Assembly: GCF_900109545.1 (NCBI RefSeq)
Contig: NZ_FOAP01000015.1
Coordinates: 62,001 to 126,000, forward strand
Direction: 5' to 3'
Origin: Stigmatella aurantiaca
Lineage (GTDB): Bacteria > Myxococcota > Myxococcia > Myxococcales > Myxococcaceae
Length of the DNA stretch: 64,000 nt
Numbering within the stretch: position 1 is the stretch's first letter; the number at the start of each line of letters is the position of its first letter. The position numbers and the translations under genes were made by a program. Shown piece after piece: positions 1 through 64,000 of this stretch. The notes under the pieces were generated by a model. It was not told the origin of the DNA, did no database searches, and worked only from the letters and a program-made list of their open reading frames with translations.

Positions 1-2409
1 GACACCCGGTTCGAGAACTTCGCGCGGCTGAGCCAGGAGCGCATCCTGGCCCACCTGGGGGCGGACACGGCCCTGCTGCTGGGCACGGCTGGCTTCTTCA
101 CCGCCAGCGACCACGTCACGCCCGAGGAGTTCCGGCTCTACGTCGAGCGCCTGGGGTTGCAGCGCTACGGCCTGGGCATTCGCGAGATGGGCTACAGCCG
201 GCGCCTGCCCGCGCGGCCGGACCAGAACGAGGCCCACGCCATCACCTCCCTGGAGCCTGTCTCGCCGCGCCAGCCGGAGGCGCTGGGCTTCGACATGTTC
301 TCCAGGCCCATCCACCGGGAGGCGATGGAGCGGGCCTGGCGCACCGGGATGCCCGCGCTCTCCGGCAAGCTCACCCTGGGCGTGGAGTCGGGGGCCACCG
401 GCCAGGAAGGCTTCGTGCTGTTCATTCCGGTGTACCAGGGGCACGCCGTTCCTCCGAGCGAGCCGGAGCGCTGGCGGACGCTGGCTGGCTTCGTCTACGG
501 CCCCATGGCGGCCGAGGCGCTGTTCTCGGAGATATTCCCCGCCGCGTTTCAGAGGCGCGTCACCTTCCGCCTGTATGACGGGCGGACGCCGGCGCCCGAG
601 GCCCTGCTGTATGACTCGGGCGCCCCGCTGAAGACGGCGTCGGCCCCGCCCCGGCTCACCACCACGGCGCACATCGAGGTGGCGGGCCGCCCGTGGACGC
701 TGGTGTTCTCCTCGCAGCCGGAGTTCGAGCGGACGCTGATGGCCTCGTGGGCGCCGGCGGTGGGAGGGATTGGAACGCTGATGAGCCTGCTGGTGTTCGC
801 CTTCGCGCGCTCCCAGCAGCGTGCCCGCAAGCGCGCGGAGGCCAACGAGGCGGAGCGCGCCTGGCTGCTCGCGCGGGAGCGGGGGGCGCGGGCCGAGACG
901 GAAGCCCAGCGCATGCACCTGCAGCAGATCTTCATGCAGGCCCCGGCGGTCATCGCCATCCTGGCGGGTCCCCAACAGGTCTTCGAGTTCGCCAACACCG
1001 AGTGCCAAAAGGTGCTGGGCCACCGGGAGCTGCTGGGCAGGCCGCTGCACGAGGCGGTGCCCGACCTGAGGCAGCACGGCCAGGCGCTGCTGGACGAGGC
1101 GTACCGGACGGGACGGGCCCTCTCGGGCCGGGAGGTGTGCCTGCCCCTGCGCTACACGGTGGGCGGGCCCCTGGAGGAGCGGTACTGGGACTTCTTCTTC
1201 CAGCCCCGCCGCACGCCGGAGGGCAGGGTGGATGGGATGATGGTGTTCGCCTTCGAGGTGACGGCCCAGCTCCAGGCGCGCCAGGAGGTGGAGCTGAGCC
1301 GGGAGGAGGCGCGGCGCAGCGCCGCCCAGCTCCAGGCCATCACCGACACGCTGCCGGCGCTGGTGGCCTACCTCGATGTGACGGAGCGCTACCGCTTCGC
1401 CAACCAGGCGTATGAGACGTGGTTCGGGGTGAAGCCCGAGCTGGTCCTGGGCAAGACGGCGGAGGAGTTCGTCGGGCCGGCGAGCTATGCGGCCGTGAAG
1501 GACCGGCTCCACCGGGCGCTCGCGGGAGAGACCGTCCAGTACGAGGTCGAGCTGCCGCTGCGGGATGGGCGGAAGATCTACATGCAGTCCAACTACCTGC
1601 CGGACCGGGACGCGCAGGGCCACGTGCGGGGCATCGTGGTGCTGGCGCATGACCTCACCGAGCGGAGGAAGGAAGAGGAGATTGTCCGCAACGCGGTGCG
1701 CCTGCGCGACGAGTTCCTGTCGGTGGCGAGCCACGAGCTGAAGACGCCGCTCACCCCGCTGAGCCTGAAGCTCCAGGCGCTCGCGCGGGCGGTGGAGGGG
1801 CAGCCGGAGACGCCGTTCACCCAGAAGGTCCGCGCGCACGTGGAGGCGGGGCGCAAGCAGCTCAACCGCCTGTCGGTGCTCATCGGGGACTTGCTGGACG
1901 TGTCGCGGATCGGCTCGGGCCAGCTGCGGCTGCGCTGGGAGCCGGTGGACTTCGTGGCGTTGATCCGGGACGTGGTGGCGCGGATGGAGCCCGAGGCCCA
2001 GCGGGTGGAGTCCCCCCTGAGCGTGGAGGCGCCCGGCAGCGTGCTGGGCCACTCGGACCGGCTGCGGTTCGAGCAGGTGGTGGAGAACCTGCTGACGAAC
2101 GCCATCAAGTACGGGGCGGGCAAGCCCATCCGCATCTTCCTGAACGAGGAGGCGGCCGGGGTGGTGCTCCGGGTGGAGGACCAGGGCATCGGCATCGCGC
2201 CCGAGCACCAAGCGCGCATCTTCGAGCGATTCGAGCGCGCGGTGTCGGAGCGCAACTACGGGGGCCTGGGGCTGGGGCTCTACATCACCCGCACCATCGT
2301 GGAGCTGTTGGGGGGCACCATCCGCGTGCAGAGCCAGCCCGGCCAGGGCGCGGCCTTCACCGTGGAGCTGCCCCGCCAGCCCCCCGCGGGCACGCCCAGC
2401 CCGGGTTGA
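1..2409 (+). CDS. CHASE-PAS-PAS sensor histidine kinase, 5' truncated by window edge
   Basis: The frame is open from base 1, so the N-terminus lies outside the window; 802 residues are visible. Residues 1 to about 240 look like a periplasmic CHASE sensor domain, followed by a membrane segment near residues 245-267 (GIGTLMSLLVFAFA). Two PAS domains follow (about 305-425 and 440-555), then HisKA with SHELKTPL, phospho-acceptor His578, and a HATPase_c domain with N box (NLLTNAIKYG), G1 (VEDQGIGI), F box and G2 (GGLGLGLYI). It should be an inner-membrane receptor that autophosphorylates on His578. No receiver domain or response regulator gene is adjacent, so it is probably an orphan kinase. An in-frame TTG at 157 is not a convincing start because the CHASE-like sequence continues upstream of it. 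Confidence in the kinase call is high; the ligand is unknown. Confidence 0.93.
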   Translation, partial: DTRFENFARLSQERILAHLGADTALLLGTAGFFTASDHVTPEEFRLYVERLGLQRYGLGIREMGYSRRLPARPDQNEAHAITSLEPVSPRQPEALGFDMFSRPIHREAMERAWRTGMPALSGKLTLGVESGATGQEGFVLFIPVYQGHAVPPSEPERWRTLAGFVYGPMAAEALFSEIFPAAFQRRVTFRLYDGRTPAPEALLYDSGAPLKTASAPPRLTTTAHIEVAGRPWTLVFSSQPEFERTLMASWAPAVGGIGTLMSLLVFAFARSQQRARKRAEANEAERAWLLARERGARAETEAQRMHLQQIFMQAPAVIAILAGPQQVFEFANTECQKVLGHRELLGRPLHEAVPDLRQHGQALLDEAYRTGRALSGREVCLPLRYTVGGPLEERYWDFFFQPRRTPEGRVDGMMVFAFEVTAQLQARQEVELSREEARRSAAQLQAITDTLPALVAYLDVTERYRFANQAYETWFGVKPELVLGKTAEEFVGPASYAAVKDRLHRALAGETVQYEVELPLRDGRKIYMQSNYLPDRDAQGHVRGIVVLAHDLTERRKEEEIVRNAVRLRDEFLSVASHELKTPLTPLSLKLQALARAVEGQPETPFTQKVRAHVEAGRKQLNRLSVLIGDLLDVSRIGSGQLRLRWEPVDFVALIRDVVARMEPEAQRVESPLSVEAPGSVLGHSDRLRFEQVVENLLTNAIKYGAGKPIRIFLNEEAAGVVLRVEDQGIGIAPEHQARIFERFERAVSERNYGGLGLGLYITRTIVELLGGTIRVQSQPGQGAAFTVELPRQPPAGTPSPG

Positions 2410-2487
2410 CAGACGCGCAGGCAAATTCAGCTTTTATTTGAATTTAAAACTCCCCTGCATAGGCGGTTCATAACCGGCCTCCAGTTA

Positions 2488-2508
2488 ACGAACAGACGTT
2501 CTGTTCGT
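2488..2508. promoter_or_regulatory. Palindromic operator upstream of the repeat lipoprotein gene
   Basis: Two perfect 8-bp arms (ACGAACAG and CTGTTCGT) flank a 5-bp centre, 54 bp before the TTG start at 2563. The left part reads CGAACAGACGTTCT, close to the Gram-positive LexA consensus, but the full symmetry is centred differently and suits a TetR-type dimer at least as well. The surrounding 2410-2562 gap is unusually AT-rich for this genome, consistent with a promoter. The regulator is not in the window. Confidence 0.5.
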
Positions 2509-2562
2509 CAGCGCACTCTTTAGGCGGGACGCACGACTCCCGCCTGACCTGGAGACGGTTCA

Positions 2563-5500
2563 TTGCACCCCAAAAGAATAGGCATCACCCTGTCCGCGCT
2601 CATCTATGGACTGCTGCTCAGTGGATGTGGCCAGCTCACAGAGAGTGACCAGCCGCCATCTGGCAAGGCGGAAACTGGAGCAGCCGAGGTCCCCTTCGAC
2701 GTGCAGAAGGTCATGGACCAGGTGCACTTCGCCTTTAGGCCGCAAGGCACCGCCTGGGAAGGCGGACACAACACCTATTCGGTCCGGGTAGACGAAGGAG
2801 GCTTCAGCGTCACGCCTTACCATCATCCCCGGCACCAGCCCGAGGAGGCCGGGCCCCAGCATCCTGCCTTGGCGCGGGTGGACGCACGGCAGGAGGAGCT
2901 ATCCCTCTCTCCCGTCATGGAAGGGGCGCCCGTGCGCTTTGGCGCAGCCATCGTGTCGCGCGGAGGGATGGTGCGCTCGTCGCTCAAGGCTCAGGGGCAC
3001 GTCAAGACTTCCGGGGCCCTGGGGCTGACCCGCGGAGATGTGGAAGAGCTCTTCCGCAATGACCAGGACGGCGTGGAGCAAAGCTGGAACTTCGAGCGGC
3101 AGCCCAGGGGAACGGGCGACCTCGAGGTCCGGGTGCCGGTCGAGAATGGCCGCTTCCTAGGCGAGACCGCCAAGGGATTGCACTTCGCATCGGGAACCAC
3201 GGGCCTGGGAGTCCGCTATGGCCACGGAACCTGGATCGACGCGCAGGGACAACGCACGGCGGTTCCCGCCCGTTTCGAGACGGGCGCCATCGTGTTGAAA
3301 GTCCCGGCGGAGGTGGTGGATGCCTCCGCGTACCCCGCCCTGCTCGATCCTCTCGTCAATCCCGAGTTTGGCATGGACGAGCCGGTCTATGGCCCGGCGG
3401 ATCGAAGCCAATCTTCTTCTGCGGTGGCTTACGACGGCACGAACTTCTTGGTGGTGTGGCAGGACTCCCGCCGCGGCAACACGGACATCTACGGTACGCG
3501 GGTCAACGGCACCGGCACGGTGATCGACATCGCAGGCATTCCCATCTCCACCGCCATTAACACCCAATCCTATCCCGCCGTGGCTTACAATGGGACCCAT
3601 TTCCTGGTCGTGTGGCAGGACTCCCGCAATGGCAGTTACGACATCTACGGCGCCCGGGTGAGCAGCGCCGGTACGGTGCTCGATACCAGCGGAATCCCCA
3701 TCTCCACCGCCACGTATTCTCAATATTACCCCTCGGTGACCCACGATGGAACGAACTTCCTGGTTGTGTGGGACGACATCCGTGGCTCCAATTACGACAT
3801 CTATGCGGCCCGGGTGAACAATGCCGGCTCAGTGCTCGACCTCAGCGGCATTCCCGTCTCCACTGCGACCGGGAGCCAACGGTATCCAGCGGCGGCATAC
3901 AACGGAACCAACTTCTTGGTTGTCTGGCAAGACACCCGAAGCGGCACCTCCAGCGACATCTACGGAGCCAGGATCAGTACCACCGGCACTGTGCTGAACC
4001 CCAACGGCATCATGATCTCCAACGCCGTGAGCGATCAGCAAACCCCCGTAGTGGCCTATAACGGCTCGGACTTCTTGGTCATCTGGCAAGACACCCGTAG
4101 TGGCAGCAGTTATGACATCTACGGTGCTCGGGTGAGTGGGACAGGAGTGGTACGCAATCCGAATGGCATTCCCATCGCCACGGGTACTTCTAACCAACGC
4201 GCTCCCTCCGTGGCACGCGGGGGAACGGACTGCTTCGTCGTGTGGACGGACGATCGCATGTATGAAGTCTATGGAGCGAGAATCAGCAATACCGGCGTGC
4301 TACTCGAAACCAACGGAATTCGCCTCTCCGGCAGCGCCGATGATTCAGACAACCCTGCGGTATCTTACGACGGAACGAACTTCTTCACTGTCTGGGAGAA
4401 TTATGCTGGCCCTAACAGCCCGAACATCCACGGAGCACGGGTGAGCGGTACCGGCACGCTGCTCGACACCTCCAAAATTCACGTCTCGACTTCCGCCAAT
4501 GGCCAGTACAGTCCGGCCGTAGCCCACGACGGCACAAACTTCTTCGTCGTCTGGCAAGACTACCGCAATGGCGGTCAAACCGACATCTACGGTGTGTTGG
4601 TCAGCGAAATGGGTGAAGTGCTCGACACCAGCGGCATCCCCATCTCCACGGCTGTCTACAACCAATACAACCCTGCGGTAGCCCATGACGGGACCAACTT
4701 CTTGGTGGTCTGGGATGACACCCGAGGTGCTTCCTATGACATCTATGGAACACGGGTGAGCGGCACCGGCACGGTGCTCGATACCGGTGGCATTCCAATC
4801 TCCACGGCTGCCGGTTACCAGTATCGGCCTGCGGTCGCCTATAACGGAGCAACGTTTTTGGTTGTGTGGGAGGACACTCGTGGCGGCACCTATGATGTTT
4901 ACGGGGCCCGGGTGAGCAGTGCTGGTACTGTTATAGACACCAGCGGCGTTCCCATCACGTCCGCCACAGGCGATCAGCGCGATCCCGTGGTGTCATACAA
5001 CGGGAACTTCCTGGTTGTGTGGGAGGACAACCGTAGCGGAAACTACGACATCTACGGCTCTCGCGTGAGTGGAACAGGCACAGTCTTGGACATCAACGGT
5101 ATTGCCATCTCCACCAATACCAGCAGTCAGACCAACCCCTCCATTGCCCATGACGGACTGTATTTTCTGGTTGTGTGGGAAGATACCCGCAGTGGCACTT
5201 CCGATATCTACGGCGCGCGGCTGAACACTGGCGGCATAGTGCTCGACACCGGCGGCATTTCTATCTCTACTGCCACCAACAGCCAGAACGCTCCTGCGGT
5301 GGCCTATGATGGGACGAACTTCCTGGTCGTCTGGCAAGACTACCGGGGTGGTAGTGGCTTCTCTGACATCTATGGCGCCCGGGTGGGTCAACCTGGAACA
5401 GTGTTGGAAAGCAGCGGCATTGCGATCGCCACGGAGCAAGCCACCGAGGCAGAACCCATCCTGACGGCGATGGGCGCGGAAAGCTCGCTCGTCGTCTACC

Positions 5501-5568
5501 GCAGTTCCCATGTGTCGGCGAGCACCCACAGCGAGCGCGTGAGAGCGCGACTCGTCCAATTCCCCTGA
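2563..5568 (+). CDS. Secreted lipoprotein with 13-14 tandem beta-propeller-like repeats
   Basis: The 1001-residue protein starts at TTG 2563, with a GGAG ribosome site about 8 bases upstream. The N-terminus is a lipoprotein signal: hydrophobic stretch, then LLSGC, with Cys22 the likely lipidated residue. Residues about 40-280 form a non-repetitive domain. From about residue 284 a unit of some 52 residues repeats 13 times, each carrying YDGTNFLVVWQD, DIYGARVS, GTVLDT and GIPISTA, followed by a degenerate 14th unit. One strand-rich unit per blade would give two seven-bladed propellers. The gene has visibly lower GC and more A/T third positions than its neighbours. It is probably a cell-surface or periplasmic scaffold; no catalytic motif is seen. 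Confidence 0.85.
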   Translation: MHPKRIGITLSALIYGLLLSGCGQLTESDQPPSGKAETGAAEVPFDVQKVMDQVHFAFRPQGTAWEGGHNTYSVRVDEGGFSVTPYHHPRHQPEEAGPQHPALARVDARQEELSLSPVMEGAPVRFGAAIVSRGGMVRSSLKAQGHVKTSGALGLTRGDVEELFRNDQDGVEQSWNFERQPRGTGDLEVRVPVENGRFLGETAKGLHFASGTTGLGVRYGHGTWIDAQGQRTAVPARFETGAIVLKVPAEVVDASAYPALLDPLVNPEFGMDEPVYGPADRSQSSSAVAYDGTNFLVVWQDSRRGNTDIYGTRVNGTGTVIDIAGIPISTAINTQSYPAVAYNGTHFLVVWQDSRNGSYDIYGARVSSAGTVLDTSGIPISTATYSQYYPSVTHDGTNFLVVWDDIRGSNYDIYAARVNNAGSVLDLSGIPVSTATGSQRYPAAAYNGTNFLVVWQDTRSGTSSDIYGARISTTGTVLNPNGIMISNAVSDQQTPVVAYNGSDFLVIWQDTRSGSSYDIYGARVSGTGVVRNPNGIPIATGTSNQRAPSVARGGTDCFVVWTDDRMYEVYGARISNTGVLLETNGIRLSGSADDSDNPAVSYDGTNFFTVWENYAGPNSPNIHGARVSGTGTLLDTSKIHVSTSANGQYSPAVAHDGTNFFVVWQDYRNGGQTDIYGVLVSEMGEVLDTSGIPISTAVYNQYNPAVAHDGTNFLVVWDDTRGASYDIYGTRVSGTGTVLDTGGIPISTAAGYQYRPAVAYNGATFLVVWEDTRGGTYDVYGARVSSAGTVIDTSGVPITSATGDQRDPVVSYNGNFLVVWEDNRSGNYDIYGSRVSGTGTVLDINGIAISTNTSSQTNPSIAHDGLYFLVVWEDTRSGTSDIYGARLNTGGIVLDTGGISISTATNSQNAPAVAYDGTNFLVVWQDYRGGSGFSDIYGARVGQPGTVLESSGIAIATEQATEAEPILTAMGAESSLVVYRSSHVSASTHSERVRARLVQFP
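3412..5450 (+). repeat. Tandem ~156-bp coding repeats (13 copies plus a degenerate one)
   Basis: Within the lipoprotein gene a roughly 156-bp unit recurs 13 times. The best conserved blocks encode FLVVWQD and DIYGARV. Copies 6 and 7 (about 4195-4500) diverge most, for example FVVWTDDR and FTVWENYA. The units vary at many synonymous sites, so this is an old amplification and not a recent slippage product. Boundaries are approximate. Confidence 0.8.
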
Positions 5569-5595
5569 GCGGGAAAAGAGAAGAAGCAGCAGTCC

Positions 5596-5632
5596 GGGCC
5601 TTCAGAGGCGCATCCAGCGCTTCTGAGGGCCC
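5596..5632. terminator. Strong stem-loop terminator candidate
   Basis: A 16-bp stem with a 5-base loop (ATCCA) starts 28 bases after the lipoprotein stop codon. The arms are GGGCC-t-TCAGA-g-GCGC and GCGC-t-TCTGA-g-GGCCC, so the only non-Watson-Crick positions are two G-U wobbles in RNA. There is no clear U-tract. It lies between converging genes and could serve both. Confidence 0.65.
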
Positions 5633-5690
5633 GAGTGCATACGCTCCATCATCAAGCTCCCGAGCAGGAGCAGAGGCCTGTCATGCCCTC

Positions 5691-5962
5691 TCAGGAATCC
5701 GTCTGGCCGATGCAAGCCTCCTCATACTCCCACCGCTCTTCGCCTTGCCCCAGGTCCAGTTTCCGCCGAAGCCCGGCGGAAGGGAGCACATCGAAAGCAA
5801 TGAGCCCAGGAATGTGGCTGCGCTCGCTCGTACAACCCCGGGGGTTGACCAGAGGCTTTCGTACTCGACGGAGGGGTAATCGTCCTCATCCTTCTCCAGG
5901 GTGACCACGACCTTGCCCCGGTTTCCTGCGTGCGGCTCGCGCATGGGGTGCTCTCCCGTCAC
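5691..5962 (-). pseudogene. DUF4265-like gene remnant (internal deletion and frameshift)
   Basis: On the minus strand one frame opens at ATG 5962 (or 5944) and reads KVVVTLEKDEDDYPSVEY then ESLW, which resembles the start of DUF4265 proteins. That frame then becomes nonsense. A second frame resumes a protein-like sequence, GCTSERSHIPGLIAFDV and later RWEYEEACIGQTDS, ending at a TGA at 5691-5693, which resembles the DUF4265 C-terminus. The middle of the family (roughly 60-70 residues) is missing. The two halves meet near 5833-5847, where a perfect inverted repeat CAACCCC-G-GGGGTTG sits. I infer a deletion scar in a dead gene; a sequencing error alone would not explain the missing core. The rest of 5569-6123 holds only the terminator above. 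Confidence 0.5.
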
Positions 5963-6123
5963 GAGGTTTGATCCCTTTTTGTTACCCGCCCTCTTTGTGC
6001 AAAGGCGGAAGAAGGCGTCCCGGCACTAAACTCGCGCGTGCGTCCAGGCTTCCATTAATGGACGAAGCCGCATTTTGTAGGCGGCGCTCGCACCCGGCAG
6101 GCCCCAACGTGGGGGCCGCAACC

Positions 6124-7947
6124 ATGACCATCGCCATCGTTCTGGGCATCGTCGTCCTCGCCCTCATCCTGTTCTCGCTGGAGACCATCCCCATCGAGGT
6201 CAGCTCCCTCACCATCGTCTGCCTCCTGGCGCTCACCCGCGTCCTCACCCCGGAGCAGGCCTTCGAGGGCTTCAGCAACGACACCGTCATCTTCATCTTC
6301 TGCCTGCTGGCGATGACGCAGGGGCTCGCCACCACCGGCGTCGTCCAGCTCATCGGGCAGCGGCTGTCCTTCTTCGCCCGCTACGGCCACCAGGTCTTCG
6401 TGCTCGCGATGATGGGCACCGTCGCCGTCTTCTCCTCCGTCATCTCCAACACGGTGACGACCGCCGCCTTCCTCCCTGTGGCCATCGGCGCCGCGCACCG
6501 CGCCAAGGTCCCCAAGAGCAAGGTGCTCATGCCCCTCGCCTACGCGTCGATGCTGGGCGGCATGGTGTTCCTCTATGGCACCTCCACCAACCTGGTGATG
6601 TCCGCGGCCATGCAGAAGATGGGCATGAAGGGCATTGGCGTGGCGGAGCTGGCGCCCGTGGGGCTGCCCGTGGCGGTGCTCGGCATCCTGGTTGTCGTGC
6701 TGCTCGGCCCCCTGCTGTTGCCCGCCCGCGAGGGCCAGGCCGGAGAGGCGGGCTGGTCCCTGCGCGACTACCTCACGGAGGCCGTGCTGCCCGAGGGCTC
6801 GGGTTACCGGGGCAAGGAGCTGGGAGAGATTACCAAGGGCCTCGGGCTGCGCGTCATCGGCCTGCTCCGGGACGGGCAGCCCCTGGCGGCGGTGCCCTCC
6901 TACCGGCTGGAGGGCACCGAGCGGCTCATCATCGAGGGCAGGCGCGAGGACATCCTCCGCGTCAAGGACCTCCGGGGCATCGAGATCCGCCCGGACATGA
7001 GGCTGGGCGATACAGAGGAGGCCTCGCGGGACGCGGTGCTGGTGGAGGCCAGCGTCCCCTCGGGCAGCCCCCTGTCGGGCCGGAGCCTGAAGGAGGCCCT
7101 CTTCGCGGAGCGCTTCGGCCTGGTCGCGCTGGCGCTGCACCGCAAGCCGGCCTTTCAGCGCATCACCAAGCTGCAGATGCTGGGACGCCTCTTCGGCCAG
7201 CAATCCCTCTCCTCCATTCCGCTGTCCGTGGGTGACGTGCTGCTCCTGCGGGGCTCCCGCGCCCGCGTGGCGGAGCTGGCCGATGGCGCCTCGCTGCTGG
7301 TGCTCTCCGACTACGACTACCAGCCGCCCCGCTATGGCAAAGCCCTGCTGGCGGTGTGCCTCTTCCTGGGCGCGCTGGCGGCGGGCTCGCTGGGGGTGGT
7401 GCCCCTCTCCGTCGCGGGCCTGGCGGGGATGCTGGGCATGATTGCCACCGGGTGCGTGGATGCGCGCACCGCCTTCCGGGTGGACTGGCGCGTGGTGCTG
7501 CTCATCGGCTCGATGATGGCGCTGGGCGTGGCCATGGAGAAGAGCGGCGCGGGGATGTTCCTCGGCAGCCGCGTGGCGGAGATGGCCACCTATGGCGGCC
7601 CCCGGCTGGTGCTCACCCTGTTGATGGTGCTGACCATCCTGCTGTCGGCCCCCATGAGCAACCAGGCCGCGGCGCTGGTGGTGCTCCCCGTGGCGGTGAG
7701 CGCCGCCTCGCAGCTCGGCGTGGACGTGCGCCCGTTCGCCATCGGGGTGACCTTGGCGGCGAGCTGCTCGTTCATCACCCCGCTGGAGCCCAGCTGCGTG
7801 CTCGTGTACGGCCCCGGCCACTACCGCTTCACGGACTTCTTCCGGCTGGGCACGCCCCTGACGGTCCTCCTCGTGGTGTTCCTCGTCTTCGCCGTCCCCG
7901 CCGTGTGGCCCTTCGACGGCTCCCTTCCCGCCGCGGCCGCCCGGTAG
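6124..7947 (+). CDS. SLC13/DASS-type anion transporter with two TrkA-C domains
   Basis: The 607-residue membrane protein starts most plausibly at ATG 6124 (MTIAIVLGIVVL), with a G-rich stretch 8-12 bases upstream; in-frame upstream codons encode an unlikely hydrophilic leader. An N-terminal set of membrane helices is followed by a cytoplasmic segment at about residues 210-395 with two TrkA-C (RCK_C) copies, each with a SGYRGKELGEI- or SPLSGRSLKEA-like motif. A second helix set contains NQAAALVVLPVAV and SFITPLEPSCVLVYGPG. This layout is typical of sodium-coupled dicarboxylate or sulfate carriers (CitT/SAC1-like). The substrate cannot be told. It converges with 7951-8133 with a 3-base gap. Confidence 0.85.
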   Translation: MTIAIVLGIVVLALILFSLETIPIEVSSLTIVCLLALTRVLTPEQAFEGFSNDTVIFIFCLLAMTQGLATTGVVQLIGQRLSFFARYGHQVFVLAMMGTVAVFSSVISNTVTTAAFLPVAIGAAHRAKVPKSKVLMPLAYASMLGGMVFLYGTSTNLVMSAAMQKMGMKGIGVAELAPVGLPVAVLGILVVVLLGPLLLPAREGQAGEAGWSLRDYLTEAVLPEGSGYRGKELGEITKGLGLRVIGLLRDGQPLAAVPSYRLEGTERLIIEGRREDILRVKDLRGIEIRPDMRLGDTEEASRDAVLVEASVPSGSPLSGRSLKEALFAERFGLVALALHRKPAFQRITKLQMLGRLFGQQSLSSIPLSVGDVLLLRGSRARVAELADGASLLVLSDYDYQPPRYGKALLAVCLFLGALAAGSLGVVPLSVAGLAGMLGMIATGCVDARTAFRVDWRVVLLIGSMMALGVAMEKSGAGMFLGSRVAEMATYGGPRLVLTLLMVLTILLSAPMSNQAAALVVLPVAVSAASQLGVDVRPFAIGVTLAASCSFITPLEPSCVLVYGPGHYRFTDFFRLGTPLTVLLVVFLVFAVPAVWPFDGSLPAAAAR

Positions 7948-7950
7948 CGC

Positions 7951-8133
7951 CTACGGCTCGCGGGGCTCCGGCGCCTTCGGCCGGAAGAGCGCGCACGCGT
8001 GGACCGGCTGCGGCGGATACTTCTGCGGCAACAGCGGGCACAGGATGAACGTGGACGTCTTCGTCTGGATGTAGCGCGGCGGCGCGGCGCAGCGGTGGCA
8101 GAGGCTGGTGGGAAACGGCAGCGGGGCCTCCAT
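7951..8133 (-). CDS. Small cysteine-containing protein, function unknown
   Basis: This 60-residue frame starts at ATG 8133, directly behind the kinase stop (TGACATG arrangement), so it is probably translationally coupled to the kinase gene. It has a C-x2-like HRC pair near the N-terminus (Cys12, Cys15), further cysteines, and a basic/proline-rich body (CAAPPRYIQTKTSTFILCP). Codon use has the strong third-position GC of its neighbours. I do not recognise a named family. A metal-binding or redox role is possible from the cysteines but is only a guess. Confidence 0.6.
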   Translation of the reverse strand: MEAPLPFPTSLCHRCAAPPRYIQTKTSTFILCPLLPQKYPPQPVHACALFRPKAPEPREP

Positions 8134-8134
8134 G

Positions 8135-9130
8135 TCACAGGCTCGCGGCGGCGCCGGGCAGCACCAGCGGCCACAGCGCCTTGAGCGCCCCGCGCAGCGC
8201 CGAGGCGCTCGGGTAACGGTCCTGGGGCGGCTTGGCCATGAGCGTGAGGATGACGTGCTCGAAGGGCCCGGGCAGCGTGGGGCACAGGGTGCGCGGCGGC
8301 GCGGGGGCCTGCTGCACCTGGAGGAACATGAGCGGCACGGGCTGGGGATGGCGGAAGGGAAGCTGCCCCGTCACGAGCTCGTAGGCCACCACCCCCAGCG
8401 AGTACAGGTCGGTGGCCGCCGAGGCCGGGGGCGAGCCCATCACCTGCTCCGGGGCCATGTACTCGGGGGTGCCCATGACGGTGCCCTGCGTGGTGCTGCT
8501 GTCCACGTGGGCGCTCTTGGCGAGCCCGAAGTCCATCAGCTTGAGGATGCCCGTGGGGGTGATGAAGAGGTTGGGCGACTTCACGTCCCGGTGCAGCACC
8601 CCGTGCGCATGCGCATGCTCCAGGGCGCACGTGGCATGGGTGAGCCAGCGCAGGGACTCGGCGAGGCTGGGGCGCCGCTGGGCCACCAGCCGCTTCAGGT
8701 CCATGCCCTCCAGCAGCTCCATGACCAGGAAGTGCCGCGGGCCATCGAGCCCCACGTCGAGCACCCGGGCGATGTTCGGATGCTCCAGGACGCGCACGTG
8801 CTCCAGCTCCTTGCGGAAGCGGGCCACCCGTTCCGTGTCGTCCACGGAGGCCATCAGCAGCTTGAGCGCCACGGGCTGCCCAGACTGGAGGTCCGTGGCC
8901 GCATGCACCGTGGAGGTGCCCCCGGCCCCCAGCCACCGCTCCACGCGGTAGCGGCCCGCGAGCACCTGCCCGGGCATGGGCCCACGCACCGACGGGGGGA
9001 CGGGGGGATGGGGCGTCACCTGCCCCTGGATGAGGGTGCCCGTGGGCGCGCGGACGGACGCCGGCTGGGTCTGGGCGTCGAGGTCTCCCAGGTAGCTCAG
9101 TCCTCCCGAGTCATCATCACCCTGCCGCAC
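8135..9130 (-). CDS. Soluble Hanks-type Ser/Thr protein kinase
   Basis: The 331-residue protein has a proline-rich N-terminal 55 residues and then a complete kinase domain: glycine loop GAGGTSTV, ATP-binding Lys90 (VALKLL), catalytic loop HRDVKSPN (Asp182), DFG at Asp200, and activation-segment GTPEYMAPEQ. No membrane segment or sensor domain follows, so it is probably cytoplasmic. It lies 16 bases downstream of the metallo-beta-lactamase-fold gene and upstream of the small Cys protein, suggesting a three-gene leftward operon. Confidence 0.92.
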   Translation of the reverse strand: MRQGDDDSGGLSYLGDLDAQTQPASVRAPTGTLIQGQVTPHPPVPPSVRGPMPGQVLAGRYRVERWLGAGGTSTVHAATDLQSGQPVALKLLMASVDDTERVARFRKELEHVRVLEHPNIARVLDVGLDGPRHFLVMELLEGMDLKRLVAQRRPSLAESLRWLTHATCALEHAHAHGVLHRDVKSPNLFITPTGILKLMDFGLAKSAHVDSSTTQGTVMGTPEYMAPEQVMGSPPASAATDLYSLGVVAYELVTGQLPFRHPQPVPLMFLQVQQAPAPPRTLCPTLPGPFEHVILTLMAKPPQDRYPSASALRGALKALWPLVLPGAAASL

Positions 9131-9146
9131 TGGCGCCTCCGCTGGG

Positions 9147-10289
9147 TCAGTTGCCGATCAAGGACACGCTGCCGGGCGCCCCGTTCCCCTCGATGTCGAG
9201 GTGGGGCGTGGGCAGGTTGTACTCGGCCGCGGCGCTGGTGGCCTCCACGATGATGGGGCCGGCGATCTCCGGCGGCTCGCCCTGGCAGAGCAGCTCCACC
9301 ACGTGCTCCAGCGTCCACTTGCCCAGGCGGTTCACCTTCAGGCGCTGGCCGTCGAACACCGCCGTGTCCGAGAGCTCCTGGCTGCCCCCGAGCTTCGCCT
9401 CCACGGAGGCGCCCAGGTAGCCGCGCGCCAGCGACACCACCCGGTCCACCACGGAGTTCCACGCCTGCAGGTGGGTGCGGTCCTGCGCCTCGTCCATGAT
9501 GTCCAGCCCCACGCGCAGCCGCTCCATGCGCTCCAGGAACTGCGCCACGAGCGGGCCGCGCACCAGGCGCCCGTGCTGCGGGGCGATGACCTCCACCGCG
9601 GGCTGGAGCTTGCGGATGGCCGCCACGGCGCGCAGCAGGGCGGAGTTCACCGGCATGTAGATTTGATGGAAGGCGCGCACGCCCGTCCAGTCCGCCTCCT
9701 GGGCCCACAGGTCCTGCACCTTCGCCTCGGTGAGGCCGCCGAACAGGTCCCCCGAGAAGAGCACCCGGGTCTGCGGATCATAGAGCATCACCGCGCCCCG
9801 GAAGTGGCAGAAGGGCGAGGGCACCGGGATGAGCCGGTGGCCGGTGGGGATGTTGAGCCCCTGGGAGAACTTCTCGGTGGCGATGAAGCGGCCGCGCGGC
9901 AGGTTGAAGTGGACGATGAGCCGCCAGGTGTCCTCCGAGCAGATGATGCCCGCCCGAGGCGAGTAGCGCGCCGAGATGATGGCCGCCGAGGAGCCGACGT
10001 CCGGATCCTGGTGGTTGATGAACATCGCCGACAGGCGCTCCATCCCCCCGATGAGCGAGGACACCTTGGTGTGGATGGTGGAGAAGTCGCTGCTGGAGCC
10101 CGGGTCGATCAGCAGGTTGAATTCGTTCTGCTTCTGCGTCTTCGCATCCACGCCCCGGAAACGCCGCAAGAACGGATTGGCGTGGAAGATACTGCCCGGC
10201 TCCCGCTTGCCGACCCAGAAGGTTTCGGGGGCGATCTCGATGGGAACCAGGCGCAGGTCCTGGGAGGGCGGGGAAGGCGGGCTGGTCAT
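9147..10289 (-). CDS. Metallo-beta-lactamase-fold, flavodiiron-like protein without flavodoxin domain
   Basis: The 380-residue protein resembles the ODP/FprA type of metallo-beta-lactamase fold: NLLIDPGSSSDF, then INHQDPDVGSS in place of the classical HxHxDH, a central PSPFCHFRGAVMLYD with His, SGDLFGG, and a late APQHGRLVRG. These can supply a di-iron site. The flavodoxin half of flavodiiron enzymes is absent; residues about 290-380 form an unassigned tail. The ATG at 10289 is preferred; an in-frame GTG at 10322 would add 11 residues. Such proteins bind oxygen or reduce O2/NO, or serve as redox sensors. Pairing with a kinase downstream suggests a sensory role, but that is inference. Confidence 0.8.
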   Translation of the reverse strand: MTSPPSPPSQDLRLVPIEIAPETFWVGKREPGSIFHANPFLRRFRGVDAKTQKQNEFNLLIDPGSSSDFSTIHTKVSSLIGGMERLSAMFINHQDPDVGSSAAIISARYSPRAGIICSEDTWRLIVHFNLPRGRFIATEKFSQGLNIPTGHRLIPVPSPFCHFRGAVMLYDPQTRVLFSGDLFGGLTEAKVQDLWAQEADWTGVRAFHQIYMPVNSALLRAVAAIRKLQPAVEVIAPQHGRLVRGPLVAQFLERMERLRVGLDIMDEAQDRTHLQAWNSVVDRVVSLARGYLGASVEAKLGGSQELSDTAVFDGQRLKVNRLGKWTLEHVVELLCQGEPPEIAGPIIVEATSAAAEYNLPTPHLDIEGNGAPGSVSLIGN

Positions 10290-10383
10290 CACGGACTCGG
10301 GAGAGGGGACGCATGCGCCCACGGCGCAAGGCCCATGCTACCAAGGTCCTTACCGCCGTTTGGCCCGCACTTGAAGCGCCCTT

Positions 10384-10404
10384 CCCCCGCTACCGGCGCG
10401 GGGG
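10384..10404 (-). terminator. Candidate infC terminator hairpin
   Basis: Perfect 7-bp arms CCCCCGC and GCGGGGG enclose a 7-base loop, nine bases beyond the infC stop on the minus strand. There is no U-tract, so intrinsic termination is uncertain. Confidence 0.4.
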
Positions 10405-10413
10405 CCCCCGGAC

Positions 10414-11094
10414 TCAGGGAGCCGCTGGCTGCTCGTCCGGTACCGGGGCCGGCTCGGCGCTGGCGCTTTCCGTCGAGGGCTTGCCCTGGGGCGGCGGCGT
10501 GCGCTTGGCGGCCTGGGCGGCCTGCTTCACGGCCTCGCGGGCCTTCTGGGCCACCTTGGGCGTGGGCGCGAGAATCATGAACATCAGGCGCCCTTCCATG
10601 CGGGGCGGCTGCTCCACGATGGCCACGTCCTTCAGGTCCTGCGCCACGTCGTTGAGGAGGGCGGTGCCCTGCTCGCGGTGGGTGATTTCGCGGCCGCGGA
10701 ACTGGACGACGACCTTCGCCTTGTTCCCCTCCTCCACGAACCGGCGCATGTTGCGCACCTTGAACTCGTAGTCGTGGTCCTCCGTCTTGGGACGGAGCTT
10801 CACTTCCTTGAGCTGGATGACGACCTGCGCCCGCTTGGCTTCCGAGGCCTTCTTCTTCTCCTCGTACTTGAACTTGCCGTAGTCCATGAGCTTGCAGACG
10901 GGCGGGCTGGCCATGGGGCTGATCTCGACCAGGTCGAGCCCCTCGTCACGGGCCCGCGCGAGGGCGGCCTCGAGGGGCATGACGCCGAGCTGCTCACCGT
11001 CCGCGCTCACCACGCGAACCTCCCGGGCGCGAATGCGGCGGTTGGTGCGCTGGTCACGGCTTCCACTGCGGCTGCTTCTCTGTTCGCGAATGAT
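10414..11094 (-). CDS. infC: Translation initiation factor IF-3 (dsgA-like), AUC start
   Basis: IF-3 binds the 30S subunit and checks start-codon and initiator-tRNA pairing. The N-domain carries RRIRAREVRVVS and EGLDLVEISPMASPPVCKLMDYGKFKYE; the C-domain carries KVRNMRRFVEEGNKAKV, QFRGREITHREQG and MEGRLMFMILAP. The frame has no ATG or GTG at the expected N-terminus. It extends to ATC at 11092-11094, followed by ATT, with GGAG six bases before the ATC. AUC is the start reported, from memory, for M. xanthus dsg, and rare start codons are the known basis of IF-3 autoregulation. The Ala/Pro-rich tail after about residue 180 exceeds E. coli IF-3, also as in Dsg. No rpmI or rplT follows, so the usual infC-rpmI-rplT operon is not present here. 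Confidence 0.95.
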   Translation of the reverse strand: MIREQRSSRSGSRDQRTNRRIRAREVRVVSADGEQLGVMPLEAALARARDEGLDLVEISPMASPPVCKLMDYGKFKYEEKKKASEAKRAQVVIQLKEVKLRPKTEDHDYEFKVRNMRRFVEEGNKAKVVVQFRGREITHREQGTALLNDVAQDLKDVAIVEQPPRMEGRLMFMILAPTPKVAQKAREAVKQAAQAAKRTPPPQGKPSTESASAEPAPVPDEQPAAP

Positions 11095-11316
11095 GTGAGA
11101 CTCCTGTCCTGTATGAGGGTTGTGGCCCTCTTAAAATAATGACCGCACCGGGTGACTGCCAGGGAGCTAGGTATCACATGTCCCTCCCTCGCTCTGGCCT
11201 CAAGCGCCCGCCACCTTGTGCATCCCCGCGGGCAGTCCTCTCCGTCCTGGAAGGAATATTCCTCAGGACCGCCGCTCCGGTAGCACTCCTGTCACGTTCC
11301 CCAAAGATTTCAAGGC

Positions 11317-14300
11317 GTGACCGATGCGCCCGTTCGCCCCAGGACCCGGCCTCCCGACGCGCTTTTGAGGAATGTTCTCCTCTGGGCCTTTTGGGCGTTG
11401 GGAACCCCCGCCCAGGCGGGTCTCGCAGACCCCACTCCCTGCCCCCCGGTATTCCCGGGGGGGAGCAACATCGCGCCCGAGGCACATCTTACCACTTCCT
11501 CGGCGTATACCGACGAGCAGGGCGTCACCCATGACGGTTGCCGGGCGGCCGATGGGCGCATCGGGCCCGGGAATGAGTGGGTGTCCGCGTGGGAGCTGAA
11601 CCCGTGGATCAAACTGGAGTGGGACACGCCCCGGACCCTTCAGGCCGTCGACCTGTATGACCGGGTGAATGCCTGGCCCAACGTGAACGCGGGCACCCTG
11701 AGCTTCAGTGACAACACGGTGGTGGAGGTCACCGGCATCCCCCCGGACGGGGCCCTCAAGGCCATCACGTTCGCGCCCAAGACGGTGACGTGGATGAAGT
11801 TCGAGGCCACGGGGGGCACGGGCAACCTCAATGGCCTGGCGGAGATCGCCGCCGGAGAGGTCCAGCCCGTCACCCGGAGCTACGCCCGCAGCGAGTCCGT
11901 CAACCTGGTCTTCTGGCCCGGCGTCCGGCTGACCTCCAGCACGCCGTCCAACGTGGGGGTGCGCCAGCTCGCCACGAAGTTCGGCGAGGACGCGAACAAC
12001 TACCATGACTTCCCCAACGCCTCGTGGCTCCAGCTCGACCTGGGCCCCGGCAACGTGCAACACATTCACAAGGTGCGCCTGCGCTTTGGCGAGGCCAGCC
12101 TGAGCGCCACGGGCTACAAGATCTGGGTCGGCAACGAGCCCACCCCCGAGAACAACACGCTGGCCGCCGACGTGCGGGGCAACACGAAGCCCATCGTGAC
12201 GGCCCAGTTCCCGGCGATCCCCGGGCGCTTCGTGCGCGTGCAGGTGTTCAGCGCCCCCTCGGCCGTCCGGCCCATCCGGGTGGACGGGCTGTCGGTCTAC
12301 TCGACCGATCCGAAGCAGGTGACCCGGCACTATCCGGTGAACGGGCGAGGCTCCGGCAAGGCGAAGCTCGAGCCCCTGCGGGGCTGGGGCTGGTACCACG
12401 CCTCCCGAAAGGCGAGCAACCTCCTGTCCGAGGAGCCGGTGGCCACGGGCCCTGATGACCGGCGCGACAGCACCCAGCAGCTCGACCTGGCCTACGAGGG
12501 CGCGGCGTTCCGCGTCCAGCTCGATGACACCTATGCCCTGGAGAAGATGATCCTCGGGTTTGGCCGCGCGCCCGTCGCCCCGGTGGCCCTCAAGGTCGAG
12601 CTGTCCGTGGATGACCGCTACTACCACACGGTCTTCGACGGCGACGCGCCCCCGGGCCATGCGCCGGTGCTCACGTGGTCCACGGACGGGGGCCACGGGG
12701 ATGCGAAATATGTCCGCGTCACGCTGCCCCGGACGGCGGCGCCCCCTCACGCGAGGGTGTTGTCGCGCCTGGAGCTGTATGGTTTGCCCGTCACCGCCCG
12801 GCCCCTCCCCCCGGAGGGGCCCCCCGAGGGCTCCGTGCAGGCCGGCAGCCTGGAGGTTCCCTACGACGGCTACCTCAGCGCCGCCATCTATGACGCCCGC
12901 GGCCGGCTCGTCCGGACGCTCAAGAGCCGCGAGCCCGTGGCCAAGGGCCCGGACCGCCCGCTCTACTGGGACGGCCAGGATGACTTTGGCCAGGCGCTGC
13001 CCGAGGGGCCGTATCAATGGAAGGCCGTTGTCAGCCAGGTGTCCTCCCGGGACGATGGCAGCGTGGGCAACACCGGCAATCCCTCTCATGGCCTGACCCA
13101 TGCGCCGCACCAGGCCGCCGCCCTGGCGTATGACCCGGATGGCTCTCTTTACACGGCCAGCTCCTGGGAGGAGTCCGCCACGGAGCTGCGCCGCTACAAG
13201 CCCAACGGCACGCCAGACTGGGCCTTGCCCGCCAAGCTCAGCCTCGCCGTGGCCGCCGATGGCGAGTTTGTCTATGTGGCCCAGTGGAAGGAGCAGGATG
13301 GCCTCATGGCCAACGTGGTGAACCGCCACCGCGCTGGGGATGGCACCCGCGAGCCCTTTCCCGGCACGGCCGGCGGCGCCTTGCTCATCAATCCCCCCGC
13401 CGCCAACCCCAAGCCCGTGGGCCAGCGCCGGGCCACGGCGGACCAGAGCCGGTGGTTCGTGGGTGTGAATGGACTGGCCGTGGACACCACGTGCCTCTGG
13501 GTGAGCAACTACCGCCAGAACCGGGTCGAGTGTTACGCGAAGTCCTCCGGCACGCTCCAGGGCGCGTTCGCCGTGAACCGGCCCCTCGGCATCGCGGCCG
13601 ATGGCCGCGGCTTCGTGTGGGTGGCCCAGGAGGGCCACCGCGTCACCCAGTACCGCACCGCCCTGCCCCCTGCATCCTCCTGGGGCATCCCCGTGGGCAG
13701 CCTCTCCGGCCTGGCGGACCCGTATGCCGTCGCGCTGGGGGTGGGCGGGACGCAGCTGTTCCTGACCGAGCACGGCACCGGAAGCGTGCGGGTGTATGGC
13801 ACCGCCCAGGGCGGGCTGCTGGCCACCCATGGCCAGCAGGCACTGCCGGGCCCCCTGCAAGCGGATCATTTCCGGCTGGGCCACCGGGCGGGAATCGCCG
13901 CGGACGCCGAGGGCCGCTACACCGTCGCGGACACCGGCAACCACCGCTTGCAATGGTTCCACGCCGATGGACGCCTCCGGCGCTCCATGAGCAGTGAGTT
14001 CATCTCCGCCCCGTTCGTCGATGAGACCGGGACCCTGCCCCACACCGTGCTCAGTGGGCCGCGCCAGTACACCGTCGACCCCACCACCGGGGCCTGGCAA
14101 TACACACACAACTGGACGCCCGGCGACAACGCCTTCGTCGATGAGGTCTCCAAGCGGCGCCGGCTCCGGGTAAATCCCCACCAGGGCCCGCCTCTTTACC
14201 GAGACTTCCTTTTCTATACCGCCGATGGGTTCCGGGGAGGTGTGACTGTCTATCTGCTCGAACCCGGGGACACCGGGATGCGCCGGGCCGCGAGCCTGGG

Positions 14301-15081
14301 CTTCGGCTGGACCGGGGCCGATGACAACACACTCCCCGGCAACCGGTGCTTCCAGTGGATCGACTCCTCCGCGGATGGACGGGTGGATCCCTCATCCGAG
14401 GTGTCGTTCCCGGAGACGTGCATTGCCGGAGACATGCACGTCTGGGTTAGCGAGACGGGGGACCTCTGGTTCTCGCAGACCTCCCCCGCCGAAGGCGCGG
14501 TGGTCATCCCGCTCCAGGGCTTCGACGCGAACCACAACCCCATCTATCGCTTCGAGGCCCGGTACACCGTGCTGCCGCCGGACCCCTCGCCCACGAATTA
14601 CCGCGCGGCGGTGATCCGCTCGATTCCTGGCAGCCCGCGGTTCCTGACGCTCGGCGCGACGGCCCAGAGTGACGCGGCCCGGGGCACCGCGGGCTTCGGG
14701 AATGGCCACGTCGTCACGCTTCACCACCCGGATGGCTCGGAGAAGGTGCGCGTCCATCTCCCCGACGAGTGGAAAGCCTTCACCCTCGCCGCGGATGGCG
14801 AGTATTGGTACACGGGCCACTCGCGCGACGACCAGCATTGGGTCCACATGTATGACGAGGACGGGCTGCTCATCGCGACGATGCGGCCCGGGGCACCCAG
14901 CCGCTGGGGCGCCGGGTGGATGGACCACGCCTCGTCCCTGACGGCCCGCAGAGAGCCCGGCACCCACACCCACTATGTCTATGCCGAGGATGTCTATTGG
15001 GGCCGGATGATCCGCTACGCCACGGAGGTTCCCCCGGACAGCCTGAGCCGGAGCGGGGGCCATTTCACGTTTTCAAGATAA
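11317..15081 (+). CDS. Large secreted mosaic: discoidin-like, FlgD-like and NHL-propeller domains
   Basis: The 1254-residue protein begins at GTG 11317. A Sec signal is visible as VLLWAFWALGTPAQA, cleaved near residue 34. Residues about 50-185 (SNIAPEAHLTTSSAYTD, DGRIGPGNEWVS) look like an F5/8 type C carbohydrate-binding domain. Two further discoidin-like segments cover about 190-330 and 360-500. Residues about 515-590 match a FlgD-type Ig fold (AAIYDARGRLVRTL, YWDGQDDFGQALPEGPYQW). Residues about 600-930 contain propeller motifs such as NGLAVDTTCLWVSNYRQNRV and RYTVADTGNHRLQWF (NHL type). The C-terminal third is unassigned and aromatic-rich. It is probably a surface or secreted glycan-binding protein. 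The start is uncertain; a downstream TTG would still keep the signal peptide. Upstream gap 11095-11316 holds the divergent infC promoter region. Confidence 0.75.
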   Translation: MTDAPVRPRTRPPDALLRNVLLWAFWALGTPAQAGLADPTPCPPVFPGGSNIAPEAHLTTSSAYTDEQGVTHDGCRAADGRIGPGNEWVSAWELNPWIKLEWDTPRTLQAVDLYDRVNAWPNVNAGTLSFSDNTVVEVTGIPPDGALKAITFAPKTVTWMKFEATGGTGNLNGLAEIAAGEVQPVTRSYARSESVNLVFWPGVRLTSSTPSNVGVRQLATKFGEDANNYHDFPNASWLQLDLGPGNVQHIHKVRLRFGEASLSATGYKIWVGNEPTPENNTLAADVRGNTKPIVTAQFPAIPGRFVRVQVFSAPSAVRPIRVDGLSVYSTDPKQVTRHYPVNGRGSGKAKLEPLRGWGWYHASRKASNLLSEEPVATGPDDRRDSTQQLDLAYEGAAFRVQLDDTYALEKMILGFGRAPVAPVALKVELSVDDRYYHTVFDGDAPPGHAPVLTWSTDGGHGDAKYVRVTLPRTAAPPHARVLSRLELYGLPVTARPLPPEGPPEGSVQAGSLEVPYDGYLSAAIYDARGRLVRTLKSREPVAKGPDRPLYWDGQDDFGQALPEGPYQWKAVVSQVSSRDDGSVGNTGNPSHGLTHAPHQAAALAYDPDGSLYTASSWEESATELRRYKPNGTPDWALPAKLSLAVAADGEFVYVAQWKEQDGLMANVVNRHRAGDGTREPFPGTAGGALLINPPAANPKPVGQRRATADQSRWFVGVNGLAVDTTCLWVSNYRQNRVECYAKSSGTLQGAFAVNRPLGIAADGRGFVWVAQEGHRVTQYRTALPPASSWGIPVGSLSGLADPYAVALGVGGTQLFLTEHGTGSVRVYGTAQGGLLATHGQQALPGPLQADHFRLGHRAGIAADAEGRYTVADTGNHRLQWFHADGRLRRSMSSEFISAPFVDETGTLPHTVLSGPRQYTVDPTTGAWQYTHNWTPGDNAFVDEVSKRRRLRVNPHQGPPLYRDFLFYTADGFRGGVTVYLLEPGDTGMRRAASLGFGWTGADDNTLPGNRCFQWIDSSADGRVDPSSEVSFPETCIAGDMHVWVSETGDLWFSQTSPAEGAVVIPLQGFDANHNPIYRFEARYTVLPPDPSPTNYRAAVIRSIPGSPRFLTLGATAQSDAARGTAGFGNGHVVTLHHPDGSEKVRVHLPDEWKAFTLAADGEYWYTGHSRDDQHWVHMYDEDGLLIATMRPGAPSRWGAGWMDHASSLTARREPGTHTHYVYAEDVYWGRMIRYATEVPPDSLSRSGGHFTFSR

Positions 15082-15337
15082 CGTGCGGCTTGCGGATTAA
15101 AACGGCTGATACAACCGGTTTCACCGCGGCCCTCAAAGGCTCACAGGGGCTCCAACCGGCCCAGCCGTGAGACGGATTCCACTTGAAGCGTGGGCGAGCG
15201 GCCCAGCGTGCTCTCGGATCCAACGCGGCACTTTACAAAACACGTTACAGTAGCGCAGGATATCTACAGCCCTCTCAAATTTCTTTTTCTTCGCTGTGGC
15301 CGTGAAGGTGGGGGCCGTGCCCGGGCGTGGAGGCCGT

Positions 15338-18142
15338 ATGAAAGCCAGGAGCGCGGCGTCTTGCCGTGGTGTGTCATGTATTGCCCTTGCAGTGTGTTTG
15401 CTCGTCAGCTGGGTGGGGGAAGCAGCCCCCCGCGGCACGGACGCGGCACCGTTCACCCTCTTCGAGAGCGGCCAGGTCCGGCCCCTCGCGCTCGCCCCGA
15501 GCGGCAACTTCCTCTTCGCCGTCAACACCCCGGACAACCGGCTCGAAGTCTTCAAGATGGCCACCGATGGCCTCATCCACGTGAGCTCCATTCCCGTGGG
15601 GCTGGAGCCCGTTGCCGTCGCGGCGCGCAGTGACACCGAGGTCTGGGTCGTCAACCACCTGTCCGACAGCGTGAGCGTGGTGGAGGTGGCCTCCGGGGGG
15701 CTGGGGGGCGCGGTGGTACGGACGCTGCTCGTGGGCGACGAGCCGCGCGACATCGTCTTCGCCGGGCCCAGCAAGGGCCGCGCCTTCATCACCACGGCCC
15801 ACCGGGGCCAGAACGTCCCCTTCAACCCTCAGTTCACCACGCCGGGCATCGGCCGGGCGGACGTCTGGGTCTTCAATGCCAGCGCCCTGGGCAGCTCGCT
15901 GGGGGGCACCCCGCTCTCCATCATCACCCTGTTCAGCGACACGCCGCGCGCCCTGGCCGTCACGCCCGATGGCTCGCGCGTCTATGCCGCCGCGTTCCAC
16001 TCGGGCAACCGCACCACCATCATTCACGAGACGCTGGTGCCCAACGGGGGCGAGGCGGCCGGCGGCGTGCCGGGCCCCAACGTCAACTTCCAGGGCATTG
16101 CCGCGCCGGAGACCGGCGTCCTGGTGAAGTTCAACGGCCAGGACTGGCTCGACTCGCTGGGCCGCTCCTGGACGAACGACGTGAAGTTCTCCCTGCCGGA
16201 CAAGGACGTGTTCGTCATCGACGCCACCGCCAACCCGCCCGCGCAGCTCGCGGGGCCGGCGGGGTTCTACTCGGGCGTGGGCACCATCCTGTTCAACATG
16301 GCCGTCAACCCGGTGAACGGAAAGGTGTACGTGAGCAACACCGAGGCCCGGAACGACTTGCGCTTCGAGGGCCCCGGAACGCTCGCCGGCACCAGCCTGC
16401 GCGGGCACCTGCACGAGAGCCGCATCAGCGTGCTGGGCACCTCGGGCGCCGCGCCCCGGCACCTCAACAAGCACATCAACTACGGCGCGTGCTGTGCCGC
16501 CCTACCCAACGCGGAGAACGACAAGAGCCTCGCGCAGCCGCTCGGCATGGCCGTCACCTCCGACGGCGCCACCCTGTACGTGGCCGCCTTCGGCTCCTCG
16601 AAAATTGGCGTCTATTCCACCGCCGCGCTCGAGGCCGACACCTTCGTGCCCAGCACGGCGAACCAGATTCCGGTGAGCGGCGGCGGCCCCACGGGCCTCG
16701 TGCTGGATGAGGCGCGCGGGCGCATGTACGTGCTGACGCGCTTCGACAACGCCGTCTCCGTCATCAACACCGCCACGAAGCAGGAGCTCGCCCACCTGCC
16801 GATGTACAACCCCGAGCCGCCCAGCGTGGTGGCCGGCCGGCCGTACCTCTATGACGCGCGCAAGAGCTCCAGCCACGGGGACTCCTCCTGCGCGAGCTGT
16901 CACATCTTCGGCGACTTCGACAGCCTGGACTGGAACCTGGGCAACCCGGATGCCGCCTACACGTACAACCTGAACCCCATCGCCAAGGCGCCCCCCGAGT
17001 TCGGGCAGGACCCCACCTTCGGCCAGGACCCGAACTTCCACCCGGTGAAGGGCCCCCTGGCCACCCAGAGCCTGCGCGGCATGGCCAACCAGGGTCCCAT
17101 GCACTGGCGCGGGGACCGCACGGGCGGCAATGACGCCGTGAGCGCCCAGCCGGACAGCGGCGCCTTCAACGAGGCCGCGGCGTTCGCGAAGTTCAACCCG
17201 GCCTTCGTGGACCTGCTCGGCCGCAACGCCCAGCTCTCCGCCGCGGAGCTGCAGCAGTTCTCCGCCTTCATCCTGCAGATCGTCTACCCGCCCAACCCCG
17301 TGCGGAACCTGGACAACTCCCTCACGGCGCGGCAGCAGGCGGGCAGGGACTTCTTCGTCAACACCCCGAGCTTCTTCCACGGCTCGTGCGAGTCCTGCCA
17401 CCGCATCGATCCCAACGCCAACCCCAGCGCGGGCCCCTTCAAGGGCTTCTTCGGCACGGACGGCCGCTCGGCGTTCGTCGGCACGGCCATCTTCCCCAAG
17501 ACGCCCCACCTGCGGAACCTGTACCAGAAGGTCGGCATGTTCGGGGTGAACTACCCCTTCGGCTTCCTGCCCCCGGATCCGTTCCTCGGCGACCAGGTGC
17601 GCGGCTTCGGCTTCAACAGCGATGGCTCGCTCGACACCATGCTGCGCTTCAACAGCGGCTTCGACTTCCACCCCACCTTCAACTCGGTGGGCATCCCCAA
17701 CACGCCCGCGGGCTACCAGGCCAAGCTGGACATGGGCGAGTTCCTGCTGGCCTTCGACAGCAACCTGGCCCCCATCGTCGGCCAGCAGGTGACGCTCACG
17801 GCCTCCAACTCGCTCGTGGCGGGGCCCCGCGTGGACCTGCTCATCGCGCGGGCCAACGCGGGCGAGTGCGACCTGGTGGCCAAGGGGCGCATCTCCCAGG
17901 CCGACGTGGGCTACCTCTACGTGGGCGGGGGCCTGTTCAAGCGCGACAAGCAGTCCCACCTGCCCGTCACCGACCTGGTGCTCCGGCAGCTCGTCGCCAC
18001 GGGCGCCGGGGCGCTGACCTATACCTGCGTGCCACTGGGCTCGGGCCAGCGCATCGGCATCGACCGGGACCTCGACGGGCACCTCGACGGGGACGAGCGG
18101 GCCGCGGGCAGCAACCCCGCCAACCCGCTCAGCTGCCCCTGA
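15338..18142 (+). CDS. Secreted YVTN beta-propeller and di-heme cytochrome c protein
   Basis: The 934-residue protein starts at ATG 15338 behind GGAGG. It has a Sec signal (ALAVCLLVSWVGEAAP). Residues about 40-500 form a propeller with YVTN-like motifs: NFLFAVNTPDNRLEVF, VWVVNHLSDSVSVVEV, GKVYVSN, MYVLTRFDNAVSVINT. Two covalent heme sites follow: Cys518-x2-Cys521-His522 (CASCH) and Cys684-x2-Cys687-His688 (CESCH), an arrangement of the cytochrome c peroxidase/MauG superfamily. Residue 700 onward contains TPHLRNLYQKVGMFG, a region seen in that family. It should act in the periplasm or outside the cell as an electron-transfer or peroxidase enzyme. The substrate is unknown. No metal or heme partner gene is adjacent. 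Confidence 0.85.
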   Translation: MKARSAASCRGVSCIALAVCLLVSWVGEAAPRGTDAAPFTLFESGQVRPLALAPSGNFLFAVNTPDNRLEVFKMATDGLIHVSSIPVGLEPVAVAARSDTEVWVVNHLSDSVSVVEVASGGLGGAVVRTLLVGDEPRDIVFAGPSKGRAFITTAHRGQNVPFNPQFTTPGIGRADVWVFNASALGSSLGGTPLSIITLFSDTPRALAVTPDGSRVYAAAFHSGNRTTIIHETLVPNGGEAAGGVPGPNVNFQGIAAPETGVLVKFNGQDWLDSLGRSWTNDVKFSLPDKDVFVIDATANPPAQLAGPAGFYSGVGTILFNMAVNPVNGKVYVSNTEARNDLRFEGPGTLAGTSLRGHLHESRISVLGTSGAAPRHLNKHINYGACCAALPNAENDKSLAQPLGMAVTSDGATLYVAAFGSSKIGVYSTAALEADTFVPSTANQIPVSGGGPTGLVLDEARGRMYVLTRFDNAVSVINTATKQELAHLPMYNPEPPSVVAGRPYLYDARKSSSHGDSSCASCHIFGDFDSLDWNLGNPDAAYTYNLNPIAKAPPEFGQDPTFGQDPNFHPVKGPLATQSLRGMANQGPMHWRGDRTGGNDAVSAQPDSGAFNEAAAFAKFNPAFVDLLGRNAQLSAAELQQFSAFILQIVYPPNPVRNLDNSLTARQQAGRDFFVNTPSFFHGSCESCHRIDPNANPSAGPFKGFFGTDGRSAFVGTAIFPKTPHLRNLYQKVGMFGVNYPFGFLPPDPFLGDQVRGFGFNSDGSLDTMLRFNSGFDFHPTFNSVGIPNTPAGYQAKLDMGEFLLAFDSNLAPIVGQQVTLTASNSLVAGPRVDLLIARANAGECDLVAKGRISQADVGYLYVGGGLFKRDKQSHLPVTDLVLRQLVATGAGALTYTCVPLGSGQRIGIDRDLDGHLDGDERAAGSNPANPLSCP

Positions 18143-18158
18143 GACCGGCTCAGGGCAG
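18133..18158. terminator. Bidirectional hairpin overlapping both convergent stop codons
   Basis: Arms CTGCCCCTGAG and CTCAGGGCAG (one bulged C) with a 5-base loop ACCGG span the stop codons of the cytochrome gene (18140-18142) and the leftward yfaQ-like gene (18150-18152). The two genes end 7 bases apart, so this is a compact shared terminator candidate. Confidence 0.55.
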
Positions 18159-20369
18159 GGTGCGGTACGCACGCTCCAGCAGCTCGCCACTGCGGAGGGG
18201 GCTTGCCTTGGCCTCCTCCACGTCCAGCCCCTCGCCGTGGCCTCGCCCCTTGCCCGCGAAGACAACCTCCGCGCCGTCGAACGAGGCCGTGTGAGGGCAG
18301 GACGGAAGCTTCAGCGCCGAGCGGAGCACCTCGCACGGCCTCGACTCGGCCGTGTCGAAGGTCTCTCCGGCCTCCTGGGTGGACTGGATGAAGAGCACCC
18401 GCCCGTCCTTGAAGCGCAGCGAGGCCAGCCGGGGACCGAGGAGGGCCTCTACCCGTACGCGGGCCCGGCGCTCCGTCCACGGCTCCTGTCCGCCCTGCGA
18501 GAAGGGCAGCCACTGCTTCCAGCGCAGCGCGGGCAGGCCCAGGGCCTTCTCCTCCTCGGGTTGGATCCGCACCGTGCCGAGAAATGCCTGGCAGTGCGTG
18601 GTGTCGCAGAGGGGCCGGCCCCCATGCCGGCCCTGCGCGTGCCGCTCGTTGTGCGCCGCCACCCGCGCGAGCGCTACCCGCGGCTCGCCCTGGAGGGACG
18701 CATCCTCCGCCGCCACCACGCCCGCCGTGTACTGGAGCCGCGTGGTGCGGAAGACGAAGTCCGAGCCCCTGCGGGCCCGGCGCTCCCGCTCGGTGATGGG
18801 CACGCCCGGGGGCGGCCGGTAGGGCGGCGGTGGGGAGCCTGTGAAGATGCCCGCGTAGTCGCGGCCCTCCGGGGGTAAGCCAGGCGCCCGCACGCGCCAG
18901 GGGCTGCCCAGGCACACCGCGGGCCCTCGCGCCACCCGGCCGTCCAGCCGCGAGAATCCCGGCGGGAGGGCGCGGGGAACGCCCTCCTCCACCGAGAACC
19001 CCGCGCCCGGGCACCCGGCCTCCACCTCGTGTACCGGCACCAGCCCCAGCACCTGAACCTGGGCTGCCTCCAGGCCGCTCCTCCGCCGCGCCCGGGCGAG
19101 CACCTTCGGCACCTCATCCGCGAAGCTCCTGGGCATCTTGCCCGGCCGCATCACCACCACCACGGCGTCCGCGTCCACCGCGACAATCCAGCCGTATTGG
19201 GGCCGGCTGGCCGCGTCCCTCACGGTGCCCGTCTTCGTGGCGATGCCCGCATAGGCCGCCGACGCGGGCAGCTCCGAGAGCGTCCCGCGCGCCGCGTTGT
19301 CCTTCAGGGTGTCGATCAGCTCGGGCCGGGCCTCGGCGAGCAGCCGGTAGGCCTGCGCCAGCCCCCATGGCGACAGCGCCAGCGTCGAGCGCAAGCCGAT
19401 GGCATCCGCCATGTCCGTGGGCGTGCCCGTGAGCCCCACCGCCTGGAGCACCTCGCCCCAGGGCCCGAAGTCCACCGCCGCGCCCCCCTTCGCCGCCCAG
19501 TCCAGGAAGTAGCCGTTGCAGGAGCGCAGCAGCGCCGTGCGCCCATCGACTTGGGCGGGCAGGCCGTCGCCGCACGCCCACTCCTGCACGCCGGGTCGCG
19601 GCGGCAGCAGCGGGGGTGGCCCGGCGCTCCCGGCGAGAAGGAACGGCTTGAGCGTGGAGCCGTAGGGAATCGCGCGCCGGGCATCTCCCTCCGAGAGGAG
19701 CACCTCGCCGGAGTGCCGGCTCACCACCACCGTGGCCGGCTCCGCGGCCCTCACCTCCACGCCCGCCAGCTCGTCGATGGACAGGGGCAGGGCCCAGCGC
19801 GCCCCGTCCTGGCACTGGCGCAGCCGGACGGAGAGCGCCCGGGGAAAGCCCTGGCTCTCTCCGAGCAGGCGCGCCAGGGCCCCGCGCGCCGCGGGCGTGT
19901 CCACCCGGGGCGCGCGCGCCAGCTCCGCGGCGGCCCGGGTGAGGGATTGGTAGGGCCCCTCGCGCCACTCGGCCAGCTCGCCGCTCGTCCACACCGCGAA
20001 GGCCTCGTGAAAGAGCCGGTCGTCGGAGGCCGCGGGGCACGCCCACCACAGGAGCTGGTGCGCCAGTTCGTGCCGCAGCGCCCCGCGCAGGCGCGCGTCC
20101 AGGACGCCCGGCGTGTTCTGCCGCAGCTCCACGAGGCCCGGGGTGCCCTGGGCGTTGCGCTCCGGCGGCAGGGCCACGCCGCGCTGGAGACGGAGGGGCG
20201 GTGGCTCCCGCGAGGGGCGGCCCCCCGCCTCGGCCACGTACCGCGCCTCCAGCGCCTTCCAGGCGGCTTCCGCCTCGGCACGCAGCGCGTCCTCGGGCGT
20301 CACGTCCCCCTGGGTGAGAAAACGCGGGGTGGCCGCCAACAGGGCAACCGTGACGGCGGCCCACCCCAT
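18150..20369 (-). CDS. YfaQ-like (DUF2300) protein: HExxH segment, penicillin-binding fold and SpoIID-like end
   Basis: Last gene of the alpha-2-macroglobulin operon, 739 residues with an N-terminal export signal. Residues 100-104 read HELAH with Glu122 downstream, a gluzincin-like zinc pattern. A penicillin-binding/beta-lactamase set follows: Ser238-T-L-Lys241, Ser283-C-Asn285 and Lys379-Thr-Gly381, in correct order. From about residue 560 a SpoIID/LytB-like region appears (GVVAAEDASL, ALARVAAHNERHA, CDTTHCQAFLG, and GKGRGHGEGL near the end). I infer a periplasmic peptidoglycan-acting protein. Synteny with E. coli yfaQ supports the family. No glycosyltransferase domain is present, unlike PbpC which accompanies the other bacterial macroglobulin type. 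Its ATG is 4 bases after the yfaS stop. Confidence 0.75.
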   Translation of the reverse strand: MGWAAVTVALLAATPRFLTQGDVTPEDALRAEAEAAWKALEARYVAEAGGRPSREPPPLRLQRGVALPPERNAQGTPGLVELRQNTPGVLDARLRGALRHELAHQLLWWACPAASDDRLFHEAFAVWTSGELAEWREGPYQSLTRAAAELARAPRVDTPAARGALARLLGESQGFPRALSVRLRQCQDGARWALPLSIDELAGVEVRAAEPATVVVSRHSGEVLLSEGDARRAIPYGSTLKPFLLAGSAGPPPLLPPRPGVQEWACGDGLPAQVDGRTALLRSCNGYFLDWAAKGGAAVDFGPWGEVLQAVGLTGTPTDMADAIGLRSTLALSPWGLAQAYRLLAEARPELIDTLKDNAARGTLSELPASAAYAGIATKTGTVRDAASRPQYGWIVAVDADAVVVVMRPGKMPRSFADEVPKVLARARRRSGLEAAQVQVLGLVPVHEVEAGCPGAGFSVEEGVPRALPPGFSRLDGRVARGPAVCLGSPWRVRAPGLPPEGRDYAGIFTGSPPPPYRPPPGVPITERERRARRGSDFVFRTTRLQYTAGVVAAEDASLQGEPRVALARVAAHNERHAQGRHGGRPLCDTTHCQAFLGTVRIQPEEEKALGLPALRWKQWLPFSQGGQEPWTERRARVRVEALLGPRLASLRFKDGRVLFIQSTQEAGETFDTAESRPCEVLRSALKLPSCPHTASFDGAEVVFAGKGRGHGEGLDVEEAKASPLRSGELLERAYRTLP

Positions 20370-20373
20370 GGTG

Positions 20374-23300
20374 CTACCAGTCCCCGCGCGCCTGCTGCGA
20401 GGGCTTCACCGCCAGCACATCCGCCTTCGTGCGTCCGCGAATGCTCGTGACGTACATGTCCTCGATGGTGGCCGGCGGCGCGGTGAAGGAGCCCGCGAAC
20501 TGGGCCCGCATCACGTAGCCCACCGTGCGCGGGTTGTCGCTCCACCACGCCGGCTCCTCGAAGAAGAACGTCGCCCGCTCCGGCGTCAGCACCCGCCGCT
20601 TGAGCGCCTCGGGCGCCAGGACCAGCGCGTGCGGCGCCCCGCGGAACTCCTTGTCCTCGATGAGCGGGACGAAGCCGGCCGGCACCGCGTCCTCCACCAC
20701 GTAGTACGCCGAGCGGGCCTTGTTGTCCCCGCGCGCGTCGATGAGCAGCTCCACGAACACGTCCTCGCCCTGGGCCACCTGCTCCCCGGCGGCCAGCGGC
20801 ACCTTGCCCTCGGGGCGCAGCACCCAGTACCGGCGCTCGATGCTCATGCCCTCCTGGAGCGCCTGAACGTCCGGCAGCGGCGTCTGGGAGGTGGCGCGCA
20901 GCGTGGCCACCCCTTCGAACGCGCCCACCTCGACCGAGCGCGTGCCCGGCTCCAGCGTGGCCACCAGCCCCATGCCCCGGGGCACGAAGCTCACCGCCTT
21001 CTGCGTCCCCTTCACCTCCGGGGGCGTGAGCTTCTTGAAGGTCTTCGCATCGCGCTCGATGAGCCACAGCGAGTGCAGGAGCGCCGTGCTCCGGTCGAAG
21101 GTGGAGAGGCCCGGCTGGCTCAGGTGCTCCAGCAGCCGCCGGCGCGCCTTGTCCACGTCCAGCGGCCCGAAGGAGGCCGCGTGGGCCAGCAGCGCCGAGA
21201 GGCCCACCCGGCGCAGCGGGTAGCGGAAGAACGCCTCCTGCTCGGCATCGGCGGCCGGGTTCAGGTTCGCCAGCCGCACGAAGCCCTCGTTGCTCGCCGA
21301 CACCAGCGTGTCGATGCGGGCCTTGAGCGCGGGCTCCTTCATCACCTCCGCCTTCTCCGCCGCCAGCACCGCGAGCGCCAGCGGGTACAGGTCTCCCGCC
21401 GTCGCCCGCTCCACCAGCGCGCGCACCCGCGCCGCCTGCCGGGGGCCGTACAGCCGCGCCAGCACGTAGGCGCGCGTCGCGTCGTACTCGAAGGGCAGGT
21501 TCTCCTGCGCCTCCAGCCAGCGCGCCGCCTCCGTCAGCCGCGTGTCATTGCCATCCACCAGCCCCGCCTCCACCGCGTAGGCCAGGCCGTCCAGGCCAAT
21601 GAGCGTCATGGGCAGGTTCGGCTCGCTGTAGCCCGCGAACCAGGTGAAGCCGCCGCCTTTCACCGCCAGCGCGAGGATGCGCGCGGTGCCCTGCACCGAG
21701 CGGCTGCGCGCCTCGGCCAGCAGCGCCTGGCTCTCCGTGTCCAGCTTCTCCAGGGCGTTCGCCTTCTGGAGCGTCTGGTACAGGGCCACGTTGGGCACCG
21801 TGGTGGAGACGAGCTGCTCCAGGCAGCCATACGGGTAGGTGAGCAGCTCGCGCACGTTGCTGAGCGCCGCGTCCACCACCGAGGGCTGGAGCACCAGCTC
21901 CACGTTCGCCAGCTTCGCCGAGCCCGCCGCCGGCAGCGACAGCGCGCCACCGGCCCATGCGGACACCTTCACCGGCTCCTCCAGCACCGCGGGCCGCACC
22001 ATCAGCACGCGCCGGTCCTTCAGGGGCTCCTTGCCCCCCGTCACGTCCACCGCCAGCTCGGCCGTGCCCGCGCTGCCCGCCTTGAGCGGCAGGGGAAGCA
22101 CCTGCTCGCCGCCCTTCTCCAGCTCCACCTGCTGCTCCTGCGCGTCCGCTTGGAGCACCCCGCCGGAGGCCAGCCGCACCTTCAGCGACTGGGGCCCCTG
22201 GGCCTCCTGGCCCGAGGAGAGGCGCACCGAGGCGAGCGCCTCGTCGCCGGCGCGCAGGAACTGCGGCAGCGCCGCGTACAGGTTCAGCCCGCCGCGCGTG
22301 GCGAACTCCGCGGTGCCCTCGCCGAAGCGGCCCGAGGTGTCCGCCGCCACCGCCGTCACCACCCACAGCGTCTGGTTGGAGGGCAGCCGGAAGCGCACCG
22401 TGGCGCGCCCCTCCCGGTCCGTCACCACGTTGGGCTGCCAGAAGGCCGTGTCGCGCTCCTGGTCCTTCGCCTTGCGGCTCGGCGGCTTGATGGAGGCAAA
22501 GGCGTGGTCCGGCAGCCCCGCCATCTTCCGCGCCAGCGCCTCGCCGTAGCCGTAGCCCTGGAATTCCGCGGAGTAGAAGTTCGTCACGTTGTTGCGCGCC
22601 GGCGGGTAGAAGAAGTCCAGCACCTTGGGGCGGAACTCGTTCTGGATGGCGTACACCGCCTTGTCCACCACGCCCACCGAGAGCTGCGTGGCGAGGCCCT
22701 TGCCCTCGTGGTCCGTGACGCGCACGTCGATGACCTGCTCGGTGAGCGGGGCCGCCTCGGCGCGCCGGGGCTCCAGCTTCACCGTGAGCGTCCGCTCCGC
22801 CGGGACGATGCGGTAGGCCACCGTGCGCTCTTCCCAGCGGCCCGCGTCCGACGGGTACGCCACCGAGACGTACACCGCGCTGCCAAAGCGCTTCTCCACC
22901 GGGAAGGCGTGCTGCAGCGTGAGCCCCTTCTGGTTCACGAGCTGCGTGCCGTACAGCCCCGCCCCCGTGTACGTAATCCACACGGAGCCCTCGTTGCGGC
23001 CCCCCGGGCCCCACCCGTCCGGCAGCAGGCCCACGAGCTGCGCCGAGTCTCCCGGCGACAGCGCGCCGGACAGCGAGGCCAGCGTCAGGTTCGCCACCTT
23101 CGTCACCGGCTCGTCGCTGCCGCCGATGACGAGCACGGACTCCTCGCCCGACCACGTCTTTCCGCGCTTGTCCTGCACCGTCACCCGCGCCAGCACCGTG
23201 CCCACGTCCGAGGTGGGGACCTTCTCCCGGTGCACGCCGTCCGTTCCCGTGGTGAAGGCGCGCTTGCCCAGGCTCTTCTCGCTGCCGTCCGCCTTGCGCA

Positions 23301-25086
23301 GCACGAACTCCACCTCGCCCGAGGTGGCCCCGTAGGGCTTGCCCGACAGCGTGGTGGCGCGGATGGACAGCGTCGCCTCCGCCCCCTTCTTCTCCAGCTT
23401 GGAGGAGAAGCTCGCCACGCCCAGCACCTCCACCTCGGAGAGGAAGAAGGGCACCGTGGCGTTGGCGAACGTCGCCTGGTCGTCCCGCGCCCGCACCGTG
23501 AGCGAGTACTTGTAGGGCAGCCGCTCCTCGCCCGCCGCCAGCGCGGGCACCGGAATCTCCAGGGTGGCCTCGCCCTCCGCGTCGAACTCGGCGGCGCTCG
23601 CCCAGGGGTCCTCGCCCGGCTCGCGCTGGGCCACGGAGGAGAACAGGCGCTCGGGCACGCTCAGCTTGCCCTCGGTGCTGGAGGCGGTGCCGTACGTCAC
23701 CGCGCTGCCCCCGCCGCCCTTGCCCGCGTCATCCACCCACGCGGGCGCGTCCACCAGGGTGCGGTAGAGGAACACCTCGTAGCGCGCGCCGGCGGGCACC
23801 CCGCCCGCGTACCGGCGCGCCTTCACCGTGGCCTTCAGCGCCGTGCCCGGGACGATGTTCTCCTGCTCCGGCGTCACCTCCAGGTAGAACGTCGGCTTCA
23901 CGTAGTCCTGCACGCGCGCCTCGCCCTGGTGCGTGTGCTCCTCCACCGAGGCCGTCACCCGCAGCACGCCCGTGCCCAGGTCATCCGGCACCTGCACCTG
24001 GCCGTAGAAGCTGCCGAACTCGTCCACCGCCGTGCGCGTGGCCACCTCGCGGCCCTCGGCCGAGACGAGCTTCACCGCCACCTCCTTCTTCTTCGGGGTG
24101 AGCAGCCGCGCGAGGAACGTGTCCGGCTGGCGCACGAGGCCCCGGAACTTCACCGTGTCGCCCGGCTTGTAGATGGGCCGGTCGCTGTAGATGAAGACGT
24201 CGGGGGCCACCGCGAGCGCCGAGTAGAAGTCCGTGTCCACCAGCGCCGTGTCCCCGCCCACCGTGGCGGTGGCGAGCAGCCGCGGCTCGCTGGCCGCGAG
24301 CGTCACCTCGCCCCGCTCGTCCGTCTTGCCCGAGACGCCCGGGCCCGAGGGCAGGTAGAGCTGCACCTGCGCCCCCGCGCGCGGCTTCTGGTCCCGGCCC
24401 GCCACGCGCACCAGCACCTGTCCATCGGTCTGCTTGAGCTGCACGGTCAGGTCCGTGACGACGAGCACCACCTGGCCCTCCACCTTCCCCTGGACGAGCT
24501 GGAGGATGTAGGTGCCCGCGGGCAGCGGCGCGAGCATGACGCGGCGCTCCTGGAAGCCGCCGCCGGACCACGCGGAGAAGCCCGGCACGCTGAAGTCCGA
24601 GCCCGTGCCGCCCAGGTCCAGGTTGAGCCACTGGCTGCGCGCCACGGTGAAGCCCGCCGGCACGCCCACGAGCTTGTCCGGGCCCTCCACCATCTGGTTG
24701 ACCGAGGGCACGGTGTCATCCGCGTCGCGCTGCGGCAGCGCCGGCGCCACGGTGTCCCGGAACTCCGGGCTGAAGGCGTAGAGCAGGTAGGTGCTGGGCA
24801 GCCGCACGGCGTTGAGGCCGCGGCTCAGGGCGCGCCCCGGGTTCTTCAGCACCGGCGGGGCCTGGTACGCCCGGCGCAGGTCTCCCTGCGCGCGGATGAA
24901 GGCCTCCAGGTTGTCCGGCTTGAGCACCCGCAGCTCCACCGGGCCCTTGCTGGAGAACGCCACGTCCACCGCCACCGGCTCCTGCGGGCCGTAGGCGCGC
25001 GGCACGGTGATGTAGAGCGGCTTGGCCGCCGCCACCCCTGCCACCGCCATGGCCGCCAGCAGCCCCCAACGCATGGAGCTCTTCAT
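20374..25086 (-). CDS. yfaS: Bacterial alpha-2-macroglobulin, YfaS type, with intact thioester motif
   Basis: The 1570-residue protein has a Sec signal (LLAAMAVAGVAAAKP) without a lipobox cysteine. Repeated macroglobulin-like strands fill the first 750 residues (for example VFIYSDRPIYKPGDTVKFRG, a hallmark of the family). The A2M domain follows around residues 840-935. The thioester motif GCLEQ has Cys1088 and Gln1091, within YPYGCLEQ, followed by an alpha-alpha toroid. These proteins trap proteases in the periplasm by thioester chemistry. An AGGAGG ribosome site lies 9 bases before ATG 25086, which overlaps the upstream stop (ATGA). The operon matches the E. coli yfaPQSTA cluster. Confidence 0.93.
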   Translation of the reverse strand: MKSSMRWGLLAAMAVAGVAAAKPLYITVPRAYGPQEPVAVDVAFSSKGPVELRVLKPDNLEAFIRAQGDLRRAYQAPPVLKNPGRALSRGLNAVRLPSTYLLYAFSPEFRDTVAPALPQRDADDTVPSVNQMVEGPDKLVGVPAGFTVARSQWLNLDLGGTGSDFSVPGFSAWSGGGFQERRVMLAPLPAGTYILQLVQGKVEGQVVLVVTDLTVQLKQTDGQVLVRVAGRDQKPRAGAQVQLYLPSGPGVSGKTDERGEVTLAASEPRLLATATVGGDTALVDTDFYSALAVAPDVFIYSDRPIYKPGDTVKFRGLVRQPDTFLARLLTPKKKEVAVKLVSAEGREVATRTAVDEFGSFYGQVQVPDDLGTGVLRVTASVEEHTHQGEARVQDYVKPTFYLEVTPEQENIVPGTALKATVKARRYAGGVPAGARYEVFLYRTLVDAPAWVDDAGKGGGGSAVTYGTASSTEGKLSVPERLFSSVAQREPGEDPWASAAEFDAEGEATLEIPVPALAAGEERLPYKYSLTVRARDDQATFANATVPFFLSEVEVLGVASFSSKLEKKGAEATLSIRATTLSGKPYGATSGEVEFVLRKADGSEKSLGKRAFTTGTDGVHREKVPTSDVGTVLARVTVQDKRGKTWSGEESVLVIGGSDEPVTKVANLTLASLSGALSPGDSAQLVGLLPDGWGPGGRNEGSVWITYTGAGLYGTQLVNQKGLTLQHAFPVEKRFGSAVYVSVAYPSDAGRWEERTVAYRIVPAERTLTVKLEPRRAEAAPLTEQVIDVRVTDHEGKGLATQLSVGVVDKAVYAIQNEFRPKVLDFFYPPARNNVTNFYSAEFQGYGYGEALARKMAGLPDHAFASIKPPSRKAKDQERDTAFWQPNVVTDREGRATVRFRLPSNQTLWVVTAVAADTSGRFGEGTAEFATRGGLNLYAALPQFLRAGDEALASVRLSSGQEAQGPQSLKVRLASGGVLQADAQEQQVELEKGGEQVLPLPLKAGSAGTAELAVDVTGGKEPLKDRRVLMVRPAVLEEPVKVSAWAGGALSLPAAGSAKLANVELVLQPSVVDAALSNVRELLTYPYGCLEQLVSTTVPNVALYQTLQKANALEKLDTESQALLAEARSRSVQGTARILALAVKGGGFTWFAGYSEPNLPMTLIGLDGLAYAVEAGLVDGNDTRLTEAARWLEAQENLPFEYDATRAYVLARLYGPRQAARVRALVERATAGDLYPLALAVLAAEKAEVMKEPALKARIDTLVSASNEGFVRLANLNPAADAEQEAFFRYPLRRVGLSALLAHAASFGPLDVDKARRRLLEHLSQPGLSTFDRSTALLHSLWLIERDAKTFKKLTPPEVKGTQKAVSFVPRGMGLVATLEPGTRSVEVGAFEGVATLRATSQTPLPDVQALQEGMSIERRYWVLRPEGKVPLAAGEQVAQGEDVFVELLIDARGDNKARSAYYVVEDAVPAGFVPLIEDKEFRGAPHALVLAPEALKRRVLTPERATFFFEEPAWWSDNPRTVGYVMRAQFAGSFTAPPATIEDMYVTSIRGRTKADVLAVKPSQQARGDW

Positions 25087-26690
25087 GAACCGAACCCTCC
25101 TGGAACCAACGAATCGCCCTTCACCGTGCCACGCAATCCCACGAACGGCAGCGTCTCGAGATCTCTCCGCGCGGCCTCAATCTCCGGCGGCGCCGACTTC
25201 GGCACCGGCGCCTTGCGGCCCAGCCGCTGCTCCGACCAGTACCCATCCACCGCGAGCTGCCCGAGCAGCTGCCCCGTGTTCACCCCGAGCGTCACCGAGC
25301 CCGGCGCCCGCAGGCCCGCCACCACCGGCCCCGCCGCGTTGAGCAGGTTGGGGCTCTGGCCCTCACACGCGTTCTGCACCCGCTGGAGCACCTCCAGCGA
25401 GGAGGACAGCACGCGGTGGCCGCACAGCGTGGAGTGGAACAGCTTGTTGCCGCCGTTGAAGATGCGCTCCAGCGCGGGCGCATCGTCCGGGCGGCCCCAG
25501 AGCACGGCGAACTCGTGCTCCAGCGCCGAGTCCCCCCGCGGGGTCCACACCAGCGCCACCTGGCGCGTGAGCACCTTGCCCTCGTCGTCTCCGCGCCAGT
25601 ACGCCTGGATGCGCGCGGCATCCAGCGTGTCGGGCAGCTTGAGCTGGAGCGCCAGCAGCACCGGCGTCTCCGCCGGCACGAGCTTCAGCAGCTCCTCGGA
25701 CAGCGGCGCCGTGTCCAGGCGCACCTCGTCCGCGAGCTTGCCGGCGATGCCCCGGGCCACCAGCCGCGAGCCCTCGGCGGCGAAGCCCAGCCGCGTCTCC
25801 TCCTTCATGCCCAGCACGTGCGAGAGCAGCGCCAGCTCGCGCCCCAGGTGCTCGTGCTGGAAGCCCAGCTCCACGTCCACGCCCTCGGGCGCCTCCAGCT
25901 CCAGCTTCCCCGCGCACAGGCCGCGCAGCACCATGGCGGGCTGGCGCGCCAGCACCAGCCGGTCCCCCACGCGGCCCGCGTACAGGGACTGCTCGGCCAC
26001 GAGCCAGCGCGAAATCACGAAGCCCCCTTCCGGCATGGAGACGGAGGGCTCGGCGCCGGACGGGCACTCCTTCGCGGTGTAGCCGCCGCGGCGCGCCACC
26101 TGCTCCATGGCCTCGAAGGCCGCCGTGGCCCCGGCCGGGGCCTTGGGCACGATGAAGGCCGGGGCCGTGGCGTCCTCCGGCCCCACGAACCACTGCATGC
26201 GGAAGGGCACATCCAGCAGCCGGCCCGCCACCACGTCGAACACGCCCTCCTTGAAGGAGGCCTTCAGGTCCTCGCCCGAGGTGCCGAAGAAGGCGGCCCA
26301 GGAGCTGGCGAAGCCCTGGCCCAGCGGCTTCTTCATCTGCTCCTGGAGCCAGGCATTGCCCACGAGCGCCTGGCGCACCCGCGCGGGCGCGTACACGTCC
26401 ACCCAGACCGCGGGCAGGCCCTGCTGCGGGATGTCCTCCAGGGGCGTGGGCGCGGACGGCTCGGGCATGCCCTCCACCGTGGCCCCGGCGCTGGGGGGGC
26501 CCGAGGGCTTGGAGGGCCCGGCCACCGGCGTCTCCTTGCCGGAGTCCGCGCCCCGGCGGCCGAGGATGAAGGCGCCCACCACCAGCGCCGTCACCACGAT
26601 GGTGCCCACGCCGATGAGCACCCACTTGAGCATTCCCGGCTTCGGCGGCGGCGGGGGCGCGCCGGGAGGCGGGGGAGAGACAGCAGTCAT
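25083..26690 (-). CDS. YfaA-like (DUF2138) membrane-anchored protein of the macroglobulin operon
   Basis: The 535-residue protein starts at ATG 26690, with AAGGAG 8 bases upstream and an ATGA overlap with the yfaT stop. A proline-rich N-terminus precedes one membrane helix (KWVLIGVGTIVVTALVVGAF, residues about 22-42), so nearly all of the protein is periplasmic. The body is an undivided domain with VWVDVYAPARVRQALVGN, TSGEDLKASFKEGVFDVVAG and LALQLKLPDTLDA. No catalytic motif is apparent. Assignment to the YfaA/DUF2138 family rests mostly on operon position plus size and topology. Its own stop overlaps the yfaS start, which implies coupled translation. Confidence 0.7.
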   Translation of the reverse strand: MTAVSPPPPGAPPPPPKPGMLKWVLIGVGTIVVTALVVGAFILGRRGADSGKETPVAGPSKPSGPPSAGATVEGMPEPSAPTPLEDIPQQGLPAVWVDVYAPARVRQALVGNAWLQEQMKKPLGQGFASSWAAFFGTSGEDLKASFKEGVFDVVAGRLLDVPFRMQWFVGPEDATAPAFIVPKAPAGATAAFEAMEQVARRGGYTAKECPSGAEPSVSMPEGGFVISRWLVAEQSLYAGRVGDRLVLARQPAMVLRGLCAGKLELEAPEGVDVELGFQHEHLGRELALLSHVLGMKEETRLGFAAEGSRLVARGIAGKLADEVRLDTAPLSEELLKLVPAETPVLLALQLKLPDTLDAARIQAYWRGDDEGKVLTRQVALVWTPRGDSALEHEFAVLWGRPDDAPALERIFNGGNKLFHSTLCGHRVLSSSLEVLQRVQNACEGQSPNLLNAAGPVVAGLRAPGSVTLGVNTGQLLGQLAVDGYWSEQRLGRKAPVPKSAPPEIEAARRDLETLPFVGLRGTVKGDSLVPGGFGS

Positions 26691-27304
26691 GGCATCCACT
26701 CCTTGAAGCGGAAGAAGCCGAGGAAGGCGGTGTTCTGGGGCACGGGGCGCCACTCGATGGGCGCCTCGGTGGCGAGCGTGCGCAGCACGCCGGTGCGCAC
26801 CGCGGCGCCCTGCTCGCCCGGGTGATAGACGACGCGCGCGGGCGCGTGCGCCTTGTCCTCCGGGCGCACCACCAGCATGAGATGGAAGACGGGGCCCGCG
26901 TCCTGCTCCTGGCGGAAGGCGAGCACGTCGCCCGTGCGCACCGCCTCGAGCGCCGCCTCATCCCGGCCCAGGGACACGAAGCTGCGCGTCAGCAGCGTCT
27001 CCGCGTCCGCGAACTCCGAGGGGGCGCCCCGGCCATCGGCCCACAGGGGCCGCGCCAGGCGCTCGGGGAAGAAGCGCCGGTGCGCGGCGCGGTAGGCAAA
27101 GCGCACCAGGCCCGCGCAGTCGCGCTGCGCCGGGTGCCAGGCAGGGTCCATCGTCTGGAGCTGCGCGAGCGCCACCTGGGCCAGCTCCCGGCGCAGGAGC
27201 ACATCCCGGGCCTCGCGCGGGTGGGCCCCGGCGGGCGCCCCGGGGGCGGCCGCGGGCTGCGGCACGGCACCCGCGAGCACGAGCATGAGGGACAGAAGGG
27301 GCAT
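26687..27304 (-). CDS. yfaT: YfaT-like (DUF1175) NlpC/P60-like protein
   Basis: The 205-residue protein has an export signal (LLSLMLVLAGAVPQPAAA). The core QRDCAGLVRFAYRAAHRR and a later FHLMLVV match E. coli YfaT (DCAGLVRFA ... HLMV), giving a Cys/His pair as in NlpC/P60 cysteine hydrolases. PDSNP-like C-terminus is replaced by PVPQNTAFLGFFRFKEW. It is likely a periplasmic protein that acts with the macroglobulin system, possibly on peptidoglycan. It sits 21 bases after yfaP and overlaps the next gene. Confidence 0.82.
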   Translation of the reverse strand: MPLLSLMLVLAGAVPQPAAAPGAPAGAHPREARDVLLRRELAQVALAQLQTMDPAWHPAQRDCAGLVRFAYRAAHRRFFPERLARPLWADGRGAPSEFADAETLLTRSFVSLGRDEAALEAVRTGDVLAFRQEQDAGPVFHLMLVVRPEDKAHAPARVVYHPGEQGAAVRTGVLRTLATEAPIEWRPVPQNTAFLGFFRFKEWMP

Positions 27305-27325
27305 GGAGCGGATGCGGAAGAGGGC

Positions 27326-28240
27326 CTACTCCCCCTCGTACTCCCCGCCGCCCTCGTCGCCGCCGCCGTCGCCGTTGGAGCTGATCTGCTTGGCGGTCTC
27401 CTCCAGGTTCCCGGGCCAGGAGGGGTGCGTGGGCTTCGGGTCCTGCGAGGGCACGTACACCTCCGCCTGGTTGGCCCCGAGGATGTTGACCCACGCGAGC
27501 ACGCGCGTGGTGCCCGGGGTGGCCAGGGGAATGCTCACCCTGCGGCGCACCTCGCCGGGCGTGCCCTCGAAGAGCGCCAGGTTGAGCGTGGCCACCGTGT
27601 GGGCCTTGTCGCCGCTGGGCCAGTAGTTGGTGGCCACCAGGTACACGCCCTTGGGCGGCGCCCGGTGGATATAAAGGTAGGGCCCGTAGGCCGGCTGGTC
27701 GAAGTCGCCGCCCTGCTCGTTGAGGAAGAACGTGCCGCCGCTGGGGCTCGCCGTGTCCGCCCAGTACACGTGCGCCATCTTCGTCCCGTCCAGCACCCCG
27801 TCCTTGAGGCTCTCCTGGGTGGGCTCGTAGAGGTGCAGGTCCGTGTACACCCCTTCCGTGTCGCTCGTGAGGATGACCTTGAAGGGCACGGGGGGAATCT
27901 GCGCGTAGGCGGTCACCTGGGCGCGCGCGGTGCCCGCCTTGTTCGTGGCCATCACCGTGACGATGTTCTTGCCGCTGGCGGCGGGAAACTTGCGGCTGAA
28001 ACGGCCGTTGTAGGTGCGCATCAGGTAGCGGTCGCCGTTGATGGAGACCACCACCGGGTCCACGGTGGTGTCGCTGAGGGAGCCCTCCACGAGCATCATC
28101 CGGTCCACCGTCCAGCCGCCCGTGGGCGCCGTGAGCGTCACCTTGGCGAGCTGCGTGCCCTTGCCGATGGGAACGCCCTGCTGGCGAGGATGTGCCGGGG
28201 GCGTCTGCGTCAGAAGAAGGGCCAGGAAGGCTGTCAGCAT
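27326..28240 (-). CDS. yfaP: YfaP-like (DUF2135) secreted protein
   Basis: The 304-residue protein has a signal peptide (LTAFLALLLTQTPPAHP). Residues about 40-120 look like an Ig/cadherin-type strand domain (NIVTVMATNKAGTARAQV). The rest matches DUF2135: LTSDTEGVYTDLHLYEP, SGGTFFLNEQGGDF, YGPYLYIHRAPPKGVYLV. DUF2135 is the YfaP signature, and this is the first gene of the macroglobulin set. A histidine kinase gene ends 48 bases upstream in the same direction, so it may be co-transcribed. The acidic C-terminus (GGGDEGGGEYEGE) is low complexity. Confidence 0.8.
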   Translation of the reverse strand: MLTAFLALLLTQTPPAHPRQQGVPIGKGTQLAKVTLTAPTGGWTVDRMMLVEGSLSDTTVDPVVVSINGDRYLMRTYNGRFSRKFPAASGKNIVTVMATNKAGTARAQVTAYAQIPPVPFKVILTSDTEGVYTDLHLYEPTQESLKDGVLDGTKMAHVYWADTASPSGGTFFLNEQGGDFDQPAYGPYLYIHRAPPKGVYLVATNYWPSGDKAHTVATLNLALFEGTPGEVRRRVSIPLATPGTTRVLAWVNILGANQAEVYVPSQDPKPTHPSWPGNLEETAKQISSNGDGGGDEGGGEYEGE

Positions 28241-28288
28241 GGGAGCGCCGTCAGGGGGGGCGAAGGGCCCCCGGAAGGATTGACGGGG

Positions 28289-31057
<2,769 letters not shown>

Positions 31058-31162
31058 GGCCGTGCTGTGACTGACAGAGTGAACACCCTCCTCAGAAGCG
31101 TGTGTTCCACGCCTCCAGCCCAGCCCTCTCTGGCATGGCCCGGCGGCAGCCAGGCGGCCTCA

Positions 31163-31717
31163 TCACTTGGCCTGCCCCTCGGGCCGTGGCGCCTCGAACA
31201 CGCGCAGCGTCCAGAGCGAGCCGGTGTCGAAGCCCGGCAGCTTCTGCGGGTTGAAGAGGCTCGCGCTCGAGATGAAGCCGCCCGCGTAGGCCGCGGGGAA
31301 CTCCGTCAGCTTCAGCGCGCACGTGGTGAGCACCACCCCGGCGCGGGGCACCGCGTTGCTCACCATGGTGCACCGCCCGAGCGCGGTGAAGCGCCCCTCG
31401 GGCAGCTCGAAGCGCACGAAGATGTCCGCCTGGGAGCCCTCGGCGAAGGTGCGGTCCTGGATGCGCACGCACGCCAGCCCCGTGCCCACCCGCTTCGGTT
31501 CCCCGGCGAGCACCCGCGCGGTGCCGCCGTCGATGCGCATCGCGTACAGGCCCGCAGGCAGCCGCACGTTCACCGGGAAGGGCGCCCGGTCACAGCCCTT
31601 CGGGTCCGTGGCCCCGGCATCCTCCTGCGAGCGGAACTGATACACCACCTCCCCGGCGAGCCCGGGGGTGGGCAGGGCCCAGAGCCCCAGCACGAGACAC
31701 GGCAGCCAGTGGCTCAT
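31163..31717 (-). CDS. Secreted protein of unknown function
   Basis: The 184-residue protein starts at ATG 31717, with AAGGAG six bases upstream. It has a Sec signal (LPCLVLGLWALPTPGLAG). The mature part has five cysteines and beta-rich segments (APFPVNVRLPAGLYAMRI, ADIFVRFELPEGRFTALG). I recognise no family. It is the third gene of the operon that starts with the KAS III-like enzyme, 22 bases after the DUF2378 stop. Confidence 0.75.
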   Translation of the reverse strand: MSHWLPCLVLGLWALPTPGLAGEVVYQFRSQEDAGATDPKGCDRAPFPVNVRLPAGLYAMRIDGGTARVLAGEPKRVGTGLACVRIQDRTFAEGSQADIFVRFELPEGRFTALGRCTMVSNAVPRAGVVLTTCALKLTEFPAAYAGGFISSASLFNPQKLPGFDTGSLWTLRVFEAPRPEGQAK

Positions 31718-31739
31718 CACGGACTCCTTCGTCCCCTGG

Positions 31740-32360
31740 CTAGCGCCAGGTGAAGTCATATTCGCTGTCGAGCTCGCCCGTGGCCCGCCCCTGGACCTGG
31801 AACGTCTTGGCCCCGGCCTCCAGCAGCAGCCCCCGCAGGATGCCCTCGTGGTAGGCATGGGGCAGGAAGTCGCGCTTGATGACGAAGTGGCCCGTGCCCT
31901 CCGGGGTGCAGCGCAGGGTGCGCTCGCCATAGCTCACCGCCGCGCGGTAGCTGGAGGGCAGCTGGCTGAGGATGCGCGTCATGCTGCCCCCTGCGAGCAG
32001 CAGCATCGTCTTGCCGGCCATGGACGAGAGGAAGTCGCGCGAGGACTGCTCGCCGATCCACCGCAGCGTGGCCTCGCACCCGCCCAGCCGGGGCCCCACG
32101 TTCTCCACCGTGGCCAGGCACAGCCGCAGGAAGCTGGCCACCGGGTAGCTGAAGAAGTCCACGTGCTTGCGCTCGCCGGTGACTTCGTGGCACCGGCGCG
32201 CCACGTCCTCGCCCGCCAGCTTCCGGACCGCCCCCAGCGCGCCGTTGAAGAACATCCCCCGCGCCGTGTCCTCCGGCTTGGCCAGGGAGATGTTGTGCTC
32301 CAGGTGCCGCTGCGAGTTGAGCACCATCCCCGCCCGCACCGGCTGGCCCTGACCCATCAT
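31740..32360 (-). CDS. DUF2378 (TIGR02265) myxobacterial protein
   Basis: The 206-residue protein starts at ATG 32360 behind AAGGAG. It shows the family pattern: ARGMFFNGALGAVRKL, HVDFFSYPVASFLRL, LGGCEATLRWIGEQS, LSQLPSSYRAAVSYGERT, DFLPHAYHEGILRGLL and a closing LDSEYDFTW. The family is restricted to Myxococcales and has no established function. The DFLP...YHEG region is reminiscent of 4-vinyl-reductase-like heme/NO folds, but that is inference. It sits between a KAS III-like gene and a secreted-protein gene, in the same operon. Confidence 0.87.
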   Translation of the reverse strand: MMGQGQPVRAGMVLNSQRHLEHNISLAKPEDTARGMFFNGALGAVRKLAGEDVARRCHEVTGERKHVDFFSYPVASFLRLCLATVENVGPRLGGCEATLRWIGEQSSRDFLSSMAGKTMLLLAGGSMTRILSQLPSSYRAAVSYGERTLRCTPEGTGHFVIKRDFLPHAYHEGILRGLLLEAGAKTFQVQGRATGELDSEYDFTWR

Positions 32361-32394
32361 GAGCTTCTCCTTGGTCCGCAGACCCCTGCGTCCA

Positions 32395-33507
32395 TCACAA
32401 CCGCACCAGCTGCGCGCCGTAGTGCACGTTGGCGCCCACCGCCGCCACGAGGACCAGATCGCCGCTGCCCAGGCGCACCCGGCCTGCCTCCAGGTCCTCC
32501 GCCAGCAGGATGAGCATTCCCGCGGCGGACGTGTTGCCGTAGCGGTCCACATTGAGGGCCACCGCCCCGGTGGGCAAGCCGGCCCCCTGGGTGAAGCGCT
32601 CCATCAGCCGCTTGTTCGGCTGGTGGAAGTAGTAGCGCCGCACCTCGGCGCGCAGCTCCGGCCGGCCTTCGAGCACCCGCTCGATGCACTGGCCCATGTA
32701 GCGCGGGTAGCTGTCGGCCACGGTGGTCCCATCCACCACGAAGGCCATGTCCGCGGGGCGCGCCCGGCCCTGGTAGGGCATGCGCATCATCCCGCCCCCC
32801 CGGCGCAGCACCAGCATCTCGTGGGTATTGCCCGACAGGCTCGCCAGGATGCCCGTGTCCTCCCCCGCATCCGCGCGCAGCACCACCGCGCCCGCCCCGT
32901 CCCCGAACACGTACGCGGACAGGTAGGCGTTGAGCGGCTTGCGCCCCGGGCCCGGCACCACCTCGTCCGTGTACACCTCCGGGTGGAGCTGGGGCGACAG
33001 GAGCGTGGAGGCCACCACCGCCACCGTGCGGAAGCGCCCCCCCGCCATCATCTTCTGCACCAGGTCGATGACGTACGGCGTGCCGCCACACCCATCATCG
33101 ATGACCAGCGCGAAGGCGTCCTCGCGGCACCCCAGGCGCTGGTGCAGCCCCATGGCGTCGTGGTTGAAGTTCAGCTCGTCCGGCGTGCAGGTGACGAGGA
33201 ACACCGCGTCGAGCTCTTGTGCCTCCAGCCCCGCCTGCGCCAGCGCGCGCCGCAGCGCCACCTCGCACATGTCCGTGTTGGAGACGGGGCAGCCGGGCAT
33301 GTCTTCGTCCGGCGGGGGAACCGCCCGGCCGTCCTCGCCCAGCTCCCACAGGTAGCGCCGCTCGAGGATCCCCGTCTTCTCCAGGATGCGCTCGGCGGAC
33401 CAGCCCGGAAACGCCCGGGCGATGCGCTCGTTGTTGATGATCCGGGAAGGGACAAACGCCCCTGCTCCAGCGATCCGGACACCCCTGCCTGGCGTCTCTT
33501 GCTTCAT
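32395..33507 (-). CDS. KAS III-like beta-ketoacyl synthase (FabH/CerJ superfamily)
   Basis: The 370-residue thiolase-fold enzyme has the KAS III triad: Cys140 in VIDDGCGG, His295 in FHQPNKR, and Asn325 in DRYGNTSAAG. The early regions RIAGAGAFVPSRIINN, ILEKTGILERR and FLVTCTPDEL are typical. Condensation would join an acyl-CoA starter to malonyl-ACP, or transfer an acyl group as in secondary-metabolism FabH homologues. It stands apart from fab genes and is preceded by a sigma-54-type promoter, so a developmental or secondary-metabolite lipid role is likelier than housekeeping FabH. The flanking DGC is unusual but leaves the nucleophile intact. Confidence 0.87.
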   Translation of the reverse strand: MKQETPGRGVRIAGAGAFVPSRIINNERIARAFPGWSAERILEKTGILERRYLWELGEDGRAVPPPDEDMPGCPVSNTDMCEVALRRALAQAGLEAQELDAVFLVTCTPDELNFNHDAMGLHQRLGCREDAFALVIDDGCGGTPYVIDLVQKMMAGGRFRTVAVVASTLLSPQLHPEVYTDEVVPGPGRKPLNAYLSAYVFGDGAGAVVLRADAGEDTGILASLSGNTHEMLVLRRGGGMMRMPYQGRARPADMAFVVDGTTVADSYPRYMGQCIERVLEGRPELRAEVRRYYFHQPNKRLMERFTQGAGLPTGAVALNVDRYGNTSAAGMLILLAEDLEAGRVRLGSGDLVLVAAVGANVHYGAQLVRL

Positions 33508-33534
33508 TCGTGAGCCCTCGCCCGCACCTTCAGC

Positions 33535-33550
33535 AGCAGAAAGCGTGCCA
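33535..33550 (-). promoter_or_regulatory. Near-consensus sigma-54 promoter for the KAS III operon
   Basis: On the minus strand the element reads TGGCACGCTTTCTGCT. It aligns position for position with the consensus TGGCACGN4TTGCW, the only core mismatch being C for the first T of TTGC. GG and GC are correctly spaced for -24/-12. The transcript would start near 33523, about 16 bases before ATG 33507. Sigma-54 promoters need an enhancer-binding activator, which myxobacteria have in large numbers. Confidence 0.65.
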
Positions 33551-33654
33551 TTCAGTAAGTAGCTGCAATCGCAAGAAGCCGAGACATCACTTGTTTCATT
33601 GTTGAACTATAGAGCCCTCTGTCTTTCCGGCGTAAGCCTGGAAATCAAAACTTT

Positions 33655-33677
33655 TTCCTGAAACATTCATTCCTGAA
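33655..33677. promoter_or_regulatory. Paired TTCCTGAA direct repeats, possible enhancer site
   Basis: TTCCTGAA occurs at 33655-33662 and again at 33670-33677, 15 bp apart, in an AT-rich patch. This is about 105-125 bp upstream of the -24 element, the usual distance for an activator site of a sigma-54 promoter. Elsewhere in the 331-bp gap 33508-33838 I see no gene. Confidence 0.35.
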
Positions 33678-33838
33678 GCACGAAGCTCTCGGATGAAGCA
33701 GCGGGCCGCACGTGGAGTGGAAGTTTCCCCGCACGGCCGTGCAAACGGGCCCAGGTGCGGCAAGCAGCCAGCCTGAGCATTGCGGAGGGGGAGGGTGCGG
33801 CGTGAAGCCCGGGGCCCATGCGCCCCAGGCCCGGCGGA

Positions 33839-34033
33839 TCAGACGTGCGAGGCCTTCCACTGCCCTTCGAGCACGAGTTCGCCGGCGATGTCCTGCACCG
33901 CCGTGGCGCGGGCGGACACGGCCAGCCACCGCTGCCAGGCTTCCTGGGTGCCATCCAACGCCCGGTGGGCCTGGAGCAACTCCAGCTGCGTCATCATCAG
34001 CAGCGTCGACAGCTGCAGGGACTCCAGTTGCAT
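33839..34033 (-). CDS. Small helical protein, function unknown
   Basis: The 64-residue frame starts at ATG 34033 behind GGGGAGGAGG. It has strong third-position GC, no rare codons, and an amphipathic, Leu/Gln-rich sequence (LQLSTLLMMTQLELLQAHRA, then ARATAVQDIAGELVLEG). It looks like a real helical small protein. No family is recognised. It is transcribed leftward, upstream of the sigma-54 operon, but the 331-bp gap makes co-transcription unlikely. Confidence 0.55.
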   Translation of the reverse strand: MQLESLQLSTLLMMTQLELLQAHRALDGTQEAWQRWLAVSARATAVQDIAGELVLEGQWKASHV

Positions 34034-34229
34034 CGCCTCCTCCCCTCGAGCGTGCAGGCCCCAGATTTAGCACCCCCCTCCCCTTTCGGGAAGTGACAAC
34101 CCCGCCAGAACTGAAATACACGTCTAAACAGAACAGGCAAACTGGATATTGGCCGCTGGAGCGGAGCCATTTATCTTGCCCCTTCCACCCCGGCCGGGCC
34201 CTCTCCCCCGGTCCGCCGGTGCCGGTGCC

Positions 34230-35003
34230 ATGGGCTACGTCCACATCCTTCGTGAGTTCGCCTCCCCCCAGGAGGGCTTTAACCGCACGGTCCGCATCTA
34301 CACCCCCGAGGGGTACGACGCGCACGCCGCGCACCGCTACCCGGTGCTCTACATGCAGGATGGGCAGAACGTCTTCGCCCACCCGGAGTCGGCGCTGTTC
34401 GACACGTGGTGCGCCAACCACACGCTGGAGGCCCTGGTGCACGGCGGGCACGTGGAGCCGTGGCTCATCGTCGCGGTGGACTCCGGGATGGGCCGGATGC
34501 AGGAGTACTCGCCGTGGGGCGAGCCGCACCGGGGCGGGCAGACGCGGGGCGAGCTGTACGGGCGCTTCCTGGTGGAGACGCTCAAGCCGTACGTGGACCG
34601 CGTGTACCGCACGCGGCCCGGGGCCCAGTGGACGGGCGTGGCGGGCTCGTCGCTCGGCGGGCTCATCTCGCTGTACCTCGGGTGGAAGTACCCGGAGGTG
34701 TATGGCCGCATCGGCGGGTTCTCCCCGTCGGTGATGTGGCACCGGGGCAAGCTCTTCCAGCAGTGGAAGGCCCACCCGCGCACCTGGACGCGCATCTACC
34801 TGGACGCGGGCCTCACGGAGACCATCGTCCCGGGCGGCGAGGTGCTCGCCTACGGCGATGCGACGCGCGACTTCCACGAGCACCTGCAGGACCTGGGCTA
34901 TGGCCCCCACGAGCTGGCGCTCGTGCTGGAGCCGGGCGGCGAGCACCACGAGAGCGCGTGGCAGCGAAGGCTCCCCGCCGCCCTGCAGTGGCTGCTGCGC
35001 TAA
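34230..35003 (+). CDS. Alpha/beta-hydrolase of the putative esterase (Fes/EsterD-like) family
   Basis: The 257-residue protein starts at ATG 34230 (MGYVHILREF); upstream in-frame codons encode a poor leader. The fold marks are TVRIYTPEGYD, RYPVLYMQDGQNVF, the nucleophile elbow GSSLGG in VAGSSLGGLIS, and a late GGEHHESAW supplying the catalytic His. Family members hydrolyse esters such as trilactone siderophores, feruloyl or formyl-glutathione esters. No signal peptide is seen. It ends 3 bases from a converging gene. The upstream gap 34034-34229 holds an AT-rich promoter candidate but no clear -35/-10 pair. Confidence 0.82.
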   Translation: MGYVHILREFASPQEGFNRTVRIYTPEGYDAHAAHRYPVLYMQDGQNVFAHPESALFDTWCANHTLEALVHGGHVEPWLIVAVDSGMGRMQEYSPWGEPHRGGQTRGELYGRFLVETLKPYVDRVYRTRPGAQWTGVAGSSLGGLISLYLGWKYPEVYGRIGGFSPSVMWHRGKLFQQWKAHPRTWTRIYLDAGLTETIVPGGEVLAYGDATRDFHEHLQDLGYGPHELALVLEPGGEHHESAWQRRLPAALQWLLR

Positions 35004-35006
35004 GGC

Positions 35007-36173
35007 TCAGGCCGGCGTCTGGATGAAGCGGATGTCCTCGCGCAGGGCATCCAGCTCCACGTGGCGCGTGAGGTACATCTCGCTGCCCATGGCCGCGTGG
35101 TACACGGCAGGAAGCGCCGGGTTGTGGAGCACGAGCGCGGGCCCCAGCTTGCGCACCACCTCCTCGTGGGAGTGGCGGTAGGCGCGCCCCGCGCGCCGGG
35201 CGATGTGGCTCACGTGGAACTTCGGCGTGTAGCGGAAGGTGCCCACCGGGTCCCCCGTGGCCACGCGCGCCCAGAGCCGGTACACGTCGATTTCACACGC
35301 GTAGTTCATCATGTCCGTCATGAAGCCGCCGGGGGGCCGCAGGTTGGCCTCCAGCGCGACGAAGCGGCCATCCGGCAGCCGGAAGAACTCCAGGTGGAAC
35401 CAGCGCGCGCGCAGCCCCAGCGCCGCCACCGCCTGGCGGCCCAGCACGTCGAGCGCGGGCGGAATCTCCTTGAGGCTCCAGAAGGAGATGTCGCGCTTCT
35501 CGGTCACCACCTCCATCACCCCGTCGCTGTACTCGTGGCTCAGCGAGAAGAGGATGTGGCCCTCGTGGTCCACCAGCCCGTCATAGGTGACGATGGTGCC
35601 CTTCACGAAGGCCTGGGCCACATAGGCGGTGGGCAGGGGCTCCGCGAGCGCCTGGTCCACCTCGGCGTCGCTGCTGACCTTGAAGGTGTGGGCCGCGCCC
35701 ACGCCCACGTCGGGCTTGAGCACCAGCGGGTAGCCCACGCGCCGGGCCAGGGCCTTCACCTGGGCCGCGTCCGTCACCCTCTCCAGCTCCGGGTGGGGCA
35801 CCCCTGCCTGCTGGAACACGGAGGCCATGCCGGACTTGGTGCGCAGCCGCTGGATGTCCGAGGGAAAGAGCCCCGGCACCTGGAAGTCCTCGCGCAGCCG
35901 GGCCTCCACCTCCAGCCAGGACTCGTTGAGCGACTCGATGCGGTGGATGCGGCCGTGGCGCCAGGTGAGGTAGCCGGTGGCGCGCAGCAGCGCGTCGTAC
36001 TGGTGGAGGCTGGGGGTGAAGAAGTACTCGCGCAGCGACTCGCGCAGCTCCTGGCGGAGCGCATCGAAGGGCGCGTCTCCAATGGCCACCACGTTGACCC
36101 CCCGCTCGCGCAGGGCCGTGATGAAGTGGAAGTACTGGGGCGGGAAGTGGGGCGAGATGAAGACGAAGTTCAT
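35007..36173 (-). CDS. ATP-grasp ligase-like enzyme
   Basis: The 388-residue protein starts at ATG 36173 (MNFVFISPHFPPQYF). It has the ATP-grasp plan: N-terminal alpha/beta domain, KSGMASVFQQAGVPHPEL, ATP-lysine strand RVGYPLVLKPDVGVGA, VKGTIVTYDG, and metal-binding ALEANLRPPGG (Glu and Asn). Such enzymes join a carboxylate to an amine or thiol through an acyl-phosphate. The substrates are unknown; similar stand-alone proteins often make small peptides or modify amino acids. It lies 121 bases after ettA and converges with the esterase. Confidence 0.85.
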   Translation of the reverse strand: MNFVFISPHFPPQYFHFITALRERGVNVVAIGDAPFDALRQELRESLREYFFTPSLHQYDALLRATGYLTWRHGRIHRIESLNESWLEVEARLREDFQVPGLFPSDIQRLRTKSGMASVFQQAGVPHPELERVTDAAQVKALARRVGYPLVLKPDVGVGAAHTFKVSSDAEVDQALAEPLPTAYVAQAFVKGTIVTYDGLVDHEGHILFSLSHEYSDGVMEVVTEKRDISFWSLKEIPPALDVLGRQAVAALGLRARWFHLEFFRLPDGRFVALEANLRPPGGFMTDMMNYACEIDVYRLWARVATGDPVGTFRYTPKFHVSHIARRAGRAYRHSHEEVVRKLGPALVLHNPALPAVYHAAMGSEMYLTRHVELDALREDIRFIQTPA

Positions 36174-36294
36174 GGGCTGCCGGGGGACAGCGCCCCGGTG
36201 GCCCGCGACCATAGCGCGGGATTGGGCGCCGCCCACTTCCTGGCGTGAAGGTACGCAAGGGTAGGATTCCCCCGCGCCCTCCGGAGGGGCCCGC

Positions 36295-37974
36295 TCAGTC
36301 CTTGGTGAGCGGGCGGTAGCGGATGCGGTGCGGCTCCAGGGACTCGGGGCCCAGGCGCTTCTTCTTGTCCGCCTCGTAGTCCTCGAAGTTGCCCTCGAAG
36401 AAGAACGCCTTGCTGTCGCCCTCGAAGGCCAGGATGTGCGTGGCGATGCGGTCCAGGAACCACCGGTCGTGGCTGATGACCACCGCGCACCCGGCGAAGC
36501 TCAGGAGCGCGTCCTCCAGGCTGCGCAGCGTCTCCACGTCCAGGTCGTTCGTCGGCTCGTCCAGGAGCAGCAGGTTGCCGCCGCTCTTGAGCATCTTCGC
36601 CAGGTGCACCCGGTTGCGCTCGCCGCCCGACAGGTCCTTCACCCGCTTCTGCTGGTCCTGGCCCTTGAAGGCGAAGCCCGCCAGGTACGCGCGGCTCGGC
36701 ATCTGCCCCGCCCGCCCCAAATCAATGTGGTCCAGCCCGCCGCTCACCTCGTCGAACACGGACTTGTCCCCGGCCAGCGCGTCGCGGCTCTGGTCCACGT
36801 ACGCGAGCTTCACCGTCTCGCCGATGCGCAGCTCGCCCGCGTCGGGCTTCTCCACGCCCGTAATCATGCGGAACAGCGTCGTCTTGCCCGCGCCGTTGGG
36901 CCCAATCACGCCGACGATGCCGCCCGGGGGCAGCTTGAAGTTCAGGTCGTCGATGAGCAGCCGGTCCCCGAAGGACTTGCGCAGCCCCTTGGCCTCCACC
37001 ACCAGCCCGCCCAGGCGGGGGCCGGGGGGAATGGTGACTTCGCCCGTGGGCTCGCGCTTCTCCTGCGTCTGGTTGAGCAAGTCCTCGTAGGCCGCGATGC
37101 GCGCCTTGCTCTTGGCCTGGCGGGCCTTGGGGCTCGCGCGCACCCACTCCAGCTCGCGCTTGAGCGTCTTCTGACGGTGGCTCTCGGACTTCTCCTCCAG
37201 CTCCAGCCGCTTCTGCTTCTGCTCCAGCCACGAGGTGTAGTTGCCCTTCCAGGGGATGCCCTCGCCGCGGTCCAGCTCCAGAATCCACTCGGCCGCGTTG
37301 TCCAGGAAGTACCGGTCGTGGGTAATACAGACGATGGTGCCCGTGTACTGCTTGAGCGCCTGCTCCAGCCACGCCACGCTCTCGGCGTCCAGGTGGTTGG
37401 TGGGCTCGTCCAGGAGCAGCAGGTCCGGCTTCTCCAGCAGGATGCGGCACAGCGCCACGCGGCGCTTCTCACCGCCGGACAGCTTCGTCACGTCCGCGTC
37501 CCCGGGAGGCAGGCGCAGCGCGTCCATGGCCATCTCGATGGTGCGGTCCAGCTCCCAGCCGTTCGCCGCGTCGATGGCGTCCTGGAGCTTGCCCTGCTCG
37601 GCGAGCAGCTTCTCCATCTCCGCGTCGCTCAGGGGCTCGGAGAACTTCGCCGACACCTCGTTGAAGCGGTCCATCAGGCCGCGGATCTGCTTGAGCCCCA
37701 GCTCCACGTTGCCCTTCACGTCCAGCGTGGGGTCCAGCTGCGGCTCCTGCGCCAGGTATCCTACCCGGGCGCTGGGGTCCGGCTTGGCCACGCCGAAGAA
37801 CTCGGTGTCCACGCCGGCCATGATGCGCAGGAGCGTGGACTTACCCGAGCCGTTGGGGCCGATGACGCCAATCTTCGCGCCCGGGAAGAAGGACAGGTAG
37901 ATGCCCTTGAGGATGTCCTTCCCGCCCTTGACCTTGCGCAGGTCCTGCATGGTGAAGATGAAGTTCTGGGCCAT
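36295..37974 (-). CDS. ettA: ABC-F translational throttle ATPase EttA
   Basis: The 559-residue cytoplasmic protein has two ABC cassettes without membrane helices: Walker A GPNGSGKS and GPNGAGKTT, signatures LSGGEKRRV and LSGGERNRV, and Walker [13 protein letters not shown] and [12 protein letters not shown]. Between them is the charged linker about residues 240-310 with [14 protein letters not shown]-like sequence, and the length is close to that of E. coli EttA (555). EttA binds the ribosomal E site and gates the first peptide bond according to ADP/ATP ratio. It is divergent from the ABC exporter at 38110. Confidence 0.94.
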
Positions 37975-38109
37975 CGCGCTCTGATGCCTCCGGCAAAGGA
38001 ATGACGTCGAAGCAGGCGGATACTAAGGAGGGGTCCGCCGCGCAAGAGACTCCTCGCCCGCCTCGTGCCTGGGCACCCAGCCTGGGAAGTGCTAGAGCCC
38101 CCCTCTGCC

Positions 38110-39045
38110 ATGTCCTCGCCCGTTCTCGACCTGCAGGGGCTCACCAAGACGTACGGCGCCTTCACCGCGCTCTCCGATGTGAGCCTCTCCATCCGCCCCG
38201 GCGAAATCTTCGCCCTGCTGGGCCCCAATGGCGCCGGGAAGACGACGCTCATCGGCTCGGTCTGCGGGCTGGTGAAGAAGACCTCCGGCAGCATCCGCCT
38301 GTTCGGACAGGACCTCGACCAGGACCCGGTGCGCCCCCGCTATGACGTGGGGCTGGTGCCTCAGGAGATCAACTTCGACCCGTTCTTCTCCGTGGCCGAG
38401 TCGCTCCACATCCAGATGGGCTTCTACGGCCGGCCCCGGGACGAGGCGCGCGTGGACGAGGTGCTCACCGCGCTCAACCTCCACGCCAAGAAGGACGCCC
38501 TCACGCGCGCCCTGTCCGGCGGCATGAAGCGCCGGCTGCTCATCGCCAAGGCGCTGGTGCACCGGCCCAAGCTCGTCTTCCTGGACGAGCCCACCGCGGG
38601 CGTGGACGTGGAGCTGCGCCGGGACTTGTGGACGTACGTGCGACGGCTCGCCTCCGAGGGCACCACCATCGTCCTCACCACGCACTACCTGGAGGAGGCC
38701 GAGGAGCTGGCCGACCGGGTGGGCGTCATCAACGAGGGGCGCCTGCTGCTGGTGGAGGACAAGGCCTCGGTGCTGCGCCGCTTCGGCGAGAAGCGCCTCG
38801 TCGTCACCTTCGAGCAGCCTGTGGCGGAGCTGCCCGAGCCCGGCCGCCGCTTCAACGCCACCCTCTCCGAGGACCGGCGCACCCTCACCTACGTGGAGCG
38901 CGAGGGCAACGCGCCCGCCGGCGCGCTGCTCACCGCCCTGTATGGCCAGGGGCTGCCCATCTCCGATGTGGAGACGCGCCGCTCGCGCATGGAGGACGTG
39001 CTCATCGAGATCCTCCGCGGCCGGCCCCAGCCGAAGTCCGCCTGA
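38110..39045 (+). CDS. ABC exporter ATP-binding protein (YadG-like)
   Basis: The 311-residue ATPase starts at ATG 38110 (MSSPVLDLQGLTKTYG). It has Walker [11 protein letters not shown]-loop LVPQEINFDPFF, signature LSGGMKRRL, Walker B LVFLDEPTAGVD and H-loop LTTHYLEEAE. The Q-loop context EINFDPF is typical of YadG. It energises the permease encoded 35 bases downstream. The C-terminal 70 residues are an accessory domain. The substrate is unknown. Confidence 0.93.
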   Translation: MSSPVLDLQGLTKTYGAFTALSDVSLSIRPGEIFALLGPNGAGKTTLIGSVCGLVKKTSGSIRLFGQDLDQDPVRPRYDVGLVPQEINFDPFFSVAESLHIQMGFYGRPRDEARVDEVLTALNLHAKKDALTRALSGGMKRRLLIAKALVHRPKLVFLDEPTAGVDVELRRDLWTYVRRLASEGTTIVLTTHYLEEAEELADRVGVINEGRLLLVEDKASVLRRFGEKRLVVTFEQPVAELPEPGRRFNATLSEDRRTLTYVEREGNAPAGALLTALYGQGLPISDVETRRSRMEDVLIEILRGRPQPKSA

Positions 39046-39080
39046 CCTTCCTTCTCCCCTTTCCCCGCCCCGCCCCCGCC

Positions 39081-39842
39081 ATGAACACCCTTGGGATGAA
39101 GACGCTGTTCGCGAAGGAGGTCCGCCGCTTCATGCGCGTGCCGGGCCAGACCGTCCTCTCGCCCCTCATCAGCACCACGCTGTACTTCATCGTCTTCGGC
39201 TACTCGCTGGCCAACCGCGTGCACGAGGTGGAGGGCATGCCCTACCTGCCCTTCATCGTGCCGGGCCTGGTGTTCCTGGGCATCGCCAACAACGCGTTCC
39301 TCAACTCCAGCTCCTCGCTGTTCATCACCAAGATTCAGGGCACCGTGGTGGACCTGCTGGTGGCCCCGCTGGGGCCCGGCGAGCTGATGGCCGGCTTCAT
39401 CGGCGGCGCCATGGTGCGCGGGCTCGCCGTGGGCGGGCTCACCTGGGCGGTGGCCGCGCTCTTCACCGGCTTCAGCCTCGCGCACGCGGTGGTGGCGCTC
39501 TACTTCCTGCTCATCTCCTCCTACGTGTTCAGCGTGCTGGGGCTGCTGGCGGCCGTGTGGGCCGAGAAGTTCGAGCAGATCAACTTCTTCCCCACCTTCG
39601 TGATGATGCCGCTGACGTTCCTGGGCGGCGTCTTCTATTCGGTGCGCGAGCTGCCCACGCCCTGGAACCACGTGAGCCTCTTCAACCCCATGGTCTACAT
39701 GGTGGAGGGGCTGCGCTACGGGATGCTCGGGCGGAGCATCTTCCCCCCGGCCACCGGGGGCCTCATCCTCCTGGGCCTGGCCGGGGTGGCCACGGCGCTG
39801 GCCTACGTGGCCCTGCGCTCGGGCTATAAGATGAAGGCCTGA
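39081..39842 (+). CDS. ABC-2 type permease (YadH-like)
   Basis: The 253-residue inner-membrane protein starts at ATG 39081 and has about six helices: TVLSPLISTTLYFIVFGYSL, LPFIVPGLVFLGIANNAF, AVGGLTWAVAALFTG, ALYFLLISSYVFSVLGLLAA, FVMMPLTFLGGVFYSV and a final GGLILLGLAGVATALAYVAL. NPMVYMVEGLRYGMLG is a conserved ABC-2 region. It pairs with the ATPase just upstream as an efflux or surface-lipid exporter. Confidence 0.92.
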   Translation: MNTLGMKTLFAKEVRRFMRVPGQTVLSPLISTTLYFIVFGYSLANRVHEVEGMPYLPFIVPGLVFLGIANNAFLNSSSSLFITKIQGTVVDLLVAPLGPGELMAGFIGGAMVRGLAVGGLTWAVAALFTGFSLAHAVVALYFLLISSYVFSVLGLLAAVWAEKFEQINFFPTFVMMPLTFLGGVFYSVRELPTPWNHVSLFNPMVYMVEGLRYGMLGRSIFPPATGGLILLGLAGVATALAYVALRSGYKMKA

Positions 39843-39960
39843 GCCCGGGGTTCGCTGACGCACACCGGCAATCCGGCTTTGTCTGTTTCCTGGCTCGGAG
39901 GGCAGGCGGGCGAGCCGCCCGTTCGCCGGGAAACGGCAGCCGGGGTATCCTGCGGCCGCA

Positions 39961-41598
39961 ATGGCTGTGTCCTTTGGCAAGTACGAGCTTCTGCGGAAGA
40001 TCGCCTCGGGCGGTATGGGCCAGGTGTTCCTGGCGCGTGAGCGCGGCGGCGTGGAGCGCCTGGTGGTGCTCAAGCTCATCCTTCCGCACCTGGCCGAGGA
40101 CGACGAGTTCCTCAACATGTTCGTGGAGGAGGCGCGGCTGGTGGGCCGGCTCCGGCACCCGAACCTCGTCACCATTCTCGATCTCTTGGAAATCGAGGGC
40201 CGCCAGTGCCTGGCCATGGAGTACGTGCAGGGCGATGACCTGCGGCGCGTGGACAAGCAGGCGCGGCTCAAGGGCCAGCTGCTGCCGCCGGGGCTGGTGC
40301 TGCGCGTCATCTCCGAGGCGGCCGCGGGGCTGGACTACGCCCACCAGGCGCGCGACGCCCAGGGGCAGCCGCTCAAGCTGGTGCACCGGGACGTGTCCCC
40401 ACAGAACATCCTCGTCGGCTTCGACGGGGGCGTGAAGATCATCGACTTCGGCGTGGCCAAGGCCGCGGGCAGCAGCCAGCAGACGGCCACCGGCGTGCTC
40501 AAGGGCAAGTATCCTTATATGTCGCCCGAGCAGGCCTCGGGGCAGGCCATCGATGGGCGGAGCGACCAGTTCGCCCTGGGCGTGGTGATGTGGGAGCTGC
40601 TCACGGGCAAGCGGCTCTTCAAGGGCGAGACGGACCTGATGACGCTGCGGCTGGTGAAGGACTGCCAGGTGCCGTTCCCCTCCCAGCTCAACCCCAAGCT
40701 GCCCCCGGGGCTGGACGAGGTGGTGATGCGGGCGCTGGACGCCAACCCGCAGAAGCGCTTCCCGGACTGCGGCGCGTTCCGGCTGGCGCTGGAGGACTAC
40801 ATCACCCAGATGCGGCTGCAGGCCAGCGGCGCGCACCTGTCCGCCTACCTGCGTGGGCTGTACGCGGAGCGCATCTCCCACGAGGCGGACCCCGCCGCGC
40901 TGGATCAGCTCTCCGAGGACTCGGACCTAGACTCGAAGGGGGACACCTCGCGCAGCAGCCAACGCTCGGGCATGCATCCCCCGGGCACCCCGTCGCGCTC
41001 CCCCGGCAACAAGGGCGAGACGCGCTCGCGGCGCGCGGTGGATGCGCTGGTGGGCCCCGCGCCCACGCCCCGGCACGAGCCGCCGCCCGCCCGGGGCACC
41101 GTCTCGCTCGCCGCCGTGCCGGGCCCCAGCCGCTTCCCGAAGGTGGCCGTGGTGGTGGGCGGCGCGGTGACGCTGCTGCTCGCGGGCACCGCCGTCGTCT
41201 TCCTGCGGCCCCTGCCCTCCGAGGGCGCGCCCCCGCCGAAGGTGGCGGTGGCCACGCCGCCCCCGCCCCCGGAGACCCGGCCCCCGCCCGTCGAGACGCC
41301 GAAGGCGCCCCAGCCGGTGCAGTTGGTGCTCGCCTCCGAGCCCCAGGGCGCGCAGGTGCACGTGGATGGCACGGCCCTGGGCAAGACGCCCCGCCCGCTG
41401 ACGCTGGCGCCGGACGCGCCGCCCATCCAGGTGACGGTGACGCTGGAGGGCTACGAGCCGGTGACGCGCGCCGTGTCCGCCGCGGATGGCCCCACCGTGC
41501 AGGTGGCCCTGGAGCGGCGCGCCACCGGGAGCCCCAAGCCCACGCCGGGCAAGAAGCCCGCCGCCCCGCCCTCGCTGGGCATCAAGACGGGCCGCTGA
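39961..41598 (+). CDS. Membrane Ser/Thr kinase with C-terminal PEGA domain
   Basis: The 545-residue protein has a kinase domain (residues about 7-275): IASGGMGQVF, VLKLIL, catalytic HRDVSPQN, IIDFGVAK, YPYMSPEQ. The HRDVSPQN form is common in myxobacterial kinases. A disordered stretch follows, then one membrane helix near 395-415 (VAVVVGGAVTLLLAGTAVVF), a proline-rich linker, and a PEGA domain (VLASEPQGAQVHVDGTALGK, about 455-520). PEGA lies outside the membrane and probably senses envelope state. There is no ribosome site in front of ATG 39961; a TATCCT 10 bases upstream of the start may mean a leaderless message. Confidence 0.92.
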   Translation: MAVSFGKYELLRKIASGGMGQVFLARERGGVERLVVLKLILPHLAEDDEFLNMFVEEARLVGRLRHPNLVTILDLLEIEGRQCLAMEYVQGDDLRRVDKQARLKGQLLPPGLVLRVISEAAAGLDYAHQARDAQGQPLKLVHRDVSPQNILVGFDGGVKIIDFGVAKAAGSSQQTATGVLKGKYPYMSPEQASGQAIDGRSDQFALGVVMWELLTGKRLFKGETDLMTLRLVKDCQVPFPSQLNPKLPPGLDEVVMRALDANPQKRFPDCGAFRLALEDYITQMRLQASGAHLSAYLRGLYAERISHEADPAALDQLSEDSDLDSKGDTSRSSQRSGMHPPGTPSRSPGNKGETRSRRAVDALVGPAPTPRHEPPPARGTVSLAAVPGPSRFPKVAVVVGGAVTLLLAGTAVVFLRPLPSEGAPPPKVAVATPPPPPETRPPPVETPKAPQPVQLVLASEPQGAQVHVDGTALGKTPRPLTLAPDAPPIQVTVTLEGYEPVTRAVSAADGPTVQVALERRATGSPKPTPGKKPAAPPSLGIKTGR

Positions 41599-41616
41599 GT
41601 TCCGCCCGGCCCTCCT

Positions 41617-43647
41617 TTAAAGACGCGGGGGCGACTGGGCCACGAGCCTTCGGATGAGCTCGGGCTCGAAGGGCTTGTCGATGCGCGGGTGGGAGAAGCG
41701 CTGGAGGAACAGCCGGGCGCGCTCGGTGAAGCCTCCGCCCGTCATGAAGACGAGCCGGGAGAGGCACTCGGGGTGGGACTTCGCCAGCGCCGCGTGCACG
41801 TCCATGCCCGTCAAATCGAGCATCATCAGGTCGCAGAAGATGCGGTCGAAGTCCGTGTCGCGCTCCAGCAGCGTCAGCGCCTCGCGCCCGCTGCGCGCCA
41901 CCACCACCTCGTTGCCCCGGCCGATGATGCGCCGCATGACCGAGGCGATGCCGGGCTCGTCGTCCACGACGAGCACCCGCTTGCCCAGCACGTTCGCCGG
42001 CTCCGCGGGCCCCGTGGCCAGCAGGGGCAGGAGCGCCTCGGCCTCCTCGCCGCGGGTGGGCAGCACCACGCGGAAGGTGCTGCCCTTGCCCGGCATGCTC
42101 GCCGCGGACAGCTCCCCGCGCAGCGCCTTGATGATGCCGTGGCAGATGGAGAGCCCCAGCCCCGTGCCCTCGCCCTGAGACTTGGTGGTGAAGAAGGGCT
42201 CGAAGGCGCGCGCCAGCACCTCCGGGGACATGCCCGAGCCCGTGTCCGTCACGTCCACCACCACCCGGTCCTCCTGGCCGTAGGTGGTGAGCAGGATGCG
42301 GTGGGAGGCCACATCCCCCTCGGGGATGGCCTGGGCGGCGTTGATGAGCAGGTTGAGGAACACCTGCGCGAGCCGGGCCTCGTTGGCCCACACGGGCGGC
42401 ACCGTGCCGTAGCAGCGCACCACCTGCGCGCGGTAGCGCACGTGGTTCATCGCCATGGAGAGGCTGAACTCCAGCGCCGCGTGCACATCCACCGGGCGCA
42501 GCTGCGCGTCATCCCCGCGCGCGAACGTCTTCAAGTCCCGGACGATGCGCCGGATGCGCTCGGCGCCCTCGCGCGCCTCGCACAGCGCCTCCTCCGTCTC
42601 CTGGATGAGCCCGGGCGGGGCCACGTCCGCGAGCATGGCGAGCTGCTCCACGGCGAAGTGGATGTTGCCCATGACGAACGACAGCGGGTTGTTGATTTCG
42701 TGGCCCACGCCGGCCGCGAGCTGCCCCGCCACGGCGAGCTTCTCCGACTGGATGAGCTTCTCGCGCGCCGCGAGCAGCTCCCGGGCACGCTGCCGGGCCA
42801 GGGCCTCCGCCTCCAGGCGCCCGGAGTGCTCGCGCTCCAGCAGCGCGTCACGCTCCTGCTCCAGCTGCTTCTTGCCGGTGATGTCCCGGAAGAGGATGGC
42901 GATGCCGCTGCCTGAGGGGTAGGCGTGCATCTCGAACCAGCGGTTGAAGGGCGGCAGCAGCACCTCGAAGCGCGAGGCCACGCGCTCGGCCATCACCTGG
43001 CGCGCCTCGCGCTCCACCACGGTGCCGCGCAGCTCCGGGCTCGTGTCCCACAGGCTGCGCCCGAAGAGCTTCTCTCGGGGCTTGCCCTTGAGCGTGAGGG
43101 CGTTGCGGTTGAGGTACGTGTAGCGCCAGTGCGCGTCCACCGACAGGAAGCAGTCCGGGGTGCCCTCCAGCAGCTCCAGCATGCGGTCGCGCGTGTCGCG
43201 CAGCCCCGTCTCCGCGCGGTAGGAGGCGGTGATGTCGCGCAGCCGCACGAGCACCCCATCCCGGAACCGGGACACGGTGGCCTGGAGCCACCCGTCGAAC
43301 CCGTCGCTGGCGTGGGAGAACACCTGCAGGCAGGCCTCCCCCGTCTCCACCACCTGGTGGAACGCCTCGAACTGCCCGGCCAGCCCCAGCTCGGGCGGCA
43401 CCTCGTGCAGGCGCCGCCCCTGGAGCGCCTCCACGCGCCAGCCGAGCAGCCGGTGGGCGGCAGGGTTGGCATAGCTCCACTCGAAGTCGCTGAGCGCCCC
43501 CTCCTCGTCCCGCAGGGCCTTGAGCACCATGCTGCCCTCGGGGTGGCCGTGCTCCACCTCGGCCAGAACCCGCAGCACCTCGTCGCCGTCACACGTCCGG
43601 GCGCCCTTCAGGTGCTTCAACGGTTCTTGAAAGGCAGGCTTGAGCAT
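41617..43647 (-). CDS. Soluble PAS hybrid histidine kinase with receiver domain
   Basis: The 676-residue protein starts at ATG 43647 (MLKPAFQEPLKHLKGA), with AGGGA 7 bases upstream. Three PAS-like segments cover about 20-290 (YANPAAHRLLGWRVEALQGR, FLSVDAHWRYTYLNRNALTL, RWFEMHAYPSGSGIAILFRD). A coiled coil precedes HisKA with GVGHEINNPLSF, His316. HATPase_c has NLLINAAQA, VTDTGSGM and GTGLGLSI. A C-terminal receiver holds VLVVDDEPGI, phospho-acceptor Asp606 (FCDLMM), and FDKP-like IDKPFEP. No membrane segment is seen, so it is cytoplasmic. It converges with the PEGA kinase 18 bases away. Confidence 0.93.
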   Translation of the reverse strand: MLKPAFQEPLKHLKGARTCDGDEVLRVLAEVEHGHPEGSMVLKALRDEEGALSDFEWSYANPAAHRLLGWRVEALQGRRLHEVPPELGLAGQFEAFHQVVETGEACLQVFSHASDGFDGWLQATVSRFRDGVLVRLRDITASYRAETGLRDTRDRMLELLEGTPDCFLSVDAHWRYTYLNRNALTLKGKPREKLFGRSLWDTSPELRGTVVEREARQVMAERVASRFEVLLPPFNRWFEMHAYPSGSGIAILFRDITGKKQLEQERDALLEREHSGRLEAEALARQRARELLAAREKLIQSEKLAVAGQLAAGVGHEINNPLSFVMGNIHFAVEQLAMLADVAPPGLIQETEEALCEAREGAERIRRIVRDLKTFARGDDAQLRPVDVHAALEFSLSMAMNHVRYRAQVVRCYGTVPPVWANEARLAQVFLNLLINAAQAIPEGDVASHRILLTTYGQEDRVVVDVTDTGSGMSPEVLARAFEPFFTTKSQGEGTGLGLSICHGIIKALRGELSAASMPGKGSTFRVVLPTRGEEAEALLPLLATGPAEPANVLGKRVLVVDDEPGIASVMRRIIGRGNEVVVARSGREALTLLERDTDFDRIFCDLMMLDLTGMDVHAALAKSHPECLSRLVFMTGGGFTERARLFLQRFSHPRIDKPFEPELIRRLVAQSPPRL

Positions 43648-43810
43648 ACTCCGGTCCCTGGCAACCCCCGCTGACAGCAGGCGCTTCCGCCCTCCCGGAA
43701 TAGACCCTCGCCCCGCCGCTGACAACAGTCGCTGATGTAGAGAAAAGGGCGCAAGGGATGGCCGGTCCCACCGCCCCCTCCAGAATACCGCGACCCGGGG
43801 TTTCAGGACA

Positions 43811-44707
43811 CTAGGGCCAGATTTCCCGCACGCTCAGCCACTTGAAGTCCACATCGGGCGCGTTGTCCCACCGGAAGACGGCGATGGGCCCCCCCCAGGT
43901 GATGGGAATCTTGGCGGAAGTGCCCGGGCACGGCATGGTGTCCTCCCCCCAGTGGCCCGTGTCATAGATGTCCACCACCTTGCGCCACGTCAGCTTGTCG
44001 GCATCCTCGTCCAGCCACAGCTGCAGCCGCACCCCGTCCCGGGTGTTGCGCATGACGGCCTTGAAGCCGATCCACTCGCCCACGGGGAGCCTCGGCACCT
44101 GGGAATAGGGGGCCTGGGTGTAGCGCACGTGCCACATCTCCTTCTGCCAGCGCGCGCGCCCGTCGTAGTGCAGGTCGCCCTTGTACGCGGAGCCCTCGCA
44201 CTCCGCACCGCCGGTGTGCTGGCCGCCGCGCGCGTACCAGGAGAAGTTGTCCTCCGGGTCCTGGATGCGGTTGAGCCGCACGTAGCCCGTCATCTCCACG
44301 TTCTTCCAGTCGTTGGGCGACTGCATGTAGCCCTGGCGCGCCAGCACATCCCGGTCATAGGAGGCGATGCGCCGCGGGCTGTAGCCGGTGGAGGTGAACA
44401 CCGACATCCGCACCTCGTTGTGGCGCATCTTCCAGGAGCCATCCGGGTTGCGGCTGATGGGGTGCTGGGGATCAAAGCGCGCGTCCAGCAGCGGATCCTC
44501 CGGGAGAAACCACGTCTCGCCCCCCAGCCGGGTGGGGTGCAGCATCGCCACCCCGAACGGATCCACCAGCACCAGGATGGGCGGCAAGAGCCCCGTGGCC
44601 TCCTGGGCCCGTGCGGGCAGGGCCCCTGTCAGGCCCAGCACCAGGAACACCGCCGCCCACGCCCGCAGGTGTGGACGGCCGCCCCAACCACGCTTCTGTC
44701 GTTCCAT
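43811..44707 (-). CDS. Secreted beta-rich protein, function unknown
   Basis: The 298-residue protein has a signal peptide (AVFLVLGLTGALPARAQ) and a GGGGAG ribosome site. The mature region is rich in Trp and Tyr (MTGYVRLNRIQDPEDNFSWY, WQKEMWHVRYTQAPYSQV, GPIAVFRWDNAPDVDFKW), the look of a concanavalin-type jelly roll acting on or binding a polysaccharide. No family is recognised with confidence. It starts 32 bases after the treZ stop in the same direction, so it may share its transcript. Confidence 0.72.
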   Translation of the reverse strand: MERQKRGWGGRPHLRAWAAVFLVLGLTGALPARAQEATGLLPPILVLVDPFGVAMLHPTRLGGETWFLPEDPLLDARFDPQHPISRNPDGSWKMRHNEVRMSVFTSTGYSPRRIASYDRDVLARQGYMQSPNDWKNVEMTGYVRLNRIQDPEDNFSWYARGGQHTGGAECEGSAYKGDLHYDGRARWQKEMWHVRYTQAPYSQVPRLPVGEWIGFKAVMRNTRDGVRLQLWLDEDADKLTWRKVVDIYDTGHWGEDTMPCPGTSAKIPITWGGPIAVFRWDNAPDVDFKWLSVREIWP

Positions 44708-44739
44708 GGCTCCCCCCAGAGCAATGGGTATCGTTCAAC

Positions 44740-46587
44740 TCATTCCCGGCGGCGCAACACGGCGGCCGAGGGCCCCTCGAGCCGCAGCACCCCGTCGCGC
44801 ACGGGCGGCGCCTCGCTGGCGCCCCCGAACCGGGACGCCTCGCTCCACAGCACCACCTCGGCGGGCGCACCCGCGGGCAGCCGGTGCTCCAGCGTGCCCC
44901 GGATGTTGAGCACCACGAGCAGCGACTGCCCCGCGGCCTTGTACTCGAGCACGAGCGCGTCCTGCCCCAGCGTCTGGAGCGCATAGCCGCCCCGGCGGCG
45001 CTCCTTCAGGGCGGGCTCGGTGGCGCGCAGGCGCAAGAGCTCCCGGTACAGCGCGCGCACGCCGGCGTGGGGCGGCTTCTCCGCCTCGGCCCAGTTCAGG
45101 CGCGAGCGCTCGAAGGTGTCCTGCGCCTGCGGGTCCGGCACGGTGGTGCCCTTGAAGCGCGAGAAGCCGGCGAACTCCTTGCGCCGCCCCTCGGTGACGA
45201 GCTTGCCCAGCTCCGCGTTGTGGTCCGTGAAGTAGAGAAACGGCGTGCTCGCGTTCCACTCCTGGCCCATGAAGAGCAGCGGCGTGTACGGGGAGAGCAG
45301 CAGGAGCGTGCTCATGGCGCGGTAGGCCGCCGGGGACACGTCGTCGTGCAGCCGCTCCCCGAGGGCGCGGTTGCCCACCTGGTCGTGGTTCTGGATGCAG
45401 TGCACGAAGCACGTGGGCGGCAGGGTGCCCGCGGGGGTGCCCCGGGCGTGGCCCTGGTTCTTGGAGACCTGGCCCTCGTAGAACCAGCCCTGGCGCAGCG
45501 TGCGCGCGATGTCCTCCGCGCTGCCCGTGTAGTCCTGGTAGTAGCCCTCGCTGTCGCCCGCGAAGGCGCGGCGCAGCTGGTGGTGCAAGTCATCCGCCCA
45601 GACACCATCCAGCCCCACGCCGCCCTCGGACTCCGGGCGCGGCAGCCGGGCCTCGTTGCGCTCGTCCTCGGCGATGATGAGCACGCGCCGGCTGGGCGCG
45701 GCGGCGCGGGCGCGGCGGGTAATCTCCGTCAGCAGGTGGGGCGAGCCGTCATCCACGATGGCGTGCGCGGCATCCAGCCGCAGGCCATCCGCGTGGTAGT
45801 CGCGGATCCACATGTCCACGTTGGAGAGCACCATCTCCCGGACGGGAGCGGACTCCTTGCCGTCGTAGTTGACGGCATCCCCCCACGGGGTGTGGTGGCG
45901 GCCGGTGAAGTAGTGCGGCGAGTAGCAGCGCAGGTAGTTCCCGTCCGGCCCGAAGTGGTTGTAGACGGCGTCGATGAGGACCGCGAGCCCCTCGGCGTGC
46001 GCCGCGTCGATGAGCCGCCGCAGGCTCTCGGGCCTGCCGTAGGTGTGGTGGGGCGCGAAGAGGTCCACCCCGTCGTAGCCCCAGTTGCGCGCGCCGGGGA
46101 AGCTCGCCAGCGGCATCAGCTCCAGGGCGGTGATGCCCAGCTCCCGCCAGCCCTTCAGCTTGGGAATGAGCGCCTCGTAGGTGCCCTCCGGCGTGGCGGT
46201 GCCGACGTGCACCTCATAGATGACGAGCGCCTCGGGGTCCGGCCCCTTCCAGCCCGCGTCCGTCCAGGCGAAGTCCGGCACGATGACTTCGGACGGGCCA
46301 TGCACGCCCTGCGGCTGGCTGCGGGACCAGGGGTCCGGGAAGGGCCCCTCGCCGTCCACGCGCAGCTTGTAGCGCACGCCCGCGCCCGCGCTCTCCAGCA
46401 CGGCGGTGAAGTAGCCGCCGGGCTCCGGGGCCATGGGCAGCACCTGCCCGGCCTTGCCCTCGGCGTCGTGGAGGACCACCTCCAGCTTCTGGTGTCCGGG
46501 AGCCCAGACCCTCCAGCGGACCTTCGGTCCTGGCTCTACCCATGCACCCATCTTCGGCACTGCGGCTCGCGTTGGCTCGGCTGACAT
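44740..46587 (-). CDS. treZ: Malto-oligosyltrehalose trehalohydrolase
   Basis: The 615-residue GH13 enzyme releases trehalose from maltooligosyltrehalose in the TreY-TreZ pathway. It has an N-terminal CBM48-like domain (KVRWRVWAPGHQKLEVVLHD), then the catalytic barrel with DAVYNHFGPDGNYL, nucleophile Asp272 (GLRLDAAHA), acid/base Glu307 (IIAEDERNE) and the third acid in IQNHDQVGN. FMGQEWNASTPFLYFTDHN is typical of TreZ. The partner treY is not in the window. Trehalose protects spores and cells against drying and osmotic stress. Confidence 0.95.
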   Translation of the reverse strand: MSAEPTRAAVPKMGAWVEPGPKVRWRVWAPGHQKLEVVLHDAEGKAGQVLPMAPEPGGYFTAVLESAGAGVRYKLRVDGEGPFPDPWSRSQPQGVHGPSEVIVPDFAWTDAGWKGPDPEALVIYEVHVGTATPEGTYEALIPKLKGWRELGITALELMPLASFPGARNWGYDGVDLFAPHHTYGRPESLRRLIDAAHAEGLAVLIDAVYNHFGPDGNYLRCYSPHYFTGRHHTPWGDAVNYDGKESAPVREMVLSNVDMWIRDYHADGLRLDAAHAIVDDGSPHLLTEITRRARAAAPSRRVLIIAEDERNEARLPRPESEGGVGLDGVWADDLHHQLRRAFAGDSEGYYQDYTGSAEDIARTLRQGWFYEGQVSKNQGHARGTPAGTLPPTCFVHCIQNHDQVGNRALGERLHDDVSPAAYRAMSTLLLLSPYTPLLFMGQEWNASTPFLYFTDHNAELGKLVTEGRRKEFAGFSRFKGTTVPDPQAQDTFERSRLNWAEAEKPPHAGVRALYRELLRLRATEPALKERRRGGYALQTLGQDALVLEYKAAGQSLLVVLNIRGTLEHRLPAGAPAEVVLWSEASRFGGASEAPPVRDGVLRLEGPSAAVLRRRE

Positions 46588-46671
46588 ATCCGCGGGTAAT
46601 TAAGCCGTGCCGGGGCGGGATGGGGAGCACGCCTTGCGGCCGCGCGCACTTCGGCCCGGGAGATGTTCACT

Positions 46672-46702
46672 TGTCCGCCCCCTGAGTGGAGAGCGGCGGA
46701 CA
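46672..46702 (-). terminator. Candidate hairpin after the 46720 kinase gene
   Basis: Perfect 8-bp arms TGTCCGCC and GGCGGACA enclose a 15-base loop, just beyond the stop of the leftward kinase gene. No U-tract follows. Confidence 0.35.
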
Positions 46703-46719
46703 GAACCCGCCCCAGCCCC

Positions 46720-48261
46720 TCAGCGCTTCGGAAGGAACGTCATCTCCCACTCTTCCAAGGCCGAGAGGATGCGCACGCGCGTCTCCTCCGTGTTGGCCTC
46801 ATCCGCGCGGCGGTGAAGCGCCATCAGCCGGGCCATGGCCGGCGACGACACCGCATGGACATCCCGCTGCCGGAGCCGCACGGTGGCCTCCGCGAGCCGC
46901 GTCTGCAGAAGCTCGTGGCTGAAGGAGACGCTCTCGGCCGGGGCCTGGAGGGCGGAGACCGTCCGTGAGGCCCGCGTCTTGAAGCCTCGCGGGCGGCCCC
47001 GGGGCCCCGGGGATTGCGCCTTGCGTCCCCCCGAGCGCCCCGGATGCAGGGCCGGCCGCACCGTTCCGGAGTCCTCCCGGGCGCCGTCCTCCTCCACGAG
47101 GGACGCGGGCAACGCCAGCGCGAGGGCCTCGACGGTGGGCCGCTCCACCCGGGCTTCCGGCGCGGCCGGGCGCGGAGCCGGCGGGGACGCGGGCGGGACG
47201 TGCGACTCGGGGAGCAGCGCCACGGCCTTGCTTGCGTGCCCCGGGCGGCCCAGGCGCATCAGGCCCGCCCCGGCCACGGCCACCACCAGGGCCCCGGCGG
47301 CCACGGGCCAGAGGCGCTTCGCGGACTGGCGAAACCCGGGCGCCACGGGCTGCGGGCCCTGCTCTCTCGGGACAGGGGACTTGCGCGCGAGAAAGGCCTT
47401 GAGTTCCTGCCGCACGGCATCGGCGGAGGGGTACCGCTGGAATGGGGCTTTCGCCAGCAACCGCGAGACCATGCGCTCGAGTGCCGGCGGAATCCCAGGC
47501 ACGAGGCTGGAGAGGGACGGCGGCGCATCTTCTACTTGCGCGAACAGCACCCGCACCTGCTCGCCGCCGAAGGGCACCTGGCCCGTGAGCATCTCGAAGG
47601 CCATCACCCCCACCGCGTAGAGGTCCGAGGTGGGCTCCACCTCCCCGCCGCGCACCTGCTCGGGGGACATGTACTCGGGGGTGCCCAGGAGCAGGCCATG
47701 CACGGTGAGCGCGTTCGCCGCAGGGGTGGAGGCGACCTTGGCGATGCCAAAGTCGAGCAGCTTGAGTGAGCGCGCGCCAGCGGCACCCTCCACCAGGAAG
47801 ACATTGCCGGGCTTGAGGTCTCGGTGCACCACGCCCCGGCGGTGCGCGGCCCCCAGCGCATCCAGCACCTCGTCGAGGATCTTCACGGCCTCGTCCACCC
47901 CGAGGCGGCCCTTGCGGCGCAGGAGCCGGTCGAGCGAGAGCCCCTGGAGCAGTTCCATCACCACATACGGCCGACCGTCCTCCAGTTGCCCAAAGCCAAA
48001 GATGTCGATGATGCCGCGATGCGGGATGGCGTTGACGATGCGCGCCTCGACGAGCAGGCGCTGGACGAGCTGGTGCGCCTGCGCGAACTGCGCCCGCATG
48101 ACCTTGATGGCCACCTGTTTGCCAATGAGCGGCTGCACGGCGCGGTAGACGATGCCCATGCCGCCCGTGCCAATCCGCTCTTGAATGACATACTCGCTGA
48201 CCTGCGTGCCGATCAGCGGATCCTGATGGTGTGGCGGCTCGGCGCTTTTCACGAAAGCCAT
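46720..48261 (-). CDS. Ser/Thr kinase, paralogue of the kinase at 50136-52358
   Basis: The 513-residue protein has a kinase domain at about residues 24-285: IGTGGMGIVYRA, VAIKVM, HRDLKPGN, LLDFGIAKV, GTPEYMSPEQ. A membrane helix follows (RLWPVAAGALVVAVAGAGLM, about 315-335), then a basic, low-complexity linker. The C-terminal 60 residues form a helical module (ELLQTRLAEATVRLRQRDVH to ALEEWEMTFLPKR). Its kinase domain and its last 60 residues closely resemble those of the kinase 2 kb to the right, including the identical FLPKR ending. It is divergent from the ClpX-like gene. Confidence 0.92.
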   Translation of the reverse strand: MAFVKSAEPPHHQDPLIGTQVSEYVIQERIGTGGMGIVYRAVQPLIGKQVAIKVMRAQFAQAHQLVQRLLVEARIVNAIPHRGIIDIFGFGQLEDGRPYVVMELLQGLSLDRLLRRKGRLGVDEAVKILDEVLDALGAAHRRGVVHRDLKPGNVFLVEGAAGARSLKLLDFGIAKVASTPAANALTVHGLLLGTPEYMSPEQVRGGEVEPTSDLYAVGVMAFEMLTGQVPFGGEQVRVLFAQVEDAPPSLSSLVPGIPPALERMVSRLLAKAPFQRYPSADAVRQELKAFLARKSPVPREQGPQPVAPGFRQSAKRLWPVAAGALVVAVAGAGLMRLGRPGHASKAVALLPESHVPPASPPAPRPAAPEARVERPTVEALALALPASLVEEDGAREDSGTVRPALHPGRSGGRKAQSPGPRGRPRGFKTRASRTVSALQAPAESVSFSHELLQTRLAEATVRLRQRDVHAVSSPAMARLMALHRRADEANTEETRVRILSALEEWEMTFLPKR

Positions 48262-48436
48262 CTCCCCCGGACGCGGGCGGTGTGCTTCGGAGTGAAGGCC
48301 CCACCAGCGTCACATCAGAATACCGCCCGGACCGTGGGTGCCTGAAGGCAAGCAGACGGGCGCCCTGGCGGCTCGCTTGGGGGGAGAGCCTCTAGACTGC
48401 GTTCAAACTTGCCCGCGCGCGCTCCGGTCCACGAGG

Positions 48437-49615
48437 ATGACGGTTTTCCAGAAAGGCATGGCCGAGGTACCCCGGATGCCCCACCGCACAGGACCCGAGC
48501 CCCTCACCGATTCTCCCGGCGACAGCGTGCGCGAGCGCGTGGAGCGCCTGGAGGTGCTGTCTCCCAAGGAGATCGACAACCGGCTGACCCAGTTGGGCTA
48601 CCGCGGCCAGGAGGAGGCCCGGCGCGCCGCCTCGGTCCTCGCCTACCGCCACGTGCGGCGGGTGCGGCGGATGTACCTGGAGGGAATCGTTCCCGAGAGC
48701 GCCGCGCGCGAGAACTGCCTCTTCCTGGGGCCCACCGGCAGCGGCAAGACGTACCTGGTGGAGCTGCTCTTCCGGGAGATCCTCTCCGTGCCCACGGTGA
48801 TGGCGGATGCCACGCAGTTCTCCGAGACGGGGTACGTGGGGGATGACGTCAACACGCTCGTCTCGCGCCTGTACGAGGCCGCGGAGGGGGACGTGGCCTG
48901 GGCGGGGTGCGGCGTCATCTGCATGGACGAGTTCGACAAGCTCGCCACGTCACGCTCCGACAGCCGCTTCGCGGGCCAGCAGACCACCAAGGACGTGAGC
49001 GGGTTTGGCGTGCAGCGGGGCCTGCTGCACCTGCTGTCGGCCTCGGCGGTGGACTTCCCACCGGACTTCGGCTTCACCAGCCGGACCCGGCCGCTCTCGC
49101 TGGAGATGGCGGGCGTCACCTTCATCGCCTGTGGCGCCTTCAGTGGCCTGAAGGGCACCGCGGAGGGCATGGCCCACGCGGAGCGCCTGGGCTTCGGCCG
49201 GGAGCCGAAGCGGCGGGAGCAGGAGGCCATCGCCGAGCGCGTGACGGACTCGCAGCTCGAACAGACCACCGCCTTTGCCCGCTATGGCTTCATCCCGGAG
49301 CTGATCGGCCGCTTCCACCGCATCGTCTCCTTCGCCCCGCTGGATGCGGCGACCCTGAAGGACATCCTCCAGGCCAACGTGCTGCGTCAGTACGAGCAGG
49401 AGTTCGCGCTGGAGGGGCTCCAGCTCGTGGTGGAACCGGCAGTGCGCGAGTGGGTGGTGGCCCGGGCCCTCAAGCGGGAGACGGGCGCCCGGGGGCTGCG
49501 CGCCGCCCTGGCGCCGGTGCTCGAACAGGCCGCTTACGAGTACTTCGGCCAGTCCCAAGCCTCCACGGTGCGCCTGGTGCTGGAGGGCGAGCAGGTCCAA
49601 TTGGTGGCGGGATAG
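48437..49615 (+). CDS. ClpX-like AAA+ ATPase lacking the zinc-binding N-domain
   Basis: The 392-residue protein (starting at ATG 48437; ATG 48458 or 48476 are alternatives) has Walker A FLGPTGSGKTYL, a SETGYVGDDV pore-loop region (YVGDDV equals ClpX YVGEDV), Walker B GVICMDEFDKL, DVSGFGVQRGLLHLL, sensor FIACGAFSGLKG, IPELIGRFHRIVSF and sensor 2 ETGARGLRA. All are ClpX-specific. ClpX's C4 zinc domain is missing. HAERLGFGREP stands where ClpX has its IGF loop for ClpP docking, here LGF, so interaction with a Clp peptidase remains possible. No clpP is adjacent. It is probably a specialised unfoldase. Confidence 0.88.
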   Translation: MTVFQKGMAEVPRMPHRTGPEPLTDSPGDSVRERVERLEVLSPKEIDNRLTQLGYRGQEEARRAASVLAYRHVRRVRRMYLEGIVPESAARENCLFLGPTGSGKTYLVELLFREILSVPTVMADATQFSETGYVGDDVNTLVSRLYEAAEGDVAWAGCGVICMDEFDKLATSRSDSRFAGQQTTKDVSGFGVQRGLLHLLSASAVDFPPDFGFTSRTRPLSLEMAGVTFIACGAFSGLKGTAEGMAHAERLGFGREPKRREQEAIAERVTDSQLEQTTAFARYGFIPELIGRFHRIVSFAPLDAATLKDILQANVLRQYEQEFALEGLQLVVEPAVREWVVARALKRETGARGLRAALAPVLEQAAYEYFGQSQASTVRLVLEGEQVQLVAG

Positions 49616-49735
49616 AGCAGGCAGCCAGCCCTCAGCACGCTTTGGCTGTACGGACACCTGGCAGGCAGACGGTAGGGATTTCCTCCGCGCCTCGGGATTC
49701 TTACTGTGTGCGGGAGGGACCGGAGGTCCACCGCC

Positions 49736-50116
49736 ATGCACTATTCCCGTGAAATTCCTCGCGAAGACTGGGCCGATTACCTGGCCCTGCTGAGCAACCT
49801 CTCGCGAACGCGCCGGGTGCGAGTCGACGTCGGCAACTCCAATTCCGACGAGCAGCCCCTGTCTCAGAGCCTGCCCCTGATGGACATCCGCCTCTCCGAA
49901 GAGGACGGCCTCCCAGGGCGCATCGAAGTGACCGTGGGCCGCCCTGGCGAAGAAATCACCTACCGCCTCCTCGGCCCCGAGCGCATCCGCGCCGATGAGA
50001 ACGAGAGCGGTGACCTCCAGTGCCTCGCCCTTCAGGACGAGGGGCCGATCCGGATGCTCGTCTTCTTCGAGCCCTCCGAGGTCTTCCTGGAGTGTGTCTC
50101 TGTTCACTCGGCCTAG
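49736..50116 (+). CDS. DUF5335-like small protein
   Basis: The 126-residue protein starts at ATG 49736 (MHYSREIPREDWADYLALLS). The start REIPREDW and the strand pattern ITYRLLGPERIRADE with CLALQDEGPIRMLVFFEP match DUF5335, a small beta-rich family without known function. It is soluble and acidic. It follows the ClpX-like gene by 120 bases in the same direction and converges with a kinase 19 bases away. Its position suggests a link to the kinase or the AAA+ protein, but nothing in the sequence proves it. Confidence 0.68.
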   Translation: MHYSREIPREDWADYLALLSNLSRTRRVRVDVGNSNSDEQPLSQSLPLMDIRLSEEDGLPGRIEVTVGRPGEEITYRLLGPERIRADENESGDLQCLALQDEGPIRMLVFFEPSEVFLECVSVHSA

Positions 50117-50135
50117 CCGCTCCCAGCCTTGGGCC

Positions 50136-52358
50136 TCAGCGTTTCGGGAGGAACTTCTTCTCCCATTCATCCAATTGGATCGCCACGGCCATGCGTTCAC
50201 TGGCTGTCTCGGCCTTCCTCACCAGCTTATCCAGCTTCGTCAAAGCGCCCAGAGCCTCGTCCTCACGTCCTAGGCCTTGGGTTTCGCTGAGCCGGGCCTC
50301 ATTCTGGGAGATCCGCAGCAAGAGGCCATTGCGGTCAATACGGCTCCTCGAATGACCCGGCTGAGAGGATGTCTCCACGGTGGTGACAACGGCTTCCTCG
50401 GAAGGCGCTGGCTTCGAAGCAGGCGGCATTCCCGCAGCGGTGGGAGGGCTGACAGGTGCCGAGGCCATGGCGGGCAACACCAGCACGCCATGCTGCTGAT
50501 CATAGCGCGTCCTCAACGCATCCACCGATTGCGTGACCGTCATCCGCTCACTGGCGGTCCGGACGGCCTTCGCTGCCTGACGCAAACGGCCGATTTCCCC
50601 CAAAAACACACTGGATGCCTTCTTGCCGGCGGCATCCGCGTGGGCTCGCGCCTCCAGGCAATCGAGCCGGGACAGGAGGATCTCCGTCTGCTGTGTCCGG
50701 CGGTCGAACCGGCTTGGCCTGCATGCCGCGAGCCCATCACGCGGTGAGGGCGAAGCCACCTGGCCCACGGCCTCCACCGGCGTGCGCTGGGCCGGGGGCA
50801 CTACCGGCACGGGCGGCTTTGCCTCCGCCACCTGGGGCACAATGACCGGCGCCTCTCTCACCGCGGGTTGAGCATTCGAGGCCATGGAGACGGCCATGGG
50901 GGGGGGCGCGGGGGCCGTCAGTGGCTCGGATTGTGACACCTTGCGCGTGAGCGGCTTCCCCTTCCGCTTGGGACGGTGAGTTGCCGAGGCGGAATCCAGC
51001 CCTACCTCCTGCAGTTCCATCTCCAGCAGTTCCATCTCCTGGGGCACTGCCTCCTGCGGTTTCTCCTCCTCGCTGCCTTGTTCCGCTACGGCCTCAGGCC
51101 CTGGAGGAGCTTCCGGGAGTGCTTGAGCGGAGACCTCTGGAGGCACATCGCTCTTGGGCTGTTCTGCCGTGACAGGCACCTGTTCCCGTGGTGGCGCATC
51201 CTTCTTCCACACGGTGAGCAGGCCCACGGCCGCGATGCCGCTCAGGGCAATGGCCCCTCCCCCGGCCAACCATCGGGACCGGGAGGGCTTCGGAGGCTTG
51301 GCGCGAACCACCCCGCCCAGCCTGACCGTCGTAGCCCCTGTTGGAGGAGACGGCACGGGAGGAATGGTTTTGGAGTGCTCCGGGCCCACCTTCATGGCCG
51401 GGCGGCGTCTTGCTGGCTCCTCCTGGACGGATTGGAGCTCGTGCCGCACCGCTTCCGCGGTCTGAAACCGCTGAGCGGGATTCTTGGCGAGCAGCCGCAA
51501 CACAATCCGCTCGAGCTCCGGCGATATCTCCGGGACCAGGCTGGACGGAGACACAGGGGCTTCTTCCACCTGCGCGAAGAGCACGCTCAACTGCTCGCCC
51601 GCGAAAGGCCGCTTGCCGGTCAGCATCTGGAAGGCCATCACCCCGACGGCATAGAGATCCGCGGTGGCCTCGACCTTGGTTCCCCGGATCTGCTCCGGGG
51701 CCATGTACTCCGGCGTTCCCAGAAGCATCCCCTGCATCGTCATGGGGCCACCGCCCTGGGACGCGGTCACCTTCGCGATGCCAAAATCGAGAATCTTGGC
51801 GGCCCGCGTGCCGTCGGCGCCATCCACCAGGAAGACGTTGCCAGGCTTCAGGTCCCGGTGAATCACTCCGGCCCGGTGCGCGGCCCCCAAGGCGGACAGA
51901 ATCTCGTCCAGAATGGCCACGGTCTCCGGGCCACCGACCCGCCCCCGCCATTTGATGAGTTGGTCGAGCGAGATCCCCTGAAGGAGCTCCATTACCACAT
52001 AGGGACGCCCGTCCGGAAGCTGTCCAAAGCCAAAGATATCGATGATGCCGCGATGCTGAATGGCATTGACCACCCGGGCTTCCACCAGCAGCCGCTGAAC
52101 CAGCTCTTGGGCTCCGGAAAACTCCGCCTTCAACACCTTGATGGCGACCTGCTTGCCAATCAGCGGCTGGATGGCGCGGTAGACAATGCCCATTCCCCCC
52201 GCGCCGATGCGCTCCTGGACCACGTAATCGCCGACCTGCGCGTCAATCAGCGGATCCACCCGGGGCGCAGTGGCCCGCGTGGATTCCAGCGCGCTGCCGT
52301 CCCACGGACAGAACACCGTCCCCTTCGGAAGCTGCTTGCGACAGGATGGACACCGCAT
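50136..52358 (-). CDS. Ser/Thr kinase with N-terminal zinc ribbon and duplicated C-terminal module
   Basis: The 740-residue protein starts at ATG 52358, AGGA being 5 bases upstream; a GTG at 52439 is the alternative. Residues 1-22 form a zinc-ribbon-like MRCPSCRKQLPKGTVFCPW. The kinase domain (about 45-310) has IGAGGMGIVYRA, VAIKVL, HRDLKPGN, ILDFGIAKV and GTPEYMAPEQ. One membrane helix lies near 365-390 (GGGAIALSGIAAVGLLTVW). The far C-terminus has two copies of one helical module, one around KAVRTASERMTVTQSVDAL and one ending AETASERMAVAIQLDEW then FLPKR. The same module closes the kinase at 46720. The gene has more A/T third positions than its neighbours. Confidence 0.92.
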   Translation of the reverse strand: MRCPSCRKQLPKGTVFCPWDGSALESTRATAPRVDPLIDAQVGDYVVQERIGAGGMGIVYRAIQPLIGKQVAIKVLKAEFSGAQELVQRLLVEARVVNAIQHRGIIDIFGFGQLPDGRPYVVMELLQGISLDQLIKWRGRVGGPETVAILDEILSALGAAHRAGVIHRDLKPGNVFLVDGADGTRAAKILDFGIAKVTASQGGGPMTMQGMLLGTPEYMAPEQIRGTKVEATADLYAVGVMAFQMLTGKRPFAGEQLSVLFAQVEEAPVSPSSLVPEISPELERIVLRLLAKNPAQRFQTAEAVRHELQSVQEEPARRRPAMKVGPEHSKTIPPVPSPPTGATTVRLGGVVRAKPPKPSRSRWLAGGGAIALSGIAAVGLLTVWKKDAPPREQVPVTAEQPKSDVPPEVSAQALPEAPPGPEAVAEQGSEEEKPQEAVPQEMELLEMELQEVGLDSASATHRPKRKGKPLTRKVSQSEPLTAPAPPPMAVSMASNAQPAVREAPVIVPQVAEAKPPVPVVPPAQRTPVEAVGQVASPSPRDGLAACRPSRFDRRTQQTEILLSRLDCLEARAHADAAGKKASSVFLGEIGRLRQAAKAVRTASERMTVTQSVDALRTRYDQQHGVLVLPAMASAPVSPPTAAGMPPASKPAPSEEAVVTTVETSSQPGHSRSRIDRNGLLLRISQNEARLSETQGLGREDEALGALTKLDKLVRKAETASERMAVAIQLDEWEKKFLPKR

Positions 52359-52560
52359 GGTGTCCTGTGACGCGGCGGTCTCCAAGACCTGGCTCTCCAG
52401 CTTTGTCTGCTCTTGAAGCGCTCCTCGCCTCAAGGCCACGCGGATACCAGCATAGTTCCCTTCGTCACGCCAATCCCTTCCCCCTCACCGCGTGCCCATC
52501 GTGGCCAAATCACTGTCAGGCAATTCTTGATATTCTATTTTCCCTGCCCATCCTGGATCC

Positions 52561-53499
52561 TCACATCAAGACATAGCCCTGGGGCTGCCGGGGCTCGGGC
52601 ACAGGCTCCCCCAGCGCTTCGAGGAGTCCCCGCTCGGCGATCCGCGCCATGGCCAGCAGGGGCAGCCCGTTGGGCACCTGGCCAAAGGGGTTCTCCAGAT
52701 CATCGCCCAGCAGATCCAGCCCGAAGAACGCATAGGCCAGGATGGCGGAGAGCACAGGCGCGAACCAGCCCAGCATCTCCGCCAGGCCGAACGGCAATAT
52801 CAGACAGAACAGATACGCGGTGCGGTGCAAGAGCACGGTATAGGCGAAGGGCAGCGGGGTGAACCGGATGCGCTCGCAGGCGGCCAGCACCGTGGCCAGC
52901 CCCTGCACCCGCTCGCTCAACGTCTGCCAGGGAATGTCGGTGAGCCGGCCCGCGCGCCGCAGCGCCGCCAGCTCGTTCGCCAGCTCCCGCAGCAGCGCGT
53001 CCGGTGGATTGATGCTGGCCCGCAGCCGCACGGCCTCTTCCGGCGAGAGAAACCGGCCGGCGCTCGCGCTCTCGTCGCTCCCCCTCAGGTAGCCCGCCAA
53101 GGCATAGGCAAACGCGATGCCCCGGTGCACCAGCCGCCGCGCGTCCTCGCGGCCCTTCACCGGACCGCTGGGCACCGCGCCATCATCGAGCAGGGCCACC
53201 GCCTCCCGGGCCAGCGAGCGCAATTCAATGATGAGCGCGCCCCAGAGCTTGCGGCCCTCCCACCACCGGTCGTAGCTGGCATTGTTGCGAAACCCGAGGA
53301 AGATCGAGAGCACCAGGCCCAGCAGGGACAAGGGCACGGTGGTGCCGGAGGGCAGGTGAATGCCCTCGTAGCGCATCCCCCACACCGCGAGGCACGACAG
53401 CATCGCCACGCCCAACACCTGCGGCAGGACCCGGGGCAAGACCGTCCCCCGAAGGATGTAGAACAACTGCCAGGCGGTCGGACGGGGACGGACAATCAT
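52561..53499 (-). CDS. Bestrophin-like (YneE/UPF0187) membrane channel protein
   Basis: The 312-residue protein starts at ATG 53499. FRNNASYDRWWEGRKLWGAL is the bestrophin hallmark, and PLPFAYTVLLHRTAYLFCLI and YAFFGLDLLGDDLENPFG (the conserved D-D-L-E-N-P-F-G acidic site) follow. Four membrane segments are visible. Bacterial homologues form pentameric ion channels. Its neighbours give no functional hint. Upstream in 53500-53587 nothing else is seen. Confidence 0.9.
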   Translation of the reverse strand: MIVRPRPTAWQLFYILRGTVLPRVLPQVLGVAMLSCLAVWGMRYEGIHLPSGTTVPLSLLGLVLSIFLGFRNNASYDRWWEGRKLWGALIIELRSLAREAVALLDDGAVPSGPVKGREDARRLVHRGIAFAYALAGYLRGSDESASAGRFLSPEEAVRLRASINPPDALLRELANELAALRRAGRLTDIPWQTLSERVQGLATVLAACERIRFTPLPFAYTVLLHRTAYLFCLILPFGLAEMLGWFAPVLSAILAYAFFGLDLLGDDLENPFGQVPNGLPLLAMARIAERGLLEALGEPVPEPRQPQGYVLM

Positions 53500-53587
53500 G
53501 GCGGGAGACCGGAGGAAAGGCTTTCGGCGGCGGTCATCCTCTCACCGGCCCGGCGACTGCGCAGGGATTTGAAATCCTCTGCCCCCC

Positions 53588-58000
<4,413 letters not shown>

Positions 58001-58175
58001 CTCATCCCACCTCATACCTCCCCCTCCGCCTGCCCGCCTATCCACCCCACCACCTCCCACCGTCCCCACGCGAACCCCCTTCCTTATCGCGCCGGGCCGA
58101 CACCTCGCCCGTCCCCGCCGCCCCCTGCCCACATGCACGCCCGCTCTGCGGCCAGGAAGGCATCGCGCCTACCCC

Positions 58176-58321
58176 TGTGAAACCCTTCACCTGTTTCAAT
58201 CCCTCTCGTGTGAAACGTGTCACAAAAAAGGCCCCTGTGTGTGAAGCCTTTCACCGCTTCCGGCCCCCTTCCTGTGAAGGCACTCACAGGGGTTTTCCCT
58301 CGGGCTGTGAATCCTTTCACA
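58176..58321. repeat. Array of five CRP-like palindromes TGTGA-N6-TCAC(A/C), 31-33 bp apart
   Basis: Sites are at 58176-58191, 58209-58224, 58240-58255, 58273-58288 and 58306-58321. All five have TGTGA, six variable bases and TCACA (sites 2, 4, 5) or TCACC (sites 1, 3). Start-to-start distances are 33, 31, 33 and 33 bp, about three helical turns, so all face the same side of the DNA. Spacers between them differ. The motif is the CRP/FNR-family recognition form. The array lies in the 486-bp gap between the divergent topoIII-RecQ fusion (start 58000) and the small gene at 58487. The remainder of the gap (58001-58175 and 58322-58486) shows no gene; a 7-bp-arm stem-loop (CACCGCA/TGCGGTG) lies at 58389-58433 upstream of the small gene. 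Confidence 0.8.
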
Positions 58322-58486
58322 CCCCCGTTCGCACGCTGTACAAGCGCGATCTTTTCATGCAACTCTTTGTTTCAGCTCCCTGGGACGGCACCGCATCCGC
58401 CGCCCTGTTTCCGCGCCGGAAGCCGGTGCGGTGGAGGGGGAGTGGTACCGCGCAGCCACCATGGCCTGTGCATCCAGGAGAAGCGC

Positions 58487-58876
58487 ATGTCGCCATCGCT
58501 CGAGCAGCACCGTTCGCAGGGGGGGAAGGTTCCGGGAGGGGTGTGCGAGCTGGTCCTGTTCGCCGAGGGGAGCCTGGGCGCTCCCATGGCGCAGGCGTTC
58601 TCGCGGATGAGCCGGGGGGGCCAGGAGCTGGCCATGGCGGAGCGCGCGGCACCGGGGCTGGCTGCTTTCGGAGGGGAAAAGCGGCTGCAGCTCGCCGCCC
58701 TCGTGGTCTCGGGGGTGACGCTTTCATTGCGCCAGGTGGCGGAGGGCACCACCCTGCTCGCCTCCGTGTTGCGCCCCCCGGAGCCGCGCCGCAGCGTCCC
58801 CGGACGCCGCCGCACCCCCCGCGTGCTGGCGCTCCAGCCCACGCGGCTGGTGAACGTGCTTGCCAAGAAATGCTGA
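58487..58876 (+). CDS. Small protein of unknown function downstream of the operator array
   Basis: The 129-residue frame starts at ATG 58487, AGGAG being 7 bases upstream. It has neighbour-like codon use and a central VCELVLFAEGSLGAPMAQAF and LQLAALVVSGVTLSLRQVAE, with a basic C-terminus (RRSVPGRRRTPRVLALQPTR). There is no clear signal peptide and no recognised family. It is the likely rightward target of the array at 58176-58321, 166 bases upstream. A strong terminator follows it. Confidence 0.6.
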   Translation: MSPSLEQHRSQGGKVPGGVCELVLFAEGSLGAPMAQAFSRMSRGGQELAMAERAAPGLAAFGGEKRLQLAALVVSGVTLSLRQVAEGTTLLASVLRPPEPRRSVPGRRRTPRVLALQPTRLVNVLAKKC

Positions 58877-58999
58877 AGGCCTCTGTCAGCGAGGGCCGGA
58901 GAATCCAAGGGCTCCGGTGCCCCTGACGAGGTTGCAGTCCAGCACCCGGCGCGGAGTCGCTCTCCTGAGGGGGTGAACGAGTCCGCAGCCCGGGCCTGT

Positions 59000-59032
59000 A
59001 AAGGGGGTGCCTCCGCCAGAGGCAGCCCCTTT
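59000..59032. terminator. Bidirectional intrinsic terminator
   Basis: Arms AAAGGGG-G-TGCCTC and GAGGCA-G-CCCCTTT pair over 13 bp with one G-G mismatch and a 5-base loop (CGCCA). GCTCTTT follows on the plus strand. It lies between the converging genes ending at 58876 and 59040, so it can serve both. Confidence 0.8.
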
Positions 59033-59039
59033 GCTCTTT

Positions 59040-60173
59040 CTAGGGGCTGACCGGCGGCGTCCCCGGGCGCTGGCTCCAGGCGGCGAGCACCTCGCGCTCC
59101 CGCTCCGGCGAGAGCCCCGCGCGCAGCTTCGCCTGCCGCTCGGGGGGCAGCGTGCGGAACCACGCCAGCGTGTCGCGCACCGTCCCCTCCAGGGGGCGGA
59201 ACTCCAGCCCCCGCGCCCGGGCCCGGGCATGGCTCACCCGGCTGATGCCGCCCATCTCCGTGGCACGGGGCACCCACACGGGCATGTCCGACCAGGGGCT
59301 CACCTTCTGCGCCTCCAGGAAGGCGGTGTCCGCCCAGGTGAAGGTGGCGTTGCCCCCGTTGGCCTGCCGGCACGCCTCCAGCAGCCCTCGCATGGACAGC
59401 GTCTCCAGCGGCCCCGTGGCGTTGAAGACGCCCATGTCCCGGTTCTCCACCAGCCCCACGAGGAAGGCGGCCAGGTCTCTCACATCAATGAATTGCACCG
59501 GGTCCTCGCCATCCCCCGGGGCCAGCACCTCGCCGCCCCGCGCCACGCGCACCGGCCAGTAGGTGAAGCGGTCCGTGGGGTCATCCGGGCCCACGATGAG
59601 GCCCGGCCGCACGTTCGCCACCCGGCCCGGCAGCGCCGTCTCCGCCGCCTTCTCGCACAGCGCCTTGAGGGCCCCGTAGTGCTGGGAGACGTCCTCCGTC
59701 GTCTCGTCCGCCACGGTGGCCACGGGCGAGCTCTCGTCGATGCCGCCCTCGCGCATGTCCTGGTACACGGAGATGGAGGAGACGAAGAGGTAGTGGCCCA
59801 CGCGGGGGGCGAGCAGCTCCGCGCTGGCCCGCACCACGCGCGGCACGTACCCCGAGGTGTCGATGACGGCATCCCACTCCCGGCCCTCCAGGGCCTTGAG
59901 GTTGCCGTTCCGGTCCCCCTGGAGCTTCTCCACCTGGGGAAAGAGCCCGGGCCGCGTCTTGCCCCGGTTGAAGAGGGTGAGGGTGTGGCCCCGCGACAGG
60001 GCCCGCTCCACCAGCGCGGGCCCCAGGAACGAGGTTCCTCCCAGAATGAGGATCTTCTTCTTCAAGGCAGGCACCTCTTTTTCGGCGGGCTTCGTCGAAG
60101 CACAGCCCAGGGCCCAGAGCGAGCCGAGCCCGGCCGCCCCCTTCATCACTCCTCTGCGCGTCAGACGTGTCAT
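59040..60173 (-). CDS. Tat-exported lipoprotein of the NAD-dependent epimerase/dehydratase family
   Basis: The 377-residue protein begins MTRLTRRGVMKGAAGLGS, a twin-arginine signal (TRRGVMKG), then LWALGCAS with Cys24 as the lipidated residue. The mature domain is an extended short-chain dehydrogenase fold: KILILGGTSFLGPALV for NAD(P) binding, FVSSISVYQD, and YGALK with catalytic Tyr and Lys; FIDVRDLAAFLVGL and VFNATGP are typical. A cofactor-dependent epimerase exported folded is unusual. The signal looks sound, so I accept it. Confidence 0.88.
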   Translation of the reverse strand: MTRLTRRGVMKGAAGLGSLWALGCASTKPAEKEVPALKKKILILGGTSFLGPALVERALSRGHTLTLFNRGKTRPGLFPQVEKLQGDRNGNLKALEGREWDAVIDTSGYVPRVVRASAELLAPRVGHYLFVSSISVYQDMREGGIDESSPVATVADETTEDVSQHYGALKALCEKAAETALPGRVANVRPGLIVGPDDPTDRFTYWPVRVARGGEVLAPGDGEDPVQFIDVRDLAAFLVGLVENRDMGVFNATGPLETLSMRGLLEACRQANGGNATFTWADTAFLEAQKVSPWSDMPVWVPRATEMGGISRVSHARARARGLEFRPLEGTVRDTLAWFRTLPPERQAKLRAGLSPEREREVLAAWSQRPGTPPVSP

Positions 60174-60216
60174 GTGGTCCTCCGGAGAAAGGCTTCAGGG
60201 CGCGCCGGGCGCGGGC

Positions 60217-61506
60217 TCACAGGGCGCGGACATCCGAGGCCAGGGCCGTGGCCCCGGGCGCCTGGGTGTGCGCCCGGACACGCGGGTGCCGGGCCAGGAA
60301 GAGCGAGACGGCCAGCCACAGCCCGGCCACGGGCGCGGAGGCCAGGAGCAGCCCCGCGGCGCCCAGCCCCAGCGTCTTGAGCCCGTCCTCGGCCCAGGTG
60401 GCCAGCGTGTCCCCGCCCCGGTACACCACCGTGTCGATGACGCTCTTGGCCTTGTACTTCTCCTCGCGCCCCACCGTGGTGAAGAGCAGCTCGCGCGAGG
60501 GCCGCTCCAGCGCGTAGTGCGTGGCCCCCCGGAGCGAGCGCACCCCGATGAACAGCCACACCGAGGGCAGCACCGCCAGCCCCACGAAGCCCAGCAGCGT
60601 GAGCACCGGCGTCACGGCCAGCGCCACCCCCAGCCCCACCTTCGAGAGCAGCCGCGCGGTGACGAACGCCTGCAGCACGAGCGTGACGACCTGCACCCAC
60701 AAGTCGATGTTCGCGAACGCCGCGGTGCGCTCGGCCAGGCCCAGGGCCACCCGGTCCACCAGCCGCACCTGCAGCAGGTACAGGAACGTGGAGGTGACGG
60801 TGTAGAAGACCGTCTGCAGCCCCAGCGCCAGCAGAAAGGGCGAGGTGGCCAGCAGCCGCAGCCCCGCGAGGATGCCGCCCCCCACGGGCCCCGCCTCGGA
60901 CGGCGGCGAATGCGCGTCCTGCGCCCAGCCCGAGAGCCGCTGGACGCACCGCACGCTCACCTCCAGCAGCACCAGGGCCACGAGCACGAGGTTCACCGGC
61001 CCCAGCGGCACCGCCAGCACGCGCACCAGCAGCAGCCCGGCGATGACGCCCGTGGTGCCCCCCGCGGAGATGAGCCCGAAGAGGCGCCGGGCCTGCTCGC
61101 TCACGAACAGGTCCGCCATGAAGCTCCAGAAAATGGAGACGACAAAGAGGTTGTAGACGCTCACCCAGACGTAGAAGGACCGCGCCACCAGCGCCGGGGC
61201 CACCTCCAGCTTCATCAGGACGAAGAAGGCCAGGAGCTGCAGCAGGAAGAGCCGGTAGATGAGCGGAATCACGCGCCTGCGGGGCCAGCGCGCCACCATC
61301 GCCGCGAACAGGGGCACCGCCACCAGCATCACCCCGAAGGTGGCGGTGAAGAGCCACTTGAGCTGCTTCACCCCGCCGGCCGTGCCCATCGCGTCGCGCA
61401 GCGGCTTGAGGATGAAGTAGCCCCCCATCAACGTGAAGAAATAGAGGAAGGACCAGAGCACGGCCCCCGTCTCCTCCTTCCGCACGTCCACGAATCGTCC
61501 GAGCAT
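60217..61506 (-). CDS. NTP/NDP exchange transporter-like membrane protein (Npt/ATP-ADP translocase family)
   Basis: The 429-residue protein has about 12 membrane helices. The first segment, LWSFLYFFTLMGGYFILKPLRDAMG, has the YF-x-KP-RD signature of ATP/ADP-translocase-like (TlcA/Npt) proteins. Later regions include FWSFMADLFVSEQARRLFGL, ISAGGTTGVIAGLL and ALERPSRELLFTTVGREEKYKAKSV, also typical. Free-living members do not import host ATP and their substrate is unknown. It lies 43 bases upstream of the Tat-lipoprotein gene in the same direction, so they may form an operon. Confidence 0.8.
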   Translation of the reverse strand: MLGRFVDVRKEETGAVLWSFLYFFTLMGGYFILKPLRDAMGTAGGVKQLKWLFTATFGVMLVAVPLFAAMVARWPRRRVIPLIYRLFLLQLLAFFVLMKLEVAPALVARSFYVWVSVYNLFVVSIFWSFMADLFVSEQARRLFGLISAGGTTGVIAGLLLVRVLAVPLGPVNLVLVALVLLEVSVRCVQRLSGWAQDAHSPPSEAGPVGGGILAGLRLLATSPFLLALGLQTVFYTVTSTFLYLLQVRLVDRVALGLAERTAAFANIDLWVQVVTLVLQAFVTARLLSKVGLGVALAVTPVLTLLGFVGLAVLPSVWLFIGVRSLRGATHYALERPSRELLFTTVGREEKYKAKSVIDTVVYRGGDTLATWAEDGLKTLGLGAAGLLLASAPVAGLWLAVSLFLARHPRVRAHTQAPGATALASDVRAL

Positions 61507-61582
61507 GGCGTCACGCCCCCCGAGGGCGTGCCGCCCTCAACCCCGGCCGCGTCTGGCTATTCCCCAGGCGGGCAGGCATGCC

Positions 61583-62875
61583 TCACGGGCCGTTCAGCGC
61601 CCCGCGCAGCGCCGCCTCCACCCGGGGCAGCGCCTCCTGGATTTCCTCCACGGACGTGGCGCCCACCGACAGCCGGAACCAGCCCGTGTCCTCCATCAGC
61701 CCGAACGCCTGGAAGGGCACCACCGCGAAGCTCGCCTTCTCCAAGAGCAGCTTGCGGATGTCGTCGTTGCCCTTCAGCCCCGCCTTGCCCACCAGGTTGA
61801 AGCGCACCGAAAGGTAGATGGCGCCCTGGGGGGCAATCGCTTCCACCGGCAGCCCCGCCTCGCGCATGCGCGTGAAGCCCTGGTGCAGCGCCTCCAGGCG
61901 CGCGTCCACCTGCCGCCGCATCGACTCCAGGAAGGCCGTGTTCGAGGCCACCGCGTCCAGGTAGCGCGCCGTGGCCACCTGCTCCGCCTTGGGCGCCCAC
62001 GCCCCCACGTGCCCCAGCACATCGCGCATGCGGGCGATGAGGGCAGGCGGCCCCACGCCCCAGCCCACGCGCACCCCCGTGGCCGCGAAGGCCTTGGAGA
62101 TGCCGTCCACGAAGACGGTGTAGTGCGCCATCTCCGGCACCAGCTCCACCGGCGTCACGTGCTTCACCCGGCCGAAGCTCAGCGTCCAGTAGATGTGGTC
62201 ATACATGAGGATGAGCGGCCGCTCGCCCCGCGCCTGGCGCGCCCGGTTCTCCGCGACGATGCGCTCGCAGATGGCCTTCAGCGCCGCCGGCTCAATCATG
62301 GTCCCCGTGGGGTTGAGCGGGCTGCCCAAGCACAACAGCCGCGCCCCCGGCAGGTGCGGCAGGAGCTGCTCCACCGTGGGCATGAAGCCGTGCGCCGCGT
62401 CCGTGACGACCACCGTCTCCGTGGCCCCCATCATGTGGACGTAATGGTTGTTGTTCCAAGAAGGCACCGGGTAGATGACCCGGTCCCCCGCGTCCAGCAC
62501 CGTGCGGTAGGTGCCGTAGATGATGGGCCGCGCCCCGCCAGTGATGACGATGCCTTCCAGGGGGTACTTCAGACCCAGTGCGCGCTCGTAGAAGCGCTGC
62601 ACGCCCTGGCGCAGCTCCAGCACCCCGTCCGAGGGCGGGTAGTTCGTCTCGCCCGCCTGGAGCGCCGTGGTGATGCCCTCGCCCAGCGCGACCGGGATGG
62701 GGAACTCGCGCGGGCTGAAGTCGCCCACCGTCAGGTTGCACACCTTGCGCCCCTGGGCGGTGAGTTCACGGATTTCCGCCGCGATGCGCAGGATGTCGCT
62801 GCCCTTCAGGCCGCGCGCCATGGTGCCAACGTGGGTGTCTTCCCGCTTGGGGAGTGAGGTCAGATCGAGGGCCAT
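61583..62875 (-). CDS. PLP-dependent class I/II aminotransferase
   Basis: The 430-residue protein starts at ATG 62875 (MALDLTSLPKREDTHV). It has the fold-type I marks: NLTVGDFSPREFPIP, ITGGARPIIYGTYRTVLDAG, YPVPSWNNNHYVHMMG, LGSPLNPTG, MYDHIYW, the PLP lysine in FVDGISKAFAATGVRVGWG, and RLSVGA for substrate carboxylate. It is close to aspartate/aromatic-type aminotransferases. The amino-acid substrate cannot be stated. It starts from the gap 62876-63253 and is divergent from the DUF1028 gene. Confidence 0.9.
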   Translation of the reverse strand: MALDLTSLPKREDTHVGTMARGLKGSDILRIAAEIRELTAQGRKVCNLTVGDFSPREFPIPVALGEGITTALQAGETNYPPSDGVLELRQGVQRFYERALGLKYPLEGIVITGGARPIIYGTYRTVLDAGDRVIYPVPSWNNNHYVHMMGATETVVVTDAAHGFMPTVEQLLPHLPGARLLCLGSPLNPTGTMIEPAALKAICERIVAENRARQARGERPLILMYDHIYWTLSFGRVKHVTPVELVPEMAHYTVFVDGISKAFAATGVRVGWGVGPPALIARMRDVLGHVGAWAPKAEQVATARYLDAVASNTAFLESMRRQVDARLEALHQGFTRMREAGLPVEAIAPQGAIYLSVRFNLVGKAGLKGNDDIRKLLLEKASFAVVPFQAFGLMEDTGWFRLSVGATSVEEIQEALPRVEAALRGALNGP

Positions 62876-63253
62876 CGTGAATCGCTCCGGTTGGCGTCCG
62901 GACATGCGCTGCCTGCCCGGGCGGCCGGACCATACACGCCTTCCCCACATCCAAAGTGACTTGAGGAGCGTAGAACTCGCCGCGAAGAGACCCGGCAAGC
63001 CCTCCCCGGAGGGCACCCGGTGCCGTCAGATGTGACCCACCTGTCCCAAAAGGCGTCGCCCACAGGGCGCCAACCAGGCGTCGCGCCCTCCGGAAGGGCA
63101 GCGGCCTGAAAACGGTTTTTCCAATAAATTAAGCAAAATAGGACACGACCCAAAGAACGGATAAAGGCCGGGAACGGGGGCTCATCCCTTGCAAGGTTTC
63201 CCCTTCGTACCGGGTCCCCTTCGTTCCCTGCTTCTCCCCCTCAAGGTCCCACC
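62876..63253. other. Divergent intergenic region, no gene seen
   Basis: This 378-bp gap has an AT-rich island at about 63113-63150 that is the likely promoter zone for one or both divergent genes, though no confident -35/-10 pair can be set. TCCCCTTCGT occurs twice (63199-63208 and 63215-63224), 16 bp apart, upstream of the DUF1028 gene. No other structure is evident. Confidence 0.5.
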
Positions 63254-64000
63254 ATGACACCCGAATCCCGATGCTGCCTCACGCTTGCCCTGCTGCTCTC
63301 CCTCGCCTCGGCGTCCGCCCAAGAAGGCGAACCCGTGGGTGCCCTCAACCGGGACGTGCTTGGCACCCGCTCCATCGTGGCGTGTGACGTGGCGGCCCAG
63401 GCGTGCGGCGTGGGGGTGATGTCGTTTCCGGTCACCTCCTCCATGGTGCCCTACGGCAAGCCGGGCCTGGCGCTGGCCAACCAGATGATGCCCTCGGTGG
63501 AGCTCGCCGAGTCCATCATCTCGCGCATCGACGCGGGCCAGACGCCCCAGCAGGCCATCAACGCCACGCTGGCCTCCCCCAGCGCCAACGCGGCGATGCG
63601 GCAGATCGGCGTGGCCATCCTCCGCGACAACACCGTGCAGGTGGGCCAGTACACCGGCCAGGACAGCTGGACGCAGCGCTGCGCCGTGATGGGCACCACC
63701 TACGCGGTCCAGGCCGCGGGCCAGACGAGCGCCGCGGTGTGCGCGGCCATGGCCCAGGGCTTCCAGAGCGCCCGCGGCAGCCTCGCGGTGCGGCTCATGG
63801 AGGCGCTCAAGGCCGGCGCCCGCGTGGGCCAGGACTCGCGCGGCGAGCGCTCCGGCACCGTGCGCGTGTGGGCCCCCGCCTCGCAGACCGATGGCTTCAC
63901 CTATTACATCGCCGACGCCTCGGTGGCCGGCAAGCGCGATGCGCTCCAGCTCTTGGAGTCCGAGCTGTACCGGTACCTGGGGCAGATGGTCCGCGAGTCG
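63254..64000 (+). CDS. Secreted DUF1028 (Ntn-hydrolase-like) protein, 3' truncated by window edge
   Basis: The frame starts at ATG 63254 and is open at base 64000 (249 codons visible). It has a signal peptide (CCLTLALLLSLASASAQ). The mature part has the DUF1028 pattern: TRSIVACDVAAQACGVGVMS, VPYGKPGLALANQMM, SPSANAAMRQIGVAILRDN, and the late DSRGERSGTVRVW. DUF1028 proteins resemble Ntn hydrolases such as gamma-glutamyltransferases or asparaginases. A C-terminal peptidoglycan-binding domain is common in the family but would lie outside the window. Confidence 0.88.
   Translation, partial: MTPESRCCLTLALLLSLASASAQEGEPVGALNRDVLGTRSIVACDVAAQACGVGVMSFPVTSSMVPYGKPGLALANQMMPSVELAESIISRIDAGQTPQQAINATLASPSANAAMRQIGVAILRDNTVQVGQYTGQDSWTQRCAVMGTTYAVQAAGQTSAAVCAAMAQGFQSARGSLAVRLMEALKAGARVGQDSRGERSGTVRVWAPASQTDGFTYYIADASVAGKRDALQLLESELYRYLGQMVRES

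Follow-up and report, generated by a model that had tools for sequence, protein, structure and literature searches.

Organization of the locus

The window, a stretch of 64,000 nucleotides (64 kb) from the predatory soil bacterium Stigmatella aurantiaca, carries an array of five short palindromes between a leftward topB-recQ fusion gene and a rightward small gene. From left to right, the features are:

53591–58003, minus strand: topB-recQ fusion gene (topoisomerase III and RecQ helicase), the divergent neighbour of the array and a possible second target
58176–58191, no strand: site 1, TGTGAAACCCTTCACC, TGTGA-N6-TCAC-type palindrome, kept in G095–G097
58209–58224, no strand: site 2, TGTGAAACGTGTCACA, palindrome of the same type, kept in G095–G097
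58240–58255, no strand: site 3, TGTGAAGCCTTTCACC, palindrome of the same type, kept in G095–G097
58273–58288, no strand: site 4, TGTGAAGGCACTCACA, palindrome of the same type, kept in G095–G097
58306–58321, no strand: site 5, TGTGAATCCTTTCACA, the palindrome closest to the conserved promoter block
58337–58381, plus strand: promoter-like block, TGTACA-N16/17-CAACTC...TTTCAGCTCCCTGG, common to the module at a kelch gene, with putative -35 and -10 elements
58487–58873, plus strand: small gene of 129 aa, the most likely target of the array, with syntenic homologues in Myxococcaceae

The leftward gene had been described as a fusion and is genuinely one: Pfam places Toprim, Topoisom_bac, DEAD, Helicase_C, RecQ_Zn_bind and HRDC domains within its single open reading frame. 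The N-terminal part of its product is matched in 78 of 91 Myxococcaceae genomes, where the open frames are mostly about 1300–1760 aa. The small gene, described earlier as unknown, encodes a product that has no Pfam match; its dN/dS of about 0.52–0.56 corresponds to moderate constraint, it is poorly conserved, and the single-sequence structure model of its product is poor (pLDDT 56.5).

The five TGTGAN6TCAC palindromes follow one another at steps of 33, 31, 33 and 33 bp, just as the original prediction gave them. This pattern has eight strand matches in the window, every one of them from the five array sites, against an expectation of 0.21 for the whole window under dinucleotide shuffling, and no shuffle reached eight. 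The exact form TGTGAN6TCACA is found at ten places in the 9.37-Mb genome, three of which lie within the array, and a genome scan for the two-site pattern GTGAN6TCAC-N12-24-GTGAN6TCAC gave no match elsewhere in it. The spacers had been called unrelated, which is mostly correct, but the stretch from site 1 to site 2 contains TTCAATCCCTCTC, which is kept in all four species. Translation of the array as a repeated peptide is ruled out because the 31-bp step, together with a change in length between 33 and 34 bp among relatives, breaks every frame. The stretch has no Rfam match to a structured RNA. Site 4 forms one weak terminator-like hairpin (one found versus 0.4 in shuffles).

Conservation of the array

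A scan for tandem sites across 195 genomes of the phylum detected the same array in three (G095, G096 and G097) of the six further genomes from the genus. Alignment of the four array genomes shows all five sites kept, at steps of 33–34, 31, 33 and 33 bp, with most spacer bases variable. Among the genus relatives checked, G098, G100 and G101 have topB-recQ and no array site, and the topB-recQ orthologues checked in other genera were likewise without the array, several loci having been excluded for ending too near the gene. A search of relatives' topB-recQ gaps thus recovered the array with its spacing in four genomes of one genus, but not in the remaining gaps checked. Since the array is found in three relatives only and is absent from those other gaps, it is, to judge from its distribution, recent and clade-specific.

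Related sites across the genome and their spacing

The array sites belong to a larger set. When one mismatch at most was allowed, TGTGAAN4TTCACA occurred at 17–22 sites per genome in the four array genomes (counts that include the sites of the array itself), versus 0–2 for the reversed pattern. Only three of about 40 motif sites checked lie inside called genes, although 83% of the DNA was called coding by a simple caller; palindromes of the TGTGAN6TCACA type therefore both exceed chance and sit almost always in intergenic DNA. Genes near these sites encode S8 subtilases and lysoplasmalogenase-like membrane proteins (YhhN), lipoproteins of the kelch and ELWxxDGT types, and a type IB topoisomerase. 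A lipoprotein-like gene is accompanied in each of the four genomes by a site of closely similar sequence (L307, L323, L324 and L328), and directly upstream of the type IB topoisomerase gene lies a conserved site with one mismatch, TATGAAGCAGTTCACA (L317:4097-4112 and its orthologues in L331–L333, across the four genomes). The latter site is a possible second topoisomerase link; its flanks are conserved too, making this weak evidence. A second apparent site at the same gene (L317:4170) was not counted, as it falls within what is probably the start of the coding region and lacks conservation. Taken together, the gene set carrying the motif is probably under a CRP-like regulator, and the array would be the densest promoter of a putative regulon marked by TGTGAAN4TTCACA. 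This points to a CRP-type regulon of secreted lipoproteins, subtilases and YhhN proteins in myxobacteria of the Stigmatella/Archangium type.

After related motif neighbourhoods were collapsed to 37 independent ones, a second site was found exactly 23 bp away in 12 of them (for example L308:4001/4024, L316:3769/3792 and L336:3983/4006); shuffles predict 1.7 second sites with all distances summed. The usual pitch of the regulon is not 33 bp, and the 31–34 bp of the array is about one helical turn above 23 bp. The original prediction envisaged a cooperative filament or repression complex on one face of the DNA. The spacing supports phased tandem binding as a trait of the regulon, but filament formation and repression are unsupported.

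A candidate regulator

CRP-family genes in the genome (G000) include two, at C4:262258-262935 and C5:19905-20576, that both have the recognition helix TRESTNKWLRF, and a protein with this helix is present in two copies in each of the four array genomes. Its best full-length PDB matches are the M. tuberculosis CRP and C. glutamicum GlxR (E about 1e-34), and the printed alignment shows RE..NK in the recognition helix to be common to the candidate and the M. tuberculosis CRP, which recognises a TGTGAN6TCACA-like palindrome (PMC4117774; PMC4005916). Among the proteins encoded in the genome there is thus one of the CRP family whose helix is suited to TGTGA. Across 91 genomes, the mean motif count was 14.8, 4.3 and 1.9 for those with two, one and no copies of this CRP, respectively, and motif count correlated with copy number in a test that ignores kinship between genomes (Spearman 0.63, p 1e-11, n=91). 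Of the 34 promoters of the RESTNK CRP family, 16 contain a site with 10 or more of the 12 bases matched, versus 0.7% of shuffles; these sites are often paired, 23 bp apart, and occur across several genera. In G000 itself, the promoter of the C4 copy has weak sites only (9/12) and that of the C5 copy has none. With kinship again ignored, the sites track the CRP gene and its own promoter, with G109 as an outlier. That a dimeric regulator of the CRP type binds the array, as originally suggested, is largely supported by motif enrichment, co-occurrence with the CRP gene and resemblance of the helix.

It is improbable, in our estimate, that the binder is instead another dimeric regulator, either a CRP paralogue or a member of a different family, and that the link to the RESTNK CRP reflects shared ancestry. 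The motif counts are confounded by phylogeny, further CRP-family HTH genes are present in the array genomes, and G109 is rich in sites (19 in a 5.3-Mb genome) in the absence of a RESTNK CRP, where another regulator may use the motif. Against this stand the sites in the RESTNK CRP's own promoter in several genera and the identity of its helix with that of known TGTGAN6TCACA binders. MrpC of M. xanthus is also a myxobacterial CRP-family regulator and can have several sites per promoter (PMC8844925). The original prediction gave it a different preferred site, and that it is not the binder agrees with a comparison of helices, in which MrpC here has GASRSFVST (SRSFVST, versus TRESTNK in the candidate).

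The NADH-sensing repressor Rex has the operator TTGTGAANNNNTTCACAA, and the core palindrome of that operator, TGTGAANNNNTTCACA, is identical to that of the array (PMC5355995); Paenibacillus, moreover, has arrays of a like type at a gene for an NADH-oxidase-like protein, which Rex might plausibly control. Rex is nonetheless very unlikely to bind here, because PF06971 exceeded the cut-off in none of the 91 Myxococcaceae genomes searched and did so in 6 of 14 control genomes. There was no PF06971 match at any score in G000 or G095–G099, the inner A of the array motif is conserved at 78% only, the T/A that flanks Rex sites is missing, and a regulon of YhhN proteins, S8 proteases and kelch lipoproteins would be atypical for Rex. 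We consider this candidate largely refuted and reject it.

Which gene the array may serve

A second array provides evidence on the target. In G096 and G097, three sites at steps of 31 and 33–34 bp lie upstream of a kelch/Ig lipoprotein gene, and each of these kelch arrays aligns as a single block of about 155 bp with the array at topB plus the right flank of that array, at 73% and 70% identity. Within it, TTCATGCAACT.TTTG is identical in the kelch copy of G096 and the topB-side block, and the copy in G097 differs at one base. The distance from the centre of the last site to that of TGTACA is 25–26 bp in all six array modules, a fixed geometry that would fit activation at least as well as repression. 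The kelch lipoprotein gene reads rightward, and the block has the same orientation relative to it as to the small gene. In relatives that lack the array, the gap between topB and the small gene has a related sequence, CACGCAAGTGTTTGG in G098 and CGCAAGCRGTTGGCG in others, which precedes syntenic homologues of the small gene. The most parsimonious reading would be that the array was added to a rightward promoter and afterwards copied together with it. A consensus scan for sigma-70 promoters gave none, and the right-hand block, read by eye, shows no consistent match to the sigma-54 type GG-N10-GC.

Because the kelch copies carry the same block on their right side, the array is most likely tied to the rightward gene, and it probably serves the promoter of the small gene at 58487–58873 rather than topB-recQ. 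The original prediction had tied it to topB-recQ, an assignment that does not fit the paralogous kelch arrays, which keep the promoter block on the right side instead. We regard it as unlikely that the array mainly controls topB-recQ, whether as an activator site or as a repression complex. In each of the four genomes, the array does lie upstream of the topB start, at a distance of about 172 bp, and the conserved site upstream of the type IB topoisomerase gene occurs in the same four. However, the kelch duplicate keeps the right-hand side only, in front of a rightward gene, and the conserved core promoter on that side predates the array. An effect on the divergent topB-recQ is possible, without positive support.

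Proposed mechanism

From the computed motif, its conservation and regulon-wide enrichment, the co-occurrence of the CRP gene and the common promoter block, we infer a binding protein, its activating role and the responding gene: the five palindromes are reasonably likely to be operators for a CRP/FNR-family protein of the M. tuberculosis CRP/GlxR type that activates the small gene. CRP dimers with cyclic-nucleotide-binding domains would occupy the sites along approximately the same side of the DNA, upstream of a weak promoter that reads rightward. The dimer at site 5, about 26 bp upstream of the -35-like element and near class I CRP geometry, would contact RNA polymerase and thereby activate the small gene, while the sites upstream of it may raise occupancy or supply extra contacts.

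Tandem CRP dimers at E. coli promoters can act synergistically (PMC4595672), and a 1994 study by Busby that this paper cites reportedly offers a further precedent for such synergy. As at the class I and class III CRP promoters of E. coli, TGTGAN6TCACA sites here lie upstream of a promoter; unlike the tandem-CRP promoters of that species, which have two sites, the array has five, 31–34 bp apart, and its predicted regulator is of the M. tuberculosis CRP/GlxR type. The regulons of M. tuberculosis CRP (Rv3676) and C. glutamicum GlxR share the RE..NK helix and the core operator but comprise different genes from the secreted lipoproteins, S8 proteases and YhhN proteins seen here, and in a limited literature search neither a 23-bp tandem pitch nor 33-bp arrays were found described for them.

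More tentatively, and on balance doubtfully, a myxobacterial CRP regulator may assemble side by side at set spacings, with arrays that have grown and been copied as blocks rewiring promoters in one clade. If true, 23 bp would be the rule and the 31–34 bp of the two promoter arrays would be one turn longer; the array of five sites would then be the largest assembly of this kind and might work as a steep, cyclic-nucleotide-dependent switch. A candidate regulator can be named, the array and promoter were seemingly copied between genes as a single unit, and, given pitches of 23 and 33 bp, cooperative binding by neighbouring CRP dimers is open to direct test. The regulon, the regulator proposed for it, the rule of 23 bp and the copying of array and promoter as one block seem to be new, a limited literature search having found no published description of them.

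Similar arrays in other bacteria

The arrangement of the array is not unique. The statement that no such array was known holds only in part: three-site GTGAN6TCAC arrays with a pitch of about 32 bp occur in other bacteria. In Paenibacillus and Saccharibacillus, arrays of three or four such sites with a pitch of 29–35 bp lie upstream of an NADH-oxidase-like flavoprotein gene (L099:5622-5703, L102:1435-1510, L119:1560-1640, L125:7254-7335 and L135:1680-1792), where Rex is the likely binder. In other Myxococcaceae genera (L050–L061), tandem GTGAC-N4-GTCACC palindromes 19–36 bp apart (for example L057:6409-6476 and L050:6456-6526) apparently represent a different regulatory system. Identified by reading the sequence, the genes downstream of these encode an M4-type protease or a conserved protein of about 500 aa, and some of the arrays lie near FHA-domain, sigma-54-activator-like genes.
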